The position numbers and the translations under genes were made by a program. This document shows positions 1 to 64,000 of a stretch of 64,000 bases of DNA, piece by piece. The notes beneath the pieces are model-generated. The model saw only the letters and a list, made by a program, of their open reading frames with translations. It was not told the origin of the DNA and made no database searches. How positions within the stretch are numbered: position 1 is the stretch's first letter; each line of letters starts with the position of its first letter. This DNA is from Gammaproteobacteria bacterium (GTDB lineage: Bacteria > Pseudomonadota > Gammaproteobacteria > Steroidobacterales > GCA-2729495), in the NCBI GenBank assembly GCA_024277915.1, contig JAJRUG010000044.1, forward strand, positions 1 through 64,000. The letters are read 5' to 3'.

Positions 1-436
1 CCCTAATGATGGTAATAATACGGTCAGGGGACTCATCGTGAGCACGAATATCTTGGCCCGCGATGTCCGAGAAAAACTCTTGATATCGGTAGCTCTCGGT
101 ATCGAGAATAAGACACTTTTTTCGCTTTGATTGTGCTGACCCGTAGGTGCGGCAGCCGAGATCCAAGCCAAGCTCAAATGGCATATTGAATCGAGGGTAT
201 TGCGGCGAGAGCTGAACACGAGAGATGTCATGAACCGAATATAGGCAGCTTTCAATAATCTTATGGATACGCCTGATTCGCACCTCACCGGAATCGGGTG
301 CTTCTAACGCACACCGAGGTATGAAACCGCAATCGATTATGCAGAAGATGGCGGCTTCGAATAGCGGCCAATAGTCTTTGTCAAATGGACAGTTGACAAA
401 GACTGAATCGGAGAAGGTGGGGCGTTTAGCAGACAC
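1..436 (-). CDS. TIR/deoxyribosyltransferase-like protein, 3' end beyond the window
   Basis: An open minus-strand frame runs from a GTG at 436 (TTG at 439 is the alternative) off the left edge, giving 145 codons without a stop. There is no in-frame ATG; the upstream stop is TAG. Near the N-terminus is VFVNCPFDKDYWPLFEAAIF, followed by a CALE..DSGEVRI segment, a YSVHDISR segment and RFNMPFELGLDLG. From memory this pattern belongs to short bacterial proteins with a TIR- or nucleoside deoxyribosyltransferase-like Rossmann fold, some linked to defence islands. That assignment is recall, not a search result. It lies 27 bp behind the small basic gene at 464-700 and is probably cotranscribed with it. 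No function can be stated beyond possible nucleotide or NAD binding. Confidence 0.6.
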   Translation of the reverse strand, partial: MSAKRPTFSDSVFVNCPFDKDYWPLFEAAIFCIIDCGFIPRCALEAPDSGEVRIRRIHKIIESCLYSVHDISRVQLSPQYPRFNMPFELGLDLGCRTYGSAQSKRKKCLILDTESYRYQEFFSDIAGQDIRAHDESPDRIITIIR

Positions 437-463
437 CAATGCAGCTGATGACTTGCCGGATAA

Positions 464-700
464 CTACGATGTGCGGTGAGCCGCGACGGACGCTCGCCGT
501 GGTTTGGAGGATGCTGATTTCGAAACGTGGAACTGGATTGCTGCACGGCCGCTTGCGGTTGTGCTTTTTTTGACCTTCTGCGAACTTTTTTTTGCAATTC
601 CGCTTGAGCGTAGTTTTCGAGCAGCGTCACGTGCTTTAGTGCGTGAGAGACGGCCTGTCTTGGCAAGTGATTTCACGGTTCTCTTTGTCATGTCCACCAT
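464..700 (-). CDS. Small lysine/arginine-rich protein, unknown function
   Basis: A 78-residue protein with about one third basic residues (repeated KK, KR and RR), no Cys, no membrane span and no recognised domain. Such composition suits a nucleic-acid-binding or disordered partner protein, but that is inference. It lies directly upstream of the TIR-like gene in the same direction. A good -10 hexamer (TATAAT, minus strand, 704-699) overlaps the first ATG, so translation may begin at the fourth residue (ATG at 691), where GGTGG sits just in front. The coding assignment rests on position and composition only; low-complexity basic frames can arise by chance. Confidence 0.4.
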   Translation of the reverse strand: MVDMTKRTVKSLAKTGRLSRTKARDAARKLRSSGIAKKSSQKVKKSTTASGRAAIQFHVSKSASSKPRRASVAAHRTS

Positions 701-918
701 TATACCGGAGTTTTGAGGATTTTCTGGTCGTAGTGGAGCCGAATAAGCATGGTTACCTCTGGCTCAACATCGGTTATTCAAGTGCAGTACAGGTACAGTG
801 CGCAAATGCATCTACTTGCTCGAAACTCATCTAACCTGTTGAATCAACACAATTATCCCTAATATTCTCTTAACACTCCAGATCCATAATAATCAGTAAC
901 CTATTGATTTTGCTCGCC

Positions 919-963
919 CTGAAAATCCGCGTGTCGGTGGTTCGATTCCGCCCCTGGCCACCA
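919..963 (+). repeat. tRNA-Phe 3' fragment (probable attachment-site copy)
   Basis: The 45 bases match the 3' part of a bacterial tRNA-Phe from the anticodon loop (CTGAAAA) through the T-arm (GGTTCGATTCC) and acceptor end to CCA. The 5' half, which should begin GGCCAGG or similar, is absent upstream, so this is not a functional tRNA. A free 3' tRNA half starting in the anticodon loop is the usual footprint of tyrosine-recombinase integration, where one att copy rebuilds the tRNA and the other is left as a fragment. The first 23 bases recur at 3188-3210. No integrase is present inside the window; it may lie to the left. Confidence 0.8.
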
Positions 964-1101
964 ATGTTTTCAGGTCAGTTGCATATTCTGGCCCATTCTG
1001 ATCACCCGCTTCTTGGGTGGTTAGCAGATCCAGCGCCGTGATCTCATGCAGCATCCCTTGCTGGCCAGTATGCTTGAGCTATTATTGCATATCATGGTAG
1101 T

Positions 1102-1129
1102 TAGATGATATATAAATACACATCATCTA
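1102..1129. promoter_or_regulatory. Inverted repeat, candidate operator of first hipBA pair
   Basis: TAGATGAT (1102-1109) and ATCATCTA (1122-1129) form a perfect 8-bp inverted repeat with a 12-bp AT-rich spacer, about 85 bases before the antitoxin start. HipB-type repressors bind short palindromes and autoregulate their operons, so this is the best candidate operator. No clear -35/-10 pair could be fixed in this very AT-rich stretch. Confidence 0.4.
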
Positions 1130-1212
1130 TTGAGTTTACTACCTGTTAAAGATATATTTAAGCATATTACTTTAAATAAACGATATATTATTATGTATCA
1201 CTCTAGAGAGCT

Positions 1213-1803
1213 ATGGCATACGCGATCGAGTATATAGTGCAGACTTTGAAGGCCGCCCGTCAGAATAAGGGTCTGAGCCAGCGTGCGCTCAGCAAACTGG
1301 CCGGGGTGCCGCAGAGCCATATTTCCAAGATCGAGAATGGGGCGGTTGATTTGCGCCTTTCGAGCTTGGTCGAGATTGCCCGTGTGCTTGATTTAGAGGT
1401 TATTCTTGTGCCGCGCAAAAGTGTTCCGGCGGTTCAATCAATCGTCCGCAGCAGCCGGCCGGCAGAGAGAATGGCAGTCGCACAGTCTGTAGTCACAGAG
1501 CTCAAACGGCTACAGCAAAGTCTCGTCATTGCCATGCACAAGCATTCGGAGATCAAGGAGATCGCGCAGCTTCAGCGGCAGGTCCGCGAGTTACAGCGCT
1601 TCAACATCGCTCTTCCAGAGCTCGATACGGTACGCGATGCGAACAGGACTGTGCAGGCATTCAAAGATAGCACCAAGGGCCTGGCTGAAATCCGCAAGAC
1701 ACTCTCAGAGCTTCAAAACTTGCGCAACGCCATTGTCCATACCTTGCCGGCAGTTGAAACCGTAACATCCGCCTACACTCTCGACGAGGGTGACCATGGC
1801 TGA
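1213..1803 (+). CDS. hipB: HipB-like antitoxin (Xre HTH) with long helical tail
   Basis: DNA-binding antitoxin and likely autorepressor of the hipBA pair. Residues about 8-62 form an Xre/Cro helix-turn-helix (LKAARQNKGLSQRALSKLAG, then VPQSHISKIENGAVDLRLSS). The remaining ~130 residues are unusually long for HipB (about 90 residues in E. coli) and look like a helical or coiled-coil region with many Leu, Gln, Glu and Arg residues. The gene overlaps the downstream hipA by 8 bases, implying translational coupling. The 196-residue length and extra C-terminal helix suggest a different mode of toxin binding or oligomerisation. The family call is secure; the role of the tail is unknown. Confidence 0.85.
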   Translation: MAYAIEYIVQTLKAARQNKGLSQRALSKLAGVPQSHISKIENGAVDLRLSSLVEIARVLDLEVILVPRKSVPAVQSIVRSSRPAERMAVAQSVVTELKRLQQSLVIAMHKHSEIKEIAQLQRQVRELQRFNIALPELDTVRDANRTVQAFKDSTKGLAEIRKTLSELQNLRNAIVHTLPAVETVTSAYTLDEGDHG

Positions 1804-3019
1804 TGTGTCCATCCTCGAAGTTCTACTTTATGGCGAGCCGATTGGCACTCTGACGCGTGTTGCCGGTGACCGTACATTCTTTGCTTTTAATGAGGCCTAT
1901 ATCGCAGACGAGAATCGGCCTGTATTGGGGCTCGGTTTCAAGGACGATTTGGGCACACTCATTACGAACTTCCGACCCTATCAGACCAGGGTTATGCCGT
2001 TCTTTTCGAACCTGCTGCCTGAAGGCTACATGCGCACCTATCTTGCCGAGGGTGTCGGCGTTAATCCAGAGCGTGAGTTCTTTCTTTTGTGGGCGCTAGG
2101 GGCCGACCTTCCTGGCGCAATTACGATCAGGTCGGCGGACGGTGAAGCTTTGCCACCCGATGCCGGTGATGCAGCCGCTAATCGTTATGATGATGATCGC
2201 CGTGAGAAGGCGTTGCGCTTTTCACTCGCCGGCGTCCAGCTCAAATTTTCGGCGGTTAATGAAAGTACCGGTGGGCTGACCATACCGGCCAAAGGTATTG
2301 GCGGGTCGTGGATCGTCAAACTCCCATCGCGGGAATTTGAAGGCGTCCCGGAAAACGAATATTCGATGATGACGCTCGCACGCCTCATCGGCATGGATGT
2401 TCCGGCGATCGAGCTTGTTGATGTTAGTGCGATCGGCAACCTTCCTGAAGGTATTGCCGCGCTGAATGGGCAGGCGCTCGCGATCGAGCGTTTTGACCGG
2501 CTTGCGGACGGCAGCGCCGTGCATATTGAAGACTTCGCACAAATCTTTGGGCTTTATCCTGCTGACAAATACAAGAAGGCTAGTTCCATGAATGTTGCAG
2601 CCGTTATCGCGGCCGAAGGCAATGAAGCTGATATCGTGGAATTTATCCGGAGGCTCACCTTTAACACGCTAATCGGTAATGCTGATATGCATGTGAAGAA
2701 TTGGTCGGTGATCTACCCTGACCGACGCACTGCGGTGCTCGCGCCTGCCTACGATTTTGTCTCGACGATTCCTTACATCCCGGACGAAGAAGCGGGACTG
2801 AAATATAGTCGCACGAAACGCTTTGATGAATTCTCAGAGGACGAGCTTGCTCATCTCGCTGCGCGCGCTCTGTTGCCCGAAAAGCTCGTCCTTGATACCG
2901 CGCGGGAAACAGTTGCCACATTTCATGAGCATTGGAAACGTGAAAAGCGAAACCTACCACTGTCGGCCGAAGTCGTCAGAGCCGTGGAATTCCATCTGAA
3001 GACCATTCCACTAAAGTGA
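1796..3019 (+). CDS. hipA: HipA-like serine/threonine kinase toxin
   Basis: Kinase toxin of a type II toxin-antitoxin pair; E. coli HipA phosphorylates glutamyl-tRNA synthetase and causes persistence. The start is taken as ATG 1796, preceded by GAGGGTGACC; GTG 1790 is the in-frame alternative. The N-terminal subdomain spans about 1-110. Kinase elements follow: SLAGVQLKF near residue 145, a WIVKLPS lysine strand, the catalytic NADMHVKNW near residue 295 and the metal-binding YDF near 322. At 407 residues it is close to the usual HipA length (about 440) and appears intact. It sits with hipB between two copies of a tRNA-derived repeat, suggesting it arrived as a mobile module. The actual substrate cannot be read from sequence. 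Confidence 0.9.
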   Translation: MADVSILEVLLYGEPIGTLTRVAGDRTFFAFNEAYIADENRPVLGLGFKDDLGTLITNFRPYQTRVMPFFSNLLPEGYMRTYLAEGVGVNPEREFFLLWALGADLPGAITIRSADGEALPPDAGDAAANRYDDDRREKALRFSLAGVQLKFSAVNESTGGLTIPAKGIGGSWIVKLPSREFEGVPENEYSMMTLARLIGMDVPAIELVDVSAIGNLPEGIAALNGQALAIERFDRLADGSAVHIEDFAQIFGLYPADKYKKASSMNVAAVIAAEGNEADIVEFIRRLTFNTLIGNADMHVKNWSVIYPDRRTAVLAPAYDFVSTIPYIPDEEAGLKYSRTKRFDEFSEDELAHLAARALLPEKLVLDTARETVATFHEHWKREKRNLPLSAEVVRAVEFHLKTIPLK

Positions 3020-3080
3020 TTCTGACTTTTCTAACAGTTGGCTCCCGGTTCTGTGCGTGAGTTTTGCGTGAATCAGCTGT

Positions 3081-3120
3081 GCATCGTCCTGCATCGTCCT
3101 GCATCGTCCTGCATTGTAGT
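3081..3120 (+). repeat. Short tandem repeat, three perfect 10-mers plus one decayed
   Basis: GCATCGTCCT occurs three times head to tail (3081-3110), followed by a decayed fourth unit (GCATTGTAGT). It lies between hipA and the right-hand 23-nt direct repeat. Iterated 10-mers near an element end could be binding sites for a recombination protein, but replication slippage is equally possible. Confidence 0.7.
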
Positions 3121-3187
3121 GCAAACTGGGCAACGGACGCCCCGGTAACTTATTGATAAATAAAGCCTTAAGCGATCCGGCCCGCGA

Positions 3188-3210
3188 CTGAAAATCCGCG
3201 TGTCGGTGGT
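3188..3210 (+). repeat. 23-nt direct repeat of tRNA-Phe fragment (second att-like copy)
   Basis: CTGAAAATCC followed by GCGTGTCGGTGGT is identical to 919-941, the anticodon-loop to variable-region part of tRNA-Phe. Identity stops at 3211. The 2,269-bp spacing encloses only the first hipBA pair and its flanks. This pattern fits a small module inserted by site-specific recombination at a tRNA-derived core, or the scar of a larger element now mostly deleted. Confidence 0.7.
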
Positions 3211-3244
3211 GCGTATGTTGTCAGTATGCTTCCTGCTGGGAGCA

Positions 3245-4270
3245 CTACCCGGGTATATTAAACTGCGCGGCCTCGTGCAACAGCGGCAGACCTTTCACAC
3301 GATACTCATGGCAAAAGCGCTCATCGGAAACGGGCGCTACATCAGCAAGACCAAAAAAGCCGACAAAATGAACAAGTGTGCGCCAGGTGTAGCAATTGCG
3401 TACTTCTTCCTCCGGATTAAAGAACGGATGCTCGGGTATCTCATCCAGCACCATCGGAAAGGCACGCAGAAAACAGTCTTCATAAAACTTATGGGGCTGC
3501 CAGGTATCGCCGTAACGCATTAACATGTAGAGCGTGAAAAGAAACGCAGATTGAATGAAGTGAAGTTCAGGGTAACCATCCCGGTAACCCCAGTTGAACT
3601 GTTCGATATACGTTCTTAGAAGCTGTGGGTAGATCGCAGCCATACCTTCTCCGGCCAGCATCCTGTGGCAATCACGCCCGAGAATGAACCTTCCCTTGTA
3701 TTTCCGGATCAGCCCTGTTAGTTCGGCCACCGTGCGGGTAACGTGCAGGTCAAAAAAATTCTCCTCCCGGTTGATGCCGCCGACCCGTGTGTTCTCCCGG
3801 TAGTTCTCTTCACCCCAGTAAACGAGGGCCGCCTTCCGGCAGAATTTCTGCGGCAGGTTCCCTTTGGCGGTTGGTTTCAGGCCCTGCTCACCGATGGCAT
3901 CCACCCGCAGTTCAAAAAGAGTCAGTATCGGTGCTGTCGGGCGGGTGTTGAGCACCTCGGGGAAGCGAACCAGTTCGGGAGAGGTGAACGGTAAATGCAG
4001 CATGTGGTACATCTGCTCTGGTGACAAACCATGAAATTCGTCGAGTGGCTTCTGATTTCGTTCTTGTGCATGGTGCGCGACAAATGTCTGAACTTCTTCA
4101 AATGAGCCGAATTGCCTGGCTGCCAATGCCTGGCGCAGTTCCGCTGACACAACTCCTGCCGCTCCATTGCTGGTTGCACCAGGTTTCTCGACTATCAGGC
4201 AACATTTCTTGTATTTTCTCCCGCTACCACATGGGCATGGATCGTTACGGCCAATAGCCGGGATTTTCAT
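3245..4270 (-). CDS. SEC-C motif protein, 341 residues, unknown function
   Basis: The N-terminus carries a SEC-C zinc-binding motif (NDPCPCGSGRKYKKCC, residues about 10-25), known from the SecA C-terminus, where it binds zinc and SecB or ribosomes. The remaining ~310 residues have no domain I recognise. They include a Trp/Tyr/Phe-rich region (FNWGYRDGYPELHF) and no membrane span. Free-standing SEC-C proteins are often uncharacterised. The 3' end lies 34 bp from the 23-nt repeat at 3188-3210, so the gene marks the right boundary of the tRNA-bracketed module. Whether it is native chromosome or part of a neighbouring island is not clear. Confidence 0.75.
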   Translation of the reverse strand: MKIPAIGRNDPCPCGSGRKYKKCCLIVEKPGATSNGAAGVVSAELRQALAARQFGSFEEVQTFVAHHAQERNQKPLDEFHGLSPEQMYHMLHLPFTSPELVRFPEVLNTRPTAPILTLFELRVDAIGEQGLKPTAKGNLPQKFCRKAALVYWGEENYRENTRVGGINREENFFDLHVTRTVAELTGLIRKYKGRFILGRDCHRMLAGEGMAAIYPQLLRTYIEQFNWGYRDGYPELHFIQSAFLFTLYMLMRYGDTWQPHKFYEDCFLRAFPMVLDEIPEHPFFNPEEEVRNCYTWRTLVHFVGFFGLADVAPVSDERFCHEYRVKGLPLLHEAAQFNIPG

Positions 4271-4435
4271 GTTTGCTCCTGTTTTGGTTATCTCGCCTTT
4301 TCACTGGGTTCCGCCATTGTATCTGTGTCTGCGGTTGTCTGTTGATTTGCACTGCAAATCAACAAGCCCGGTAGCCATGTGAGAGAATTGGCTATCTTGC
4401 TGAAGAGTAGGCTAGGAAAACAAGAGTTCTCGGTT

Positions 4436-4861
4436 ATGGCAATTATCAATCGTGATGAACTGGAAAATACGATGGAATGGGTGTCATCGGACTTTCTGGA
4501 TAACGAGGCATACGTTTGCCGTATGACAGGGAAGATTTATTGGATCTCTGGAGATCCAGGAGCGATCGATGCAGAAGAGGTTCCCGAGGATATCGATGAC
4601 AGCGACAAGTATCTGCCCGTACCTGACAAGCGGTATCTCGATCTTGGGAACCGACTAGTGTTCAACTTTATTTCGCAGTATCTGCCGCAGCGGTACAATG
4701 ACGTCCGTGACATGTTTCGTCGCAAGGGTACCTATCAGCGATTCAAGAACTTTCTTGAGCGACAGGCGCTGCTTGAGGAGTGGTACCGTTACAGCGACGA
4801 ACAGCAAACCAAAGCGCTGGCGGAATGGTGTGAAGAGGAAGGATTCGAGCTCGGCCCCTGA
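4436..4861 (+). CDS. UPF0158 family protein
   Basis: A 141-residue cytoplasmic protein resembling the UPF0158 family: an N-terminal helical stretch, an acidic central segment (EEVPEDIDDSDKYLPVP) and a C-terminal FLERQALLEEWYRYSDEQQ region with a WCEEEGFEL end. Function is unknown; members often appear among stress and accessory genes. ATG 4436 is preferred to GTG 4379 because the family alignment begins near MAIINRDEL, although no strong ribosome binding site precedes either. It stands alone between the SEC-C gene (divergent) and the phosphoesterase. Confidence 0.65.
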   Translation: MAIINRDELENTMEWVSSDFLDNEAYVCRMTGKIYWISGDPGAIDAEEVPEDIDDSDKYLPVPDKRYLDLGNRLVFNFISQYLPQRYNDVRDMFRRKGTYQRFKNFLERQALLEEWYRYSDEQQTKALAEWCEEEGFELGP

Positions 4862-5039
4862 GCTGACGGATATCAACCCTGTACGGGCAGAAACCATATC
4901 ATCTCAGGAAACCTGGCGGTCGTGCTCCACGAATTGTACACGCCAATGTTAGCGGCCCGGAACCGGGGTGAACGGAGTGATTGGCATTAGCACTTGATAC
5001 TGGTGTCAAGGTGACTCATTTGGGGACGGATGGTCGAAG

Positions 5040-5786
5040 ATGAAGCTTCACATTCTTAGCGACTTGCATACCGAGTTCGCCGACTTTTCATTGCCTGAAA
5101 CCGACGCTGATATTGTGATTCTTGCCGGCGACATTGGCGTTGGGTTGGGTGGTATCGAATGGGCGGCTCATCGGTTCCCGAAAGCCCCGGTAATTTATGT
5201 GCCGGGAAACCATGAGTACTATGGTCACGACATTGGATTGACCGACGAACTGAAGGCAACCGCGCCGGCCAGCATCCACGTCCTGAACAACGACAAGCTT
5301 GAGCTTCATGGCATTCGGTTTGTGGGGAGTACACTCTGGACCGACTTTAATCTGTACGGTGCCGGGGAGGCCTGGTTCGCTCGGCAACGTGCAAAGCGGT
5401 CGATGGAAGACTTCACCTTGATCCACAAGGGTGGGCGACGATTTATGCCGGAGGACTCCGTTGAACTCCATGAAGCGAGCAAGACATGGCTGGTAGGTGA
5501 GCTGGAAAGGAAATTCGAAGGACCGACGGTCGTCGTGACACATCACCTGCCCGCCTCAACCTCCGTAGCAAAACGATACGCGAACGACCCCTTGAACCCG
5601 GCATTTGCAAGCAGTCTGGAAGACGTTATCAAGAGACATCGGCCCGAACTGTGGATTCACGGACACACCCACGTGCCCTGTGATTATGAGCTATTTGATA
5701 CCCGGATTGTTTGTAATCCTGGCGGATATCCCGGGGAGAATCGCCGTTCCGAATTCAGGGATGATCTGGTTATCAGCATTGGCTAA
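5040..5786 (+). CDS. Calcineurin-like metallophosphoesterase
   Basis: A 248-residue cytoplasmic dimetal phosphoesterase. The five signature blocks are present in order: LSDLHTEF (residues 6-13), LAGDIG (about 29-34), VPGNHEYYG (about 54-62), VTHHLP (about 166-171) and HGHTHVP (about 202-208). These supply the metal-binding Asp, His and Asn residues. The substrate (nucleotide, phosphoprotein or nucleic acid) cannot be inferred. The start codon ATG follows GGTCGAAG with reasonable spacing. It lies in the accessory region between two hipBA pairs, with no obvious operon partner. Confidence 0.88.
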   Translation: MKLHILSDLHTEFADFSLPETDADIVILAGDIGVGLGGIEWAAHRFPKAPVIYVPGNHEYYGHDIGLTDELKATAPASIHVLNNDKLELHGIRFVGSTLWTDFNLYGAGEAWFARQRAKRSMEDFTLIHKGGRRFMPEDSVELHEASKTWLVGELERKFEGPTVVVTHHLPASTSVAKRYANDPLNPAFASSLEDVIKRHRPELWIHGHTHVPCDYELFDTRIVCNPGGYPGENRRSEFRDDLVISIG

Positions 5787-6205
5787 AATTGATTTGCATA
5801 AGGCCTTGAAACGTAGAGGTTAGCCATAGAGAACTCGACGCTTGCAAAAAGCATGCGCGGGTTTTGTGTGAACTGGCTCGCTAACCGGTGTACCTGTGTG
5901 AAGTGTGCACATATATGCCTGGCGTTATGGTGGATCCAACCATAAGAATAGCTGTATCGTGAAGACGCCAGAAAACCACTGCATCGAAGAGCCGAACCGG
6001 GCAGCTACGCAGGACAATAAACAGTTCATCTCCCGCCATCGATTGGTGCTGTTACGCTACCTTGACGGAACGTGATCATCACCAGTGGACGAAATCCTTG
6101 AGCGCTATCTGGCGGAGCTGGAGTTCAAACTCTCCCGTGCGCATAATGGCTGTATGATCGATTAGGATGGTTACTATATGTATCAAAATCAAGCTAAAAG
6201 ATAGC
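5787..6205. other. Intergenic stretch with possible gene debris
   Basis: About 420 bases without an intact gene. Bases 5958-6077 read open on the plus strand (MKTPENHCIEEPNRA-like, from GTG) and end in TGA. A second short open stretch around 6080-6164 (VDEILERYLAELEF-like) ends in TAG. Together they look like pieces of a decayed coding region, but I could not match them to a family. The phrase GTTTTGTGTGAA near 5860 resembles GTTTTGCGTGAA near 3061, downstream of the first hipA. Confidence 0.35.
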
Positions 6206-6285
6206 TATAGTGCTCACTAGCTTTACATGACATATAAAGAGCACTATAATTACCATTTATAGAAAATATGGTAGCTATAGTGTCC
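6206..6285 (+). promoter_or_regulatory. Sigma-70 promoter of second hipBA pair with three operator half-sites
   Basis: A promoter TTTACA (6222-6227), a 17-base spacer and TATAAT (6245-6250) is visible. It is embedded in repeated motifs: TATAGTGCTC (6206-6215), its exact inverse GAGCACTATA (6239-6248), and a third direct near-copy TATAGTGTCC (6276-6285). The inverted pair brackets the -35 and covers the -10; the third lies in the start region of the antitoxin. This is the expected layout for autorepression by a HipB-type protein. Confidence 0.75.
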
Positions 6286-6603
6286 ACCAAGAGTGACTTA
6301 CAGAGACGAACTGCGGTGGTTTTTCCCAAGAACCGGAAAAGGCTCACCCGGCTGGGTGAGAATATTCGGATCGCCATCAAGCGTCGTGGCTTCACACAAA
6401 CGCTTATTTCCGAGCGGACAGGCCTGAGCCGACTGACAGTTCGGCGTATCGAACGCGGGGATGCCAGTGTTTCTATTGGCCACTATATAGCCGTCTTGGG
6501 TGTTTTGGGGTTGGCCGACGACATCGTGAAGGTTGCCAGCGATGATGAATTAGGACGCAAGCTGCAAGACATCAAGCTTTTGGGAAAGCGAAATGACCGA
6601 TGA
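6268..6603 (+). CDS. hipB: HipB-like antitoxin (Xre HTH), second pair
   Basis: A 111-residue Xre-type regulator. The helix-turn-helix spans about residues 30-85 (LGENIRIAIKRRGFTQTLIS, then TGLSRLTVRRIERGDASVSI). This is a more compact antitoxin than the one at 1213 and shares little sequence with it. The start is uncertain: ATG 6268 lies only about 11 bases after the predicted transcription start and lacks a ribosome binding site, and GTG 6280 (VSTKSD) lies inside the third operator copy. The 3' end overlaps hipA by 11 bases, implying coupling. It probably represses through the TATAGTG motifs and neutralises the adjacent kinase. Confidence 0.85.
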   Translation: MVAIVSTKSDLQRRTAVVFPKNRKRLTRLGENIRIAIKRRGFTQTLISERTGLSRLTVRRIERGDASVSIGHYIAVLGVLGLADDIVKVASDDELGRKLQDIKLLGKRNDR

Positions 6604-7831
6604 AGTCTTTGTATTTGCTGACTGGGAGCAGTTCGATGAACCCGCGATTGTGGGCACGCTTCGTTCGACAACAATCAAGGGCAAGGAACACTTCAGTTTC
6701 GCTTATACAAAAACGTGGCTCGACTCCAGGTTTGTGCAACCGGTAGACCCCGATCTTCAGTTATACCCTGGAGAACAGCATGCAGAGAACGCAAAGAACT
6801 TCCGTTCGTTTCTGGACTCCTGTCCGGATCGATGGGGGCGCTTGTTGATGAAACGCCGAGACGCTGTGCAAGCACATCAGGAAAATCGCCATGCACGTGT
6901 CCTGAGTGAGATTGACTATTTATTAGGTGTTCATGATCGCTATCGGATGGGAGCGCTCCGTTTTAAGCGGGCGATGGATGGACCATTTCTTGACGACAAC
7001 GATAAGCTGGCCGCGCCGCCAATTGCTCGACTAAGAGAACTCGAGTACGCAACATCCCAAGTGGAAGAAAAAAGTGACCCCAGTGATCCAGAATATCTGA
7101 GATGGCTTTACATGCTGATTGCTCCAGGCGCCTCACTAGGAGGCGCCCGTCCGAAATCCTGTGTCATAGACGATAACAACGTGTTGTGGATCGCAAAATT
7201 TCCCAGTCGGCATGACGAATACGATGTGGCTGCGTGGGAGTATGTTGTACATCGGCTCGCTCTGAGCGCCGGAATCTCCATGTCTCAATGTCGGATCGAG
7301 ACATTCAAGGGTCCATACCACACGTTTATTACGCAACGTTTTGATCGTACACCACAGAGCCGCCTGCACTTCTCGTCCGCCATGACTCGATTGGGGCACT
7401 ACGATGGAGATGATGGCGCAAGCTATCTTGAGTTAGCTGAATTTCTTGTAAACGAAGGGAGTGATACTGAAGAAGACCTGGCACAATTGTGGCGCCGTAT
7501 TGTTTTTAACATAGCCGTATCAAATACCGATGACCACTTGCGCAATCACGGTTTTATCTACCAGCAGTGTGGTTGGAAGCTATCGCCCGCTTATGACATC
7601 AATCCTGTCACACCAGCAGCGGGGCTACATCTGTTTATCACTGAAAATGACAATCGTCTGGATTACGCTTTGACGATGGAGATCATCGATTTCTTTCGCC
7701 TTAAGCCGGCTCAAGCAAAGAATATTCGGGACAAGGTCATGGCAGCTGTAGGGGAGTGGCGAACCGTGGCAACAGCCCTGAAGATCGGTCGCGAGGAGCA
7801 AAACAGAATGGCCGACGCGTTCAATGTATAG
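6593..7831 (+). CDS. hipA: HipA-like kinase toxin, second pair
   Basis: A 412-residue HipA-family protein. It shows a GASLGGARPKSCV glycine-rich loop (about residue 180), an IAKFPSRHDEYD lysine strand, the catalytic NTDDHLRNHG (about 310) and the metal-binding SPAYDINP (about 328). It is clearly diverged from the HipA at 1796: its N-terminal half carries a PGEQHAENAKNF and RWGRLLMKRR region typical of the other HipA branch. All kinase motifs are intact, so activity is plausible. It is translationally coupled to the antitoxin. Two unrelated HipBA systems lie within 6.7 kb. Confidence 0.9.
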   Translation: MTDEVFVFADWEQFDEPAIVGTLRSTTIKGKEHFSFAYTKTWLDSRFVQPVDPDLQLYPGEQHAENAKNFRSFLDSCPDRWGRLLMKRRDAVQAHQENRHARVLSEIDYLLGVHDRYRMGALRFKRAMDGPFLDDNDKLAAPPIARLRELEYATSQVEEKSDPSDPEYLRWLYMLIAPGASLGGARPKSCVIDDNNVLWIAKFPSRHDEYDVAAWEYVVHRLALSAGISMSQCRIETFKGPYHTFITQRFDRTPQSRLHFSSAMTRLGHYDGDDGASYLELAEFLVNEGSDTEEDLAQLWRRIVFNIAVSNTDDHLRNHGFIYQQCGWKLSPAYDINPVTPAAGLHLFITENDNRLDYALTMEIIDFFRLKPAQAKNIRDKVMAAVGEWRTVATALKIGREEQNRMADAFNV

Positions 7832-7969
7832 TGAAATTGTTCGACTAGGGGCAGCATGTATACAGCTGGCGCCGAAAAATACTTTGCGTCAGATTAATGC
7901 CAGGACATGGGCTGTGAGTTCTCCGCGAAAGATTGGCCTATTGCTCTTTGCCGGGCTCCTGATCAAGGG

Positions 7970-8722
7970 TCAGAAGCGGACAAATACACCCGCATAGGGG
8001 CCGGAGAACTCCGTGTCCATCAAGATATCGCTTTCGTCTATATTCAGTTCCAAAAGGCGGTACCCGCCATAGATACCAAGTGTTGGTACAGGGGAGAATT
8101 CGATCTGGACATCAACGTCCAGAAAGCTGTTATCGGAAATATCAAGATAGCCAACGCGGGCACTGAAACTGACAAGATCAGCCAAACCAAAGCGAAGGCG
8201 TGCACCGATTGTCGGGATAACAGCAGATTCGGAAGTTGCCTCTGTATACGGGGTCGTATTGTTGGTCAGCGTAGTGTCCGCATCGATGATTTTTCCGGAA
8301 ATTTCGATACCAAGCTGAAAACGCGAGGGCAGGTCATCCATATTGATGAAAAAATAGGTGAGCGATAAATCGATCAAATCTGCTGTCAGTGAGGTTGTGA
8401 CGCTGTCATCAGCAGTGATTGGCTGCCCATTGAAGCTGCCATCGACAGTAATGGTCCCGGTGCCCGAAAAACCAATCGGTAAATAGCCAGCCCCCAATCT
8501 GAAACTACCAAGCTGCAGTGCGACCTCAGCTGTCACATCCTGACTGTTGTCCAGGTTCAAATCACGCTCTACGTCGATGAGGACGCCGACGGAACCGATA
8601 TTTCCGGCAATGGTGCCTGTCGGGGTCATGTCAATGTACCCGATTTTTCCTGAAAACAGTTCATCGGCGTAGGAATGTGTTGAGGCCAGGCCGATAAAAG
8701 CCGCCAATGCGATTAGTTTCAT
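7970..8722 (-). CDS. Outer-membrane beta-barrel protein, 250 residues
   Basis: The start is ATG 8722 (MKLIALAAFIGLASTHSYADE), preceded by GGAG ten bases upstream; the upstream in-frame GTG 8737 lacks a site. Residues 1-19 are a signal peptide ending in SYA. The mature part alternates polar and hydrophobic residues in short strands separated by Asp/Asn/Thr loops and ends in an aromatic residue (AGVFVRF), the signal read by the Bam complex. The fold should be an 8-10 strand barrel. No ligand or porin class can be assigned, and it is monocistronic. Confidence 0.75.
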   Translation of the reverse strand: MKLIALAAFIGLASTHSYADELFSGKIGYIDMTPTGTIAGNIGSVGVLIDVERDLNLDNSQDVTAEVALQLGSFRLGAGYLPIGFSGTGTITVDGSFNGQPITADDSVTTSLTADLIDLSLTYFFINMDDLPSRFQLGIEISGKIIDADTTLTNNTTPYTEATSESAVIPTIGARLRFGLADLVSFSARVGYLDISDNSFLDVDVQIEFSPVPTLGIYGGYRLLELNIDESDILMDTEFSGPYAGVFVRF

Positions 8723-8857
8723 GCTGATGTGCTCCACGAGAATGTCATACGCGAAGGCTTAACTATATATGTTCAGGCTACCGTGCGCTTTATCACAGTC
8801 TCGCAAATTCTTGCGACGCAGGTATGTAGACAGCGGTTATGTTCTATTGATGCGTCG

Positions 8858-10042
8858 CTATACGACTTGACCTGCAGCCTGGGCAGATGCCCAGGCCCAT
8901 TGGAAGTTGAACCCGCCAAGGTGGCCAGTCACATCGACAACCTCACCGATGCAATACAGTCCCGGAACTCGCTTGCACTCCATCGTTTTTGACGATAATT
9001 CATCGGTATCGATGCCCCCAAGTGTTACCTCTGCGGTACGGTAGCCTTCGGTAGCGGCGGGCCGCAGTATCCATTGATGCAGATATTTTGCTACATGAAG
9101 TAGTACATCATCGGGTAACTCGGCCAGTGGTTTTTCCGCTGACTTTTGCCAGTACAACTGCTCAAATTCCAGTACCAGCGCTCGTGGTAAGACCGCAGAC
9201 AATACAGTGCGCAACAGGGATTTTGGTTGAGTCGTTTTCGCCTGAAGCAACAATGACATTGCATCGTGATCGGGCAGCAGATTCAGGTAAATTTCATCGC
9301 CCGGCATCCAGTAGTTTGAGAGCTGGAGAGCCGCCGGGCCACTTAGACCCCGGTGTGTGAACAGAATACTGTCCGTGAAGACTACCCCGGCAGTACTTAG
9401 CGTAGTGTGCAGGCTGACGCCGGACAGCCGGTTGGTCAATTCTTTCATCGCACCTGAAAACGTAAAAGGAACAAGACCGGCCCGGGTATCACGAACTGCG
9501 AGTCCGAACTGGTGTGCCAGCCGGTAACCAAAGTCGGATGCCCCCATTTTTGGAATCGATAGCCCGCCAGTGGCAATTACCAAAGAACCGGAGCTCAAAT
9601 TTTCTCCGCCACTGACAACAGCAAAGTGGTCTTCTTTCGTAACCGAGGTGATATTGCAATGCGTCTTTATATGCACGCCTGCCTGCCTGCACTCAGTCAA
9701 CAGCATATTCAGGATTTCGTTTGCTGACAGGTCGCAAAATAGCTGCCCGGCGGATTTTTCATGATAGGCAATACCATGCTTCTCGATCAACGCAATGAAA
9801 TCCTGCTGTGTATACCGGCTCAGAGCGGAAATACTGAAATTCCGGTTCGCGGAAATGTAGTTTGATGGCTCGCAATAAAGGTTGGTGAAGTTGCAGTGGC
9901 CGCCACCTGACATCAGTATTTTCTTGCCCACCTTGTTTGAGCCTTCAAGTACGACGACACGGCGGTTACGGCCCCCCGCAGCCAGCGCACACATTAGCCC
10001 CGCAGCACCGCCACCCAGAATAATGACATCGTGATTCACCAT
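8858..10042 (-). CDS. BaiN/HI0933-family FAD-dependent oxidoreductase
   Basis: A 394-residue flavoprotein. The N-terminal dinucleotide-binding motif is VIILGGGAAGLMCALAAGG (residues 5-23), followed by the family signature KVGKKILMSGGGHCNFTN (about 37-54). A late FAD-contact segment (GLYCIGEVVDVTGHLGGFNF) near residue 365 completes the two-part flavin site. Members (YhiN in E. coli, BaiN in clostridia) are NAD(P)/FAD enzymes whose substrates are mostly unknown, so BaiN here names only the family. The gene lies alone between the barrel protein and the PEP-CTERM esterase and is common in gammaproteobacterial cores. Confidence 0.88.
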   Translation of the reverse strand: MVNHDVIILGGGAAGLMCALAAGGRNRRVVVLEGSNKVGKKILMSGGGHCNFTNLYCEPSNYISANRNFSISALSRYTQQDFIALIEKHGIAYHEKSAGQLFCDLSANEILNMLLTECRQAGVHIKTHCNITSVTKEDHFAVVSGGENLSSGSLVIATGGLSIPKMGASDFGYRLAHQFGLAVRDTRAGLVPFTFSGAMKELTNRLSGVSLHTTLSTAGVVFTDSILFTHRGLSGPAALQLSNYWMPGDEIYLNLLPDHDAMSLLLQAKTTQPKSLLRTVLSAVLPRALVLEFEQLYWQKSAEKPLAELPDDVLLHVAKYLHQWILRPAATEGYRTAEVTLGGIDTDELSSKTMECKRVPGLYCIGEVVDVTGHLGGFNFQWAWASAQAAGQVV

Positions 10043-10418
10043 CGTGGCAATATAGCAGGAGGGAGCATCACACGGCTCACGCAGGCACTGAAGGCAGGGG
10101 GTCTTCGCATGTAAGTGCGATGTATAGAGAATGATCAGTCAGAATACAAAAGGGAACCGGTTGCGCAAACTGTACAGGGAAGCGCCCGGTACGCTCTGCT
10201 GATAGGGTAAATTCAGGCTACCGAGGGGCATGGAAATGCAATTTCCTTTGCCAACTTTCGTTCGGTCTATCATCAGCTTGCAGTTTCAACCTAACAAAGA
10301 CAATTAACCGGGATTATTTTTGCTTGATTTTTCATATGTTATGTCAACTTGAGGGCTTGCAGTGTCGGGGTTAGGGTATGGTTGTACGACTATAAAAAGC
10401 ATTCATTAGGGGAATAAT
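10043..10418. other. Intergenic region before the esterase
   Basis: 376 bases without a gene. It separates two divergent transcription units and so should contain both promoters, but no confident -35/-10 or -24/-12 pair was found. TATAAA at about 10391-10396 is the best -10 candidate for the esterase, whose ATG is preceded by AGGGG. Confidence 0.4.
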
Positions 10419-11384
10419 ATGAAGAAACTGACGATGAAAGTCGGGCTGGTCTTCGTTACGCTATTTTTCACGATAGCTGCATCAGCCGCGTCTATTACTC
10501 AAGTCATCTCTTTCGGTGACAGCCTTTCTGATAACGGCAATCTGTTCGCAGATACCGGTGGTACAGTGCCACCAGCACCGTATTGGAACGGGCGATTTTC
10601 AAATGGCCCGGTATGGGTTGAAACTCTGGCGGCATCGCTGGGTGTAGGGCTGGACGGCTATGCGCGTGGAGGTGCAACCACAGGCGGTGGCGGGGTGACG
10701 CCACCACTGATTGCCAATAGCAACGATCCAACCGGTGCGTTTGGATTCATGGGGCTCCAGGATGAGATCGGAGCTTATCTGGGTAATGTCGGTGGCGTGG
10801 CCGATCCAAATGCACTTTACACGGTCTGGGCCAGTGCCAATGATTTTCTGATCGCCCCCGATTCGGCATCTGCAATTGCGGCAATAGGTCCGGCGATCAC
10901 TAATATGCTGACCGCGATTGGTACATTGGTGGCAGCGGGCGCACAGCATTTTGTGCTGCCTAACCTTCCCGATCTTGGTTTGACTCCACTAAAACTCGCT
11001 GAAGATTTGATCACACCTGGTGCTTCAGCAGGTGCGTCGGGGCTTATGTTTGCGTTTAATACTAGTTATTACAATGCATTAGACGCAACCTTTGGAGCAG
11101 GGTTTGGTACCCGTCTGGATACATTCACAATCCTTCAGGATGTTGTGGCGAATCCGGGAACCTATGGCCTGACCAACGTGACGGATATGTGCTTTGACGC
11201 AACTGTCCCAAGCATGTGTGCAGACCCGAGCCAATATGCATTCTGGGATCCAATCCACCCGACTGCAGCTCTGCACGACATACTGGCTGCTGAAGCATTT
11301 GCTGCAGTAGTGCCGGTACCTGCCGCTGTATGGCTGTTCGGTTCCGCTTTGGGACTGCTGGGCTGGATGCGTCGCTCACGTTAA
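10419..11384 (+). CDS. Secreted SGNH/GDSL esterase with PEP-CTERM (VPxPA) sorting tail
   Basis: A 321-residue exported lipase/esterase. Residues 1-24 are a signal peptide ending in ASA. The GDSL block FGDSLSDNGN (about 31-40) supplies the nucleophile Ser. The terminal DPIHPT (about 275) supplies the Asp and His of the triad. The last 25 residues (VPVPAAVWLFGSALGLLGWM then RRSR) form a VPxPA variant of the PEP-CTERM signal: motif, hydrophobic span, basic tail. It is processed by an exosortase (EpsH type) and attached to envelope or exopolysaccharide. No exosortase is present in this window. Its own sigma factor or PEP-CTERM regulator box was not identified. Confidence 0.9.
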   Translation: MKKLTMKVGLVFVTLFFTIAASAASITQVISFGDSLSDNGNLFADTGGTVPPAPYWNGRFSNGPVWVETLAASLGVGLDGYARGGATTGGGGVTPPLIANSNDPTGAFGFMGLQDEIGAYLGNVGGVADPNALYTVWASANDFLIAPDSASAIAAIGPAITNMLTAIGTLVAAGAQHFVLPNLPDLGLTPLKLAEDLITPGASAGASGLMFAFNTSYYNALDATFGAGFGTRLDTFTILQDVVANPGTYGLTNVTDMCFDATVPSMCADPSQYAFWDPIHPTAALHDILAAEAFAAVVPVPAAVWLFGSALGLLGWMRRSR

Positions 11385-11431
11385 GCTGAATACTGCAGGC
11401 GGGCGTCAGACACGCTGCTTGCATAAGTCTT

Positions 11432-11466
11432 TTGGCCGGGTCGTGCGATAAGCACGGCTCGGCCAA
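11432..11466. terminator. Bidirectional stem-loop between convergent genes
   Basis: TTGGCCGGGTCGTGC (11432-11446) pairs with GCACGGCTCGGCCAA (11452-11466) around a 5-base loop; the two non-Watson-Crick positions can form G-U pairs. ATTATTT follows on the plus strand. It lies between the plus-strand esterase and the minus-strand bufferin operon and can end both. Confidence 0.65.
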
Positions 11467-11538
11467 ATTATTTCTGCCCAAGGACTTCTGTCCAGGGAGT
11501 GTTATTTTAGCTTTCCGGCTTTAGGAATTCGCTCCGGA

Positions 11539-12012
11539 TTAAACCCGGTTCTGAACGAGATGATCTATCGACAGGTGGCCCGGACCATGCTTGATCAGGT
11601 ATAACAATCCGACAGCCGACAAAATATGGGTAGTCCACGCCTCTGGATAAACAAACAGCTGTATCACGGCAGTCATTACAAGTAGCCCGATGGCACTAAG
11701 TCGCGTGCCAAGCCCCGCAATCAGCCCGAGCGCCAGAGCAAACTCACCAAAGGTAGCCATATAAGCCGCGATGTCGGGTGGAATCACCGGCAAGTTGTAT
11801 TCATATTCGAACAACATGAAGGTTGATTGATTCAGATTGAATACATTCCACGATTGCCCCAGAAAAGATCCCCCGCTGATTTTAGTTTGTGCGGAGTTCC
11901 AGAAAACAGTCGCAACCGCTATCCGGGCACTAATGGCCAGTAAATCTGCCGGAACCTTTGAACAAATATTCTGCACCGAAAAAACGAAATTGCTGATTGC
12001 CTTGGCCATCAT
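11539..12012 (-). CDS. DoxX-family membrane protein of the bufferin operon
   Basis: A 157-residue integral membrane protein with four predicted spans: around 22-40, 77-97 (MATFGEFALALGLIAGL), 102-120 (LSAIGLLVMTAVIQLFVYP) and 125-140. It matches the DoxX family in length and topology. It is the last gene of the operon DUF2282-DUF692-DUF2063-DoxX, and its start overlaps the previous stop by ATGA. DoxX proteins are frequent fourth members of bufferin/Hvf clusters, where a role in quinone-linked redox or membrane handling of the peptide is proposed but not settled. The start follows GAGGATCA. Confidence 0.85.
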   Translation of the reverse strand: MMAKAISNFVFSVQNICSKVPADLLAISARIAVATVFWNSAQTKISGGSFLGQSWNVFNLNQSTFMLFEYEYNLPVIPPDIAAYMATFGEFALALGLIAGLGTRLSAIGLLVMTAVIQLFVYPEAWTTHILSAVGLLYLIKHGPGHLSIDHLVQNRV

Positions 12013-12806
12013 TGATCCTCTTGTATATTAAAGTCGATAAACAAATGTAGTCCCAGCAGGTATCCGAGCATACTGGTCAGCTCGTCGGCACTGCCCTGAC
12101 AGGAGATCTGCTGCCAGGATGTCTCTATTGAATGCCCCAGGATCAGGCTCCGAAGCAGCTGGTAGCAGCTTTCCTCGAGCGCGATCACCCTGATATTAAG
12201 TGCATCCCGCCAGATCAGGAGATACCGCTCGGTGGATTTGTCGAGATCGACAATGCCGGGCTCCGCTTTGAGATTTTCCATCTGAATATCATCGACCGGC
12301 CAGCGGGATTCGAGCAGTTGCACGGAGGGGTGCGGAATCAACCCCAGTGTGCCCAGTTTCTCACCGGGAATTTCGGCGAGTCTGGATACATCAAGATATT
12401 CGCTATCGGCGGCATTTCTGGCCACATGGCAGAGCCATTCAAGCCTCGCGGTATCGGCAAGATATCCAAGTTGGCTGCAAGCCGGATATGTGGAGATGAA
12501 ATCGACGAAAGATTCCCCATAGAAGACCAGCGCTGCATGTTCTGGCGGGTGCTCCCGAAGGTAAGAGACTGCCGCTGCATCAAAACACCGGTCGCCTGTC
12601 AATCGTTTCACCACCGGGTAAAGATCACCTAATGCACAGCTCAAGGAGTGCAGCACATTGTTGCGATAGATATTTATTCGTGCCGGTGCGTCACCTGCAG
12701 ATTGCTCCACCAGGAGGTCGAGAAAGTCCCTGTCCGGTTTTTCGTTCAGCAGGTTTGATTTGAATGCGTCTTGATATCCCCTAAGTTGACTCATGAGCTG
12801 CCTCAT
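12009..12806 (-). CDS. DUF2063 protein, bufferin-maturation partner (BufC/HvfC type)
   Basis: A 265-residue cytoplasmic protein. The N-terminal DUF2063 domain is recognisable from INIYRNNVLHSL (about 44-55), DLYPVVKRLTGDRCFD (about 60-76) and YLREHPP (about 82). In related clusters the DUF2063 protein binds the precursor peptide and forms a heterodimer with the DUF692 iron enzyme to modify precursor cysteines. It overlaps both neighbours by 4 bases, so one transcript is very likely. The C-terminal half is more variable and may be the partner-recognition domain. It was formerly annotated as a DNA-binding domain, which the context does not support. Confidence 0.85.
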   Translation of the reverse strand: MRQLMSQLRGYQDAFKSNLLNEKPDRDFLDLLVEQSAGDAPARINIYRNNVLHSLSCALGDLYPVVKRLTGDRCFDAAAVSYLREHPPEHAALVFYGESFVDFISTYPACSQLGYLADTARLEWLCHVARNAADSEYLDVSRLAEIPGEKLGTLGLIPHPSVQLLESRWPVDDIQMENLKAEPGIVDLDKSTERYLLIWRDALNIRVIALEESCYQLLRSLILGHSIETSWQQISCQGSADELTSMLGYLLGLHLFIDFNIQEDQ

Positions 12807-13702
12807 ATGCCGGCTCCTGCATATGTCTGTTCCACGCTACCTGAAGTTGGCCGGGCAAGAGCAGCTTCCGCTTTTTGAGCCCGGCCAAACAATATTGACC
12901 AGTCCGGTACATTGGTGTCCCACTCAATCAGGGTTGGAACCGGGCCATGCTGTGCCAGCGTGTACTCATACAGCTTCCAGACATCGTCACATACTTCCGA
13001 ACCGTGATCATCAATTCTTATCTCCTGCCCGTCGGTATTCTCGGTTGCATGGCCGGCCAGGTGTATTTCACCAATCAGTTCAGTCGGTATACGAGAAATG
13101 TAGGCTCTGGCATCGAAACCATGGTTGCAGGCACTGACAAAGACGTTATTCACATCCAGAAGAATTCCTGCTCCACTACTCTGCGCAAGTGTCACCAGAA
13201 ATTCGGCTTCTTCAATGTGAGAGTATTTCACCTGCAAGTAGCTTGCCGGGTTTTCAATCAGCAGTGTTCGTTGCAGGATATTCTGCGTTATATCAATATT
13301 GCGACATAAAACCGACAATGTTTCGTCGGTATACGGCAGAGGTAACAGATCGTTGAGTGATATGTTTTGCCATCGGCTCCATGACAGGTGCTCGGAAACC
13401 AGACCAGGCTGATATCGGTCGATCAGGGTTTTCAGAGCTTCCAGATGTGCAGTGCTGACCCCGTCGGCGGAACCCAGTGAAAGACCCACGCCATGTAACG
13501 ATAACGGATAGTCATTGCGAATTCTGGTCAGGAAGTGATGTGGCGCACCACCCGCGCCCATGTAATTTTCCGGGTGAATCTCAAACCAGCCACACTTCGG
13601 TCGGGTCTCAAGAATAGTTTCGAAGTGCTGAGGCTTGAGGCCAACCCCCGCCCGTGAGGGGATTGGCCCGGGTTTCAGGCCAGCGTGTTGCTCTGTGGCC
13701 AT
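12803..13702 (-). CDS. DUF692 multinuclear iron oxidase, peptide-modifying (BufB/HvfB type)
   Basis: A TIM-barrel enzyme of the MbnB-like family. ATG 13702 follows AAGGGCAG and is preferred to TTG 13720, giving 299 residues. Iron-ligand blocks are visible: EIHPENYMGAGG, LHGVGLSLG, SEHLSW, LIENPASYL, LLDVNNVFVSACNHG, GEIHLAGH and LIEWDTNVPD. DUF692 enzymes use a two- or three-iron centre and O2 to convert cysteine residues of a precursor into heterocycles; in bufferins the product is reported as 5-thiooxazole. The substrate here should be the DUF2282 peptide encoded just upstream. The family is certain; the exact product is inferred. Confidence 0.9.
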   Translation of the reverse strand: MATEQHAGLKPGPIPSRAGVGLKPQHFETILETRPKCGWFEIHPENYMGAGGAPHHFLTRIRNDYPLSLHGVGLSLGSADGVSTAHLEALKTLIDRYQPGLVSEHLSWSRWQNISLNDLLPLPYTDETLSVLCRNIDITQNILQRTLLIENPASYLQVKYSHIEEAEFLVTLAQSSGAGILLDVNNVFVSACNHGFDARAYISRIPTELIGEIHLAGHATENTDGQEIRIDDHGSEVCDDVWKLYEYTLAQHGPVPTLIEWDTNVPDWSILFGRAQKAEAALARPTSGSVEQTYAGAGI

Positions 13703-13758
13703 CTGCCCTTGCCTCGTCAATCAAACGGGATCAGATACGTAATACCGGGATGGTATTA

Positions 13759-14016
13759 CTAAGATGATGTCAGGCTTCCGCCGACGATTTTCTCGCAGCT
13801 GCCTTCGGGAACAAGCATCCAGGCATTTTTTTGCCCATCGGCAGTGGATGACCCGGCGCAGCTTGTTCCTGGCCCTGCGGCACAGTCATTTTGCTGAGCT
13901 TTGGCAATTCCGTAGCATTTCTCCATTTTAGGATCTGCAGCCGATGCGGCAGGTGCAAGTGCAACCATTGCAACAGCGGCAGCTACTGCGCTTATTAGCA
14001 AAGCTTTATCTTTCAT
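13759..14016 (-). CDS. DUF2282 bufferin-type copper peptide precursor
   Basis: An 85-residue precursor with a Sec signal peptide (residues 1-26, ending ASA). The mature core has four cysteines at 34, 45, 53 and 74 in the contexts EKCYG, NDCAA, TSCAG and GSCEK, the DUF2282 signature, ending in KIVGGSL. Bufferins are ribosomally made, post-translationally modified periplasmic peptides that bind copper and protect against excess. It is the first gene of the minus-strand operon and is preceded by GAGGATTGAACA as ribosome binding site. Induction by copper is expected from the family; no specific operator could be identified in the 14017-14197 divergent region. Confidence 0.9.
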
Positions 14017-14197
14017 TGTTCAATCCTCGATAGTTTGTTGGGGTCTCGTACACTGACCAGCTGATTGTCAGGAAGTTCCTGTTCTGACCAAAGTACATGA
14101 ATCAGTTCAGACCTTCCAGATCCTGCCGAGTTCCGCAAAGCCTGACTTGTGATAATGTATCTTGCAATAGCGGATTGATTGGCGGCTTGAATAATCA

Positions 14198-14575
14198 ATG
14201 AAAAATTTTGCTCCCGGAGGTATGGTAAAGGCAGTGTCAGTGGCATTCTGCCTGGCTCTTCTGACAGCCTGCGCCACCATGCATCAATCACCTGACTACA
14301 CCCGTCACCGGCTTAGTGCGCTCACCATCCCGTATGATCGTGATAACTTGTTATATTTTGATGTGGTGATCAATGCACAATATCCATCGGATGATCCAGT
14401 AGCGGAAAATACACGTATGGAATGGCTCGCGGCATGGTTGAAGCCGCGGCGCATGTGCCCGGACGGGTTTGAAATCATTCAGCGGCGAGAGTTCGATTTT
14501 ATCGAGCACAATCCGGGCAGGTATGATTTTCGCTACGAGGTCAGGTGCCAGTCTTCTGTACTTTTGGGTGAGTAG
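14198..14575 (+). CDS. Small predicted lipoprotein, unknown function
   Basis: A 125-residue protein with a lipoprotein signal: a basic start, hydrophobic stretch VSVAFCLAL and lipobox LLTAC. The start may be ATG 14198 or ATG 14222 (MVKAVSV), the latter with GGAGG only one base away. The mature ~100 residues have no recognised domain and contain Cys in RRMCPDG and EVRCQS, which could form a disulfide in the periplasm. It is divergent from the bufferin operon and convergent with the DUF192 gene, so no functional partner is evident. Confidence 0.65.
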   Translation: MKNFAPGGMVKAVSVAFCLALLTACATMHQSPDYTRHRLSALTIPYDRDNLLYFDVVINAQYPSDDPVAENTRMEWLAAWLKPRRMCPDGFEIIQRREFDFIEHNPGRYDFRYEVRCQSSVLLGE

Positions 14576-14603
14576 GGCAGAGTTCAGCTGGCCAATTTCC
14601 CGG

Positions 14604-15107
14604 TTAACTTCCTCGAACAGGACCGGGCTTTCGGTCAGGGCAGCGTTCCAGCTGTAATTTGTCGCCAGACTTTATGCGCCACTTCCTGGAAAATCCGGCA
14701 TTCACTTCCAGTACCCAGATGGAATCGTCAGGGGAAGTAATCCGTTGTGTTGAAAGGGGCCTGGTGTTATTCGCGATCCCGGTGATTGTCCCGGTGGCAT
14801 CAGCGAAAACCATATCCAGAGGCACGTAGGTATTTTTCATCCACATCGTGATACGGGAGGGTTGGTCGTAGCGAAACAGCATTCCTTCCAGCGCACTCAG
14901 TTTGCGGACGAACATCAGTCCCTGTCCTTTCTGCCGTTCTGTATTGGCAAGGTAGACCTTCAGTTCGATGCATTGGTTTCCGGAAGCTGAAACTGACAGG
15001 TAGGCTTGTTCAAATCCGGCAAGCAGATCAGAGGGCTCTGTAGCGTGCAGAGAATTCGTCAGGGTTATTAATCCGACCGCAATTTGCAGCAATCTACCCG
15101 GTTTCAA
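14604..15107 (-). CDS. DUF192 (UPF0127) exported protein
   Basis: A 167-residue protein with a signal peptide (about 1-22) and a DUF192 domain across roughly 40-155. The family features GLMFVRKLSALEGMLFRYD and TMWMKNTYVPLDMVFAD are clear, as is the VLEVNAG motif near 137. DUF192 proteins form a small beta-barrel and are widespread in the envelope; their function is unknown. The start overlaps the preceding four-cysteine membrane protein by 14 bases, so the two form a pair. Confidence 0.88.
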   Translation of the reverse strand: MKPGRLLQIAVGLITLTNSLHATEPSDLLAGFEQAYLSVSASGNQCIELKVYLANTERQKGQGLMFVRKLSALEGMLFRYDQPSRITMWMKNTYVPLDMVFADATGTITGIANNTRPLSTQRITSPDDSIWVLEVNAGFSRKWRIKSGDKLQLERCPDRKPGPVRGS

Positions 15108-15711
15108 AACTTAATCTCCCTGAAAAATGGATGTCGCCCAGCGTGATGGACTGTTTGTCAATCAGAGATGCCAGTGCACCCGAACAATAGAGTACGCCAT
15201 CAATACGATAGTGTGCCGACGTACGGGATTGGTACGGTTCGACAGCCTCAATATGTGTCCAGCATCGTTCCAGGCCTGCAGTGCTGTAGAAGCGGCCATT
15301 TTGTTCGTCAATAACCGTTAAATTCACCGATTGCTCGTTACCAGCCATGTTTTCCAGCCGACCCTCGACACCTATAATGAAAGAGATATTGTTCGGCTCG
15401 GCTGAGAAAAACAGTCGAATGCCTTTCCCGTCAGGGTGTGGCATCCCGTCGCAGGAAAGTGATTTGCCAACGAGGTTGATATCCTGTTTGAGCTCACCGT
15501 ATATTGCTCCGCGCAAGTATCCGGGGCGATCCATCATGCAATTGCTGATTTGCGGTGCAGCTTCGAGAAAAGGCTTCATTTTTGATGCGGGCAGCTGTGC
15601 GGAAAAGATCAGCAGCAATAATGCCGGCAGGCCAAGGATACTGATCAGGTCCGCCGTTATCCTGAATACAGATGATTGAACCTGTTTATTGTCGTGATGT
15701 TCTTTGGTCAT
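15094..15711 (-). CDS. Membrane-anchored extracytoplasmic protein, unknown
   Basis: A 205-residue protein with one N-terminal transmembrane segment (about 19-42, LISILGLPALLLLIFSAQLP) and a ~160-residue exported domain. The domain has four cysteines in the contexts SNCMMDR, LSCDG, ERCWTH and LYCSG, which could form two disulfides. No family was recognised. It overlaps the DUF192 gene by 14 bases and is likely cotranscribed, so the two may act together in the periplasm; that is inference from gene order. Confidence 0.65.
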   Translation of the reverse strand: MTKEHHDNKQVQSSVFRITADLISILGLPALLLLIFSAQLPASKMKPFLEAAPQISNCMMDRPGYLRGAIYGELKQDINLVGKSLSCDGMPHPDGKGIRLFFSAEPNNISFIIGVEGRLENMAGNEQSVNLTVIDEQNGRFYSTAGLERCWTHIEAVEPYQSRTSAHYRIDGVLYCSGALASLIDKQSITLGDIHFSGRLSFETG

Positions 15712-15879
15712 GAGAGTATGAGGTGTAGTTTACCAGTTTTCCGGGGTTTCCAGATCATTACTAAATCACGGGTAGCCGGTCGTGTCTATTGATTCACGGT
15801 GAGCTCACGACAGTATAGAAAATAACATGGTGACAAGTCGTCCGGCGTATAATTTGTGGTACTTTTTGGAGAAAGACTA

Positions 15880-16440
15880 ATGATAAAAGCTGAGTCTGAC
15901 GGTGGCCACGATATTTTTGTGACGCCCAGGGGAGCTTGCGCCGAACCTGGTATGCCAATCGAATATGGTGTCATTGAGAGCCCTTTCGGGAGCGCCCTGG
16001 CTGGCATCAGCCGCAAAGGGCTTTGTCATCTGATGTTTTTCGACACCGATATTGAAGATGCAGTTTTGGATCTCGGCGGGAACTGGCCTGGAGCCACGTT
16101 GTCACATGCTCCGGAAGTCATTCAGGCATTGGCATCCGGCGTGTTTTCTACCGATGGGTCATTTGCACTTGCTTTACATCTCGTTGGGACAGAATTCCAG
16201 ATTTTAGTGTGGCGCACATTGATGACGATTCCCCGTGGCACCACAGTAAGTTATCGCGACGTCGCTCAACTGATTGGACGTCCGGCAGCAACCAGGGCGG
16301 TTGCTAACGCAATCGGCAGGAATACCCTGGCTGTGTTGATACCCTGCCACAGGGTGCGGCGAATGGATGGCAACATCGGAAAGTACCGTTGGGGGGTTCA
16401 AAGAAAGCAGGCTATTCTCGACTCGGAGCAATCCAGCTAG
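15880..16440 (+). CDS. ogt: Methylated-DNA--protein-cysteine methyltransferase
   Basis: A 186-residue suicide repair enzyme that transfers alkyl groups from O6-alkylguanine to its own cysteine. ATG 15880 has GGAG eight bases before it and is preferred to GTG 15856. The active-site IPCHRV motif lies at about residues 154-159, preceded by the DNA-binding helix TTVSYRDVAQLIGRPAATRA and the asparagine hinge ANAIGRN. It ends with GKYRWGVQRKQAIL, typical of Ogt. No AraC-type Ada domain is fused, so it is Ogt-like rather than Ada. It is monocistronic. Confidence 0.88.
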   Translation: MIKAESDGGHDIFVTPRGACAEPGMPIEYGVIESPFGSALAGISRKGLCHLMFFDTDIEDAVLDLGGNWPGATLSHAPEVIQALASGVFSTDGSFALALHLVGTEFQILVWRTLMTIPRGTTVSYRDVAQLIGRPAATRAVANAIGRNTLAVLIPCHRVRRMDGNIGKYRWGVQRKQAILDSEQSS

Positions 16441-16606
16441 CGCGCATTAATTTGGGTCGATTCGACCATATGCATGCTGATTTGCAGCAATGTCCGAAAT
16501 TGTGATCTCTACGGTATCTTGAAGCCCAAAACGAGCGGTACTGTTCGACAAATTTACCCGTTGCAGAACTTTTACACCGAAACAGGCACAGCAGGAACCA
16601 AAGCAG

Positions 16607-17818
16607 TTGGCTTTAAACAGAGCATCGAGTCTTGACCCCCTGTACGATGACCAGCGGAAACGCGGGTTTCGGGGTCTCCGTTTTTCTTCATTTCTGGAAG
16701 ATGATTTTCGCCGGTCGTACGCTTCGACCGGCATGAAAACAGCTCGGCCGATTCTCATAACAATCGGCCTGGTGGTTCTGGCAGTCACTGCGTACACGCT
16801 TCTGGCCGGAAAAATCTCACCTTTCATGATGGCGTATGAGTTACTGGTGCTATTGCCGGTTCTGATCGGAACGTTGCTCGTCTCCTATCGGCCCAAACGT
16901 TATGCCATCTATCAACACATGTTGGCGCTCAATGCATTGCTGATAGGCCTGATTGTTACGTCGATTACAACCCGAGCCAGTCTGGGCGGGATGCCCTACT
17001 TCTTTGCAGCAGAAATCGGATATATATTCGCGGTCTGGTTAGTACTCGGCCTGTTGTTCAGGCACGCGATGATTGTTGCCTCCGTTATCTCCCTTGCCTG
17101 TTTGTTTGGAATCGCCAATTGGGGTTTTTCTCCGCAAGAAGCCTTGTTTAACAGCATTATGCTGATACTGGTGAACTTACTCGGCGCATATAGCTGTTAT
17201 CAACTTGAATATGCTGCTCGCAAGGCATTTCTGGAGTCACAATTACTGAACCAACTTGCAGAGCGCGATGGGTTGACCTCGCTTCACAATCGCCGGAGTT
17301 TTGACGACTACATAGAACGTATCTGGCGTCAGTCACGAAGAGAACAGACTCAGCTGACGATCATGATGATCGATATCGATCACTTCAAGGCATACAACGA
17401 TTTTTATGGTCATCAGGCAGGCGATGATGCCCTGAAAAAGGTAGCTGACGTGATATCAATGGGAGCCCAGCGTCCATTGGACTTTTCTGCTCGATATGGC
17501 GGGGAGGAGTTTTCACTGGTGTTGTTTGGCCCGGTTGGCGGCTACGGATATGATCTTCCTGACCAGATCCGAAAAGCTGTGGAGAGTCTCAAGATCCCTC
17601 ATGAGGCATCTTCCGTTGGCAAATACATGACCATTAGTATTGGGGTCGCCCTGGTGATGCCTGGCGACGAGCGAAGCCAGGCCGGCGCGATCCAGATGGC
17701 TGACGAGGCGCTGTATCAAGCCAAGGAAGATGGTCGAAATCGCGTTGTTGTGAAGGAATCTGTACACGCCCATATCCAGACAGGCCGCTTCCGCGCTCCC
17801 AAACGACTTACAGCATAG
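16607..17818 (+). CDS. Membrane diguanylate cyclase (six-span sensor plus GGEEF)
   Basis: Makes the second messenger c-di-GMP from two GTP. About six transmembrane spans occupy residues 45-195, forming a membrane sensor of unknown ligand. The GGDEF domain follows (about 215-385), starting RDGLTSLHNRRSFDDY. The catalytic GGEEF lies at about 298-302. An RxxD inhibitory site (RPLD) lies five residues before it, so product inhibition is expected. The start is taken as TTG 16607 with AGGA upstream; the next in-frame ATG (16733) would remove the N-terminal 42 cytoplasmic residues. No EAL domain is present. The gene is monocistronic. Confidence 0.88.
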   Translation: MALNRASSLDPLYDDQRKRGFRGLRFSSFLEDDFRRSYASTGMKTARPILITIGLVVLAVTAYTLLAGKISPFMMAYELLVLLPVLIGTLLVSYRPKRYAIYQHMLALNALLIGLIVTSITTRASLGGMPYFFAAEIGYIFAVWLVLGLLFRHAMIVASVISLACLFGIANWGFSPQEALFNSIMLILVNLLGAYSCYQLEYAARKAFLESQLLNQLAERDGLTSLHNRRSFDDYIERIWRQSRREQTQLTIMMIDIDHFKAYNDFYGHQAGDDALKKVADVISMGAQRPLDFSARYGGEEFSLVLFGPVGGYGYDLPDQIRKAVESLKIPHEASSVGKYMTISIGVALVMPGDERSQAGAIQMADEALYQAKEDGRNRVVVKESVHAHIQTGRFRAPKRLTA

Positions 17819-17825
17819 CTCTCAG

Positions 17826-18245
17826 CTACCAGTGGCCGGTATTGGTCATCGACAACCAGGGTTCCTGTGGTGTCAGCGGGTCTCCTGCCTGCAGTAACTC
17901 TATGGATATATTATCCGGTGAGCGAATGAATGCCATATAGCCATCTCTGGGTGGTCTGTTGATGACCACCCCGGCATCCATGAGCATCTGGCAATATTCA
18001 TGAATATCGTCAACCTCATATGCGATATGACCGAAGTTGCGGCCTTCCTCATAAGGCTGTGGATCCCAGTTATAGGTCAGCTCGATCACGGCTGATTCAT
18101 CCCCGGGAGCAGCAAGAAACACTACTGTAAACCGCCCTTTTTCTACCTCAACACGCCGCAGCTCCTGGAGTCCCAGCTTGTTGCAATAGAATTCCAGTGA
18201 CTCATCGAGATTCGAAACACGAACCATTGTATGCAGGTATTTCAT
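17826..18245 (-). CDS. gloA: Lactoylglutathione lyase (glyoxalase I)
   Basis: A 139-residue metalloenzyme converting the methylglyoxal-glutathione hemithioacetal to S-lactoylglutathione. Both halves of the vicinal oxygen chelate fold are visible: MKYLHTMVRVSNLDESLEFY with the first metal His, AVIELTYNW with the first Glu, NFGHIAYEVDDI with the second His, and ISIELLQ with the second Glu. ATG 18245 begins at the conserved family N-terminus; ATG 18254 and TTG 18263 lie upstream in frame. It converges with the diguanylate cyclase gene, 7 bp away. Confidence 0.92.
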   Translation of the reverse strand: MKYLHTMVRVSNLDESLEFYCNKLGLQELRRVEVEKGRFTVVFLAAPGDESAVIELTYNWDPQPYEEGRNFGHIAYEVDDIHEYCQMLMDAGVVINRPPRDGYMAFIRSPDNISIELLQAGDPLTPQEPWLSMTNTGHW

Positions 18246-18322
18246 GGTGCCCATTGCTTGCATTGCTCCCGGTGCTGGGTAAAGCTTCCCTGGTCGGCCA
18301 TTTCGTTTACCAGGGTTATTGT

Positions 18323-19006
18323 TTGCAGTATATCAAAGCTATTTGCCTCGACCTGGATGATACACTTTGGGATGTTGCTCCGGTTATTCACCGTGCTGAG
18401 CTTGCCGTCTACGCATGGTTTGCCGAACACTATCCGCAGGTGACTCAGATCTATTCGAAAAAAGAGATGAGTGAATTGCGCCATAGCGTAGTGGCAGAGT
18501 TTCCTGATCAGAGTCACGATCTTTCAGCACTGAGAAAACGTACATTCGAAAAAATGGCAATCGTGGCGAACTGCCCGTCGGAAATGGCGTCTCAGGCATT
18601 CGAAGTATTTCATAAGGCCCGAAATGAGGTCAGCATATTCGAAGATGTAGTGCCTGCATTGCAGTGGCTCGGTGCGCGGTACCAACTGTTCGCATTGACA
18701 AATGGAAACGCTGATCTGGAGCAGATTGGTTTGGCAGATTATTTTGATCATGTATTTACAGCGAAGGATCTGGGCGCTGCAAAACCTGACCCGATCGTAT
18801 TTGACTCTGTTTGCCGGCACATCGGCCTGGAGTATTCCGCTGTACTGCATGTTGGCGACAATCCCCGGCACGATATCGAACCGGCCAGGCTACTGGGTAT
18901 GGGTACCATCTGGGTGAACAGAAAAAACTGCCCCTGGCCGGACTCGCTGGCACAACCTGATCATATGGTTCCCGACCTGCGAACCCTTGTGGAGCTGCTT
19001 TCCTGA
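18323..19006 (+). CDS. HAD-superfamily (IA) phosphatase
   Basis: A 227-residue hydrolase. Starting at TTG 18323 (LQYIKAICLDLDDTLW) places HAD motif I, DLDDT, at the usual distance from the N-terminus; CAGGG stands in front. Starts further upstream would overlap the glyoxalase promoter region. Motif II is ALTNGN (about 127), motif III the KPDP lysine (about 153) and motif IV GDNPRHDI (about 177). A helical cap lies between motifs I and II. It resembles YigB-type phosphatases acting on FMN or sugar phosphates; the exact substrate is unknown. Its stop overlaps the next start by one base (TGATG). Confidence 0.82.
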   Translation: MQYIKAICLDLDDTLWDVAPVIHRAELAVYAWFAEHYPQVTQIYSKKEMSELRHSVVAEFPDQSHDLSALRKRTFEKMAIVANCPSEMASQAFEVFHKARNEVSIFEDVVPALQWLGARYQLFALTNGNADLEQIGLADYFDHVFTAKDLGAAKPDPIVFDSVCRHIGLEYSAVLHVGDNPRHDIEPARLLGMGTIWVNRKNCPWPDSLAQPDHMVPDLRTLVELLS

Positions 19007-19935
19007 TGAGTTGCAGCGACCGGGTCATTATTTATGTTCCGGGTATGAAACCCAAACCACCCGCAGAATTGCACCACCCGGCGCTGTGGCGCGCCATGAA
19101 GGAAGGTATACGTCGATCCGATCCCGCAGTTGCAAAAGAACTAGAGCAGGCGGATTGCCTTCAGCTTATTTCCTGGACCTGGCGCTTCTACAGGAGTTAT
19201 TACGATTTCAGCCTGGATCAGCCGGGTATCGACAGGATTTTCAGTCTGGCCGGCCCAGAGGAAGCGGATATTGCAGAGGCAATGGCCTGGCACAAGAAGC
19301 TGGCGCGCCTGACCTACATGATTATGGATGCATTCCCGTTTCTGATCGGTTTGATCGCTAATCAGAAAATCAAGGCAACACTTGCCGAGACGCGGAGGTA
19401 TTTTCGCAATGAACATGGAATTGCCACACGAATCCGGCGGATGGTCATCGATGCTTTGACGGATGCCTGGAGTAATGAGAAGCGTGTCTTGCTGATTGGT
19501 CATAGTCTTGGTTCCGTCATAGCCTATGATGCACTCTGGGAGCTGAGCAGACGCGCGGACACTCGGGGTCAGGTTGATCTGTTCCTGACTTTAGGGAGCC
19601 CGCTTGGCCTGAATTTCGTCAAAAAAGGATTGCTTGGAACCGGGCATCAGGAAGAAATGCGTTATCCAACCAATATCAGGCGCTGGAAAAACCTGTCAGC
19701 TGTCGGTGAACTTACAGCACTTGATCGAAGTTTTGCGGATGATTTTTCAGAGATGGTTGATCTTGGCCTGGTCGAAAGTATTGAAGATCAAGGTGACCTG
19801 TTCAATTTCTTCCGGGGCCCGGATGGCCTCAATGTACACAAATGTTACGGATACCTGATCAACGTAAAAGTCGGCGCAACCATCGCTGAGTGGTGGCGCG
19901 CAAGCCCGGTAGGAGAGGCTTCCAGCCCCGAATAA
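19006..19935 (+). CDS. Alpha/beta-hydrolase-like protein with GHSLGS nucleophile elbow
   Basis: A 309-residue protein, coupled to the HAD gene by a TGATG overlap. The nucleophile elbow LIGHSLGSVIAYDALW lies at about residues 163-178, with a further TLGSPLGLNF stretch typical of lipase/PGAP1-like hydrolases. A His near the C-terminus (NVHKCYGYL) could complete the triad. The first strand (VIIYVPGMKPKP) fits the oxyanion loop position. A short hydrophobic stretch around 105-120 (YMIMDAFPFLIGLIAN) may contact the membrane. The substrate is unknown. Its last 21 coding bases form one arm of the terminator hairpin. Confidence 0.75.
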   Translation: MSCSDRVIIYVPGMKPKPPAELHHPALWRAMKEGIRRSDPAVAKELEQADCLQLISWTWRFYRSYYDFSLDQPGIDRIFSLAGPEEADIAEAMAWHKKLARLTYMIMDAFPFLIGLIANQKIKATLAETRRYFRNEHGIATRIRRMVIDALTDAWSNEKRVLLIGHSLGSVIAYDALWELSRRADTRGQVDLFLTLGSPLGLNFVKKGLLGTGHQEEMRYPTNIRRWKNLSAVGELTALDRSFADDFSEMVDLGLVESIEDQGDLFNFFRGPDGLNVHKCYGYLINVKVGATIAEWWRASPVGEASSPE

Positions 19936-19957
19936 TCAGTTCGAGGCTGGAAGCCTC
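19915..19957. terminator. Stem-loop with perfect 13-bp arms between convergent genes
   Basis: GAGGCTTCCAGCC (19915-19927) and GGCTGGAAGCCTC (19945-19957) pair perfectly around a 17-base loop. The left arm is coding sequence of the hydrolase and the loop contains its stop codon (TAA). No long T-run follows, so termination would need Rho or act mainly as a bidirectional barrier with the convergent OmpA-like gene. Confidence 0.55.
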
Positions 19958-19977
19958 TCATCCGTGGCATTGTCTTT

Positions 19978-21210
19978 CTATTGAACCGTTTCCAGTTGCG
20001 GGCTAATGATAATGTCGATACGCCGGTTTCTCGCTCTGCCCTGTTCTGAAGCGTTGTTTGCAATTGGCCGTGTATCGCCGTAGCCGGTTGCCTTGATGCG
20101 GTGGGCCGGGATTCTGAGTATGTCCACAAAATAGGTCATTACCGAGTCTGCCCGCTCCTGTGACAAGCGCAGGTTCATTGTATTTGATCCCTGCGCATCC
20201 GTATGCCCTTCCACGATGAGATCAGAGCGTGGAAATATGCTGATTGCACGGTGTACTTTTTCCAAAAGCGGACCAGATGCCTTGCTGATTTCGGCAGATC
20301 CACTGGTGAAGCGGAGTCCTGCCAGTCTGAGGATGATGGTGTCAGATTCGCGCCAGACGGCAGCCTCATTTTCATTGAACATGGTTTCTATCTGCAGAAA
20401 CTGTTCGCGGATACGCGCCTGAGACTGCAAATTACTGACCAGGTTTCTTCGTTCACTGGCAGCACCTCTTAATCGCTGATCCAGTTCCCTGAGTTCATCT
20501 TCCAGCCCCGCAACCTGAATAACGCGTTGCTGGAGATCATCGGTTAATTGACTGTTTTCCTGCTGAAGTCGCTCCAGCTCTTTATTGATCAGCCGGAAGG
20601 TATCGCCATGGTGAGTGGAAAGGTCAGCGGTCACATTTGCAGTTTCAGCGGTCTTTTTGAGATATGACCCCCAGTCCATAATGATGCCTTCGACAGTCAG
20701 GTCTTTTTCGCGTACCTGTTTGGCAAGTGCGGTGATGTACATTGCTTGCGTTACCTGATCCCGGGCTTTGGCAGCCAGAGCACTCGCTTTTTCTGTGTCG
20801 TAGCGATCTGCGCGCAGGGCATTCGAGGCTTCAAGTAACAACATTTGTGCCTGATTGAATGATCGGATCGCAAATTTCTCAGCTTTCTGTTTCTCGGCAG
20901 TAGCGATCAGGCTTGCCGTCTTGCCCAGAAGTTGCTGTTTTATGGCTTCCAGCTCCGCTGTTAAAAACAGTTTCTCCGCGCGTGTGGCCTGTTCTCGGGC
21001 AGTATCGAGATTACCGTTTCGGGAGGCCTGTTCAGATTTTTCCAGCCGCTTCCCGGCCGCTTTCCAAGACTCGCTGGCGAGTCGGGCAGCGCCTGCTTGC
21101 TCCGCCTTTATACGGGCATCGATCGCGTCAGCAAGAGCGTCTTGCGCTACTGAATCAGCAGAAATCACCGCCAGGGCGATGATCAGCAGTATTCGGGCAA
21201 ATTGCATCAT
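19978..21210 (-). CDS. OmpA-domain protein with long coiled-coil
   Basis: A 410-residue envelope protein. A signal peptide covers about 1-23. Residues 25-270 are Ala/Glu/Gln/Lys/Arg rich and strongly helical, with heptad-like stretches such as RLQQENSQLTDDLQQRV. The C-terminal OmpA-like peptidoglycan-binding domain spans about 295-400: LRFTSGSAEI, VEGHTDAQGSNTMNLRLSQE and GYGDTRPIANN with NRRIDI. The Asp and Arg that grip diaminopimelate are present. It probably tethers the cell wall, with the coiled coil spanning the periplasm. The N-terminal part resembles DUF4398-type repeats. It is monocistronic. Confidence 0.85.
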   Translation of the reverse strand: MMQFARILLIIALAVISADSVAQDALADAIDARIKAEQAGAARLASESWKAAGKRLEKSEQASRNGNLDTAREQATRAEKLFLTAELEAIKQQLLGKTASLIATAEKQKAEKFAIRSFNQAQMLLLEASNALRADRYDTEKASALAAKARDQVTQAMYITALAKQVREKDLTVEGIIMDWGSYLKKTAETANVTADLSTHHGDTFRLINKELERLQQENSQLTDDLQQRVIQVAGLEDELRELDQRLRGAASERRNLVSNLQSQARIREQFLQIETMFNENEAAVWRESDTIILRLAGLRFTSGSAEISKASGPLLEKVHRAISIFPRSDLIVEGHTDAQGSNTMNLRLSQERADSVMTYFVDILRIPAHRIKATGYGDTRPIANNASEQGRARNRRIDIIISPQLETVQ

Positions 21211-21288
21211 GGAATCAAGCCTGTGGCGGTTTTCAGGGGTATAGCATGACTTTTTCGTAACACTGCGGCAAGCGATAAAACCGACAAT

Positions 21289-21537
21289 ATGTGGCTTGGC
21301 TCACAGTATCCCGATCCACAAGCCGATAGTCTCGGGTTCATGCTTGCGAAGTACTACACAAGGTTTCTGCTTCGATCCACAGAGGAAGAGTACGCAGATG
21401 AGTACAGCGGTGTAGTGGAGCTGAACCACGACAATGGCCGCTTGCTGGATCCCTCGGAGATTGAAGCTTTGCTCGCGGACAATTTTCAGCGAGAGATCGA
21501 CGATGTCGAACTGCTGAACTGGTCCCGGTTACATTGA
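21289..21537 (+). CDS. Small acidic protein, unknown function
   Basis: An 82-residue acidic protein (EEEYADEY, LLDPSEIEALLADNF) without signal peptide or membrane span. It has no domain I recognise. It is divergent from the OmpA-like gene and followed by a strong terminator, so it is a separate short transcription unit. Assigning it as a gene rests on the clean ATG start, length and position; no clear Shine-Dalgarno precedes it. Confidence 0.55.
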   Translation: MWLGSQYPDPQADSLGFMLAKYYTRFLLRSTEEEYADEYSGVVELNHDNGRLLDPSEIEALLADNFQREIDDVELLNWSRLH

Positions 21538-21641
21538 TGTTTGTAGCGAAGGTGCTTCGAGCAACAGGTTTTGGATACGAATTTTAAGGTGTGAATTCTG
21601 CAGCGTAGCATCTGTGCTGCAAACTGGCTTCCCCCTGTATT

Positions 21642-21669
21642 GCCCGGCCTCACGGCCGGGCTTTTTTTT
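21642..21669 (+). terminator. Rho-independent terminator
   Basis: GCCCGGCC (21642-21649), a 4-base loop, GGCCGGGC (21654-21661) and eight T residues make a textbook intrinsic terminator. It closes the small-protein unit and insulates lipA. Confidence 0.92.
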
Positions 21670-21733
21670 GCCGTATCGAAGCTGGTGAGTCCGTGAGAGA
21701 ATAGCCGGATTCTAGTAGCTGGTAACTACCAAC

Positions 21734-22732
21734 GTGAGTCAATTCAAAGGGATACCTGTAGAGAGCGGTGAAAAATACCGGACACATACGGGTATTTCTG
21801 CAATCAAGAATGGAGTCAAGAAACAGCCTGTGGCAAAGGAGCGACCAGGGGAACCACTGGTGGCGGGTCGGAAGCCTGCCTGGCTACGGGCAAAATTTCC
21901 CGGCGGCAGCAAATTTTCTGCTGTCCAGGATATTGTTGGCGAGCATCAGCTGAGCACCGTCTGTGAGGAGTCGATGTGTCCTAACATCGGGGAGTGCTGG
22001 GCCAGCGGCACCGCTACGATCATGTTGATGGGTAATGTGTGCACCAGGGCCTGCCGGTTCTGTGCTGTTGATACCGGCAATCCCGGCGGTCAGCTGGATA
22101 GCCGGGAGGCGGAAAATGCGGCACGATCAGTCCGGTTGATGGGGTTGCGATACGTCGTGCTGACCTCGGTTGACAGGGATGACATAGCAGATGGTGGTGC
22201 TGCGCATTTTGCAAACTGTGTCCGGGTGATCAAACGCGAGAATACGGGTACCGCTGTAGAGGTGCTGACACCGGATTTCCAGGGTGTGGAATGCAGCATT
22301 GAAACGGTTCTTGCATCACACCCGGATGTATATGCTCACAACATGGAAACGATTGAGCGATTGACTGCGAAAGTTCGTGATCCCCGTGCCGGGTATCGGC
22401 AGTCATTGAAGGTGCTTGAGTACGTGAAAAAACAGCAGCCGGACATTCTGACCAAGACCAGCCTGATGCTTGGATTGGGGGAGACAGAAGACGAGGTCCG
22501 GCGGGTGATGACGGATTTACGGGGCACTGGTGTCGATATTCTGACTTTGGGTCAATACCTGAGGCCTACGCGGTATCATCTTCCGGTCATCGAGTATATT
22601 CATCCTGATCAGTTTGTATCGTTTCGGGAGCAGGGTCTGGATATGGGGTTCAGGGAAGTGGTTTCCGGCCCCCTGGTGAGATCGAGCTATCGTGCCGAGC
22701 GAGCGCTTGAGGGCACGAATGTTGGTCTTTAG
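21734..22732 (+). CDS. lipA: Lipoyl synthase
   Basis: A radical-SAM enzyme that inserts two sulfur atoms into octanoyl groups on lipoyl domains. The auxiliary 4Fe-4S cluster uses [13 protein letters not shown] (C-x4-C-x5-C). The radical-SAM cluster uses CTRACRFC (C-x3-C-x2-C), and the C-terminal RSSYRAE holds the serine ligand. At 332 residues it is near the usual 320, with a slightly longer N-terminus from GTG 21734. No lipB lies beside it, unlike many gammaproteobacteria, so octanoyl transfer is encoded elsewhere. It is followed by sohB, 76 bp downstream, in the same direction. Confidence 0.96.
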
Positions 22733-22808
22733 CAGATCACTGGCGGCACACCATTAATACAGGATTGACGTGAATGCACGTCGCAGGATTCTATTGGAGC
22801 AGGATTAA

Positions 22809-23846
22809 ATGACCGAGTTTTTTTTGAGTTACGGATTGTTTCTGGCCAAGGCAATTACCATTGTTGTTGCAATCATTATTGTGCTGATTATGGCGATCGG
22901 GATGTCCCGAAAGGATCATGCTTCCGGAACGCTGACAGTAGAGAAGCTGAATGACAAATACCGGGATATAGCGCGTATTCTTCGACATGCAGTGTTGGGC
23001 AAGGGAGCGAGGAAGAATGAAGACAAGAAGGAAAAAAAGGAACGCAAGCAACGGGAGAAGCTGGCTGACGCAAAGGATGGCGAGCAGCGCAAACGTATTT
23101 TTGTTCTGGATTTCAAAGGCGATATACGCGCATCAGCGGTTGCATCACTAAGAGAAGAGATTACCGCCATCGTGTCGACAGCAACGCCTGAAGACGAGGT
23201 TGTCATCAAGCTTGAGAATTACGGCGGGCAGGTGCATGAGCATGGACTGGCGGCTTCCCAGCTGTTGCGGATCAAGGATCGCAATATTCCGTTGACAGCA
23301 ATTGTGGACAAGGTTGCGGCAAGTGGCGGGTATCTGATGGCCTGTATTGCAGACAGGATTATTGCTGCTCCGTTTGCGGTCATTGGTTCGATTGGCGTCG
23401 TCACCCAGATTCCGAACTTCAGCAGGTTGCTGGAAGACAAAGGGGTGGATTTTGAGCAGATAACGGCCGGAAAGTACAAACGAACAGTTACGATGTTCGG
23501 CAAGACGACCGACGAGGATCGCGCCAAGCTCAAAGAGGAGCTTGAGGATGTGCACGGGTTGTTCAAGGAGTTTGTCGGGCGATACCGGCCTGAAATTGAC
23601 ATTGATAAGGTTTCAACAGGTGAGCATTGGTATGGAACCATGGCACTGGATATGGGATTGATTGATGTACTGGGATCCAGCGATGATTATCTGCTAAATG
23701 CCGCTGATGATGCTGATCTTTTCAGTATCAGGTATCAGGGCAAGCAAAAACTGCAGGAGAAAGTCATGTCGGCGATGCAGGGTGCGGTTGAGCGGGCGGA
23801 ACTTCGACTGTCTCAGTATCGCTATGAGCGAAAATTCCGGCGGTAG
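22809..23846 (+). CDS. sohB: SohB-like inner-membrane serine protease
   Basis: A 345-residue S49-family peptidase. An N-terminal membrane anchor (about 10-32) precedes a highly charged linker (RKNEDKKEKKERKQREKLAD). The protease core includes KVAASGGYLMAC with the nucleophile Ser near residue 171, and AGKYKRTVTMFGKTTDED with the candidate general-base Lys near 222. E. coli SohB is a periplasmic peptidase first found as a multicopy suppressor of degP loss. A clear GGAGCAGG ribosome binding site precedes the ATG. It lies between lipA and an L,D-transpeptidase. Confidence 0.92.
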   Translation: MTEFFLSYGLFLAKAITIVVAIIIVLIMAIGMSRKDHASGTLTVEKLNDKYRDIARILRHAVLGKGARKNEDKKEKKERKQREKLADAKDGEQRKRIFVLDFKGDIRASAVASLREEITAIVSTATPEDEVVIKLENYGGQVHEHGLAASQLLRIKDRNIPLTAIVDKVAASGGYLMACIADRIIAAPFAVIGSIGVVTQIPNFSRLLEDKGVDFEQITAGKYKRTVTMFGKTTDEDRAKLKEELEDVHGLFKEFVGRYRPEIDIDKVSTGEHWYGTMALDMGLIDVLGSSDDYLLNAADDADLFSIRYQGKQKLQEKVMSAMQGAVERAELRLSQYRYERKFRR

Positions 23847-23867
23847 AACCCAGGAATACGCGACGTT

Positions 23868-24992
23868 GTGACAAACATGAGCGGACTATTGAGTCGGGCG
23901 GTATTCCTCGCAGCTGTGCTTTTCGTGTTGTCGGGATGCGGCTTGACAGAGGGTATCCGGTCGGCAAACCCTGAATCTTCAGTGACTCAGGAGCAAAGAA
24001 TTGAACTTGCTCCTATACCTCGCAACCGTTTCGTCCTGCGGGACAAGTCTCAGGAGTTAATTGGCGAACTGCAGGTAGTCAGAGCTAACCACGAAGACAC
24101 CTTTGTCGATATTGCCCGGAGCTACGGGCTCGGGTTTGATGAATTGGTAGCGGCGAATCCTGATGTGGATCCCTGGCTGCCGGGCGGGGGAACACCGATC
24201 ATACTGCCGACTCGCCATATCCTGCCTGATGCTCCCAGAGAGGGGATAGTGCTGAATATTGCCGCTCGAAGGCTTTTCTACTTTCCTGAGCCTGATGCGG
24301 ATGGTCAGATGGTCGTCTGGACCTATCCGATTGGTATCGGCCGTGAAGGCTGGGCCACGCCGACAGGTGTAACTACGATCGTTTCCAGGGCGAGAGATCC
24401 AATCTGGTATGTTCCGTTGTCAATTCGGAACGAATACGCAGCGGCTGGTAATCCCATATCACGACGGGTTCCACCAGGCCCGGATAATCCTCTGGGCCGC
24501 TTTGTTCTGGGTCTGGGAATGCCGGGTTATCTGATACACGGCACCAACAAGCCGGCAGGTGTCGGCATGCGGGTGAGTCATGGGTGCGTTCGTTTGTTTC
24601 CCGAGGATATTGAGCATCTGTACGGTGAAGTCGGGCCCGGTGTTTCTGTCCGGATAGTTGATGAGCCTTTTCTGGCCGGTTGGGACAACGGTGATCTTTA
24701 TCTCGAAGCGCATGCTCCACTTGATGAGCAAGAGGCATTCTGGTCGGAGTTGATAGCGAAGAAAATTACCGGTGTTCTGGACAGACAGTCTGATTCTGTT
24801 ACGCCGGATGCATTACAAGCCAGCTCGAAAAAAATTGCCGATGCTAAAAACGGTTTCCCGGTTTCAATAGCTGTTAGTCACCCGAGTATTCAGGTAACCA
24901 TAGAGCAAGCTCGCCAGATAGAGAATATCGTTACCTATGAGTGGATGGCAGATGAGTCAGTCGGTCAACAGGAATTACCGTTCAGCCCCTGA
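23868..24992 (+). CDS. L,D-transpeptidase (YkuD) lipoprotein
   Basis: A 374-residue cell-wall enzyme of the ErfK/YbiS type. It has a lipoprotein signal ending in VLSGC near residue 24. A LysM-like segment (about 70-115, ANHEDTFVDIARSYGLGFDE) is followed by the YkuD catalytic domain (about 120-260), with IHGTNKPAG and SHGCVRLF; the active Cys is near 239. Such enzymes attach Braun lipoprotein or form 3-3 crosslinks in peptidoglycan. GTG 23868 and ATG 23877 are both possible starts. It follows sohB by 21 bp and may be cotranscribed. The ~100-residue tail is not a known domain. Confidence 0.92.
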   Translation: MTNMSGLLSRAVFLAAVLFVLSGCGLTEGIRSANPESSVTQEQRIELAPIPRNRFVLRDKSQELIGELQVVRANHEDTFVDIARSYGLGFDELVAANPDVDPWLPGGGTPIILPTRHILPDAPREGIVLNIAARRLFYFPEPDADGQMVVWTYPIGIGREGWATPTGVTTIVSRARDPIWYVPLSIRNEYAAAGNPISRRVPPGPDNPLGRFVLGLGMPGYLIHGTNKPAGVGMRVSHGCVRLFPEDIEHLYGEVGPGVSVRIVDEPFLAGWDNGDLYLEAHAPLDEQEAFWSELIAKKITGVLDRQSDSVTPDALQASSKKIADAKNGFPVSIAVSHPSIQVTIEQARQIENIVTYEWMADESVGQQELPFSP

Positions 24993-25077
24993 GTTCCGCC
25001 GACCGTGAAAATTGAGTGCCGCAATACTATTACTTTCTGGCCGGTACGCCTGTTAAACTACGCATTGTGTTGTTGTT

Positions 25078-26661
25078 GTGAGTGCGTATGTGACTGATCT
25101 TGTGAATAGCGGGATTTTTGTCGTGGAAAACCTGACCCGAGGTCTTCCGATCCCCCGGTCGCGAAAACTGGTCACCGCTTTCGTCGGGCCTGCACCGCGA
25201 GGCCCTGTCAACCTTGCAGTCACTATCAATAATATTGAAGAGTTTCTGGCCAACTTTGGTTCGCCTGAGCATTCATCCAGAATGGAGCAGCAGCTTCACC
25301 AATATTTCGATAACGGGGGTGAAGAAGCCGTCATCGTACGTATTGTCAGTTCTGATCATCGTAAAAGAATAGAGTTGCCGGGGATGGCCGGGCCGCTGAT
25401 ACTTGAGGCGCGGAACCCTGGGCCATACGAGTACCTGCGGGTATCAGTGGACTACGACAATATTCCGAATGACGATGAGTGCCTGTTCAATTTGACCGTG
25501 CATCGCCTGAGATCATCCGCTGAACCATTTGTTGATGAGCAGGAGATTTTTCGAGCAGTATCCACTGATCCATCACAACAAAACTATATCGGAAATTTGA
25601 TGGAAAATGCAGGGCTGGTTGTTTTTGCTGATGAGTGCCCTGCTCACCGGCCGTTTGTCACTTCCGGATTGGCTGTCGGCGAAGAAGTGTCATATGTTTA
25701 TTGTTCGAATGAGCTGGAGCAGCTCGCACCACCCGGGGACTATGACCTGATAGGCTCCGAGAATGACACTACCGGAATTTTCGCACTGAACCAGGTGCCG
25801 GTTATTGATTATTTGGCCATTCTTCCAGGCGACCCTCTCGGTGATTTGGGTCCCGTTATCCTTTTTGCTGCGGAGCGCTACTGCAAGAGCAGGAATGCGA
25901 TGCTGATTGTTGATCCTCTACTCAGCTGGGTCGATATTGAATCGGTTATCAGCGATAGCAGGCTTGAGGTTCTGCGCAGTCCGAATCTGTTGGTGTATTT
26001 TCCACGGCTGCGTACCTTCTCATCCACCGGATCACGCGAACCCGCAAGTGCGGCGGGAGCAATCGCGGGGTTGCTTGCACGTAATGACACAGGCGCGGCA
26101 CGATTCGGCACACGGGGTGACACCGACATGATGATCAGGCGTCGCAATAGAGCCAGCTACACACTGGAGGATTATGAGGTTGAGCAACTCGAACGGCTTG
26201 GCATTAACTCGCTGTATATGGCAGGGCCAGGAAGAGTTGAGCTGCGGGGCCTGGTGACTTCGGCGCGCTCAACAGCCCAGGTTGTTGAATGGAACAGTTT
26301 GAAAAAACGCAGGGCAGCACTATATGTTATCGATTGTATTTCTCACGCAACTCGCTGGGCTGCTTTTCAGGACAATGCGGCAGAGGTTTGGAAAGACCTG
26401 AATTCGCAGATTGAAGAATTCCTGGGGGGGCTGTACCAAAGCGGTGTTTTCGCTGGCAGCACTGCCGGTAATAGTTTCTATATCAAGTGTGATATCGACA
26501 CGAATAGCAGACTGGATGGTCAGAATCGTCGTCTGTCATTCGTTGTCGGGATCGCGCTTACCCGCCCGGGCGTCTATCTGGCGTTTCGATTTCAACACGA
26601 CCATTTGGGTTGCGTGGTCAGTGAGTTGGGCTGGCAGCCGGGTTTCGCATTGTCTGCCTGA
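25078..26661 (+). CDS. Contractile tail sheath-like protein, solitary
   Basis: A 527-residue full-length member of the phage/contractile-injection sheath family. The N-terminal signature is present: a GIFVVENLTRGLPIPRSRK segment, AFVGPAPRGPV, then YFDNGGEEAVIVRI. The C-terminal handshake domain is also intact (INSLYMAGPGRVELRGLVTS, SLKKRRAALYVIDCI, WAAFQDNAAEVW, SFYIKCD). Insertions in between make it longer than minimal sheaths. No tube, baseplate, spike, tape-measure or AAA+ gene is nearby; flanks are an L,D-transpeptidase and two uncharacterised genes. GTG 25078 lacks a strong ribosome binding site. It may be a remnant, a piece of a split injection system, or a repurposed polymerising protein. 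Confidence 0.82.
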   Translation: MSAYVTDLVNSGIFVVENLTRGLPIPRSRKLVTAFVGPAPRGPVNLAVTINNIEEFLANFGSPEHSSRMEQQLHQYFDNGGEEAVIVRIVSSDHRKRIELPGMAGPLILEARNPGPYEYLRVSVDYDNIPNDDECLFNLTVHRLRSSAEPFVDEQEIFRAVSTDPSQQNYIGNLMENAGLVVFADECPAHRPFVTSGLAVGEEVSYVYCSNELEQLAPPGDYDLIGSENDTTGIFALNQVPVIDYLAILPGDPLGDLGPVILFAAERYCKSRNAMLIVDPLLSWVDIESVISDSRLEVLRSPNLLVYFPRLRTFSSTGSREPASAAGAIAGLLARNDTGAARFGTRGDTDMMIRRRNRASYTLEDYEVEQLERLGINSLYMAGPGRVELRGLVTSARSTAQVVEWNSLKKRRAALYVIDCISHATRWAAFQDNAAEVWKDLNSQIEEFLGGLYQSGVFAGSTAGNSFYIKCDIDTNSRLDGQNRRLSFVVGIALTRPGVYLAFRFQHDHLGCVVSELGWQPGFALSA

Positions 26662-26708
26662 AGAATAAAAAATGAAATTAATTAGGCCCCTTTTTTCAGG
26701 GTCGCTAT

Positions 26709-26751
26709 TGTGATCTCGATCACGCCATCAAATTTCCTCTGGCGCTATAAC
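26709..26751 (+). promoter_or_regulatory. Candidate class II CRP-dependent promoter
   Basis: TGTGATCTCGATCACG (26709-26724) differs from the CRP consensus TGTGA-N6-TCACA only in the last base. A -10 hexamer TATAAC lies at 26746-26751, placing the transcription start near 26758. The CRP dyad centre then falls at about -41.5, the classic class II position in which CRP replaces the -35 element. It drives the two genes after the sheath gene. Confidence 0.65.
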
Positions 26752-26779
26752 AGATAGGTAGAAATATCTGGAGGGCGGA

Positions 26780-27418
26780 GTGGGGGAATTGACCCGACAA
26801 TCCACTGAAGACCTTGTTCCTGTTGTCAGTCTGCAGGAATATTTTCGGGATTCCGTTGATTCTGCAATGGCGGCCAACAATGTCACTGTTGATCATCATA
26901 CAGCGTACTACGTTGTCAATTTGCTGACAGTTTTCGCGCGATCCGAGCATTTTTATGACTCCACTGAGGATGGTCCTGCACTCAGGCCCCTTGCGTTGAT
27001 GTGGGCTGATGCGGTTGGAGCCTCCACCTGCGAGGAAAGGAACCACGCTCTGCGAAGAGTGGGAGATGTTTCGCTATTCCTTTCGGGTTTTTTCTCGGAA
27101 GGTATCCATTACTCTGCAGTTGATATGGGTTACTACGTCAATATGGGCGGCAGCGCATACCAGTCCTTATCCAGTAGTGTCGGGCGAGGGATTCAGGGGG
27201 TTGCTTTCTCCGATGTATTTGCAGAGCTGGGGGCAAAATTTGGTCAGCTGGTCGATGTGCTGAATGAAGTTCGTGAAGCTGCCGCTGGTGATAGTGATGA
27301 AAACGCGCTTCGGCTCTATGAAATGTGGGCAAAAACGGGCAGCCGGCGCGCAGCACGAATGCTTAAAACCCTGGGTATTATCCCGATTGATGGCGCTTTC
27401 CACGGCGTTGAGCACTGA
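26780..27418 (+). CDS. Conserved-looking helical protein downstream of sheath gene
   Basis: A 212-residue soluble protein with predominantly helical character, no signal peptide and no domain I can name. Distinct stretches are HHTAYYVVNLLTVFARSEHF, RRVGDVSLFLSGFFSEGI and DMGYYVNMGGSAYQSLSS. I have the impression of similar hypothetical proteins in other proteobacteria but cannot verify it. GTG 26780 is preceded by an excellent GGAGGGCGGA site. It sits 12 bp before the next gene, so the two are an operon under the CRP-like promoter. Cytoplasmic location is likely. Confidence 0.7.
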   Translation: MGELTRQSTEDLVPVVSLQEYFRDSVDSAMAANNVTVDHHTAYYVVNLLTVFARSEHFYDSTEDGPALRPLALMWADAVGASTCEERNHALRRVGDVSLFLSGFFSEGIHYSAVDMGYYVNMGGSAYQSLSSSVGRGIQGVAFSDVFAELGAKFGQLVDVLNEVREAAAGDSDENALRLYEMWAKTGSRRAARMLKTLGIIPIDGAFHGVEH

Positions 27419-27430
27419 TGAGCTGTTTTA

Positions 27431-28090
27431 ATGCTGCTGGATAAATTACAGGGTCTTCTCGATGGAATATATGACACTGAACTTGCGCATAATGTTCAGG
27501 ATTTTCTGGTCACTGATTCAGCCATCATTCAGGGATTGATATCGGATGATGCAAGTCCACAGGTCAATGAAACCCTGTTCGTTCAGCAGAGCGACAATGA
27601 AATCGGCCTGATGCTTTACCTGGATCAAGGACTGCTCGAACGTCTCCAGAAGTCTGATCCGATTGATCGGTTAAATGATCAGAATTTTGCTGATTTCTGC
27701 GTGGTGCTCGAAGGCGTCAGTCATTTCAACTACATGGTATGGAATGCTGCCAAGGATAAGTGCGTTACACTGATGGAGCTGGAGATGCAGGCAGAAGTCG
27801 ACAAGTATGTTGGCGCAACAGCTCTGCTCGAGCAGCAGAACAACCCTGCACTCGCTGCGTCTTTGCTGGCACAGCTTTTCGACGATCCGGCCTTCCATGA
27901 CACACTGTCTGCCGAAGAGCTGATGCGCTATCAGGATGCCAATGACTTCGCCGGCCATTTTTGCAGAAGTCTGGAGTCTCGTTTCCCGGGCTCGGCGATG
28001 GCTCCTCACCGTGTTGAGGTGTTGAGGGAGTTTTACCGATGGCCCCAGTCAGCCAAGGTCAGCCATATTCAGAGTAATCATTTCACCTGA
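27431..28090 (+). CDS. Acidic cytoplasmic protein, partner of the preceding gene
   Basis: A 219-residue acidic protein without signal peptide or membrane span. It begins DKLQGLLDGIYDTELAHNVQ, has a central FCVVLEGVSHFNYMVWNAA stretch and an MELEMQAEVDKYVGA helix. No named domain was recognised. It follows the 26780 gene by 12 bp and ends only 2 bp before the convergent ilvA stop. It is probably coexpressed with the preceding gene; a physical link to the sheath-like protein is possible but untested. Confidence 0.7.
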   Translation: MLLDKLQGLLDGIYDTELAHNVQDFLVTDSAIIQGLISDDASPQVNETLFVQQSDNEIGLMLYLDQGLLERLQKSDPIDRLNDQNFADFCVVLEGVSHFNYMVWNAAKDKCVTLMELEMQAEVDKYVGATALLEQQNNPALAASLLAQLFDDPAFHDTLSAEELMRYQDANDFAGHFCRSLESRFPGSAMAPHRVEVLREFYRWPQSAKVSHIQSNHFT

Positions 28091-28092
28091 CT

Positions 28093-29622
28093 TCAATCAG
28101 GTTTCTGGCCTCCGAGGAATAGTGCGTAAGCCTGGTTGCCTGATTCATTCCAGCAGGGATAGCCGAGTTCGTCGAGATGCCGGTTGAATTCCTGCAGCTC
28201 TGGTTCAGGAACCTGAATACCGGCGAGGACACGGCCATAGTCAGAGCCGTGGTTCCGGTAATGAAACAGTGTGATATTCCAGCGGCTACCGATAGATTTC
28301 AGAAACTTCATCAATGCACCGGGGCGCTCCGGGAACTCAAACCGGTACAGGCGCTCATTTTCGATGCCTGGAGCGATTCCGCCCACCATGTGGCGAACAT
28401 GCAGCTTGGCCATTTCATTATCACTCAGGTCCGACACTGAGTAGCCCGCTGCTGTCAGCAAAGCAATGATCTCGGCGCGCTCTTCGATGCAGCTTTTGAG
28501 CTCTATCCCTGCAAAGATGTGAGCGCTGCTGCTATCAACGTACCGGTAGTTAAACTCTGTGATATTGCGTTTGCCAATTGTCTCGCTAAAAGCCAGGAAG
28601 CTGCCTGTGCACTCAGGTATTTCCACGGCGAATAATGCCTCTCGCTGTTCGCCGATCGCAGAACGCTCTGCAATATGTCGAAGTCGATCGAAATTAACGT
28701 TTGCACCACTGTTGACTGCAATGAGCGTTTTATCCTTCAATTTATTTTTTGCGATCTGCTGTTTCATTCCCGCGACTGCCAGTGCTCCGGCAGGTTCAAC
28801 GACGGCACGAGTATCTTCGAAAATGCTCTGGATGGCGGCGCAGATTTCATCGGTATTGACGAGCACGATTTCATCAACATGTTCCCGGCAGATCCGAAAG
28901 GTTTCCTCCCCGACTGTTCTCACTGCCACGCCATCAGCAAATATTCCTACGTGATCGAGCGTCACCGGATGTCCGGCTGCAAGAGCAGCGTGCATGCTCG
29001 CTGATTCTTCAGGTTCTACACCAATAATCCGGACATCAGGGAACATTGCTTTCACATACAGTGCGATCCCGCTGATTAACCCGCCGCCGCCAATGGGTAC
29101 GAAAATCGAATCAATGGAATCGGCATACTGTTCAAATATTTCCACTGCAACGGTGCCCTGTCCGGCGATGACATCGGGGTCGTCAAATGGGTGGATGAAA
29201 GTCAGGTCATGTTGCTTTGCGAGCTCGACAGATTTTGTATAAGCGTCGTCATAGGCATCGCCGTACAAAATAACCCTGGCACCGAGTGCTGCAACAGCAT
29301 CAATCTTGATGCTCGCTGTGCCGGTTGGCATGACAACCTGTGCCGGAATCCTCAATCGTTTTGCCGCCAGTGCCACCCCCTGGGCATGGTTTCCGGCTGA
29401 GCTGCAAATCACCCCGCGTTGCAGGTCAGCCGCTGGTGTTGCGGCCAGTTTATTGCAGGCGCCACGCAACTTGAAGGAGAATACCGATTGCAGGTCCTCT
29501 CGCTTGAACAGAATTTTGTTGCCAAGTCTTGCCGAAAGAATAGGCGCAAAGTCTAGCGGGGTTTTGGTCGCGATGTTATATACATCAGCGTTGCGAATGC
29601 GTTGCAGGTAGTCTGAGCTCAT
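28093..29622 (-). CDS. ilvA: Biosynthetic threonine ammonia-lyase
   Basis: Converts threonine to 2-oxobutanoate, the first step to isoleucine. The PLP lysine is in FSFKLRGACNKL (about residue 50), with SSAGNHAQGVA contacting the cofactor and the phosphate-binding loop PIGGGGLISGIA (about 176). Two C-terminal ACT-like regulatory domains (about 325-500) bring isoleucine inhibition, so this is the 509-residue biosynthetic form. It starts only 3 bp after the DUF4340 stop, so it is probably the last gene of the ABC-exporter transcript, which is an odd pairing. Confidence 0.95.
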   Translation of the reverse strand: MSSDYLQRIRNADVYNIATKTPLDFAPILSARLGNKILFKREDLQSVFSFKLRGACNKLAATPAADLQRGVICSSAGNHAQGVALAAKRLRIPAQVVMPTGTASIKIDAVAALGARVILYGDAYDDAYTKSVELAKQHDLTFIHPFDDPDVIAGQGTVAVEIFEQYADSIDSIFVPIGGGGLISGIALYVKAMFPDVRIIGVEPEESASMHAALAAGHPVTLDHVGIFADGVAVRTVGEETFRICREHVDEIVLVNTDEICAAIQSIFEDTRAVVEPAGALAVAGMKQQIAKNKLKDKTLIAVNSGANVNFDRLRHIAERSAIGEQREALFAVEIPECTGSFLAFSETIGKRNITEFNYRYVDSSSAHIFAGIELKSCIEERAEIIALLTAAGYSVSDLSDNEMAKLHVRHMVGGIAPGIENERLYRFEFPERPGALMKFLKSIGSRWNITLFHYRNHGSDYGRVLAGIQVPEPELQEFNRHLDELGYPCWNESGNQAYALFLGGQKPD

Positions 29623-29625
29623 TAA

Positions 29626-30651
29626 TTACTGCACATCAATGACCGGCAGAAGCAGGTCATCCATTCGGCTGACGAGCTGGTCAGCCTGATGCGCAGGTAA
29701 AGTGTATACCCAGGGTGCAAGACGCGCAGTCAGGGTATCAGCTTGTTCTGCAGCTGCATCGGCGTTTGCGGCCTTCTCGCTTGCAAAGGCCCTGATCTGC
29801 ACCTGGATAGCATCGTCTGCCGTGTAGGAGCTCGCCTCAACGATCAGACCATCGAAAGTTTCAAAGCGTGCAATAACCGGATTGAGCTGTCCGGGTTGAA
29901 AAGCTGTAACTGCTACGACATCGTCAAGTGTCAGGTTGCTCAATGCCCCGCCAATGGTTCCTGCTATGCCCTGGTAGCTGAGTTCACGGCCTTCCGGCAA
30001 ATCCTGGACTGCGAAGCCGGGCTGCTCTGGTGAGTTTTGTATTACCCGGAGCACACTGCCATCGGGTTGAGTAATCGTTACCGAGGCGATATCTGTTGCG
30101 GGAATGTTGATAAGGTCGCGGTCAATCCAGGTGACCGGGTCGTCTGCAAGCTCGATCAGTCCGGATACCAGCCAGCTTTCGGGTTCTCCCGCTTTTCGAA
30201 CAAATGTGTGTGTACCGCTGTTGCTGTTACCGATAATAATACTGGCATTTATTGTCGTACCCCGCAGATCAATCCGGTGCCCGGAAGCATCAGGCTGCTC
30301 AATATCCTCTACTCCGAGGCGGTCATAGAATTGCGGATTCGCGGTTTTCTCTTCAATGATGACGGCATCAGCCAGTGTGATCAGAACCTGGCGCAATTTT
30401 CCCAGGTTGACCGGGTAGGAACTGCGTTCCGCAAGAGTCCACTGGGTATCATCTCTATTCAGTGAAGCAATAATTGCACCCCCTTTTCCAACGATAGAGA
30501 TTTGATCAATTTCATTGAGTGATGACCGAAGATCAGGCAATAGCAGTGCGCCGCTTTCACCAGTATGCCGGCCAGGGTCGGATACCAGAATAGCGATAAG
30601 CAGCAGTGCCACAGTAATGCCTGCCAGAGTAAACAGAGTATTGCGATTCAT
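29626..30651 (-). CDS. DUF4340 protein of a Gld-like ABC exporter
   Basis: A 341-residue protein with one N-terminal membrane span (about 8-24, LAGITVALLLIAILV) and a large periplasmic part. It matches DUF4340: WTLAERSSYPVNLGKLRQVL, a YDRLGVED motif and tandem beta-rich repeats. DUF4340 proteins regularly follow gldG in GldA-GldF-GldG clusters outside Bacteroidetes. Its function is unknown; it probably assembles with the GldG-like protein. It overlaps that gene by 4 bases. Confidence 0.85.
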   Translation of the reverse strand: MNRNTLFTLAGITVALLLIAILVSDPGRHTGESGALLLPDLRSSLNEIDQISIVGKGGAIIASLNRDDTQWTLAERSSYPVNLGKLRQVLITLADAVIIEEKTANPQFYDRLGVEDIEQPDASGHRIDLRGTTINASIIIGNSNSGTHTFVRKAGEPESWLVSGLIELADDPVTWIDRDLINIPATDIASVTITQPDGSVLRVIQNSPEQPGFAVQDLPEGRELSYQGIAGTIGGALSNLTLDDVVAVTAFQPGQLNPVIARFETFDGLIVEASSYTADDAIQVQIRAFASEKAANADAAAEQADTLTARLAPWVYTLPAHQADQLVSRMDDLLLPVIDVQ

Positions 30652-32540
30652 CGTGCTTTCCTGCGTCTTTGACGCTGGCGAATCAAGAACAAGCTTAGTC
30701 CTATTGCAGCTACGACCACTGGCATGAGGCCAATGTTGACTACCCGGAGCATGGTTCCAAGTGCTTCGATGTCTTTATCGAGATTACGTCGTACCTGGCG
30801 TAGTTCCTTTCTGATTCTGAGCCGCTCCGCCTGAAAACGCTCCAGTTCCGCCCCTTGCTCGGCTGTTATTATCAATGTGTTGCTATCCTGCCTGCCCGTT
30901 TGAAGTGCATTCAGGGTTTGCTCTGTCTCGGTCAGCTCTTGCTGCAGCCGTTCTTCGGTTACCCTGAAGGCATTCTCGGCTTCACGGCGCAGATCTTCTA
31001 CACGGGTGAATGGCCTGGTAAATTTGTCGCGTCCCCGAACACTGATCAGATCACTGCTGCCGGCCATGTTCTCAACCGCATTCAGGATCAGTGTACCGTT
31101 GCCGGAAAAAGCGGTGACCAGTTGCTGCCCGAACAACATTTGCACCTGTGCCCAGAGCCGGTCTGTTAACAGATCAGTGTCAGCGAATACCACCACAGTG
31201 ATCGGCATGTCAGCATCACTGAGGTGAGATTTTCCCCGGGTGACTTCATCAGCACCTGCACTATCCGGCGGGCCATCCGGAAAAGCTGTTGAGACCTTCC
31301 CGGTTACTCGTGCTGCCAGTGTGTAGTTTTCCCCCGTCGGTGCAAACCCGTTCCGCAATGCTGCCGGGTCATTCATGAACCCCAGCATTGCGGCTGGAAC
31401 CGGACTGGCCAGATCACTGCTCTGAACTAGCGGTGTGACTGATACAGCAGCATCTTCTGCAACGGAAATATAGCCACTGAAACCAAAATTCAAACTGCTT
31501 AGACCCGATGTAATGACGTCACTCTGGTCAAGTTTTTCGGCTGGTATGCCGATCAAGCCCAGGTGGCGCACGGGCCGCTGGTCAGGGCCGTTGACAGCCA
31601 GTGCGTACCTGTCATCGGCAATAATTTCTTTGCTGTTTATAGAAATGCCCCATGTGGAGAACAGCGGGTCAAGATTTGATGCCCGGCTGGCCATTGCAGC
31701 GGCAGCCGGGTTGGTTGGATCGGGGATCGGAAAATCGGTCTCCGAGAATGGATCGACAAACAGAAGTGTATGTCCGCCGCCAATGATAAATTGATCGATT
31801 GCATACAGTGTTCGGGGTGTGAGGTTTTTCGGGTGTACCACCATCAGAACATCGATATCTTCAGCGATCTCCCCAATCGATGTGCCCAGTGACCTCAGTT
31901 CAAAAAGTTGCTGGATCTGACTGGTAATAATCCATGGTTGCCGCATCTGCTGTGTTTGCGGATCAAACCCGGCTGTCATCGGCAAACTGCTGATCAGCCC
32001 GACCACCGGCCGCTCCGGGTTTGAGAGTGTATAGATCAGTCGCGCCAGATCGTACTCGAGGAAGGTTTCCTTATTGGGGTCAAGAAACGGGATGATTTCT
32101 TCATCACCAATACTATTGGTCGCGGCAATGCCGAAGTACACTGAATCGCCGCCGGCACCCAGGCTGATTCCCTGCAATCCGTATTGTGCTGCCCGGTCTT
32201 CTTGTTCCGAGAAGGGCAAAGGGTCAATCACCGTAATACGAAGTTTTCCATCAGCATGCTGGGATAATTCCTGCAGGGTTTCTCTGACGCGACCCGCATA
32301 GGTTCTGAGTTGCGGGATATCGCTGGTTGCCTGATCGGAAAAAAAGAAGTAGATATTCAAAGGCTCCTGAATGTCGCCGAGAATATTGATCGTGCCGTCC
32401 GACAGTGTGTAGAGATTGTTTTCTGTCAGATCGACACGCATTCCACGTAGTAATACATTGCTAAGGGATACGACTACCAGAAAAATGACTGCAATGGCGA
32501 GTAGTCCGATTTCTCCAAAAACTGATTGTTTGTTATTCAT
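30648..32540 (-). CDS. GldG-like ABC transporter auxiliary protein
   Basis: A 630-residue membrane protein with an N-terminal span (about 12-30) and a C-terminal span (about 605-622) followed by an RQRQRRRKAR tail. The periplasmic body (35-600) resembles GldG/IFT52-like ABC-type transport proteins: LSDGTINILGDIQEPLNIYF, DPLPFSEQED and FIIGGGHTLLFVDPFSE. A coiled-coil stretch rich in Arg/Glu (about 530-600) precedes the last span. It works with the ATPase and permease encoded upstream. The exported substrate is unknown; a role in gliding is not implied in this lineage. Confidence 0.85.
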   Translation of the reverse strand: MNNKQSVFGEIGLLAIAVIFLVVVSLSNVLLRGMRVDLTENNLYTLSDGTINILGDIQEPLNIYFFFSDQATSDIPQLRTYAGRVRETLQELSQHADGKLRITVIDPLPFSEQEDRAAQYGLQGISLGAGGDSVYFGIAATNSIGDEEIIPFLDPNKETFLEYDLARLIYTLSNPERPVVGLISSLPMTAGFDPQTQQMRQPWIITSQIQQLFELRSLGTSIGEIAEDIDVLMVVHPKNLTPRTLYAIDQFIIGGGHTLLFVDPFSETDFPIPDPTNPAAAAMASRASNLDPLFSTWGISINSKEIIADDRYALAVNGPDQRPVRHLGLIGIPAEKLDQSDVITSGLSSLNFGFSGYISVAEDAAVSVTPLVQSSDLASPVPAAMLGFMNDPAALRNGFAPTGENYTLAARVTGKVSTAFPDGPPDSAGADEVTRGKSHLSDADMPITVVVFADTDLLTDRLWAQVQMLFGQQLVTAFSGNGTLILNAVENMAGSSDLISVRGRDKFTRPFTRVEDLRREAENAFRVTEERLQQELTETEQTLNALQTGRQDSNTLIITAEQGAELERFQAERLRIRKELRQVRRNLDKDIEALGTMLRVVNIGLMPVVVAAIGLSLFLIRQRQRRRKAR

Positions 32541-32551
32541 CCTGCTTTTAC

Positions 32552-33286
32552 TCAGTCCGCTTTTTTCAGTTCAAGAACGATTGCATTGGCAAACAGCCAT
32601 GCTGTAATCACTGCCAGGAAATACACGACATCTCTGATATCGATCACGCCCTTACTCAATGAATCAAAGTGAGACAGGAAACTGAGCCCGGAAACCAGAT
32701 CCACAATTCCCTGGGGCGCCCAGGCGGAAAAGAAATCGAGCACCAGGGGGAAGCCACTCAACAGAAACACAAAGCAGATTGCAATGGTGACAATAAATGC
32801 AATCACCTGGTTCTTGTTCGCAGCCGAGATGCATGACCCGATTGCCAGAAATGCACCGGCCATCAGTAAGCTTCCCAGATAGCCTGTCAGTACGACACCA
32901 TTGTCAGGGTCGCCGAGGTAGTTAACGGTCAGCCAGATGGGAAAGGTGAGTGCCAGGGCAACTGCGGTGAAAATCCACGCGGCCAGAAATTTACCGATCA
33001 CTGCCTGACCCATGGTGACAGGCAGGGTCATCAACAGCTCAATCCGTCCTGACTGCCGCTCCTCGGCCCAGATGCGCATGGAAATTGCTGGAATCAGGAA
33101 CAGGTATAACCAGGGATGAAAACTGAAAAATGGCGCCAGGTCGGCTTGTCCACGCTCGAAAAAGCCACCCAGGTAGAAAGTGAAAGCGCCTGTCAGAGCC
33201 AGAAAAATCACACTGAAAACGTAGGCCAGAGGGGTTGCGAAGTAGCTTTTCAGCTCTCGGCTCAGGATAACGCCAACCACGCTCAT
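32552..33286 (-). CDS. ABC-2 type permease (GldF-like)
   Basis: A 244-residue integral membrane protein with six predicted spans and the ABC-2 architecture. An N-terminal cytoplasmic REL..YF helix is followed by spans at about 18-38, 58-78, 100-125, 135-158, 165-185 and 215-240. IRMWAEERQSGRIELLMTLP after the second span is the coupling-helix signature. It pairs with the ATPase at 33283-34221, overlapping it by ATGA, and with the GldG-like protein 11 bp downstream. Confidence 0.88.
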   Translation of the reverse strand: MSVVGVILSRELKSYFATPLAYVFSVIFLALTGAFTFYLGGFFERGQADLAPFFSFHPWLYLFLIPAISMRIWAEERQSGRIELLMTLPVTMGQAVIGKFLAAWIFTAVALALTFPIWLTVNYLGDPDNGVVLTGYLGSLLMAGAFLAIGSCISAANKNQVIAFIVTIAICFVFLLSGFPLVLDFFSAWAPQGIVDLVSGLSFLSHFDSLSKGVIDIRDVVYFLAVITAWLFANAIVLELKKAD

Positions 33287-34221
33287 TGTACGGTCTCCGG
33301 TGTTGTGACACTTCGGAACACTTCATCAAGCCTGCCTGCTTCCAGGTGCAGCTGTTCCAGCGGCCAGTTTTCTTCACGGGCCATATCTGCAATCGCCGTG
33401 ACTATTAATGCATTGTTGGCAGGAAAGGCTGTGATTGACCGGGTTGCTGCATCGGTTTCTACATGATCGATGCCAGCCAGTTGCCCGATCATTGCTGCAG
33501 CCTGATCGGGTTGGCCGGTTGGTTCGAATTGCAGCGTTACTGCATTGTGATAACGAGAACGCCTGATCAGTGTATCCGGTGTTTCATCGGTGGCTATTTT
33601 TCCCTCGGAGACAATGATTATCCGGTTACATAGCGCTGCGACTTCCTCCAGAATATGGGTCGAGATGATAATGATCTTGTCGTCGGACATCGCATTGATC
33701 AGGTTGCGCACCTCATGCTTCTGATTGGGATCCAGCCCATCGGTAGGCTCATCAAGAATCAGCACCGGTGGGTCATGCAAAATGGCCTGAGCGAAACCTA
33801 CCCGCCGCTTGAACCCCTTTGACAGCGTGCCTACCGGCTGGTTGAGTACGCTGCCCAGGTTGAGGCGATCAATCGCATTATCGGTGCGGCTGCGTTTCTC
33901 GGCACCCGTCAGGCCGCGAATCGATGCAACAAAACCCAGAAAATCGCGGGGTGTCATTTCATCGTAGCAGGGCGCGCCTTCCGGCAGGTACCCGATACAA
34001 CGCTTCGCTTGTGTCGGTTCGCGCTCGACCGAAAAGCCGCACATTTCGGCCTGACCTGAAGTGGGTTGTACGAAACCCGCCAGCATGCGCATGGTGGTTG
34101 TTTTTCCGGCACCGTTGGGGCCAAGAAACCCAAGTACTTCACCTTGTTGCACGGTAAAGGACAGCTCATCGACAGCTGTGATTGCGCCATACCGCTTGGT
34201 CAAAGTTTCAGCTTTGATCAT
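33283..34221 (-). CDS. ABC transporter ATP-binding protein (GldA-like)
   Basis: A 312-residue ATPase. Walker A is GPNGAGKTTTM (about 34-44), with a Q-loop, an altered signature LSKGFKRRVGFAQ (about 134) and Walker B with LILDEPTDGLDPNQ (about 151-164). The H-loop is STHIL. The C-terminal ~80 residues form the extra domain seen in GldA/CcmA-type ATPases. It is the first gene of the exporter unit, 56 bp after the M16 protease on the same strand. It powers the permease at 32552. Confidence 0.93.
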   Translation of the reverse strand: MIKAETLTKRYGAITAVDELSFTVQQGEVLGFLGPNGAGKTTTMRMLAGFVQPTSGQAEMCGFSVEREPTQAKRCIGYLPEGAPCYDEMTPRDFLGFVASIRGLTGAEKRSRTDNAIDRLNLGSVLNQPVGTLSKGFKRRVGFAQAILHDPPVLILDEPTDGLDPNQKHEVRNLINAMSDDKIIIISTHILEEVAALCNRIIIVSEGKIATDETPDTLIRRSRYHNAVTLQFEPTGQPDQAAAMIGQLAGIDHVETDAATRSITAFPANNALIVTAIADMAREENWPLEQLHLEAGRLDEVFRSVTTPETVQ

Positions 34222-34277
34222 GTTGTCTCCATGGAACAGGACTTCGACCCGGATTGTTGCAAGCCGGGCAGATGATT

Positions 34278-37019
34278 TTACTCCATCAGTTCCCCGTCCG
34301 CATTGATCAGCTGCAGTCGGTCAAAGCCGAGTTCCCGCAATCCGGTTTCAATGCGGCTCAGATCACCGATGACAACCCATACAAATTTTTCCGGTTTCAG
34401 CGTACTGCTGGTCGCTTTAATGACTTCCGCAAGACTCAGGCTATTCACGCGGTCAGCGTAGCCTGCCCAGTAGTCTGTGGGCAACTCGTAGCGAACTATC
34501 TCGCTGACCGATGAAAGAACACTCCGTGCAGTTTCCCAGCGGCCCGGCAGGGACAAGGTATTACTTCGCTTGACCAATTCAAGCTCAGCCTCGCTTGGCG
34601 GGCGATCCTCGGTGATGTCACCGATCTCGCGTAGCAGTTCCTGAACCGATTCAGCCGTTTTGTCTGTTTGCACCGGGGCGTATACCAGGAAAGGCCGCTG
34701 TCCACGAGCGTCGCGCATGAAGCTGAATGCCCCGTACGACCAGTGTTTGTCTTCACGCAGGTTCATGTTGATTCGAGCCGAGGACATGCCACCGAGAATG
34801 TCGTTCATGGCCTGAATCGCCTGCTCCTGAGGATTGGCGGTAGGTGCGACCAGTTGTCCCCCGAATATGACAGACTGATCAGATCCCGGTCGATCAATGA
34901 CATAGAGGGTGTTGCTGTACGGCTGCTCAACAGTGCCGATATTTTTTTCCGGAATTGACTGGCTCGGCCAACTGCCGAACTGTCGTCTGATCAGTGGCAA
35001 AATCTCTGACATACTGGTGTCGCCAACAACAACAATTGTTGCCTGACCGGGGTGAAACCATGTGTCGTGAAACCGGGTCAGATCTTGTCTGCTGATGGCG
35101 TTTAATTCTGCCTCTGAGCCAAGACCGGTCATCGACTGTCCGTAGGCGTGGTTTGAACCATAGAGAAGTCGGGGTGTGACCCGAAGAGCCATTGAAAGCG
35201 GGCTGGTCTTTTCCTGCTGGATTGCTGCGAGGTAGAGTTTTCGTACTCGCTTCAACTCATGTTCCGGGAATGTCGGATTAAGCACAATATCAGAAAAAAT
35301 TTCCAGCGATGGGCCCAGGTTAGAACTGAGGGTAACCAGATCGACGAAGGAGCTGTCGAGGTTTGATCCCGCAGTAATGGATGCGCTCAGGTTGTCCAGC
35401 TCGGTACTGATTTTTGTGGCAGACCGATTGATCGTGCCTTCATCCAGCATGGATAGCGTGACAGTGGCTGTTCCCGGGAGAACCTCTTGGTCGGCTGCAT
35501 ATCCGGCATCGAGAATCAGCGACAGGTTTACTAACGGAACTGCAGACCGGCGCACTACAATGACATTGAGCCCGTTCGCCAATTGCTCTCGCTCCATCTT
35601 CGGGAAATCGACATCAACTGTCCCGGCAGGTACTGGTGGTCCCGACCGGTCAGCTGACTGCTCGCTGGTCCGGTAGTCTGGAACAGGCACGACACGGGTG
35701 ACCAGTGCGCCGGTTTCCAGCCAGCGTTTTGCGACTCGCTTCAGGTCCTTGCGGGTTGCATTGGCCACATTCTGCAATTCGGTTTTCCATGCGTCCGGCG
35801 AACCGCCGTAGACCATATTTCGAGCCAGCGTTGCAGATTTTCCGCTTCCTCCTCCGATGCGCTCCATATTGCGCAAAAAGTCCGTGCGTTTTTGTTGTTG
35901 AATTCGCTTCAATTCCTGTTTGCTTGGCCCCTTCCTGATCAGCAATGCAATTTCCTCATTGACCACAGCTTCGATTTTATCCAGATTCATGCCGGGTTGT
36001 GCAGTGACTTCGAGGTAAGTCAGTCCGGATATTTCGAAAGGTAAGGGGTTGATGCTGACTTCGGTGGCTATCTGATCTTCGTAGACCATTCGCCGGTATA
36101 GGCGAGAGTTTTTCCCGTTACCCAGAATGTCAGCAACCATCTCCAGAAGGTGCGCGTCCTTTGCGCCCCAGTTTGGGCCGGTCCATGTCTTGTACAGGCG
36201 CGCCTGCGAAACCCGGTCTTCCATGGTGACACGGCGTTCATCTGTGTGACGAGGAATCCAGACTTCAGGGCGGATCAGTGGTGGCCCGGCAGGGATATCG
36301 CCGAAAAAGTGTTCTACGCGAGCCAGTACCTGCTCGGTATCTACGTCACCTGCGATGACGAGAACCGCATTATCAGGCCCATAATAGGTCTGAAACCAGT
36401 TCTTCACATCCGCAAGCGATGCAGCGTTCAGATCCTCCATTGAGCCGATGGTTTCCCAGGCGTAAGGATGTTCAGCGGGAAATGTCTTTCTGAGAATGTC
36501 CTCCCAGACCTTGCCGTAGGGCTGGTTGTCACCCTGACGTTTTTCGTTTTGTACTACACCGCGCTGCTCATCCAGCTTGTCCTGGTCAACCGAGTCGATG
36601 AAATGCCCCATGCGGTCGGACTCCAGCCATAACACCGTGTCCAGAGCGTTTTTTGGCACGGTCTGGTAATAGTTGGTGCGATCAAACCAGGTTGATCCGT
36701 TCAGATCTGTTGCGCCAAGCTGCGGTAAAAAACTGAGGTAATCGCCGTGGAAGTTCTCTGATCCCTGGAACATCAGGTGCTCGAACAGGTGCGCGAATCC
36801 GGTGCGTCCGGGACGTTCATTTTTCGACCCGACGTGATACCAGATATTGACTGCGACGATAGGTGCCTTGTTGTCCTCGTGTACTACCAGCGTCAGGCCG
36901 TTGTCCAGAACGAATTTGGTATAGGGGATATCAATATCATCAGCAGCGGTGACTATCAGGGATAGCAACAGCAGCAGGATTCCCATCGCCGGGAGCCTGA
37001 GGCTATTCAATGTCATCAT
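34278..37019 (-). CDS. M16-family zinc metalloprotease (two-domain)
   Basis: A 913-residue exported protease. A signal peptide covers about 1-24. The first half carries the inverted zinc motif HLFEHLMF (His, His and Glu, about 81-88) and a downstream Glu in EQRGVVQNEKRQ, the third ligand and general base region. The second half is a catalytically silent M16 repeat with YFxNPxFP-like contacts (ILNPTFPEHELKRVR). Both halves together form the clamshell seen in pitrilysin-like and PqqL-like enzymes. The substrate is probably periplasmic peptides. It lies upstream of the ABC exporter, possibly in the same transcript. Confidence 0.92.
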   Translation of the reverse strand: MMTLNSLRLPAMGILLLLLSLIVTAADDIDIPYTKFVLDNGLTLVVHEDNKAPIVAVNIWYHVGSKNERPGRTGFAHLFEHLMFQGSENFHGDYLSFLPQLGATDLNGSTWFDRTNYYQTVPKNALDTVLWLESDRMGHFIDSVDQDKLDEQRGVVQNEKRQGDNQPYGKVWEDILRKTFPAEHPYAWETIGSMEDLNAASLADVKNWFQTYYGPDNAVLVIAGDVDTEQVLARVEHFFGDIPAGPPLIRPEVWIPRHTDERRVTMEDRVSQARLYKTWTGPNWGAKDAHLLEMVADILGNGKNSRLYRRMVYEDQIATEVSINPLPFEISGLTYLEVTAQPGMNLDKIEAVVNEEIALLIRKGPSKQELKRIQQQKRTDFLRNMERIGGGSGKSATLARNMVYGGSPDAWKTELQNVANATRKDLKRVAKRWLETGALVTRVVPVPDYRTSEQSADRSGPPVPAGTVDVDFPKMEREQLANGLNVIVVRRSAVPLVNLSLILDAGYAADQEVLPGTATVTLSMLDEGTINRSATKISTELDNLSASITAGSNLDSSFVDLVTLSSNLGPSLEIFSDIVLNPTFPEHELKRVRKLYLAAIQQEKTSPLSMALRVTPRLLYGSNHAYGQSMTGLGSEAELNAISRQDLTRFHDTWFHPGQATIVVVGDTSMSEILPLIRRQFGSWPSQSIPEKNIGTVEQPYSNTLYVIDRPGSDQSVIFGGQLVAPTANPQEQAIQAMNDILGGMSSARINMNLREDKHWSYGAFSFMRDARGQRPFLVYAPVQTDKTAESVQELLREIGDITEDRPPSEAELELVKRSNTLSLPGRWETARSVLSSVSEIVRYELPTDYWAGYADRVNSLSLAEVIKATSSTLKPEKFVWVVIGDLSRIETGLRELGFDRLQLINADGELME

Positions 37020-37167
37020 GTCAGTTTGGTCCGAATTGTGTTTTGCAAGGGTGGATTGTAGCAGTCAGGGCAAGCACTTCCAGCGCGATTTATCTGCAAT
37101 GCTTCGCCTGTGTGTTATAACATTCTTTCACAAAATCGAACCCGAATGGTCGCCGAGAAAACCTGCC

Positions 37168-38511
37168 ATGAACTCACTGCTTATTAAAGACGCAACAGTC
37201 GTAAACGACGGCCGGATTCAGGAACATGATGTTCGAATCCGGGACGGCCGTATTGATGAGATCGGCTCCGGGCTAAAAGGTTCCGGGTCGGAGACGGTCA
37301 TTGAGGCAGGCGGGTTGCACCTGTTGCCGGGTTGTATCGATGATCAGGTACATTTTCGTGAGCCAGGGCTGACTCACAAGGGAGATATTGCCACGGAATC
37401 GGCTGCTGCGGTGGCCGGCGGCACGACAAGCTTTATGGATATGCCGAATGTCCGGCCATTGACTGTTACCAGGAAGGCACTGGCGGACAAATATCTGCTT
37501 GCCGAAGGGCGCGCAAGGGCAAACTACAGTTTTTACCTTGGTGCGACGAACGAAAATATCGATGAAATTCGTGCTGTGAAGCCGACAGAGGCCTGTGGTA
37601 TCAAGGTATTCATGGGGGCATCAACTGGCGATATGCTGGTGGATGATCCGGACTCTCTCGCGATGATATTCCGGGACTCGCCGCTGCTCATAGCGACTCA
37701 TTGCGAAGACACACCCATTATCCATGCCAATGAACGAGAGTATCGGGAACGGTACGGTGATGAGATACCACTAGAAGCACACCCGCTGATCAGATCTGCC
37801 GAGTCCTGCTATAAATCGTCCTCATTCGCAGTAGAGCTTGCTCGCGAGCATGATGCGCGGTTGCATGTGCTGCACCTGACAACTGCCCGGGAGATGGAGT
37901 TGTTTTCCCCGGGTCCTGTGGATGGAAAATCGATCACCGCCGAAGTGTGTGTGCATCATTTGTATTTTGATGAAAGCGACTACAAGGAATTTGGCGGCCG
38001 AATAAAATGTAACCCTGCGATCAAAACCAAAGCTGATCGGCAAGCATTGCTGCAAGCACTGGTATCTGGCCGTATTGATGTCATTGCCACTGATCATGCG
38101 CCGCACACGGTGGAAGAGAAGCAGGGCAGTTACTTTGAGATTTCTGCCGGCCTGCCGGTTGTGCAACATGCTCTTCAATCTGTACTCGAGCATTACCATC
38201 GAGGCGTACTCGACCTGGAACTCATCGTAGAAAAAACCAGCCATGCAGTAGCACGGCTATTTTCCGTAGAAGACCGCGGCTATATACGAGAAGGTTACTG
38301 GGCCGATATCGTCCTGGTAGATTTAAATAAACCCACCCGCATAACAAGCGATCAACTCCTCGCCAAATGCGGCTGGTCCCCGTTCGAGGGCCTTGAATTC
38401 AAGTCCAGCATCATCACCACCATCGTCAACGGCCAGATAGCCTACCAGGACAATACCCTAACCCCCGCCATCCCCGGCCAGCGCATATCTCATGGGGTCG
38501 GACCTCGATAA
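37168..38511 (+). CDS. pyrC: Dihydroorotase, long (class I) type
   Basis: Catalyses carbamoyl-aspartate cyclisation in pyrimidine synthesis. ATG 37168 (MNSLLIKDATVVNDGRI) fits the family N-terminus. Metal-site blocks are IDDQVHFREPG (about 60), the carboxylated lysine in GIKVFMGASTGDM (about 148), ATHCED (about 178), LHVLHLTTA (about 232) and ATDHAPHT (about 308). The first motif has Gln in place of the usual first His; I recall the same DDQVHFREPG in a known dihydroorotase subgroup, so this is probably normal. The last residues (HGVGPR) and the stop are encoded by the end of a 244-bp inverted-repeat element. Confidence 0.9.
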   Translation: MNSLLIKDATVVNDGRIQEHDVRIRDGRIDEIGSGLKGSGSETVIEAGGLHLLPGCIDDQVHFREPGLTHKGDIATESAAAVAGGTTSFMDMPNVRPLTVTRKALADKYLLAEGRARANYSFYLGATNENIDEIRAVKPTEACGIKVFMGASTGDMLVDDPDSLAMIFRDSPLLIATHCEDTPIIHANEREYRERYGDEIPLEAHPLIRSAESCYKSSSFAVELAREHDARLHVLHLTTAREMELFSPGPVDGKSITAEVCVHHLYFDESDYKEFGGRIKCNPAIKTKADRQALLQALVSGRIDVIATDHAPHTVEEKQGSYFEISAGLPVVQHALQSVLEHYHRGVLDLELIVEKTSHAVARLFSVEDRGYIREGYWADIVLVDLNKPTRITSDQLLAKCGWSPFEGLEFKSSIITTIVNGQIAYQDNTLTPAIPGQRISHGVGPR

Positions 38512-38736
38512 CTATCTGATATATATTGAATAAAAGGCGTAATCTTGCCAAATTTATGCCTTAAATAGCTCTTTTTGATATGAAAAAGGATACTTTAAGC
38601 AGGATGGCGTGGTAACTATCTTCCACTGCGTTAGACCTTTAATTTTGCCCCTGAAAAGTGCTGTTTAAGGCTCATTTCTCGCTAATATATACCGGTAATA
38701 TTTGTAGTTACAATGGGTTACCGAGGTTCGACCCCA
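38493..38736. mobile_element. MITE-like element with 20-bp terminal inverted repeats
   Basis: TGGGGTCGGACCTCGATAAC (38493-38512) and the inverse of 38717-38736 (GTTACCGAGGTTCGACCCCA) match at 18 of 20 positions. The 244-bp interval is AT-rich, has no transposase frame and lies between pyrC and the HDOD gene. GGGGTC-type ends are common on small non-autonomous repeats in proteobacteria. The left end supplies the pyrC stop codon (38509-38511). No target-site duplication could be fixed. Confidence 0.65.
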
Positions 38737-38756
38737 CGGTTGCCCACGGTTCTTTG

Positions 38757-39650
38757 TTAGCTGATGGAGGTTCGTACGGTTTCAATTTGATCGTGGCACT
38801 TGCCGACCATGGTGAGGAAGTTGCATCCCCAGATTTCAGTTTGATTGAGAGATTCTGTGACTTCTGTTGCTTGTTTGGTGTGTTGCTGGTTGCGGATACT
38901 GTTGTAAAGTTTGGCAGCCGTCAGGAGTTTCGAGAATGGGGGCAGGTCATCTATCGGTGATTGCGCCAGTGCATCTTGGGTGCGCACAGCGTCGGCAATG
39001 AAAGATTGCAATCCCCAATGCAACAGAATTGCTGAGCCAGCGGCAGCATGCCACTTCTCAACGATTGCATCCCACTCGGGATCATTGTGAATATCAATGC
39101 CACGTTGCTGTGACTGAGCCAAAAGATATAAATGTCCCAAACGATGCAGCATTCCCGCGAGCATCGCTTCATTGGCGTGGAAACCGATTTCCTTTGCGAT
39201 AACCAGTGTGATCGCCGCAACAGCGTTGCTGCTCACCCAGATTTCTGCCAGCCAGGGACGAATCGCTTTTAGTGACTCCATCAAGCGCATCTGGTTAATT
39301 GAATAGCTGCCGGCTGTGTTAAGAACTATCTTGAAACCCAACCGGGCAATAGCACTATGCAATTCTGTGACGGGCTGTCCGCCTCTGCTGAATGCAGCAG
39401 AGTTCGCAACTTGCATCAGTCGACTCACCAGGCCTGGTTCTGAGCGGATCAGGATAACGCTTTCCTTAATCGAGATGTTCTCGCTGTTCAGCGCCTGGTT
39501 GAGCCGGATCAGGATATCGGGAAACCCGGGAATTTCCAGATTTCCGTTATGCAAATCGTGATCCAGTGTTTCAATAAGCGCATCAGTTTTTTTGACGCGC
39601 CCACTGCTCCAGCCGGGTGTGCTTGCTGGCAGGTCGATTGTTTTATTCAT
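38757..39650 (-). CDS. HDOD-domain protein
   Basis: A 297-residue cytoplasmic protein with an HDOD domain (about 35-240), a metal-less relative of HD phosphohydrolases. Recognisable parts are IPGFPDILIRLNQALNSENI, SEPGLVSRLMQVANSAAFSR and AIARLGFKIVLN, then a MLHRLGHLYLLAQ helix where HD enzymes carry His-Asp. HDOD proteins act in signalling (chemotaxis, c-di-GMP, DNA stress), with partners that cannot be guessed here. No sensor or GGDEF/EAL domain is fused. It ends 21 bp from the MITE-like element. Confidence 0.85.
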   Translation of the reverse strand: MNKTIDLPASTPGWSSGRVKKTDALIETLDHDLHNGNLEIPGFPDILIRLNQALNSENISIKESVILIRSEPGLVSRLMQVANSAAFSRGGQPVTELHSAIARLGFKIVLNTAGSYSINQMRLMESLKAIRPWLAEIWVSSNAVAAITLVIAKEIGFHANEAMLAGMLHRLGHLYLLAQSQQRGIDIHNDPEWDAIVEKWHAAAGSAILLHWGLQSFIADAVRTQDALAQSPIDDLPPFSKLLTAAKLYNSIRNQQHTKQATEVTESLNQTEIWGCNFLTMVGKCHDQIETVRTSIS

Positions 39651-39796
39651 AGACAGTCAGCTTTTCAGGACGGTACTTCGTATATGTACTATCGTCCGAA
39701 TCAAACTGAACTTTAGGATGGGTTTCAACGGGCAGGAGTTTTCCGATACGCTGAACCCTTGGTAGCCACTTTTGCAGAGGCATTGCGCGTACTTGT

Positions 39797-40426
39797 CTAA
39801 AGGCTTCGCAAGTACTCAATTGTCTCGGATTTACTCACGACATCACCATATTTTGCATTGATATCAAAGAGACTGGATTCATGGGGCCCATCATGGCGAT
39901 CGCCAATACACTCTCTGACACACATGGGCCGTATTCCATACTGGAGCGTGTCGACCGCAGTAGCTCGCACGCATCCTGATGTGGTGCAGCCGATGATAAT
40001 CAGCGTGTCGACACCCAGGCCATTAAGCATCGTGATCAGGGAAGTCCCGAAAAATGCGCTGGCAAATTGCTTGGTGATCACAACCTCGCCTTCGAGCGGA
40101 GCAACCTCATCGCAGAATGCCGCGTAGGGATTACCCTCTACCAATGCCTTTAAAACCGGCGCTTTTGCTATCCAGATTCCTGCATCGGAAAAATCAGGTG
40201 GTGTATAGCGGACCCGAGTGTGAATAACGGGAGTATTTGTTTCTCTGGCTACATTCAAAAGCTCCGGGACTTCCTTTAAGCACTTCACAACACCCGGAGC
40301 ATAAAGTGGAGAATCTTCGGTTGTATAACCCTGAAGAAAGTCGATAGAGATTACGGCTGGCCTGTGCCCGAAACCCAAGGTGCTATCAAAGACGCCCTCG
40401 TAGTTTTTTTCGGTAGAAACTGTCAT
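39797..40426 (-). CDS. Isochorismatase-family cysteine hydrolase
   Basis: A 209-residue hydrolase. The catalytic triad of the family is visible: Asp in VISIDFLQGY (about 29), Lys in VVITKQFASAFFGT (about 117) and Cys in GCTTSGCVRATAVD (about 150). The cis-peptide segment precedes the Cys. Length and the SAFFGTSL and CTTSGCVRAT stretches fit N-carbamoylsarcosine amidase-like or ureidoacrylate-type amidohydrolases better than true isochorismatase. The physiological substrate is unknown. It lies 22 bp after pntB on the same strand. Confidence 0.85.
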   Translation of the reverse strand: MTVSTEKNYEGVFDSTLGFGHRPAVISIDFLQGYTTEDSPLYAPGVVKCLKEVPELLNVARETNTPVIHTRVRYTPPDFSDAGIWIAKAPVLKALVEGNPYAAFCDEVAPLEGEVVITKQFASAFFGTSLITMLNGLGVDTLIIIGCTTSGCVRATAVDTLQYGIRPMCVRECIGDRHDGPHESSLFDINAKYGDVVSKSETIEYLRSL

Positions 40427-40448
40427 TCACCTTCTCCGCCATGCCTCG

Positions 40449-41849
40449 TCACAGCTCAGCCAGAACTCCATCAAGTGTTTCTTTGGCGTCGCCAAACAGC
40501 ATACGGCTGTTGTCGAGGAAGAATAGCGGATTTTGTACCCCGGCATAGCCTGTGGCCATACTGCGTTTGAGTACGATAGTTGTATCGCCTTTCCAGCATT
40601 CCAGTACCGGCATTCCCGCGATCGGGCTTTCCGGGTCCGTCAATGCTGATGGGTTGACGATGTCGTTAGCACCAATAACGACAGACACATCAACATTCGG
40701 GAAGTCTTCATTGACCTCATCCATCTCGAATACGATGTCGTAGGGCACTTTAGCCTCTGCCAGCAGGACGTTCATGTGCCCCGGCATACGGCCGGCAACC
40801 GGATGAATACCAAATCGTACATTAATGCCCTTGCTGCGCAGCTTTTTGGTGATCTCATGAACTGTATGCTGCGCCTGTGCCACAGCCATACCATAGCCGG
40901 GAATAATCATGACTTCCCTGGCGTTTTTGAGCAATTCCGCCGTTTCGCTTGCATCAATCGGCGCGACCTCGCCCTGGTCTTCCCCGCCGCCTGCACTCGA
41001 TCCACTGGTGGTGCCAAAGCCACCGGCAATGACCGCCAGGAACTTGCGATTCATTGCACGGCACATGATATAGCTCAGAATCGCGCCACTGCTACCGACC
41101 AGTGCGCCGGTCACAATCAAAAGATCATTGCCCAACATGAATCCGGTTGCCGATGCCGCCCAGCCGGAATAGCTGTTTAACATGGAAACAACCACAGGCA
41201 TGTCGGCCCCGCCAATCGCCATGACCATATGGATGCCAAAAAGCAGTGCGATGCCGGTCATGATGACCAGTGGCATCATCCCGCCGCCCGCTGCAGACTG
41301 CTCAACGAACTGTGCACCGAACCAGAAAGTCGCGATTAGCAGGCCAAGATTCAGCCAGTGACGCGCAGGGAGAATCAACGGGTTGCCGGATATTTTTCCG
41401 CTGAGTTTACCAAAAGCGATCACGGATCCTGAGAAGGTAATTGCTCCGATAAGAATGCCCAGGTAAATCTCGATGTCATGGATCGTTTTTTCGACGCCCA
41501 CAAAATGAGATTCCGGATCGCCGAAACTGGCGAAACCCACAAACACCGCTGCAAGCCCAACCAGACTGTGCAGGCTCGCAACCAATTCCGGCATCTGGGT
41601 CATCTGGACACGGCGAGCCAGAATCAACCCGATTGTGGCTCCGACAAGCGTTGCTCCGATCAGCAGGGCGTAGTTCTCGGTAACAGCACCGAAAATCGTC
41701 GCAACCAGCGCGATGCCCATACCGATCATGCCAAACAGGTTGCCGCGCCGGGAAGTTTCCGGATCACTCAGACCGCGCAGCGCGAGGATGAACAGGATCG
41801 TTGCCCCGATATAGGCAACAGTAACTATTCCTGATGGTAAAATTGGCAT
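40449..41849 (-). CDS. pntB: NAD(P) transhydrogenase subunit beta
   Basis: A 466-residue inner-membrane subunit of the proton-pumping transhydrogenase. About nine transmembrane helices fill residues 1-260. The C-terminal NADP(H)-binding domain III (about 290-466) shows [39 protein letters not shown] and [14 protein letters not shown], all standard. Together with PntA it couples hydride transfer from NADH to NADP+ to proton entry. It lies 9 bp after pntA, one operon. Confidence 0.97.
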
Positions 41850-41858
41850 GATTATTTT

Positions 41859-43421
41859 CTACCTTCTGAACATTTCCAGCATGCGTCGCGTTACTGCGAA
41901 GCCGCCGAAAATGTTGATGCTTGTTATCAGGATCGTGACACCGGACAGCCACATGATCCATGTCTCACCGGAACTCACCTGCAACAGTGCGCCGATGATA
42001 ATAATGCTGCTGATTGCATTGGTCACACTCATCAGCGGCGTATGCAGCGCCGGTTTTACATTCCAGATCACCATGTAGCCGATGAAACATGCGAGTACAA
42101 ATACAGTGAAATGAGCCATGAACGATGGTGGTGCCACAGCTCCAAGGCCGACCAGGGCAGCTGCCCCCACACTGAATATCAGCAGTGGCCCCAGCACACC
42201 CGGTGCCGTTTCTTCCTCTACCGGAGCTGCGACCGGCTCAGGCTTCGGCGCAGGTGCTGCAGATAATTTAGGCGCCGGCGGTGGCCAGGAAATCTCACCC
42301 TCTTTAACTACAGTCGCGCCACGCACGACTTCATCCTCGAAATCGACAACCAGTTTGCCGTTTTTCTCCGGGCACATGTCGGTCAGAAGGTGTCGCAGGT
42401 TGGTGCCGTAAAGCTGACTGGACTGCGCGGCCAGCCGGCTGGGCAGATCGGTATAGCCGATCAACGTCACACCATGTTTTACTATCACCTGACCAGGCTC
42501 GGTCAATGCGCAGTTACCGCCCTGCTCGGCGGCAAGATCCACAATTACGCTGCCGGGTTTCATTGATTCCACCATTTCGGCAGTAATCAGCTCAGGCGCC
42601 GGCCTGCCCGGTATCAGCGCGGTGGTTACGATGATGTCCACTTCTTTTGCCTGCTCAGCGAACAATGCCATTTCCGCAGCAATAAACTCCTCGCTCATTA
42701 CTTTGGCGTAGCCACCTTCACCAGAACCATCTTCCTCAAATTCGAGCAACAGAAAGTCTGCATTCATGCTCTCGACCTGCTCTTTCACCTCAGGTCGTGT
42801 ATCAAATGACCGAACAATTGCACCCATGCTTTTTGCAGCACCAATCGCCGCGAGTCCGGCGACTCCGGCGCCAATAACCAACACTTTTGCCGGTGGAACC
42901 TTGCCCGCGGCAGTAATCTGACCGGTGAAGAATCGGCCGAAATGCTGGGCCGCCTCAACGATCGCCCGGTACCCGGCAATGTTTGCCATAGAACTCAGAG
43001 CATCGAGTTTCTGTGCACGGGAAATACGTGGAATGCTGTCCATGGCGATCGCCGTAATGCCCCTGGCAGCCAGGCTATCGAGCATTTCCTTGTTCTGTGC
43101 AGGCCACAGGAAACTGATAAGGGTCTGCCCTTTATGCAGCAGCTCCTGCTCATCAATACCAAGTACGTCATGCATTTGCGGGCCGCGTACCTTCAGAATG
43201 ATATCGCTGTCAGCCCAAAGCTGGCGCGTATCACTGATGACTTCGACACCCGCTTCAGAGTATGCGGAATCGGAAAAATTTGCGGCCGCCCCGGCGCCAG
43301 ACTCGATAGCAACCGAAAACCCCAGCTTTTGAAGCTGCTTTGCTACATCGGGAGTCGTGGCGACCCGCTTTTCTCCGGCGTGAACCTCTTTTGGAATACC
43401 TATTTTCATGTCTGTCCTCAA
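41859..43421 (-). CDS. pntA: NAD(P) transhydrogenase subunit alpha
   Basis: A 520-residue subunit in the fused E. coli-like arrangement: an NAD(H)-binding domain I (about 1-390) and four membrane helices at the C-terminus. Domain I shows [15 protein letters not shown] and [20 protein letters not shown], then [12 protein letters not shown] Pro/Ala/Glu linker (about 395-415) joins the domains. Many bacteria split this subunit in two; here it is whole. It is the first gene of pntAB. The TGTCCTCAATT upstream lacks a strong ribosome binding site on the minus strand; AGGACA precedes the ATG. Confidence 0.97.
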
Positions 43422-43521
43422 TTATGGCCGGTCAGGCAGGGCTGCTCAGGCCGATAGACCGGGAAGTACACTGCCCGGGGCATACTCTGTCAAGTAGGAA
43501 GAACCCGTAGTTACGTAGTTA

Positions 43522-44571
43522 TTAAATGATGCCGCTTTTCACTAATCGTTCGATATCAGCCTGTTGCAAGGCGCTGAGCTCACCTTTCCCGGGTGATCGA
43601 ACGGTCCCGTCTTTCAGCAACAAATTGCGGGGATGGAATTCATGTTCTGCGTAGCTATCGGCGTAGGCCTGGAATGGCTGGCGAACCAGCATATTTGTCA
43701 GGCCGGTTTTTTGCCGGCATTCACGCAATGCATCGATATCAATCGTTGCGTTGGCAACCATCGATTCTCCACCTGCCGAAGCCTCAGCCAAAACACGCCC
43801 GTAATAGTCCACGATCTTCGACATGCCTGCGGTCGAAGCGCCCGGCACCGGAATGCCCTGCAGGCTGGATGAGTTTGCTGAAATTACATAGGCCAGGTTC
43901 TCGGTTGCCCGGCAGCGGCGAGCCAGTTCCTTGGGTGTGAGCTGTGGGCTGCCAACTTCGCTGGTCGGATGAACAAATACTTCAGCCCCCCGCATCGCAT
44001 GGCAGCGTGCAATTTCCGGGTAGAGAATTTCCTCGGAAGCAATCGCTGCAAGCCTGCCAATTGGCGTGTCAGCTACCGGAAAAACACCCTCCAGCCCGTA
44101 GATATCGAGGTATTTATCCCAGACATCATAGGGGGTAGGGGCGCTTAAAGAGATCATGCGTCGATAGCGCACCACTGTTTCGCCTTCCGGAGAAATAATG
44201 AAGCAGGTCTGGAAATACAATTCCGGAAAATGCTGATCGTTTTCGTAGGCATTACCAGCAAGGTACAGGTCAAAGTCCGAGGCGATGGCCTTGAGCAGCT
44301 CGTACTCGGGCCCGTCGATGTCGAGACAGGCCTTGTCCTGCCATTCTGCGACTGATTCTCGCATCGGGAAGCCGGTCAGAAAGTACTCGGGCAGCACGAT
44401 CAGCCGGGTATCCATGCCACTGAACTGGCTGATAAAGGCTTTGCTGCCCGCTACCGACTGGCGCACTTTGGCCAGATTGTCCGCCATGCGTTCGCGGGCC
44501 GACGGACGATCGGTGCAACTGTTCACACAGTGGGTAGAGATCTGCAGTGCCAGAGCGGCATAGGTATTCAT
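43522..44571 (-). CDS. Nitrilase-fold protein lacking catalytic Lys and Cys
   Basis: A 349-residue carbon-nitrogen hydrolase-fold protein. ATG 44571 (MNTYAALALQIST) has AGGA seven bases before it; ATG 44601 is upstream without a site. The catalytic Glu is kept (LIVLPEYFLTG). The Lys position in the YRKxH-like block reads VRYRRMISL, giving Arg. The nucleophile block reads AIASEEILYPEIAR where active members have C-x-D-x-x-x/F-P-E, giving Ser. Overall alignment to AmiE-like amidases is good (ISPEGETVVRYRR; ARCHAMRGAEVFVHP). It may be a pseudoenzyme, or a Ser variant. It is divergent from the KorCAB-like operon. Confidence 0.8.
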   Translation of the reverse strand: MNTYAALALQISTHCVNSCTDRPSARERMADNLAKVRQSVAGSKAFISQFSGMDTRLIVLPEYFLTGFPMRESVAEWQDKACLDIDGPEYELLKAIASDFDLYLAGNAYENDQHFPELYFQTCFIISPEGETVVRYRRMISLSAPTPYDVWDKYLDIYGLEGVFPVADTPIGRLAAIASEEILYPEIARCHAMRGAEVFVHPTSEVGSPQLTPKELARRCRATENLAYVISANSSSLQGIPVPGASTAGMSKIVDYYGRVLAEASAGGESMVANATIDIDALRECRQKTGLTNMLVRQPFQAYADSYAEHEFHPRNLLLKDGTVRSPGKGELSALQQADIERLVKSGII

Positions 44572-44644
44572 AGAGTTATCCTGGGGTAGCCAATTTTCCA
44601 TGCCTCCGGCTTCAGGCTGTCATCATGATTTCATTTGCCCGGGA

Positions 44645-44659
44645 GAGATGTATAATCTC
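44645..44659 (+). promoter_or_regulatory. Probable -10 region and small dyad before kor-like operon
   Basis: GAGAT-GTATA-ATCTC forms a perfect 5-bp dyad that contains TATAAT (44651-44656), a good -10 hexamer. It is placed 67 bases before the GTG of the first gene and in the shared divergent region with the nitrilase-fold gene. No convincing -35 was found, so an activator is plausible. Confidence 0.4.
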
Positions 44660-44723
44660 GACTGTTTTTGGTGTCTGAATCCTATCATACGCTGCAGAAT
44701 CAACGCAGAAAATAAAATATCCC

Positions 44724-46544
44724 GTGCAAAAAAAAACCGTCAGTCAACCGACGGACACCACCAATCCGGATTATTACCATAGGGTCGTCGACTGTCAGTG
44801 GGCATGCCCCGCGCATACTGATGTGCCTGGCTATATCCGGTTAATCGCCCAGGGCGAATACTCCGATGCCTATCAGCTGAATCGCCATTCGAATATATTC
44901 CCCGGCATTCTGGGCAGAGTCTGTGATCGTCCCTGTGAGCCAGCCTGTCGTCGCAGCCGTATTGAAGACAAGCCGGTAGCCATTTGCAGATTAAAGCGAA
45001 TCGCAGCTGACCTGACCGATATGAACGATGTCCAGTTGCCCGAAATTGCCCCGGCAAATGGAAAACGTATTGCCTGCGTCGGGGCTGGTTGTGCATCACT
45101 GGCGCTTGCCAATGATCTTCTGCCACTAGGGTACGAGGTGGTTATTTTCGAGGCGCTGGACAGAAGTGGTGGACTGATGCGCACCAACATACCTTCATTC
45201 CGGTTGCCGCCCGAGGTGCTTGATCAGGAAATCGGAATGATCATCGGTATGGGTGCCGATATTCACTTTGATCATCCGGTAGAAAGCATGAAAACCCTGC
45301 TCGAAGAGGGCTACGACGCAATATTTGTCGGCAGCGGCGCGCCGAAAGGGAAAAATCTCGAATTGCCTGGTCGGTATGACTCTGACCGAATTCACATCGG
45401 AATCGATTGGTTGGAGTCCGTAGCATTTGAGCACACTGAGTCAATCGGCGAACGTGTGCTGATCATCGGTGTTGGCAATACCGCCATGGACTGTTGTCGT
45501 ACTTCGCTGCGGCTGGGCTCAACCGATGTCAAAGTGATGGCACGAAAGCCCAGGGCCTTTTTCAAGGCCTCTGACTGGGAGCTTGAAGACGCCGAGGAGG
45601 AAAATGTCGAGATTATTGTCAATCATTCTCCAAAGGCCTTTGTTATAGAGGATGGCAAGCTGGCCGGAATGATTTTCGAGCTGATGGAATATCAACTCGA
45701 TAGCGCTGGCCGGATTGAAAGCAGTACGGTGACAGGTGAGACCATGATTCCCTGTGATGATGTTGTGCTGGCCATCGGCCAGGACAATGCATTTCCCTGG
45801 ATCGAGCGGGATCAGGGTATAGAGTTTGATCAATGGGAAGTACCTGTTGTGGATCCGGTGACCCATCAGGGCACCAGGGCTGGCGTATTTTTCGGTGGGG
45901 ATGCTGCATTTGGCCCCAAGAACATCATTTGGGCCGTTGAGCACGGTCACCAGGCAGCAATTTCGATTCACAAATATTGTCACGGTGAGGATATTACCGA
46001 TCGATTACCCATGGGCATGAATCTCAATTCAGCCAAAATGGGGATTCATGAATGGAGTTTCAGCAACAGCTACGACTCCGGCAAAAGAATCCCGGTGCCA
46101 CAAGTACAACTTAGCGAGCGATTCAAGCAACTCAACATCGAAGTAGAGCTCGGCTTTAGCCCGGAGCTGGCTGCCGAAGAAGTGGAGCGATGTCTTAATT
46201 GCGATCTGCAGACTGTTTTCACAGAAAATCTGTGCATCGAGTGCGACGCCTGTATCGATGTCTGTCCGGTGAAATGCCTCACCATTACCGAAGCCGGCAC
46301 AGAAGATGACTTGAGAACGCGGCTCAGTGCACCGGCAGAAAACCTTGAGCAGGGATTATTGATATCCGGGGCGTTGCCCCAGACAGGCAGAGTGATGATA
46401 AAAGATGAAGATCTTTGTGTGCATTGCAGCCTGTGCGCTGAACGTTGTCCGACTGCAGCCTGGGACATGCAGAAGTTCACTTTGCTAAAACCTTGCGCCG
46501 GTGATGAATCAGTTTCCGAACCAATCAGACAATCAGGGGCATGA
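44724..46544 (+). CDS. KorC-like FAD/Fe-S NAD(P)H-oxidoreductase subunit
   Basis: A 606-residue flavoprotein that would pass electrons between the 2-oxoacid oxidoreductase and NAD(P). The N-terminal Fe-S part has VDCQWACPAHTDVPGY and CDRPCEPACRR (GltD/PreT type). FAD- and NAD(P)-binding loops follow: CVGAGCASLALAND (about 113) and LIIGVGNTAMDCC (about 247). Two ferredoxin-like 4Fe-4S clusters close it: CIECDACIDVCPVKC (about 502) and CVHCSLCAERCP (about 570). Similar FAD subunits occur in the 2-oxoglutarate:NADP oxidoreductase of Azoarcus and phenylglyoxylate oxidoreductase. GTG 44724 starts it; it overlaps the next gene by ATGA. Confidence 0.85.
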   Translation: MQKKTVSQPTDTTNPDYYHRVVDCQWACPAHTDVPGYIRLIAQGEYSDAYQLNRHSNIFPGILGRVCDRPCEPACRRSRIEDKPVAICRLKRIAADLTDMNDVQLPEIAPANGKRIACVGAGCASLALANDLLPLGYEVVIFEALDRSGGLMRTNIPSFRLPPEVLDQEIGMIIGMGADIHFDHPVESMKTLLEEGYDAIFVGSGAPKGKNLELPGRYDSDRIHIGIDWLESVAFEHTESIGERVLIIGVGNTAMDCCRTSLRLGSTDVKVMARKPRAFFKASDWELEDAEEENVEIIVNHSPKAFVIEDGKLAGMIFELMEYQLDSAGRIESSTVTGETMIPCDDVVLAIGQDNAFPWIERDQGIEFDQWEVPVVDPVTHQGTRAGVFFGGDAAFGPKNIIWAVEHGHQAAISIHKYCHGEDITDRLPMGMNLNSAKMGIHEWSFSNSYDSGKRIPVPQVQLSERFKQLNIEVELGFSPELAAEEVERCLNCDLQTVFTENLCIECDACIDVCPVKCLTITEAGTEDDLRTRLSAPAENLEQGLLISGALPQTGRVMIKDEDLCVHCSLCAERCPTAAWDMQKFTLLKPCAGDESVSEPIRQSGA

Positions 46545-48364
46545 AAACTGCTGTGATAACCGGGCCGAAGGATAATGATTTTACGATTAAGGTCGGCAAC
46601 GTAAATGGCACCGGGTCAGCGAGTGCCAATACGCTGCTGATGAAAGTGCTGTTTCGCATGGGTATTCCGGTCGTGGCGAAGAATTATTTCCCTTCCAATA
46701 TCCAGGGGTTTCCGACCTGGTATGAGATCAGGGCCAGCGAAAACGGGTACATGGCCAGATCCGGGCGTATCGATGTGATGCTGGCAATGAATGCTGAGAC
46801 CTATCAAAAGGATCTCGCGTGTGTTGCCCCGGGTGGCTACCTGATATACGACTCGACCTGGCCGCGGCACAATGTGCTGAATCGTCAGGATATTACTATT
46901 CTCGGCGTACCGCTTTCACAGCTATGCAACGATAACTTCGCTTCTTCACGAGCAAGAATTCTCATGAAGAACATCGCCTATGTAGGTGTCATGGCCGCGT
47001 TGCTCGATCTGGATATGGAGGTGGTGCGAGAGCTTCTCAACCAGAGTTTTGCCAGCAAGGCACAGTTGCTGGATGCGAATCAGCTGGCTATTGATCTGGG
47101 ATATCAGTACGCCAAAGAAAATTTTGAATGCCCCCTGCCGTTCAAGGCCACAGCGATAGGGAAGACGGACGACCACATTATCATTGATGGAAATACTGCA
47201 GCGGGTCTTGGTTGTGTCTTTGCAGGTGCGACGCTCGGCGCCTGGTATCCGATTACGCCTTCCACTTCAATTATGGATGCATTTCGGGCATTTTGTGATG
47301 AGTATCGAAAGGATCCCGTAACAGGTCTGAGCAACAGCTGTGTGATTCAGGCAGAAGATGAGCTATCGGCGATCGGCATGGTGCTGGGTGCGAGCTGGAA
47401 TGGCGCCCGGGCATTTACCTCAACCAGTGGCCCCGGCATTTCGCTGATGAACGAGTTTCTTGGTTATGGGTATTTTGCTGAAATTCCGGCGGTGCTGATC
47501 GATGTTCAACGATGCGGCCCGTCAACCGGTATGCCCACCAGGGTCCAGCAGTCAGATATACTTTCCTGCGCCTATGCATCCCATGGTGACACACGTCATG
47601 TATTGCTGTTTCCGGCCAATCCGGCCGAGTGCTTTACCATGTCGGTACAGGCATTCGATCTGGCTGAACAGCTGCAGACGCCGATCATCGTCGTCACTGA
47701 TCTTGATATCGGAATGAACGACTGGATGTGCCCGGATCTCCAGTGGGATGATAATTACCAACCCGACCGGGGCAAGGTTCTGGGCGCAGATGAACTGGAA
47801 AAAATGGAGTCTTTTCACAGGTACCTGGATACGGATGGCGATGGGATCGCATACCGGACATTACCGGGCACCCATGCGAAAGGTGCCTACTTTACACGCG
47901 GGTCAGGCCACAATATGTACGGCGCATACACGGAAGACTCTGATGAGTACAAGGAAATTGTTGATCGCTTGCTGACGAAGTGGGAAACAGCCAAGGGATT
48001 TGTTCCCCGGCCTGAGCTTCATGGCACAGATAAGAGTGGCATTGGTATTCTCTCAATAGGCAGTTGTCACGACGCTGTACTTGAGGCGCGGGATCGATTG
48101 GCAGAAGGCGGAATCAGTTTGAATTATCTGAGAGTCAGGGCTTTCCCGTTCAATTCTGAAGTGCAGGAATTTCTTGATGCTCATGATCGGATCTATGTTG
48201 TAGAACAGAACCGTGATGCTCAATTACGTGGCTTGTTGCTGCTGGAGACCAAAGTGGAACAGGACAAGCTGGTGCCGGTGCTTCACTATGATGGTTTGCC
48301 GTTGTATGCAAGGTTCATCACAGATGCAGTTCGCACAGACTTGAGCAGAGGGCAGGCAGCATGA
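46541..48364 (+). CDS. 2-oxoacid:acceptor oxidoreductase, gamma-alpha fusion (KorA-like)
   Basis: A 607-residue subunit. The N-terminal gamma domain (about 1-195) has GNVNGTGSASANTLLMKVLF and FPSNIQGFPTWYEIRAS. The alpha domain follows (about 210-600), with GATLGAWYPITPSTSIMDAF, AEDELSAIGMVLGASWNGA and ARAFTSTSGPGISLMNEF. It oxidatively decarboxylates a 2-oxoacid to its CoA thioester with KorB. It resembles 2-oxoglutarate enzymes more than pyruvate ones, but substrate cannot be settled by eye. It overlaps both neighbours by 4 bases (ATGA), so subunits are made in fixed ratio. Confidence 0.88.
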   Translation: MKTAVITGPKDNDFTIKVGNVNGTGSASANTLLMKVLFRMGIPVVAKNYFPSNIQGFPTWYEIRASENGYMARSGRIDVMLAMNAETYQKDLACVAPGGYLIYDSTWPRHNVLNRQDITILGVPLSQLCNDNFASSRARILMKNIAYVGVMAALLDLDMEVVRELLNQSFASKAQLLDANQLAIDLGYQYAKENFECPLPFKATAIGKTDDHIIIDGNTAAGLGCVFAGATLGAWYPITPSTSIMDAFRAFCDEYRKDPVTGLSNSCVIQAEDELSAIGMVLGASWNGARAFTSTSGPGISLMNEFLGYGYFAEIPAVLIDVQRCGPSTGMPTRVQQSDILSCAYASHGDTRHVLLFPANPAECFTMSVQAFDLAEQLQTPIIVVTDLDIGMNDWMCPDLQWDDNYQPDRGKVLGADELEKMESFHRYLDTDGDGIAYRTLPGTHAKGAYFTRGSGHNMYGAYTEDSDEYKEIVDRLLTKWETAKGFVPRPELHGTDKSGIGILSIGSCHDAVLEARDRLAEGGISLNYLRVRAFPFNSEVQEFLDAHDRIYVVEQNRDAQLRGLLLLETKVEQDKLVPVLHYDGLPLYARFITDAVRTDLSRGQAA

Positions 48365-49416
48365 CCTATATGCGCCGACCCAGTGTGGTACATCCCGGTT
48401 TACCGCACAATGATCTTGGACTGTCTGCTCGGGATTATGAAGGCGGCATATCCACTTTGTGTGCCGGCTGTGGTCATGATTCGGTAACCAGCGCCCTGGT
48501 GCAGACCTTGTTTGAATTGAATATCCCTCCACATCGTGTGGCCAAGCTGAGCGGTATCGGCTGTTCATCGAAGACACCAGCCTATTTTGCCAGCGCATCT
48601 CACGGATTTAATTCTGTACATGGCAGGATGCCATCAGTAGCGACGGGTGCGAATTCCGTCAATCGGGATCTCCATTACATCGGCGTGTCGGGAGACGGTG
48701 ATTCACTGTCGATTGGCTTTGGTCAGTTGTGTCATGCAATACGGCGCAACGTCAACATGCTTTATGTGATCGACAATAACGGGGTGTACGGTTTGACCAA
48801 GGGCCAGTTTTCGGCATCAGCTGATGTCGGGACTACTGCAAAAAAAGGTGAAGTGAATATTCAGCCGCCAATTGATGCGTGCCTTACGGCACTGACCATG
48901 GGCTGCACATTCGTCGCGCGAAGCTTTTCCGGAGACAAGCAACAGCTTGTGCCGCTATTGAAAGCGGGGCTGACGCACAAGGGTTTCGCACTGATCGATA
49001 TTGTGTCGCCCTGCGTCACGTTTAATGACCATCTCGGCTCAACAAAGAGCTATGATTTTACCCGCCAGCATTATCATCCGACGATTCATACTGATTTTAT
49101 CCCGCCCGCTGAGGAAATTACCGTTTCCAGTGAGGACGGTGATACGATTTCAGTTGAGCTGCATGACGGGAGTCGGGTTGTGTTAAAGAAAACTGATGAG
49201 CAATACGATCCTACAGACCGGAACTCGGCCTATGCATATCTTCAAAAACACACAGCGGCTCAGGAAGTCGTGACAGGGCTGTTGTTCATCGATGAAGCAA
49301 AGCCTGATATGCATGAAACTCACATGGTTGTTGAGCAGCCACTTATCGATATTGATTTCGATACCCTTTGTCCGAGGCGGTCTGCTCTGGAGAAAATTCA
49401 AAACCGGTTCAGATAG
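48361..49416 (+). CDS. 2-oxoacid:acceptor oxidoreductase, TPP-binding beta subunit (KorB-like)
   Basis: A 351-residue catalytic partner carrying thiamine diphosphate. The cluster/TPP entry motif is STLCAGCGHDSVTSA (about 32-46), with GIGCSSKTPAYF next. The TPP/Mg motif is GVSGDGDSLSIGFGQLCHAI ending in a DNNGVYGLTKGQ stretch (about 140-155). HNDLG and a C-terminal extension (about 270-351) differ from minimal KorB. It lacks the extra 4Fe-4S of pyruvate oxidoreductases. It is the third gene of the unit and is followed closely by a lipoprotein gene. Confidence 0.88.
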   Translation: MTYMRRPSVVHPGLPHNDLGLSARDYEGGISTLCAGCGHDSVTSALVQTLFELNIPPHRVAKLSGIGCSSKTPAYFASASHGFNSVHGRMPSVATGANSVNRDLHYIGVSGDGDSLSIGFGQLCHAIRRNVNMLYVIDNNGVYGLTKGQFSASADVGTTAKKGEVNIQPPIDACLTALTMGCTFVARSFSGDKQQLVPLLKAGLTHKGFALIDIVSPCVTFNDHLGSTKSYDFTRQHYHPTIHTDFIPPAEEITVSSEDGDTISVELHDGSRVVLKKTDEQYDPTDRNSAYAYLQKHTAAQEVVTGLLFIDEAKPDMHETHMVVEQPLIDIDFDTLCPRRSALEKIQNRFR

Positions 49417-49432
49417 ACCGGGGAGACATACA

Positions 49433-50335
49433 ATGAAGCGCCGCCTTCTTGTTGTTATTGCATTCATCATGTCGTTGACTGTCGTCGCCTGTGGCGAACC
49501 GGATGCCGTCCCGGGCCCTGAACCTGAAGCAGCTGTCCCGGCTGATAAAGATCAGGAATTTGTTGAACGCACCGCGGACGCTCATGCTGATGATGTCCCG
49601 GTCGCCAGTGAAGCTGTTGCCGCACCACCAAAAACAGAAGCTATCGGTGAATTTGTAGCCTACGGCGAGATTGGCGATGCCAATCTCCGGGGTTATCTTG
49701 CAATGCCCGCCGATGTTACCGGCCCCCTGCCCGGCGTCATTGTTATCCACGAATGGTGGGGCTTGAACGATAACATCCAGAAGATGACCGAGCGGCTGGC
49801 TGGAGAAGGGTATATGGTGCTGGCAGTCGATTTGTTTGGCGGGCAGGTAGCGGAAAATCCCAAAGACGCCCAGGCACTGATGGCCGGGATTCTCGCGGAA
49901 GCCGATCAGGCGGACAGCAATATTCAGCAGGCCTATACCTATCTTGAGCAGGCTGTCGGCGCACCCCGGATAGGTGTAATCGGCTGGTGTCTCGGCGGTG
50001 GCTGGTCTTTACGGACAGCGCTTCTATTGCCGGATCAGCTGGATGCAACAGTGATTTACTATGGTGCTGTTTCAGCCAGCGAAGAAGAGCTCGATACAAT
50101 ACAGTCGCCAATCCTCGGATTTTTCGGGTCAGAGGATGCAGCAATCCCGGTTGCGTCTGCCAGGATGTTTCGCGCCACGCTGAATCGTCTGGGGAAAAAA
50201 GCCGATGTAAGAATCTATAATGGCGCCGGTCACGCATTCGCGAATCCTTCCGGTACCAACTATCAGCCATTTGCCGCAGAAGATGCCTGGCAACGTACCC
50301 TGGCGTTTTTCCGTGAAGAGCTGTCGTCTGAGTAA
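49433..50335 (+). CDS. Dienelactone hydrolase-family lipoprotein
   Basis: A 300-residue exported hydrolase. ATG 49433 follows GGGAGACATACA. The lipobox is SLTVVAC near residue 17, followed by an Ala/Pro/Glu-rich linker (about 20-70). The DLH fold follows, with IHEWWGLNDNIQ, the nucleophile Cys in IGWCLGGGW (about 183), the Asp in GSEDAAIP (about 235) and the His in GAGHAFAN (about 267). All three triad residues are intact. It lies 16 bp after the KorB-like gene and may be cotranscribed, though a lipoprotein is an unusual partner. The substrate is unknown. Confidence 0.88.
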   Translation: MKRRLLVVIAFIMSLTVVACGEPDAVPGPEPEAAVPADKDQEFVERTADAHADDVPVASEAVAAPPKTEAIGEFVAYGEIGDANLRGYLAMPADVTGPLPGVIVIHEWWGLNDNIQKMTERLAGEGYMVLAVDLFGGQVAENPKDAQALMAGILAEADQADSNIQQAYTYLEQAVGAPRIGVIGWCLGGGWSLRTALLLPDQLDATVIYYGAVSASEEELDTIQSPILGFFGSEDAAIPVASARMFRATLNRLGKKADVRIYNGAGHAFANPSGTNYQPFAAEDAWQRTLAFFREELSSE

Positions 50336-50344
50336 TGAGTTTAC

Positions 50345-50371
50345 GATCCCGGGGGTAATTTTTCCGGGATC
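50345..50371. terminator. Weak stem-loop after the hydrolase gene
   Basis: GATCCCGG (50345-50352) pairs with CCGGGATC (50364-50371); the loop contains five T residues. No T-run follows the stem, so it may act only as a weak or Rho-aided terminator. The 225 bases after it to 50596 show no gene. Confidence 0.45.
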
Positions 50372-50596
50372 AGCTGACAGGAAAAAAAGGGCAGCATGGC
50401 TGAGGGGGAAGTAGAGTAGTCCTGACTAAGGTGACTACACCAGCCATGCCGCCGGTCTCAAATGCGAGTTTTATTGGAGGAGAAGTCCCGCATACTTCTG
50501 TTCTTCATTCTTATGCCCCGGTCTTGCCAGAAGCTACCCGGCTGTAGCCAGAAATAGCCCCGCGCAGGCAATCCGGGAGCCGCGCCGATGTTCTGC

Positions 50597-50710
50597 TCAG
50601 GCCACTGCAGCAGCAACTGTCACGATAAACATGGCGACGGCGGCGACAACAAACGCTATGGTTGCGAAGCCACGATAAATAGTGGTTCGGTTTCGAATCA
50701 AGGTGGTCAT
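50597..50710 (-). CDS. 37-residue single-span membrane peptide under sigma-54 control
   Basis: A short frame starts at ATG 50710, preceded by GCAGGAACAGTACC as ribosome binding site. It encodes MTTLIRNRTTIYRGFA, then a hydrophobic run of about 20 residues (TIAFVVAAVAMFIVTVAAAV) and a stop. The basic N-terminus and single span predict insertion with the N-terminus in the cytoplasm. No family was recognised. A near-consensus -24/-12 promoter lies 65 bases upstream, and a sigma-54 activator is encoded divergently 192 bp away. The promoter makes the small frame far more credible than its length alone would. Confidence 0.65.
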   Translation of the reverse strand: MTTLIRNRTTIYRGFATIAFVVAAVAMFIVTVAAAVA

Positions 50711-50774
50711 GGTACTGTTCCTGCTGTTGGTTAATTAATGTGTGCTTTTATATCTGCACTGATGCAATCTATAT

Positions 50775-50790
50775 TGCACAAAGCGTGCCA
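50775..50790 (-). promoter_or_regulatory. Sigma-54 (-24/-12) promoter
   Basis: Read on the minus strand the 16 bases are TGGCACG-CTTT-GTGCA, matching the sigma-54 consensus TGGCACG-N4-TTGCA except for one position. The GG and GC dinucleotides have the required spacing. It points toward the 37-residue peptide gene, with transcription expected near 50763 and a leader of about 50 bases. Confidence 0.82.
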
Positions 50791-50854
50791 ACTATCGATC
50801 TTTTATTTATCAATAACTTATCAGCATACAATACTCACGGAATTCCATGAATAG

Positions 50855-50887
50855 CGGTTTTTCGTGAATTAGTTTCACGAAAAACCG
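50855..50887. promoter_or_regulatory. Perfect 14-bp inverted repeat, candidate enhancer/operator
   Basis: CGGTTTTTCGTGAA (50855-50868) and TTCACGAAAAACCG (50874-50887) form perfect arms around 5 bases. It lies about 65-110 bases upstream of the sigma-54 promoter, the normal distance for an activator's upstream site, and 15 bases before the activator's own ATG, allowing autoregulation. A second dyad, TCACGGAATTCCATGA (50835-50850), lies next to it. Confidence 0.7.
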
Positions 50888-50902
50888 TGTATACTCTCTG
50901 CC

Positions 50903-52708
50903 ATGTACGCAGATGAAGGACTCACAGCGCTATTTCACAAGCTACCGGTTGTCGCGGCTTTGATGGATGCCGATGGCTGCTTTATCACCGTCAGTGATGC
51001 CTGGGTGGATTGCGTTGGTTACAGTCGAGATGAGATACGTGGCAAAACGGCACTCAATATTGCGACTCCGGAAACAGTAACCAGAATCCGGCAGGAGCAC
51101 CTGCCTCAGCTCCGCCGGTCCGGCCGCCTCGACAACGTCCCTGTTGAATTCATCACGAAGAGTGGCGAGCAGGTAGAACTGTTCGCGACAACCATTGTTG
51201 AAAATGATGCCAATGGACAGTTTCTGCATTCACTATCTGTTTTCACAGAGCCCTCTGATCGAGCACGGCTGGAACGCCGCTATCGCATGTTGTACCAGGA
51301 CACGCCGGCTATGCTGCATACCATTGATGCAGATGGGCGGATCACGGCAGTCACAGATCACTGGCTGGAGAAACTGGGCTACCGCAGAGATGAAGTGATC
51401 GGCCGGCCGGCTCTCGCATTTTTGTCAGAAGATTCACAACGTGAAGTGGTCGGCGAAGGGATAACAGATATCCTTGAGTACGGTGATCGCAAGAATGTCC
51501 CGCGACAACTGATCACCAAATCCGGTGAGGTGATAGATGTTCTGATGTCGACCCGAACCGAGCGTGACGAACATGACGGAGTCATTCGCCTTCTGGTCGC
51601 CAGCAAGGATGTTACCGAGCGTAATCGTTCGGAGGCAAAGTTGCGTGAAGCCTATGATGAAATCGGTCGACTCAAGGAAGAACTGGAAAGAGAGCGCGAT
51701 TACCTGCGGGAAGAAATCGATGTATCGATGAACTTCGGCAGAATAGTCGGTGAAAGCCCGGCGCTTGCTGCGATGCTGGCAAGAATCGAAGCAGTGGCCA
51801 GTACCCCGGCAAGCGTGCTGATCATCGGAGAAACAGGCACCGGAAAGGAACTGGTTGCGCACGCGATCCACGCCAGAAGCAGCCGCGCCGACGGCCCGCT
51901 GGTCAAGGTCAATTGCGCATCGATACCCGACGAACTCTTCGAAAGCGAGTTTTTTGGCCATGTGCGCGGCGCGTTTACCGGTGCTCATCGCGATCGTGTA
52001 GGCCGCTTCCAGCTTGCTGACGGCGGCACGATATTTCTTGATGAAGTTGGTGAAATCCCGATAGAGCTGCAGGGAAAGCTGCTGCGAGTATTGCAGGAGA
52101 GAGAGTTTGAGAGGGTGGGGGATGATACAACCAGAAGCGTCGATGTAAGAGTGATCGCCGCGACCAATCGGGATCTGGAAAAAGCAGTTGAGGCCGGCGA
52201 GTTTCGGGAAGATCTGTTTTATCGTATTAGTGTTTTCCCGGTGCATGTTCCACCGTTGCGCAAGCGCGGTAACGACGTGCTTCAACTTGCCATACATTTT
52301 CTCGAGCATGTTTGCCGCGACTTCGGGCGACCTGTTCCAGCACTTACCCAGAAACAGGCAGATGCGCTTGGCAAATATGACTGGCCAGGCAATATTCGTG
52401 AATTAAAGAACGTTATTGAGCGTGCTGTCATCCTGTCTGGCGAAGGGCCATTGCGACTGGATCTTTCACTGGCAAGTGCCGGTCTCAGTCCGCCGGGTGA
52501 TGAGGATTTGCCGATCAGTGTTCAGTCGGTCAACAGATTTATCACCGAGGCGGAAATGAAAATACGCCAGCGAGATAATATTCGTGCAGCACTCGAATTC
52601 GCGAACTGGCGGATCTCCGGGAAAAAAGGTGCCGCCGAGCTATTGGGAATTAACCCAAGCACCCTGACAGACCGCATCAAAACCTTCGGCCTGAAAAAAC
52701 CAGGCTAG
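50903..52708 (+). CDS. PAS-PAS sigma-54-dependent transcription activator
   Basis: A 601-residue enhancer-binding protein. Two PAS domains (about 8-125 and 130-250) form the sensor: both begin with DADG and carry GYSRDEI or GYRRDEV. A coiled linker (about 250-280) is followed by the AAA+ domain. It has Walker A GETGTGKE (about 310), the sigma-54 contact GAFTGA (about 355), Walker B GGTIFLDEVGEI and the arginine fingers near FREDLFYRISVFPVH. The C-terminal Fis-type HTH (about 555-598) has ELLGINPSTLTDRIKTF. There is no receiver domain, so control is by ligand, redox or heme at the PAS domains. Its likely target is the divergent peptide gene. Confidence 0.93.
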   Translation: MYADEGLTALFHKLPVVAALMDADGCFITVSDAWVDCVGYSRDEIRGKTALNIATPETVTRIRQEHLPQLRRSGRLDNVPVEFITKSGEQVELFATTIVENDANGQFLHSLSVFTEPSDRARLERRYRMLYQDTPAMLHTIDADGRITAVTDHWLEKLGYRRDEVIGRPALAFLSEDSQREVVGEGITDILEYGDRKNVPRQLITKSGEVIDVLMSTRTERDEHDGVIRLLVASKDVTERNRSEAKLREAYDEIGRLKEELERERDYLREEIDVSMNFGRIVGESPALAAMLARIEAVASTPASVLIIGETGTGKELVAHAIHARSSRADGPLVKVNCASIPDELFESEFFGHVRGAFTGAHRDRVGRFQLADGGTIFLDEVGEIPIELQGKLLRVLQEREFERVGDDTTRSVDVRVIAATNRDLEKAVEAGEFREDLFYRISVFPVHVPPLRKRGNDVLQLAIHFLEHVCRDFGRPVPALTQKQADALGKYDWPGNIRELKNVIERAVILSGEGPLRLDLSLASAGLSPPGDEDLPISVQSVNRFITEAEMKIRQRDNIRAALEFANWRISGKKGAAELLGINPSTLTDRIKTFGLKKPG

Positions 52709-52736
52709 CCTCTCCCGCAAGCCTGCACCAGAAAGA

Positions 52737-53765
52737 TCAATACCGCGCACGAATCCCGATCTCCACACCGAAATCCGGTGCCGTCTCAACCACAATATCC
52801 TCAAAAATCCCGAACCGAACCGAGTAGCGCTCCGATGTTCGCCAGTCGAATCCTAACCCCAGCTGTCCGCCAGCTTGCCCCAATGCCCTTATCGCGCTTT
52901 TGTAAGGAGCTGAATACCCGCTGAATTGCACCAGCAAATCAACGGATGAAAAAGCACGCCAGGACACTGCAGCACTGTAGTAGAAGACCTGATCAGATGC
53001 CTCCAGCCCCGGGATTGCAATATCCCCGGGCCAGGTCACCCCGAAATCAATCCCCCATGAAATACGCGTTACGCCCGCATTGGGAGAACTGACCCCAAAC
53101 CCCATGGATACATCCGTTGAGTCACTACCAGTCAGTTTCACCAAATCGCCGGTTGGAAGCTTGATGCTCCCGGCCAGTGCCACGGTGGCAAAATCGTTCT
53201 GAGCAAGATCGTAAGACATGCTCAATCGTATATCGCCTATGCCTGATGCCCGCTGATCCAGCCGGTAGCTTTCTACGCCATCAATTTGATAGACAAATCG
53301 GAGATCATCTTGTGGTACTGCTGGCCGGATACCCTCCGGCAGCCCGAAGAAATCGTGCCAGCCGTCAATCATGCTATCCATGAATCCGCCACTATGAGAA
53401 ATCCACGGCAATTCAATCCCGATGCGGGTTCGCTTGCCGAAGGATTCCTGCATTCTGACCGTCAGCGTGTGCGTCTCTCCATCCATGAACAGGGATTCAT
53501 TGCCATTTTTCAGTGACATCGCGTGGCTGGCCATATTCCACGACAGATCGAAAGTACGTTGATTGGTATCAGGCCATCTGGATGGCAAGTTAATGAGCGC
53601 GGGAAATGGAGAGTTACTACGCATGGTGAAACCGCTCTGCGCTGCCACCGGAGAAAATGATCCGGTAAAAATCAGTCCACAGGCAATCACCCCCGCGGGT
53701 GCAAGAAGGCGCAGATAAACGGAAAATAATGTCAGCAGGTTGTTCGGACAGGCCGCTCGGCTCAC
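52737..53765 (-). CDS. DUF3187 family outer-membrane-like protein
   Basis: A 342-residue exported protein. An N-terminal hydrophobic signal covers about 20-42 (GVIACGLIFTGSFSPVAAQS). The rest is beta-rich with alternating strands and Asp/Gly turns, fitting DUF3187: NMASHAMS, GIELPWISHSGGFMDSMIDG, WHDFFGLPEG and SGIGDIRLSMSYDLA. It ends in GIRARY, an aromatic terminus as in outer-membrane barrels. Function is unknown. It converges with the sigma-54 activator gene, 28 bp away. Confidence 0.85.
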   Translation of the reverse strand: MSRAACPNNLLTLFSVYLRLLAPAGVIACGLIFTGSFSPVAAQSGFTMRSNSPFPALINLPSRWPDTNQRTFDLSWNMASHAMSLKNGNESLFMDGETHTLTVRMQESFGKRTRIGIELPWISHSGGFMDSMIDGWHDFFGLPEGIRPAVPQDDLRFVYQIDGVESYRLDQRASGIGDIRLSMSYDLAQNDFATVALAGSIKLPTGDLVKLTGSDSTDVSMGFGVSSPNAGVTRISWGIDFGVTWPGDIAIPGLEASDQVFYYSAAVSWRAFSSVDLLVQFSGYSAPYKSAIRALGQAGGQLGLGFDWRTSERYSVRFGIFEDIVVETAPDFGVEIGIRARY

Positions 53766-53862
53766 AGGCTAATCACTCCCGGAAAAGCCCAGACTACACG
53801 ATAGTGCCGGAGCAATAGTAACTGGGGCTATAATAATCACAATGCCTTCACGGAACTTTGCC

Positions 53863-54462
53863 ATGTCCAGATTCTTTCCAGTATTCACAGTACTGCTGTT
53901 CACTCTATCCATCTCTGTATTCGCCGAAACGGTCTATGTCACTGACGAGCTTCGTCTGACAGTGCACAAAGCACCCGACACCAGTGATCAGCCATTTCAT
54001 ACCATGGTGAGCGGAGACAGCATGGATGTGCTGGAGCGGAAGACCTACTATGCGAAAGTCCGCCTCACCGATGGCAGAGTGGGTTGGGTTCGTGGCGCCT
54101 ATCTTATCGAACAGCCGCCCGCCGCCGCCCGTATTCGATCAGTCGAGGCTGAAAGAGACAGCGCGCAGGCAAAACTGGCCAGCCTGGAATCCAGCCTGGC
54201 CGAACGCGAGTCCAGCGTAAGCCGGCTCGAAAAGGATTTTGCTGTGCGAGTGGCGGCAATGGAAGCAGAGCAGGCTGAGCTCGTACAACTGCGCGCAGAA
54301 AATGAAAGCCTGAATCAGAATCTGGCGCGTTACTCATCGAGTGTGCCGATATCCTGGGCCGCCATTGCAGTGCTGGTGATGTTAACGCTTGGCTTGTTTG
54401 GCGGCTGGTGGTGGATGGATAGGCGTAGCCGGGCAAATCATGGCGGGTTCCGGGTTTACTGA
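53863..54462 (+). CDS. SH3-domain membrane-anchored protein (TIGR04211-like)
   Basis: A 199-residue envelope protein. ATG 53863 gives a clean signal peptide (MSRFFPVFTVLLFTLSISVF, cleavage after FA); ATG 53842 is an alternative. A bacterial SH3 domain (about 22-90: YVTDELRLTVHKAP, VLERKTYYAKVRL, GRVGWVRGAYL) is followed by a coiled coil (about 95-160). A C-terminal span follows (about 165-185, WAAIAVLVMLTLGLFGGWWW) and a basic tail. This layout is the SH3-and-anchor family (YgiM type). It likely binds peptidoglycan or a periplasmic partner. A TATAAT (53829-53834) lies in front. Confidence 0.88.
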   Translation: MSRFFPVFTVLLFTLSISVFAETVYVTDELRLTVHKAPDTSDQPFHTMVSGDSMDVLERKTYYAKVRLTDGRVGWVRGAYLIEQPPAAARIRSVEAERDSAQAKLASLESSLAERESSVSRLEKDFAVRVAAMEAEQAELVQLRAENESLNQNLARYSSSVPISWAAIAVLVMLTLGLFGGWWWMDRRSRANHGGFRVY

Positions 54463-54793
54463 CTGATTCTATTGTACTAGTCGAGCGTTAATCTCGCAGT
54501 CAATCTCCGACAATACCCTCCAGAAACTGAAATGTACTGTGAATGTCAGAGGCCAGGTGCTGCTGACCTTTGCGGCGGAGTAAAGCGGACCGCAGGGAGC
54601 CATCCGCAGCAAAGGTCAGCAGCGCCTGGCCTCGGGGGCGTACCGCCATTTTAGCTTTGTGCCGGTCACGCACCGGTTTGAATCATGGTGCCAATAATCA
54701 GGCTTTGCTTGCATTTGCTGTGAGGTTTCGGTATCGGGGGGGATGACGGTGTGGTTGGGTGTTGATGGGAAGGCCGGGTTTCGGCTATTACAC
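54463..54793. other. Intergenic region with a large stem-loop
   Basis: 331 bases between convergent genes, without any gene that I can support. Its main content is the 85-base inverted repeat at 54549-54633. The 160 bases after it are G-rich on the plus strand (GGGGGGATGACGGTGTGG near 54738) and show no recognisable motif. Confidence 0.5.
54549..54633. repeat. 30-bp imperfect inverted repeat (large hairpin)
   Basis: Bases 54549-54578 pair with 54604-54633 at 28 of 30 positions, around a 25-base loop that itself contains GCGGACCGC. The stem core is GGTGCTGCTGACCTTTGC and its inverse. It lies between convergent genes and could be a bidirectional terminator, a REP/BIME-like repeat unit or a non-coding RNA end. 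Copies elsewhere in the genome would distinguish these. Confidence 0.75.
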
Positions 54794-55378
54794 CTAGTGC
54801 AGGGCAGCTCTGGCAGGCAGCCCCCGAATAATTTCGGCTTCAGCTTCAGCCAGTTCAAGCAAGCGCGGGTATACCAGATCCTCAGCTACTTCCTTCAATA
54901 AAAGTTGCACAAACAGATGACCGTGTTTGGTTTCACTTTTATAAAGCCCTTCGTAGAAAGCCTGCAACTCCGGGTCTTCGACTGCTTCTGCAACCATTCT
55001 GAATCTTTCTGCGCCCCGGCACTCGACAAGCGAGCAAATTAACATTCGGTCGATGAACCGTTCCTCGCGCCCGTGGCGAGCAACAGCCAGTAACTGGTTG
55101 ACATACGGATCAGGGACATCGGCCGTCAAGCGCAGGTTTCTTTTCTCCATCAGCTCATATACCTGCTGAAAGTGTTCCAGTTCCTCTTGAGCCAGCGCAA
55201 TCAGGGCGGGAATAATGCTGGTACGATCCTTGTATTTCACAATCATGCTCATCGCCAGCGCAGAAGCCTTGCGCTCGCAGTTGGCGTGATCCGCCAGAAA
55301 AGCATCGAAGTCGCCAAGAGCGGCTTTTGTCCATTCGGGGGGTGTTGCGACCAGCAGGTCAATAGATTTGCGAGCCAA
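54794..55378 (-). CDS. miaE: tRNA-(ms2io6A)-hydroxylase-like protein MiaE
   Basis: Hydroxylates the isopentenyl group of modified A37 in tRNA. TTG 55378 (LARKSIDLLVATPPEW) is preferred because GGAG stands six bases before it and it matches the family N-terminus; an upstream ATG at 55432 would overlap the divergent glycosyltransferase gene. Diiron ligands are visible: DHANCERKA, AQEELEHFQQV (EExxH, about 70-80), SLVECRGAERF and ETKHGHLF. At 194 residues the length fits the Pseudomonas type. It is divergent from the GT2 gene, with start regions nearly touching. Confidence 0.88.
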   Translation of the reverse strand: MARKSIDLLVATPPEWTKAALGDFDAFLADHANCERKASALAMSMIVKYKDRTSIIPALIALAQEELEHFQQVYELMEKRNLRLTADVPDPYVNQLLAVARHGREERFIDRMLICSLVECRGAERFRMVAEAVEDPELQAFYEGLYKSETKHGHLFVQLLLKEVAEDLVYPRLLELAEAEAEIIRGLPARAALH

Positions 55379-55394
55379 GGTAAACTCCGGGTCA

Positions 55395-56693
55395 ATGAAT
55401 CGGGAAACAACAGAGAATGACAGAAAGGCCATCCTGGCGTATCTCGAGCGGCGGCAATTGTACCCGTTTCAGGTCAGCGAAGTGCCGGCCAGGGATTTAG
55501 GCGCCGTAGTTGTGATTCCCTGTTTCAACGAGCCGGATATCTGCGCCACGCTGGATTCGTTGCAGGCCTGCCGTTTCCCCGGTTGCGCGGTTGAGATCCT
55601 CGTGGTGATCAATGCTCCGGAGTCCACGGCTGAGGCGGTGTGGAAAGCCAACCAGGCGAGCCTGGAAGCCATCAGCGCCTGGAATACCCGGCCACACCCT
55701 GCATGGCTGACCTGTCACGTGATCGAGCAGCAGGGATTGCCGGAGCGTAATGCTGGCGTGGGCCTGGCGCGCAAAGTGGGCATGGATGAAGCCGTCGGGC
55801 GGCTTGTGTCAACCAGCAGGGCAGATGGTGTAGTGATCAGCCTGGATGCAGATTGCCGGGTGGCTGACAGCTATTTGCACGAGTTGGTAGTCCACTTTGA
55901 GGCGCATCGGGAATGTCCGGGTGTTTCGATCTATTTTGAGCATCCTGTCAACCTCCAGAGCCATGACCCGATTCACCGTGCCATTGCTGAATACGAACTG
56001 CATTTGCGTTATTACGTCACCGGCATGCGCCATGCCGGCTTTCCCTACGCCTTTCACACGGTTGGATCGTCGATGGCCTGCCGTGCGGTGGCCTATGCCA
56101 GGCAGGGCGGGATGAATCGCCGGCAGGGAGGGGAAGACTTTTATTTCATTCAAAAACTGGCAGCCACCGGGGGGTATCAGGCTTTAACGAGCACCACCGT
56201 GTATCCAGGTGTCAGAAAGTCTGATCGGGTACCGTTCGGCACCGGCCCGGCGGTGCAAAGGGCTCTGCAGGAGGGGTTCGGGCAGGAAACCTACGCCATG
56301 GAGATTTTTTCGGATCTTGCAGATTTTTGCATGACCGTCCCGGAGCTGCAGACCGATTCACTTGCAGTTGTTCGCAAGCGATATTCCCCCGCCCTTGCAC
56401 AGTATCTGGATGACCAGGACTTTGAGCAGATAGTGCAGGAAGTACGGTCGAATGTGGCTGGTCAGGCCTCGTTCCAAAAGCGATTGTTCCATTGGTTCAA
56501 TGGCTTCCGCTTCCTGAAATTCGCCCAGTTTGCCAGTCGAAACTGGTATCCAAAGGTGCCTGTTGCCGAGGCGGCCTGGTCCCTGTGCAGCTCAATGGTA
56601 GCAACAGGTTCAGATCAGCGTCCGGCCCCGGAAAAAGGGTTTTTGCCGCTACTGAAATGGTATCGTGATAACGATCAACGAGGAGACTGCTAG
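55395..56693 (+). CDS. Family 2 glycosyltransferase-like protein
   Basis: A 432-residue GT-A fold enzyme without membrane spans. The opening strand VVVIPCFNEPDICATLDSL (about 40-58), an EILVVINAP strand and the metal/nucleotide DxD in VISLDADCRV (about 158) are clear. A GGEDFYFIQKLA segment (about 248) matches the acceptor-side ED of GT2 enzymes. ATG 55395 is chosen to minimise overlap with miaE; ATG 55368 is also open. The nucleotide sugar and acceptor are unknown. It is not part of a visible polysaccharide cluster, and is followed 125 bp later by the PII gene. Confidence 0.82.
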   Translation: MNRETTENDRKAILAYLERRQLYPFQVSEVPARDLGAVVVIPCFNEPDICATLDSLQACRFPGCAVEILVVINAPESTAEAVWKANQASLEAISAWNTRPHPAWLTCHVIEQQGLPERNAGVGLARKVGMDEAVGRLVSTSRADGVVISLDADCRVADSYLHELVVHFEAHRECPGVSIYFEHPVNLQSHDPIHRAIAEYELHLRYYVTGMRHAGFPYAFHTVGSSMACRAVAYARQGGMNRRQGGEDFYFIQKLAATGGYQALTSTTVYPGVRKSDRVPFGTGPAVQRALQEGFGQETYAMEIFSDLADFCMTVPELQTDSLAVVRKRYSPALAQYLDDQDFEQIVQEVRSNVAGQASFQKRLFHWFNGFRFLKFAQFASRNWYPKVPVAEAAWSLCSSMVATGSDQRPAPEKGFLPLLKWYRDNDQRGDC

Positions 56694-56818
56694 TGTTATT
56701 CATGGCACCGGGGTCTGGATTGAAGGCGTCTCTCGTGCAATATTAGGGTTAATCTGTCGGCAGGGTCGTAGCTGGCCTTCCAGGAAAAATACACAAGAAA
56801 AATACAGAGGATGTCTGA

Positions 56819-57157
<339 letters not shown>

Positions 57158-57197
57158 CCGGGCAATGATCCGGTATCGGGCAATACGGGGGTAAAAA

Positions 57198-57287
57198 ATG
57201 CCGACATGCAAAAGATTGGCAAACTGGCTTCTATTGGCACTGTTAGCATTGCCCGGACTGGGTTTTGCATATTGTGCTGCACGATGA
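57198..57287 (+). CDS. Possible 29-residue membrane peptide
   Basis: ATG 57198 is preceded by GGGGGTAAAAA and opens a 29-codon frame: MPTCKRLANW, then LLLALLALPGLGFAYC and a TGA. It is a short hydrophobic peptide like a signal or single-span peptide, lying between PII and the SEC-C gene. Good ribosome binding site, but no recognisable family; it could be a leader peptide or chance. Confidence 0.35.
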   Translation: MPTCKRLANWLLLALLALPGLGFAYCAAR

Positions 57288-57329
57288 GCGGGGCTATAAC
57301 ATATAAGGATTGCAGAGGAGTCTCAGACA

Positions 57330-57557
57330 ATGAAAATCGGACGCAATACGCTTTGTCCCTGCGGGAGTGGCAAGAAGTACAAGAACTGCTGTCTGGACAA
57401 AAAATCCACTGCCGGAAGGTCTCAGCTGGTTCTGGGTGCATTGTTTGCGGCGATCATCGTGGGAGGGTTGATTGTTGCCTTTAACGCATTTCGTTCCCAT
57501 GAGTCATCACCAGGCCCGGAAAAGGTCTGGTCGGAAGAGCACCAGCACTGGCATTGA
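57330..57557 (+). CDS. Small SEC-C protein with a membrane span
   Basis: A 75-residue protein. The N-terminal zinc motif is [14 protein letters not shown] (about 8-21), followed by a single membrane span (about 34-52, [18 protein letters not shown]) and a short His/Glu-rich tail. This is a SEC-C domain tethered to the inner membrane. GAGGAG lies upstream. It may recruit ribosomes, SecB or another protein to the membrane; that is inference from SecA. It converges with msrQ, 6 bp away. Confidence 0.72.
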
Positions 57558-57563
57558 GTGACT

Positions 57564-58199
57564 TTAGTCTCTGGAAGCTTCTCCCGCCGGGCTCGGCCGC
57601 AATTGCTGACGCCACTTTAACAGTCGTGGGATCAGGAGCAGCACGAGTATGCCCACATAAATCAACGGCTCGCTGAGATCCTTTTTTACCTGCCAGTAGA
57701 AATGCCAGCAGCCAAGCAAACCGACCAGATACACCGAATAGTGGAGTTGCTGCCAGCGTTTTGCCAGTCGACGCCGCCACCCGGCAGTTGAAGTGATTGC
57801 CAGCGGGATGAGCAGCAGAAATGCTGTAAAACCAATAGTGATAAACGGCCGCTCGGTAATGTCTTCGAGAATCAACGATAAACTGAAAGTCTGATCCAGA
57901 ACAAGATAGTTGAGAAAGTGCATGGCCACATAGAAGAATGCAAACAGGCCAAGCATGCGTCTGAACTGCAATAGCCAGTTCATTTTTGTCAGTTGCCGCA
58001 CGGGTGTAATCGAAAGTGTAACAAGAACAAATCTCAGCCCCCAGATACCCAGCGTATCCTGGATTTTTTCAACCGGGTTTGCGCCCAGATCCAGGTCGCC
58101 CAGTTCAAAAGCCATTGCTAACAGCCACACAAACGGCATCAGGCATGCTGCAAACACTATGGGTTTGTACACAAAGCGAATGTGCCTGAGCTTAGGCAT
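57564..58199 (-). CDS. msrQ: MsrQ heme-binding membrane subunit
   Basis: A 211-residue inner-membrane b-type cytochrome that passes electrons from quinones to MsrP. Six helices are visible. The heme His residues are in FVAMHFLNY-like YVAMHFLNYLV (about 88), WQQLHYSVYLVG (about 150) and LGCWHFYWQVKKD (about 164). The RRMLGLFAFF segment is typical of the YedZ family. It follows msrP by 13 bp on the same strand, forming the standard msrPQ unit for repairing oxidised periplasmic methionines. Confidence 0.95.
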   Translation of the reverse strand: MPKLRHIRFVYKPIVFAACLMPFVWLLAMAFELGDLDLGANPVEKIQDTLGIWGLRFVLVTLSITPVRQLTKMNWLLQFRRMLGLFAFFYVAMHFLNYLVLDQTFSLSLILEDITERPFITIGFTAFLLLIPLAITSTAGWRRRLAKRWQQLHYSVYLVGLLGCWHFYWQVKKDLSEPLIYVGILVLLLIPRLLKWRQQLRPSPAGEASRD

Positions 58200-58212
58200 G
58201 GAAAAAATCCGG

Positions 58213-59172
58213 CTAGAAGTTTCTGGTCAGGTCCAGTCCGCTATACAGCGATGCAACCTGATCTCCGTATCCGTTGAATGGCAGGGTCGGTTTCTTGCCT
58301 GCGAACAGATTGGCGCCGATGACCCGCTCCCGTTTCTGGCTCCACCTCGGGTGATCCACTGCCGGGTTCACATTGGCATAGAAGCCATATTCTCCGGGCG
58401 CGGAGAGATTCCAGCTGGTTGGCGGTTGCTTTTCAGTGAAGCTGATACGAACAATCGACTTGATGCTTTTGAACCCGTATTTCCACGGTACGATCAGGCG
58501 CAGCGGCGCACCGTTCTGATTGGGTAGTTCAGCACCGTAGACACCGGTGGCACGAATAGTGAGCGGGTGCATCGCCTCGGCAATTGTCAGTCCTTCGATA
58601 TACGGCCACCTGAGCACCCGGCTTCGTTGCCCGGGCATTTCGCTTTTCCGGACTATGGTCTCGAACGCCACAAATTTTGCTTTTGAAGTCGGTTTCATTC
58701 GCTTGATCAGGTCCCCGAGCGGAAAGCCGACCCAGGGCACTACCATTGACCATGCTTCGACACATCGGAGTCGATAGATCCTCTCTTCCATCGGGTGCGG
58801 CCCGACGATATCGTCATAGTCGAAGGTTCCGGTTTGCTCGGCCTCGCCGCCGATGGTTACTTGCCATGGTTTAGGCTGGAAGGCAGCAGAATTTTCTGCC
58901 GGGTCTTCTTTTCCGGTGCCGAATTCATAGAAATTGTTGTAGCTGGTGATGTCCTCATAGGAATTCGGAGTCTCCGATGTGCTCAACGGACTTTTCAGTA
59001 AATTACCGAACCGCCGGTACTGTTTCGGGATGTCCTGTGCACTGGTATTCGAGCCCAGCAACAGTCCGGTTCCGGCAACTGCGGCAGATTGCATGAATCG
59101 TCTTCGATTCAGGTAGTGCTGCTCCGGCGTAATCTCTGACGGCAGGATATTGGCGGCTTTTCTTATCAGCAT
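58213..59172 (-). CDS. msrP: MsrP protein-methionine-sulfoxide reductase, catalytic subunit
   Basis: A 319-residue periplasmic molybdoenzyme. A Tat signal ([20 protein letters not shown]) spans about 23-45, with the twin Arg in the expected place. The sulfite-oxidase fold follows, with the molybdenum Cys in [15 protein letters not shown] (about 133). [20 protein letters not shown] near 222 marks the pterin site. It reduces both diastereomers of methionine sulfoxide in periplasmic proteins using electrons from MsrQ. It forms an operon with msrQ; MsrA is encoded 2 kb away. Confidence 0.96.
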
Positions 59173-59194
59173 GAGGGTTGTCTACTCCTGATCA

Positions 59195-59986
59195 CTATCC
59201 GGTTTCGCTCAGGGAACCGTTCAGGCTCCAGTCGTACTTCTCGAACTTCAGAACAAATTCATCATTTTCAAGCGCAGCAGCAATCTCGGCATCATCGATG
59301 AACTTCGCCAGGTAGGCCTGCACGGACCCGGCCGATGTTTCAAACTCCTGCTGGTACCAGGCAAATATTTTCGACACATAGGCAGTTTTGCGCCCCAGGT
59401 CAAAACTGTTTCGACTCGGATCGTTAATGAATCGAGCCGCGGCTGCGTTCAGATCTTCATCGACTGTTTCGGCCTGGTAAGCCCGATTTGAAATCCTTGG
59501 GCATGAAATAGAGGCACAGACAATCGCGAAGTGAATTCGCGGGTCTCCGATTGCTTTCAGGTAAGTTTTCTCGAGTCCTGAGAGGCTCATCCGGTTGCCA
59601 TGTACGGTGTATCGTGTAGTTCTGAAAAAACGAAACCTTCCCCAGGCCGAATCCGGAGACCGGCCTGCGAGAATTCCCTGGATAGCAAGTGCGTTATAGG
59701 CATTGATATAAAAGGCCAGTTTTTCACGAATATCCTGAAGGCTGTTTTCATCGGTGGCCTTGATCTGGGTCACGAATTTTTTGAACCCGGGATCCTGTCT
59801 GATGCTGTCGTAGTCAACAAATCCGTTACGAACGCCCCGTAGCAGTACACCATCCAGCAGGTCGTAGTCTGGAATAGCTGCCGCGATACCAGCAGTCGCT
59901 GTGCCCGGAAAGACCACAGTTGTGCATATCAATGCGCATAATATCAGCTGCCGAAATCTGATCAGTGTGTTCATGTTCGGGTTCAT
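59195..59986 (-). CDS. DUF547 exported protein
   Basis: A 263-residue protein with a signal peptide (about 12-33) and a DUF547 domain across the rest. Its marks are LAFYINAYNALAIQGIL, FFRTTRYTVHGNRMSLSGLE, GDPRIHFAIVCASISCP and FINDPSRNSFD. The His and Cys in HFAIVCASISCP are likely functional. ATG 59986 follows ACAAGTTA; 60019 and 59974 are in-frame alternatives. DUF547 proteins are cysteine-protease-like in fold but uncharacterised in bacteria. It precedes msrP by 22 bp and may be cotranscribed. Confidence 0.87.
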   Translation of the reverse strand: MNPNMNTLIRFRQLILCALICTTVVFPGTATAGIAAAIPDYDLLDGVLLRGVRNGFVDYDSIRQDPGFKKFVTQIKATDENSLQDIREKLAFYINAYNALAIQGILAGRSPDSAWGRFRFFRTTRYTVHGNRMSLSGLEKTYLKAIGDPRIHFAIVCASISCPRISNRAYQAETVDEDLNAAAARFINDPSRNSFDLGRKTAYVSKIFAWYQQEFETSAGSVQAYLAKFIDDAEIAAALENDEFVLKFEKYDWSLNGSLSETG

Positions 59987-60107
59987 TAACTTGTGGTATC
60001 TGTTTGAGTCTGACTGCATGTGGTAGTTCCAATAAAGTCTTGTGACCAGGGAACAAGCCTTCTAAGCTCGGGATTCGCCGTGTGTGCGTCAAGGATATCA
60101 ACATAAG

Positions 60108-61133
60108 ATGATTGTGCAGAAGAATATGAGTTTCGCCTGGATTCTGATAGTGCTCAGTATGGTGTTGACCGGGGGCTGTGACCGGGATGCTGCGACCAGA
60201 ACCATTACCATTGGGGGTACGGCAACGCCAGGAACGCCGGGCGAGGCGATGTGGCTGACATTCAGGGATGATGTGGAATCCGGGTCAGAGGGCAAACTTC
60301 AGCTGCGACCCTTGATATACGGCCAGCTTGGCTCGGAAGAGCAACTACTATCCGGGTTGCGCCGGGGCAGGATTCAGTTTGCCAATCTTTCCGCCCAGAT
60401 TGTTTCAACGGTAGTTCCAGAACTGGCTATCCTGTATGCACCCTATTTATTCGATAGTGAAGCCGAGGCCGATTTTGTTTATGACGGATACCTTACGGGT
60501 GTTTTCCGCGCACTCCTGGCAGATAAAGGCCTGCATCTGCTGACCTGGTACGAAATCGGTTTCCACCATGTTTACTCTACTGCACCGATACTGTTGCCGG
60601 AGGATGTACAGGGCAGGCGATTTCGCGTCTCGTCGAGTCTGAATGCCCGGCTGTTCGCCCAGGCGCTGGGAGCAGATGTTATTCCACTGGGTTATGGGGA
60701 AATTGTTTCTTCGTTGCAGACCGGCCTGGTAACAACCGGCGAGAACGCTGTCTCACTTTATGCGCGAACCGGTATATCGGGCGAGGCGCCGTATCTGACC
60801 CTGACAAGTCATGCCCTGGGTATGTCGGTGATTGTTGCGCAGAAAGAATGGTGGGGCAGCTTGCCCAAAAAGGATCGTCAGTTACTGCAGCAATCCTTTC
60901 CATCGATAGAGGATTCACGACGGGCAATTCGCGCGGAAACCGGGGCAGAGCTCGCTGGAGCAACGAGTCTCGGTTTTGCAGTACAGCCGCTCAATGCAGG
61001 GCAAAAAGCGCAATGGCGTGCAGCCACATCAGGAGTTACTGAACTGTTGATCAAGAAAACCGGAGGAAAGTCCCGGGAGATCTATCAACAGATCCAGAAG
61101 GCACGGGCTGAATTTGTTGCAACACAACCGTGA
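60108..61133 (+). CDS. TRAP-type DctP solute-binding lipoprotein, orphan
   Basis: A 341-residue DctP-family binding protein. ATG 60108 leads to a lipoprotein signal with SMVLTGGC as lipobox (about 22). The body shows ITIGGTATPGTPGEAMWLTF, LLSGLRRGRIQFANLSA and the family motif VQGRRFRVSSSLNARLFAQA with the arginine that clamps a carboxylate. The ligand is therefore probably an organic acid or similar anion. No DctQ or DctM gene is present on either side, so it is either an orphan subunit or serves a sensor. GTG 60084 and ATG 60126 are alternative starts. Confidence 0.87.
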   Translation: MIVQKNMSFAWILIVLSMVLTGGCDRDAATRTITIGGTATPGTPGEAMWLTFRDDVESGSEGKLQLRPLIYGQLGSEEQLLSGLRRGRIQFANLSAQIVSTVVPELAILYAPYLFDSEAEADFVYDGYLTGVFRALLADKGLHLLTWYEIGFHHVYSTAPILLPEDVQGRRFRVSSSLNARLFAQALGADVIPLGYGEIVSSLQTGLVTTGENAVSLYARTGISGEAPYLTLTSHALGMSVIVAQKEWWGSLPKKDRQLLQQSFPSIEDSRRAIRAETGAELAGATSLGFAVQPLNAGQKAQWRAATSGVTELLIKKTGGKSREIYQQIQKARAEFVATQP

Positions 61134-61236
61134 TTTCTTACTTTGTTATTGGTTCGTTTTCCGCACTGTCGTGCAATTTTCTGGCCAGTGTTATATTCAG
61201 GTTTGAAATTTCTGGTGGATAATCTGGAGACGCAGG

Positions 61237-61884
61237 ATGGATACTGGTTCGGGTACCGGCCCCAGCCTGATCACCGGTGCCGACGAGGCCCTGCCGGGCC
61301 GTGCCGAAGCCATAAAGGTTTCGGATCAGCACCATGTAAACGGTCATTCCCTGACGGGTCCTTTCTCTGATGGGTATACTCTGGCGCTATTCGGAATGGG
61401 CTGTTTCTGGGGTGCCGAGCGTGTTTTCTGGCAGCAGCCGGGAGTTTATTCAACTTCGGCAGGTTATTCCGGGGGCATCACTCCGAACCCCACCTACGAA
61501 GAAGTATGCAGCGGAATGACAGCCCACGCGGAGGTCGTGCGAGTCGTATTTGATCCTGCAACAGTTTCCTATGAAGATCTGCTGGGAATTTTCTGGGAGC
61601 ATCACAATCCGACCCAGGGAATGCGCCAGGGAAATGACAGGGGCACCCAGTATCGATCTGTAATCTTTGTCTATGACCACAAACAGCGTGATGTGGCATT
61701 GGCATCAAGGAGCCGCTATGAAACGCAGCTACGCAATGCCGGTCATGCACAGGCAGTAACAACCGAAATTCATGATTCAGGCGAGTACTACTTTGCTGAA
61801 GATTATCATCAGCAATACCTGGCGAAAAATCCGTCCGGGTATTGCGGCATCGGCGGAGTGGGTGTGAAGTACTGTGGCCGATGA
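61237..61884 (+). CDS. msrA: Peptide methionine sulfoxide reductase A
   Basis: A 215-residue enzyme reducing Met-S-sulfoxide. The nucleophile is in [12 protein letters not shown] (Cys about 56), with [20 protein letters not shown] and [11 protein letters not shown] downstream. Two resolving cysteines lie at the C-terminus (SGYCGIGG and VKYCGR), so thioredoxin recycling is expected. A 45-residue N-terminal extension has no membrane signal. ATG 61237 follows GGAGACGCAG. It overlaps the YceI gene by 11 bases. With msrPQ nearby, both compartments are covered for methionine repair. Confidence 0.95.
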
Positions 61885-62614
61885 CACCAGGCAGCCTGGC
61901 GCAATATTCTGGCTGGCATTGTTCATCCTCAGTGGCTTGTTCCATGAGTCCGCATGGTCGTTATCCGTAGCAGACGACAAGCAGTCGCAGAATGCAGGTC
62001 ACTACGAGATTGATCCGCACACCTCGGAAATCCTGATTCTTGTCTATCGTTCGGGGATGCTGGCGCGGCTTGGGCACAACCATGTGATCAGCTTTGGGAA
62101 TATTGTTGGCGAGGTCGTGGTGGGCACCACACTGAGCAAGAGTTCTGTCAACATGGCGTTATCAGTTGTGGAGGCTGAAGTGGATCGCCCGGAATCCCGA
62201 AGAGCCGCAGGAGATGCTTTCACTGGTGACGTTGGGGAAAAAGCGCGCGCCAAAACCCGAAAAAACATGCTGGGAAAAGGATTATTATTTGCGGACTATT
62301 TTCCGCTTATCACCATACAAAGTCACGAGATCATCGGGTCAGCTCCAAATCTGAAATTGGCTCTGGAAATAGACATAAAGGACTTGCGCATTCCGCTTGA
62401 GGTCGATGTAACAATGGAGTCTGATTCAGATACCTTGATCGCAACCGGCATGTATCAACTCAGGCAGAGTGATCTTGGGTTACAGCCATTGAGCCTGCTG
62501 ATGGGGTTGCTGGCGGTCAAGGACGAGATGGATGTGATATTTCGCATCAATGCGTACAGGAAGGAGAACTTTGATGGGAATACACCTCCGGAATCTGAAG
62601 GTATCACGCCGTGA
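61874..62614 (+). CDS. YceI-family lipocalin-like periplasmic protein
   Basis: A 246-residue exported protein. GTG 61874 leads to a hydrophobic signal (about 10-30, [20 protein letters not shown]). The YceI barrel follows (about 42-225): [34 protein letters not shown] and [26 protein letters not shown] and VLDV-like strands fit the family. YceI proteins bind polyisoprenoid or fatty lipids and amphiphiles; a specific ligand is unknown. The start overlaps msrA by 11 bases, so expression is coupled to methionine repair. Confidence 0.85.
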
Positions 62615-62730
62615 AATTCTCAAGTGTGGCATTGGTCTGGCTGGCTAGAGTTGATCACAACTCTCTGCGGGCAGGAGGCGGAAACCAGCGCTATACTGGG
62701 CGTATATACTTCAAGGTAAGTGATTGAACA

Positions 62731-63870
62731 ATGAAAAAGAACCGAAAAAGAATCCTGATCCTTGCCATCATTGTCCTGGCAGTTGGTGTAATAGTCTGGA
62801 AGTCAGCGCAACCTGTAACAATCACTGTTTCAGTGGTCACGGTAGAACGTGCAGATATTACCGCCACGGTTTCCAATACCCGGGCGGGTACAGTCGATGC
62901 CTGTCAGCGCGCGGGGTTGTCGGCTGCGCTGGGAGGCAACATCGCCAGTCTGCCTGTGTCTGAAGGTGACCGTGTCACAAAGGGGCAAGTGCTGCTGGAA
63001 CTGTGGAGCAAAGACCTGCGTGCCGAATTGCTCCGGGCAGAACGTGACGTTGTCGCTTCAAACGGCAAGGCAGAAGAAGCCTGTGTTCGCGCAGAAGTTG
63101 CCCAGCGGGAAGCAGTTCGCCTGCAGCGCTTACTGAAGCAGAACCTGTCTTCAGAAGAGGAGACCGATCGAGCGGCGGGAGACGCCCAGGCGCTGGCCGC
63201 CGGTTGTGGCGCTGCCATGGATCTGGTCAAGGTGAGTGAGGCTCGAATACTCATTGCCAAAGAAGCGGTCGAGAGGTCGGTTCTTCGCGCCCCGTTTGAT
63301 GGTGTGATTGCAGAGATCAATGGGGAACTGGGTGAATTTGTAACACCTTCCCCGGTTGGCATCGCAACCCCGCCTACTATCGATTTAATCGATAACAGCT
63401 GTTTGTATATCAGTGCTCCCATTGATGAAGTCGATGCCCCTGCGGTACAGGCGGGCATGCCTGCGATGGTGACGATGGATGCATTTCCGGACAGAAAATT
63501 TACCGGGTTTGTTCGCCGTGTTGCGCCCTATGTTTTGCAGGTCGAAAAACAGGCGCGAACGGTAGAGGTTGAAGTAGAAATAGATGATCCTGGTAAATCT
63601 GTGCTGTTGCCGGGTTATAGCGCAGATGTAGAAGTCATTTTATCCGTAAGGGAAAACGTGCTGAGTGTTCCAACCCAGGCAGTCATGGAAAACCGGCGTG
63701 TGTTCGTGCTGGATGAAGCGCAGGGCATTCTCGAAGAGCGGCAGATAGAAACAGGAGTTTCAAACTGGGAGCAGACGGAAATTCTTTCCGGTCTTGATGC
63801 AGGAGAATTGGTAGTACTGTCTGTTGACAGAGCTGGTGTCGAAGACGGTGCCATCGCCGCCAGGGAATAA
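62731..63870 (+). CDS. HlyD/MacA-like periplasmic adaptor
   Basis: A 379-residue membrane-fusion protein. An N-terminal span (about 6-26) is followed by a lipoyl half (ADITATVSNTRAGTVDACQR), a helical hairpin (about 90-165, Ala/Glu/Arg rich), the second lipoyl half (SVLRAPFDGVIAEINGELGE, about 187) and beta-barrel/membrane-proximal domains. It resembles MacA-type adaptors and is followed 6 bp later by an ABC ATPase gene, as in macAB. The pump's substrate is unknown. The start is preceded by a weak AAGG. Confidence 0.9.
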   Translation: MKKNRKRILILAIIVLAVGVIVWKSAQPVTITVSVVTVERADITATVSNTRAGTVDACQRAGLSAALGGNIASLPVSEGDRVTKGQVLLELWSKDLRAELLRAERDVVASNGKAEEACVRAEVAQREAVRLQRLLKQNLSSEEETDRAAGDAQALAAGCGAAMDLVKVSEARILIAKEAVERSVLRAPFDGVIAEINGELGEFVTPSPVGIATPPTIDLIDNSCLYISAPIDEVDAPAVQAGMPAMVTMDAFPDRKFTGFVRRVAPYVLQVEKQARTVEVEVEIDDPGKSVLLPGYSADVEVILSVRENVLSVPTQAVMENRRVFVLDEAQGILEERQIETGVSNWEQTEILSGLDAGELVVLSVDRAGVEDGAIAARE

Positions 63871-63876
63871 CGGCTG

Positions 63877-64000
63877 ATGATCAAGCTTGACCACTTGAGT
63901 CGTTACTTTCAGGTTGGTGACCAATCGGTACATGCGCTGGATGATGTGACGCTGAATATCGACACGGGTGAGTACGTCTCGATCATGGGTCCTTCAGGCT
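63877..64000 (+). CDS. ABC transporter ATP-binding protein, MacB/LolD-like, truncated by window end
   Basis: The first 41 codons are visible: MIKLDHLSRYFQVGDQSV, then an HALDDVTLNIDTGEYVSIMG stretch and PSG, the beginning of Walker A. This N-terminus is typical of MacB/LolD-type ATPases that work with MacA-like adaptors. It starts 6 bp after the adaptor stop, so the two are one operon. The rest lies outside the window. Confidence 0.88.
   Translation, partial: MIKLDHLSRYFQVGDQSVHALDDVTLNIDTGEYVSIMGPSG

Follow-up and report, generated by a model that had tools for sequence, protein, structure and literature searches.

Several described systems share individual features with the locus analysed here. 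In Escherichia coli, norVW is governed by NorR, a divergently encoded bEBP for which three tandem enhancer sites are needed for assembly (PMC2941729), and CynF, the cyanate assimilation regulator of the Pseudomonas pseudoalcaligenes cyn cluster, has a divergent, single-target layout with a putative sigma-54 promoter (PMC6627978). Among small RNAs (sRNAs), sX13 of Xanthomonas forms stable hairpins with C-rich loops, which act on G-rich motifs near start codons independently of Hfq (PMC3771888); GlnZ is released from the 3′ UTR of the RpoN-dependent glnA mRNA (PMC9731577); and in the CIN1/CcaF1-CcsR1-4 locus of alphaproteobacteria, a small protein gene is co-transcribed with sRNAs and a Rho-independent terminator lies at the end (PMC10253847). 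The locus described here lies in a 64,000-nt stretch of gammaproteobacterial DNA (the window), and no description of it was found in the open-licence literature on sigma-54-dependent sRNAs, C-rich-loop sRNAs, and a related organism. We interpret it, with reasonable confidence, as an sRNA locus that is activated through sigma-54 and in which a micropeptide is optional; its C-rich loops would act in the manner of sX13. The peptide is real, and the RNA is probably the main product of the locus. The locus differs from GlnZ, which is under NtrC and nitrogen control, accompanies a large enzyme ORF, and is unrelated in sequence.

The activator gene occupies positions 50903–52708 (+ strand; 601 aa). 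Pfam detected two PAS domains, a sigma-54 AAA+ domain (PF00158, E-value 2e−72), and a Fis-type HTH (PF02954), and detected no receiver domain in the protein, in agreement with the first-pass annotation, which had described a divergent activator with two PAS domains and no receiver. The AAA+ sigma-54 interaction domain with its GAFTGA loop and the C-terminal Fis HTH are the features expected of a bEBP, as are the upstream activator sites and the −24/−12 promoter predicted at the locus, and the GAFTGA motif was intact in 62/62 aligned orthologues. The nearest NCBIfam models were NorR and NifA, but the scores fell below every equivalog cut-off; against the curated NorR model the activator scored 367 bits (cut-off, 476), and it has PAS domains and no GAF sensor, so it does not qualify as NorR. 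Thus, the locus resembles that of NorR in having a divergent bEBP and three tandem sites, whereas NorR detects NO with its GAF domain and has an enzyme operon as target; the activator here carries a pair of PAS domains, and its operator differs. In the orthologue alignment, residues H139 and W154 of the second PAS domain were highly conserved and the first PAS domain was not; a single weak PDB match was obtained, which was uninformative on the ligand. A stress or redox role, which had been suggested for the circuit, found no support at the locus. The source genome encodes RpoN (two genes) and Hfq; the sigma-54 DNA-binding domain was present in two proteins (G000:C131:5811-6287 and G000:C106:73388-73855), indicating two RpoN copies.

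The activator was searched against 60 related genomes and a public genome collection, and loci with 56–87% activator identity were treated as orthologous, 64 of which were left once redundancy was removed. A −24/−12 site on the strand opposite the activator was present in all of them, nearly always 124–131 bp from the activator start. In the window it corresponds to TGGCACGCTTTGTGCA at positions 50775–50790 (− strand), with a predicted transcript start near 50763 (− strand); this promoter had already been proposed from the window alone, and its recurrence in every orthologous locus was far above chance. An alignment of the intergenic regions revealed three tandem palindromic operators with the consensus ACGRNNNNYCGT, represented in the window by ACGGAATTCCAT (operator 1, positions 50837–50848), GCGGTTTTTCGT (operator 2, 50854–50865), and ACGAAAAACCGT (operator 3, 50877–50888). 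Their start-to-start spacing was 17 bp in 57/64 loci for one interval and 22–23 bp in 59/64 for the other, and the array was conserved in 62/64 loci with no more than two mismatches in total, compared with at least six in shuffled sequence. The 14-bp inverted repeat reported earlier is present and perfect (CGGTTTTTCGTGAA / TTCACGAAAAACCG, positions 50855–50868 and 50874–50887); however, it is not one unit, its left and right arms being operators 2 and 3 of the conserved three. The conserved array likewise ruled out the repeat as a single operator or a terminator.

When the family genomes were scanned with a two-site operator pattern (up to one mismatch), approximately one match per genome was found at the activator, and the other matches were G+C-rich and no more frequent than those of a control pattern; the window's own array matched only when two mismatches were allowed. 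A combined promoter-plus-operator pattern also singled out the activator locus, amid few chance matches. No larger regulon with tandem operators was seen across the family genomes in these scans, which cover tandem, not single-site, targets, and the finding of one tandem-operator target per genome upholds the dedicated one-target circuit postulated in the first-pass annotation. On the activator side, a candidate sigma-70 −10 box, TATACT (positions 50890–50895, + strand), is conserved just after operator 3, and therefore autorepression of the activator through this operator is likely. Between the end of the box and the activator ATG lie 7 bp, an arrangement that is also conserved, and the activator may have a leaderless mRNA that starts at or near the start codon.

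The genes neighbouring these loci were often shared, so the locus looks vertically inherited: a convergent dienelactone-hydrolase gene was common to 36/72 loci, many of which were too short to show it. In the window, positions 44724–50335 hold a gene cluster for a 2-oxoacid:ferredoxin oxidoreductase and, after it, the dienelactone-hydrolase-family gene, which converges on the RNA. The window DNA gave no match to plasmid sequences. One locus of the type found in family f7 (L121 on G031:C115, a contig apparently identical to that of L049) occurred in a genome placed in family f1, in which contamination is 6% and a partial f1-type locus forms a second copy; the f7-type locus there is probably a binning error.

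More distant homologues of the activator (42–53% identity) often had an opposite-strand −24/−12 site, but beside enzymes or transporters. The neighbouring products, read from translations, included cyanase (L104 and L111), substrate-binding transport proteins (L103 and L113), SnoaL-like proteins (L092, L130, and L131), a glutaredoxin (L082), and a glutathione transferase (L090). The two cyanase-linked homologues come from Pseudomonas (46–47% identity) and carry the opposite-strand −24/−12 site and the same operator consensus, which connects the locus with CynF through gene context; the targets of CynF, however, are cyanate transport and cyanase enzymes and not an RNA. The same consensus was also found beside the transport gene of L103 (a Rhodospirillaceae bin), in three copies with spacings of 17 and 22 bp. 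These operators beside cyanase- and transport-linked homologues predict the binding site of CynF-type regulators. Since the distant homologues and CynF share the divergent sigma-54 layout with enzyme or transport targets, an older divergent sigma-54 module seems to have acquired an RNA target specifically in this clade. A different, CACAGAAATTTGTG-like repeat type was found upstream of L079, L085, L092, and L131, which have SnoaL-like or other targets, suggesting that DNA specificity has changed in this group of activators.

Downstream of the promoter, the ORF at positions 50597–50710 (− strand) encodes a 37-aa single-span micropeptide (MTTLIRNRTTIYRGFATIAFVVAAVAMFIVTVAAAVA; hydropathy maximum, 2.7–2.9), preceded by a plausible ribosome-binding site, AGGA, within CAGCAGGAACAGTACC. 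Comparison with the only congener gave 20.5 synonymous differences over 31.3 sites and 10.5 non-synonymous differences over 79.7 sites (dS 1.54, dN 0.14), indicating that the ORF is under purifying selection and is therefore very probably translated; this supports the single-span peptide predicted in the first-pass annotation. Its equivalents at the same place in other genera range from 30 to approximately 115 residues, always have an N-terminal hydrophobic segment, and, where longer, run on into a probably exported domain. Three ORFs missed by the automatic filter (L010, L020, and L053) were shown by other inspection, no convincing ORF was found in L032, and a weak TTG frame passed by the filter in L012 was discounted because it runs through the terminator. 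The seven loci of genus g8 (L011, L012, L017, L022, L027, L120, and L127) contained no credible ORF; an ORF is present in both sister genera and in other families, so its absence here is most simply explained as a loss. Accordingly, of the two elements expected to recur beside orthologous activators, the −24/−12 site did so in all loci and the ORF in most lineages, but not in g8. In four g8 loci (L011, L012, L022, and L120), a thioredoxin-like gene lies beyond the RNA terminator, in the same orientation.

These comparisons bear on whether the output of the circuit is the membrane micropeptide itself (a small exported protein in relatives), with the RNA as nothing but an untranslated tail and terminator. 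The purifying selection on the ORF and the hydrophobic N-terminal segment, which most lineages keep at a constant distance from the promoter, would fit such an output. However, the peptide varies widely in length and sequence, whereas the RNA, the more constant output, is kept in the orthologous loci and covaries, and the g8 loci retain the promoter, operators, C-rich hairpins, and terminator without an ORF. The g8 loci rule out the peptide as the sole output, and we regard this explanation, which was that of the first-pass annotation, as unlikely; an sRNA locus with an optional micropeptide accounts better for the RNA described below.

In the orthologous loci, which come from several bacterial families, C-rich-loop hairpins lie 3′ of the promoter, and of the ORF where there is one, and lead into an intrinsic terminator; in g8, a 143–167-nt RNA is kept together with the promoter and operators. 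The structured module of the window spans positions 50383–50493 (− strand). It is predicted to fold into a hairpin, AUGCGGG-[ACUUCUCCUCCAAUAAAA]-CUCGCAU, with a C-rich, anti-Shine-Dalgarno-like loop (positions 50462–50493), and a terminal hairpin with a single-stranded CUUCCCCCUC followed by U7 (positions 50383–50453), which would serve as the intrinsic terminator and a second C-rich element. The loop segment ACTTCTCCTCCAA was identical in the congener, whereas the spacer preceding it had drifted. Across 53 loci, the last 230 nt contained 107 runs of five or more Cs, compared with a mean of 49 (maximum, 61) in dinucleotide shuffles, and only 11 such runs of G. The mean unpaired probability was 0.78 for C in runs of four or more and 0.28 for other C, so that the hairpins expose C-tracts, as in known C-rich-loop sRNAs. 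The median fold z-score of these loci was −4.3, a value inflated by the selection of terminators partly by stability; in the window, the full-length RNA folded only modestly better than shuffles (z −1.2), and the 3′ module alone gave z −2.7. Judged from sequence, the span from the −24/−12 promoter to the intrinsic terminator has the architecture of a sigma-54-dependent sRNA. No Rfam 15 family reached its gathering threshold, which ruled out a known Rfam RNA, and an attenuator or riboswitch for a downstream gene is unlikely, as the next gene on that side of the window is convergent.

Strong covariation supported the structure. For the RNA type of family f7, 80.5% of cells in 14 loci were paired, compared with 19–41% for slid structures. 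In 35 loci, 113 cells had two-sided changes compared with 41 in shuffles (0/500), in an alignment that was fitted to, and leans towards, the model, and the C-loop hairpin showed two-sided changes in 10/11 pairs. In the window type (8 loci), 9/19 pairs of the terminal hairpin did so. A covariance model built on f7 (R1) matched 18 of the 147 genomes of the order, once each and all in f7, and the activator adjoined the match in 18/18. R1 did not recognise the RNAs of the window family, and the RNA homology there thus rests on position, plan, and terminator alignment.

The likeness of the locus RNA to sX13, several hairpins with C-rich loops, is one of architecture, with no sequence homology evident; sX13 is 115 nt long, has no ORF, and is not known to be under a dedicated divergent sigma-54 activator. 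The repeated, exposed C-tracts in variable context could alternatively form a multivalent protein site, making the RNA a sponge that binds a protein instead of mRNAs. No protein of such specificity was identified, however, and the better-studied C-rich-loop RNAs pair with mRNAs (PMC3771888), so we consider this very improbable. Another alternative, somewhat less likely than a micropeptide output, is a bipartite locus whose peptide acts on the co-made RNA through processing, stability, or membrane localisation. In most lineages, both peptide and RNA are conserved on a single predicted transcript, the peptide has repeatedly been cut down to the membrane segment with the RNA left in place, and CcaF1 with the CcsR RNAs of Rhodobacter sphaeroides offers a precedent (PMC10253847). 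That system, however, uses an RpoHI/RpoHII promoter, has no divergent activator, and places a DUF1127 RNA-binding protein upstream of CCUCCUCCC-type RNAs; the peptide here had no Pfam match and no DUF1127-like RNA-binding features, and the g8 RNAs occur without a peptide.

For the preferred sRNA locus, we propose the following mechanism. The PAS activator would bind the three tandem palindromes between the genes and oligomerise and, on receiving its signal, would drive sigma-54 RNA polymerase at the divergent −24/−12 promoter; operator 3 probably also lets it curb its own sigma-70 transcription. The predicted transcript of approximately 380 nt would encode in its 5′ part a short membrane or exported peptide in most lineages (37 aa here) and carry in its 3′ part the C-rich-loop structure closed by the terminator. 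The 3′ part is most likely a trans-acting sRNA, active whole or once released by processing, whose C-rich loops would pair with G-rich ribosome-binding sites. A target scan with one simple pattern, the complement of the first C-rich loop, returned no gene common to the two congeneric genomes. The promoter, operators, activator orthology, coding selection, RNA structure, terminator, and single locus were all read from the sequence. We further suggest, tentatively, that these loci constitute a new family of sigma-54-activated dual-function RNAs, in which one transcript under a private PAS sensor combines a short membrane leader peptide with a C-rich-loop regulatory RNA, in several environmental gammaproteobacterial families; in such RNAs, translation of the membrane segment might help to place or mature the RNA.

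Woeseiaceae is a group known from marine sediment. The locus is recognisable in dozens of uncultured gammaproteobacteria, many of them titled Woeseiaceae, and extends the short list of sigma-54-dependent sRNAs by one lineage. What had been a hypothetical micropeptide thereby becomes a conserved, testable regulatory locus with one sensor, one promoter, and one RNA, and its long, short, and lost ORFs provide a natural series for asking whether the peptide or the RNA is selected.
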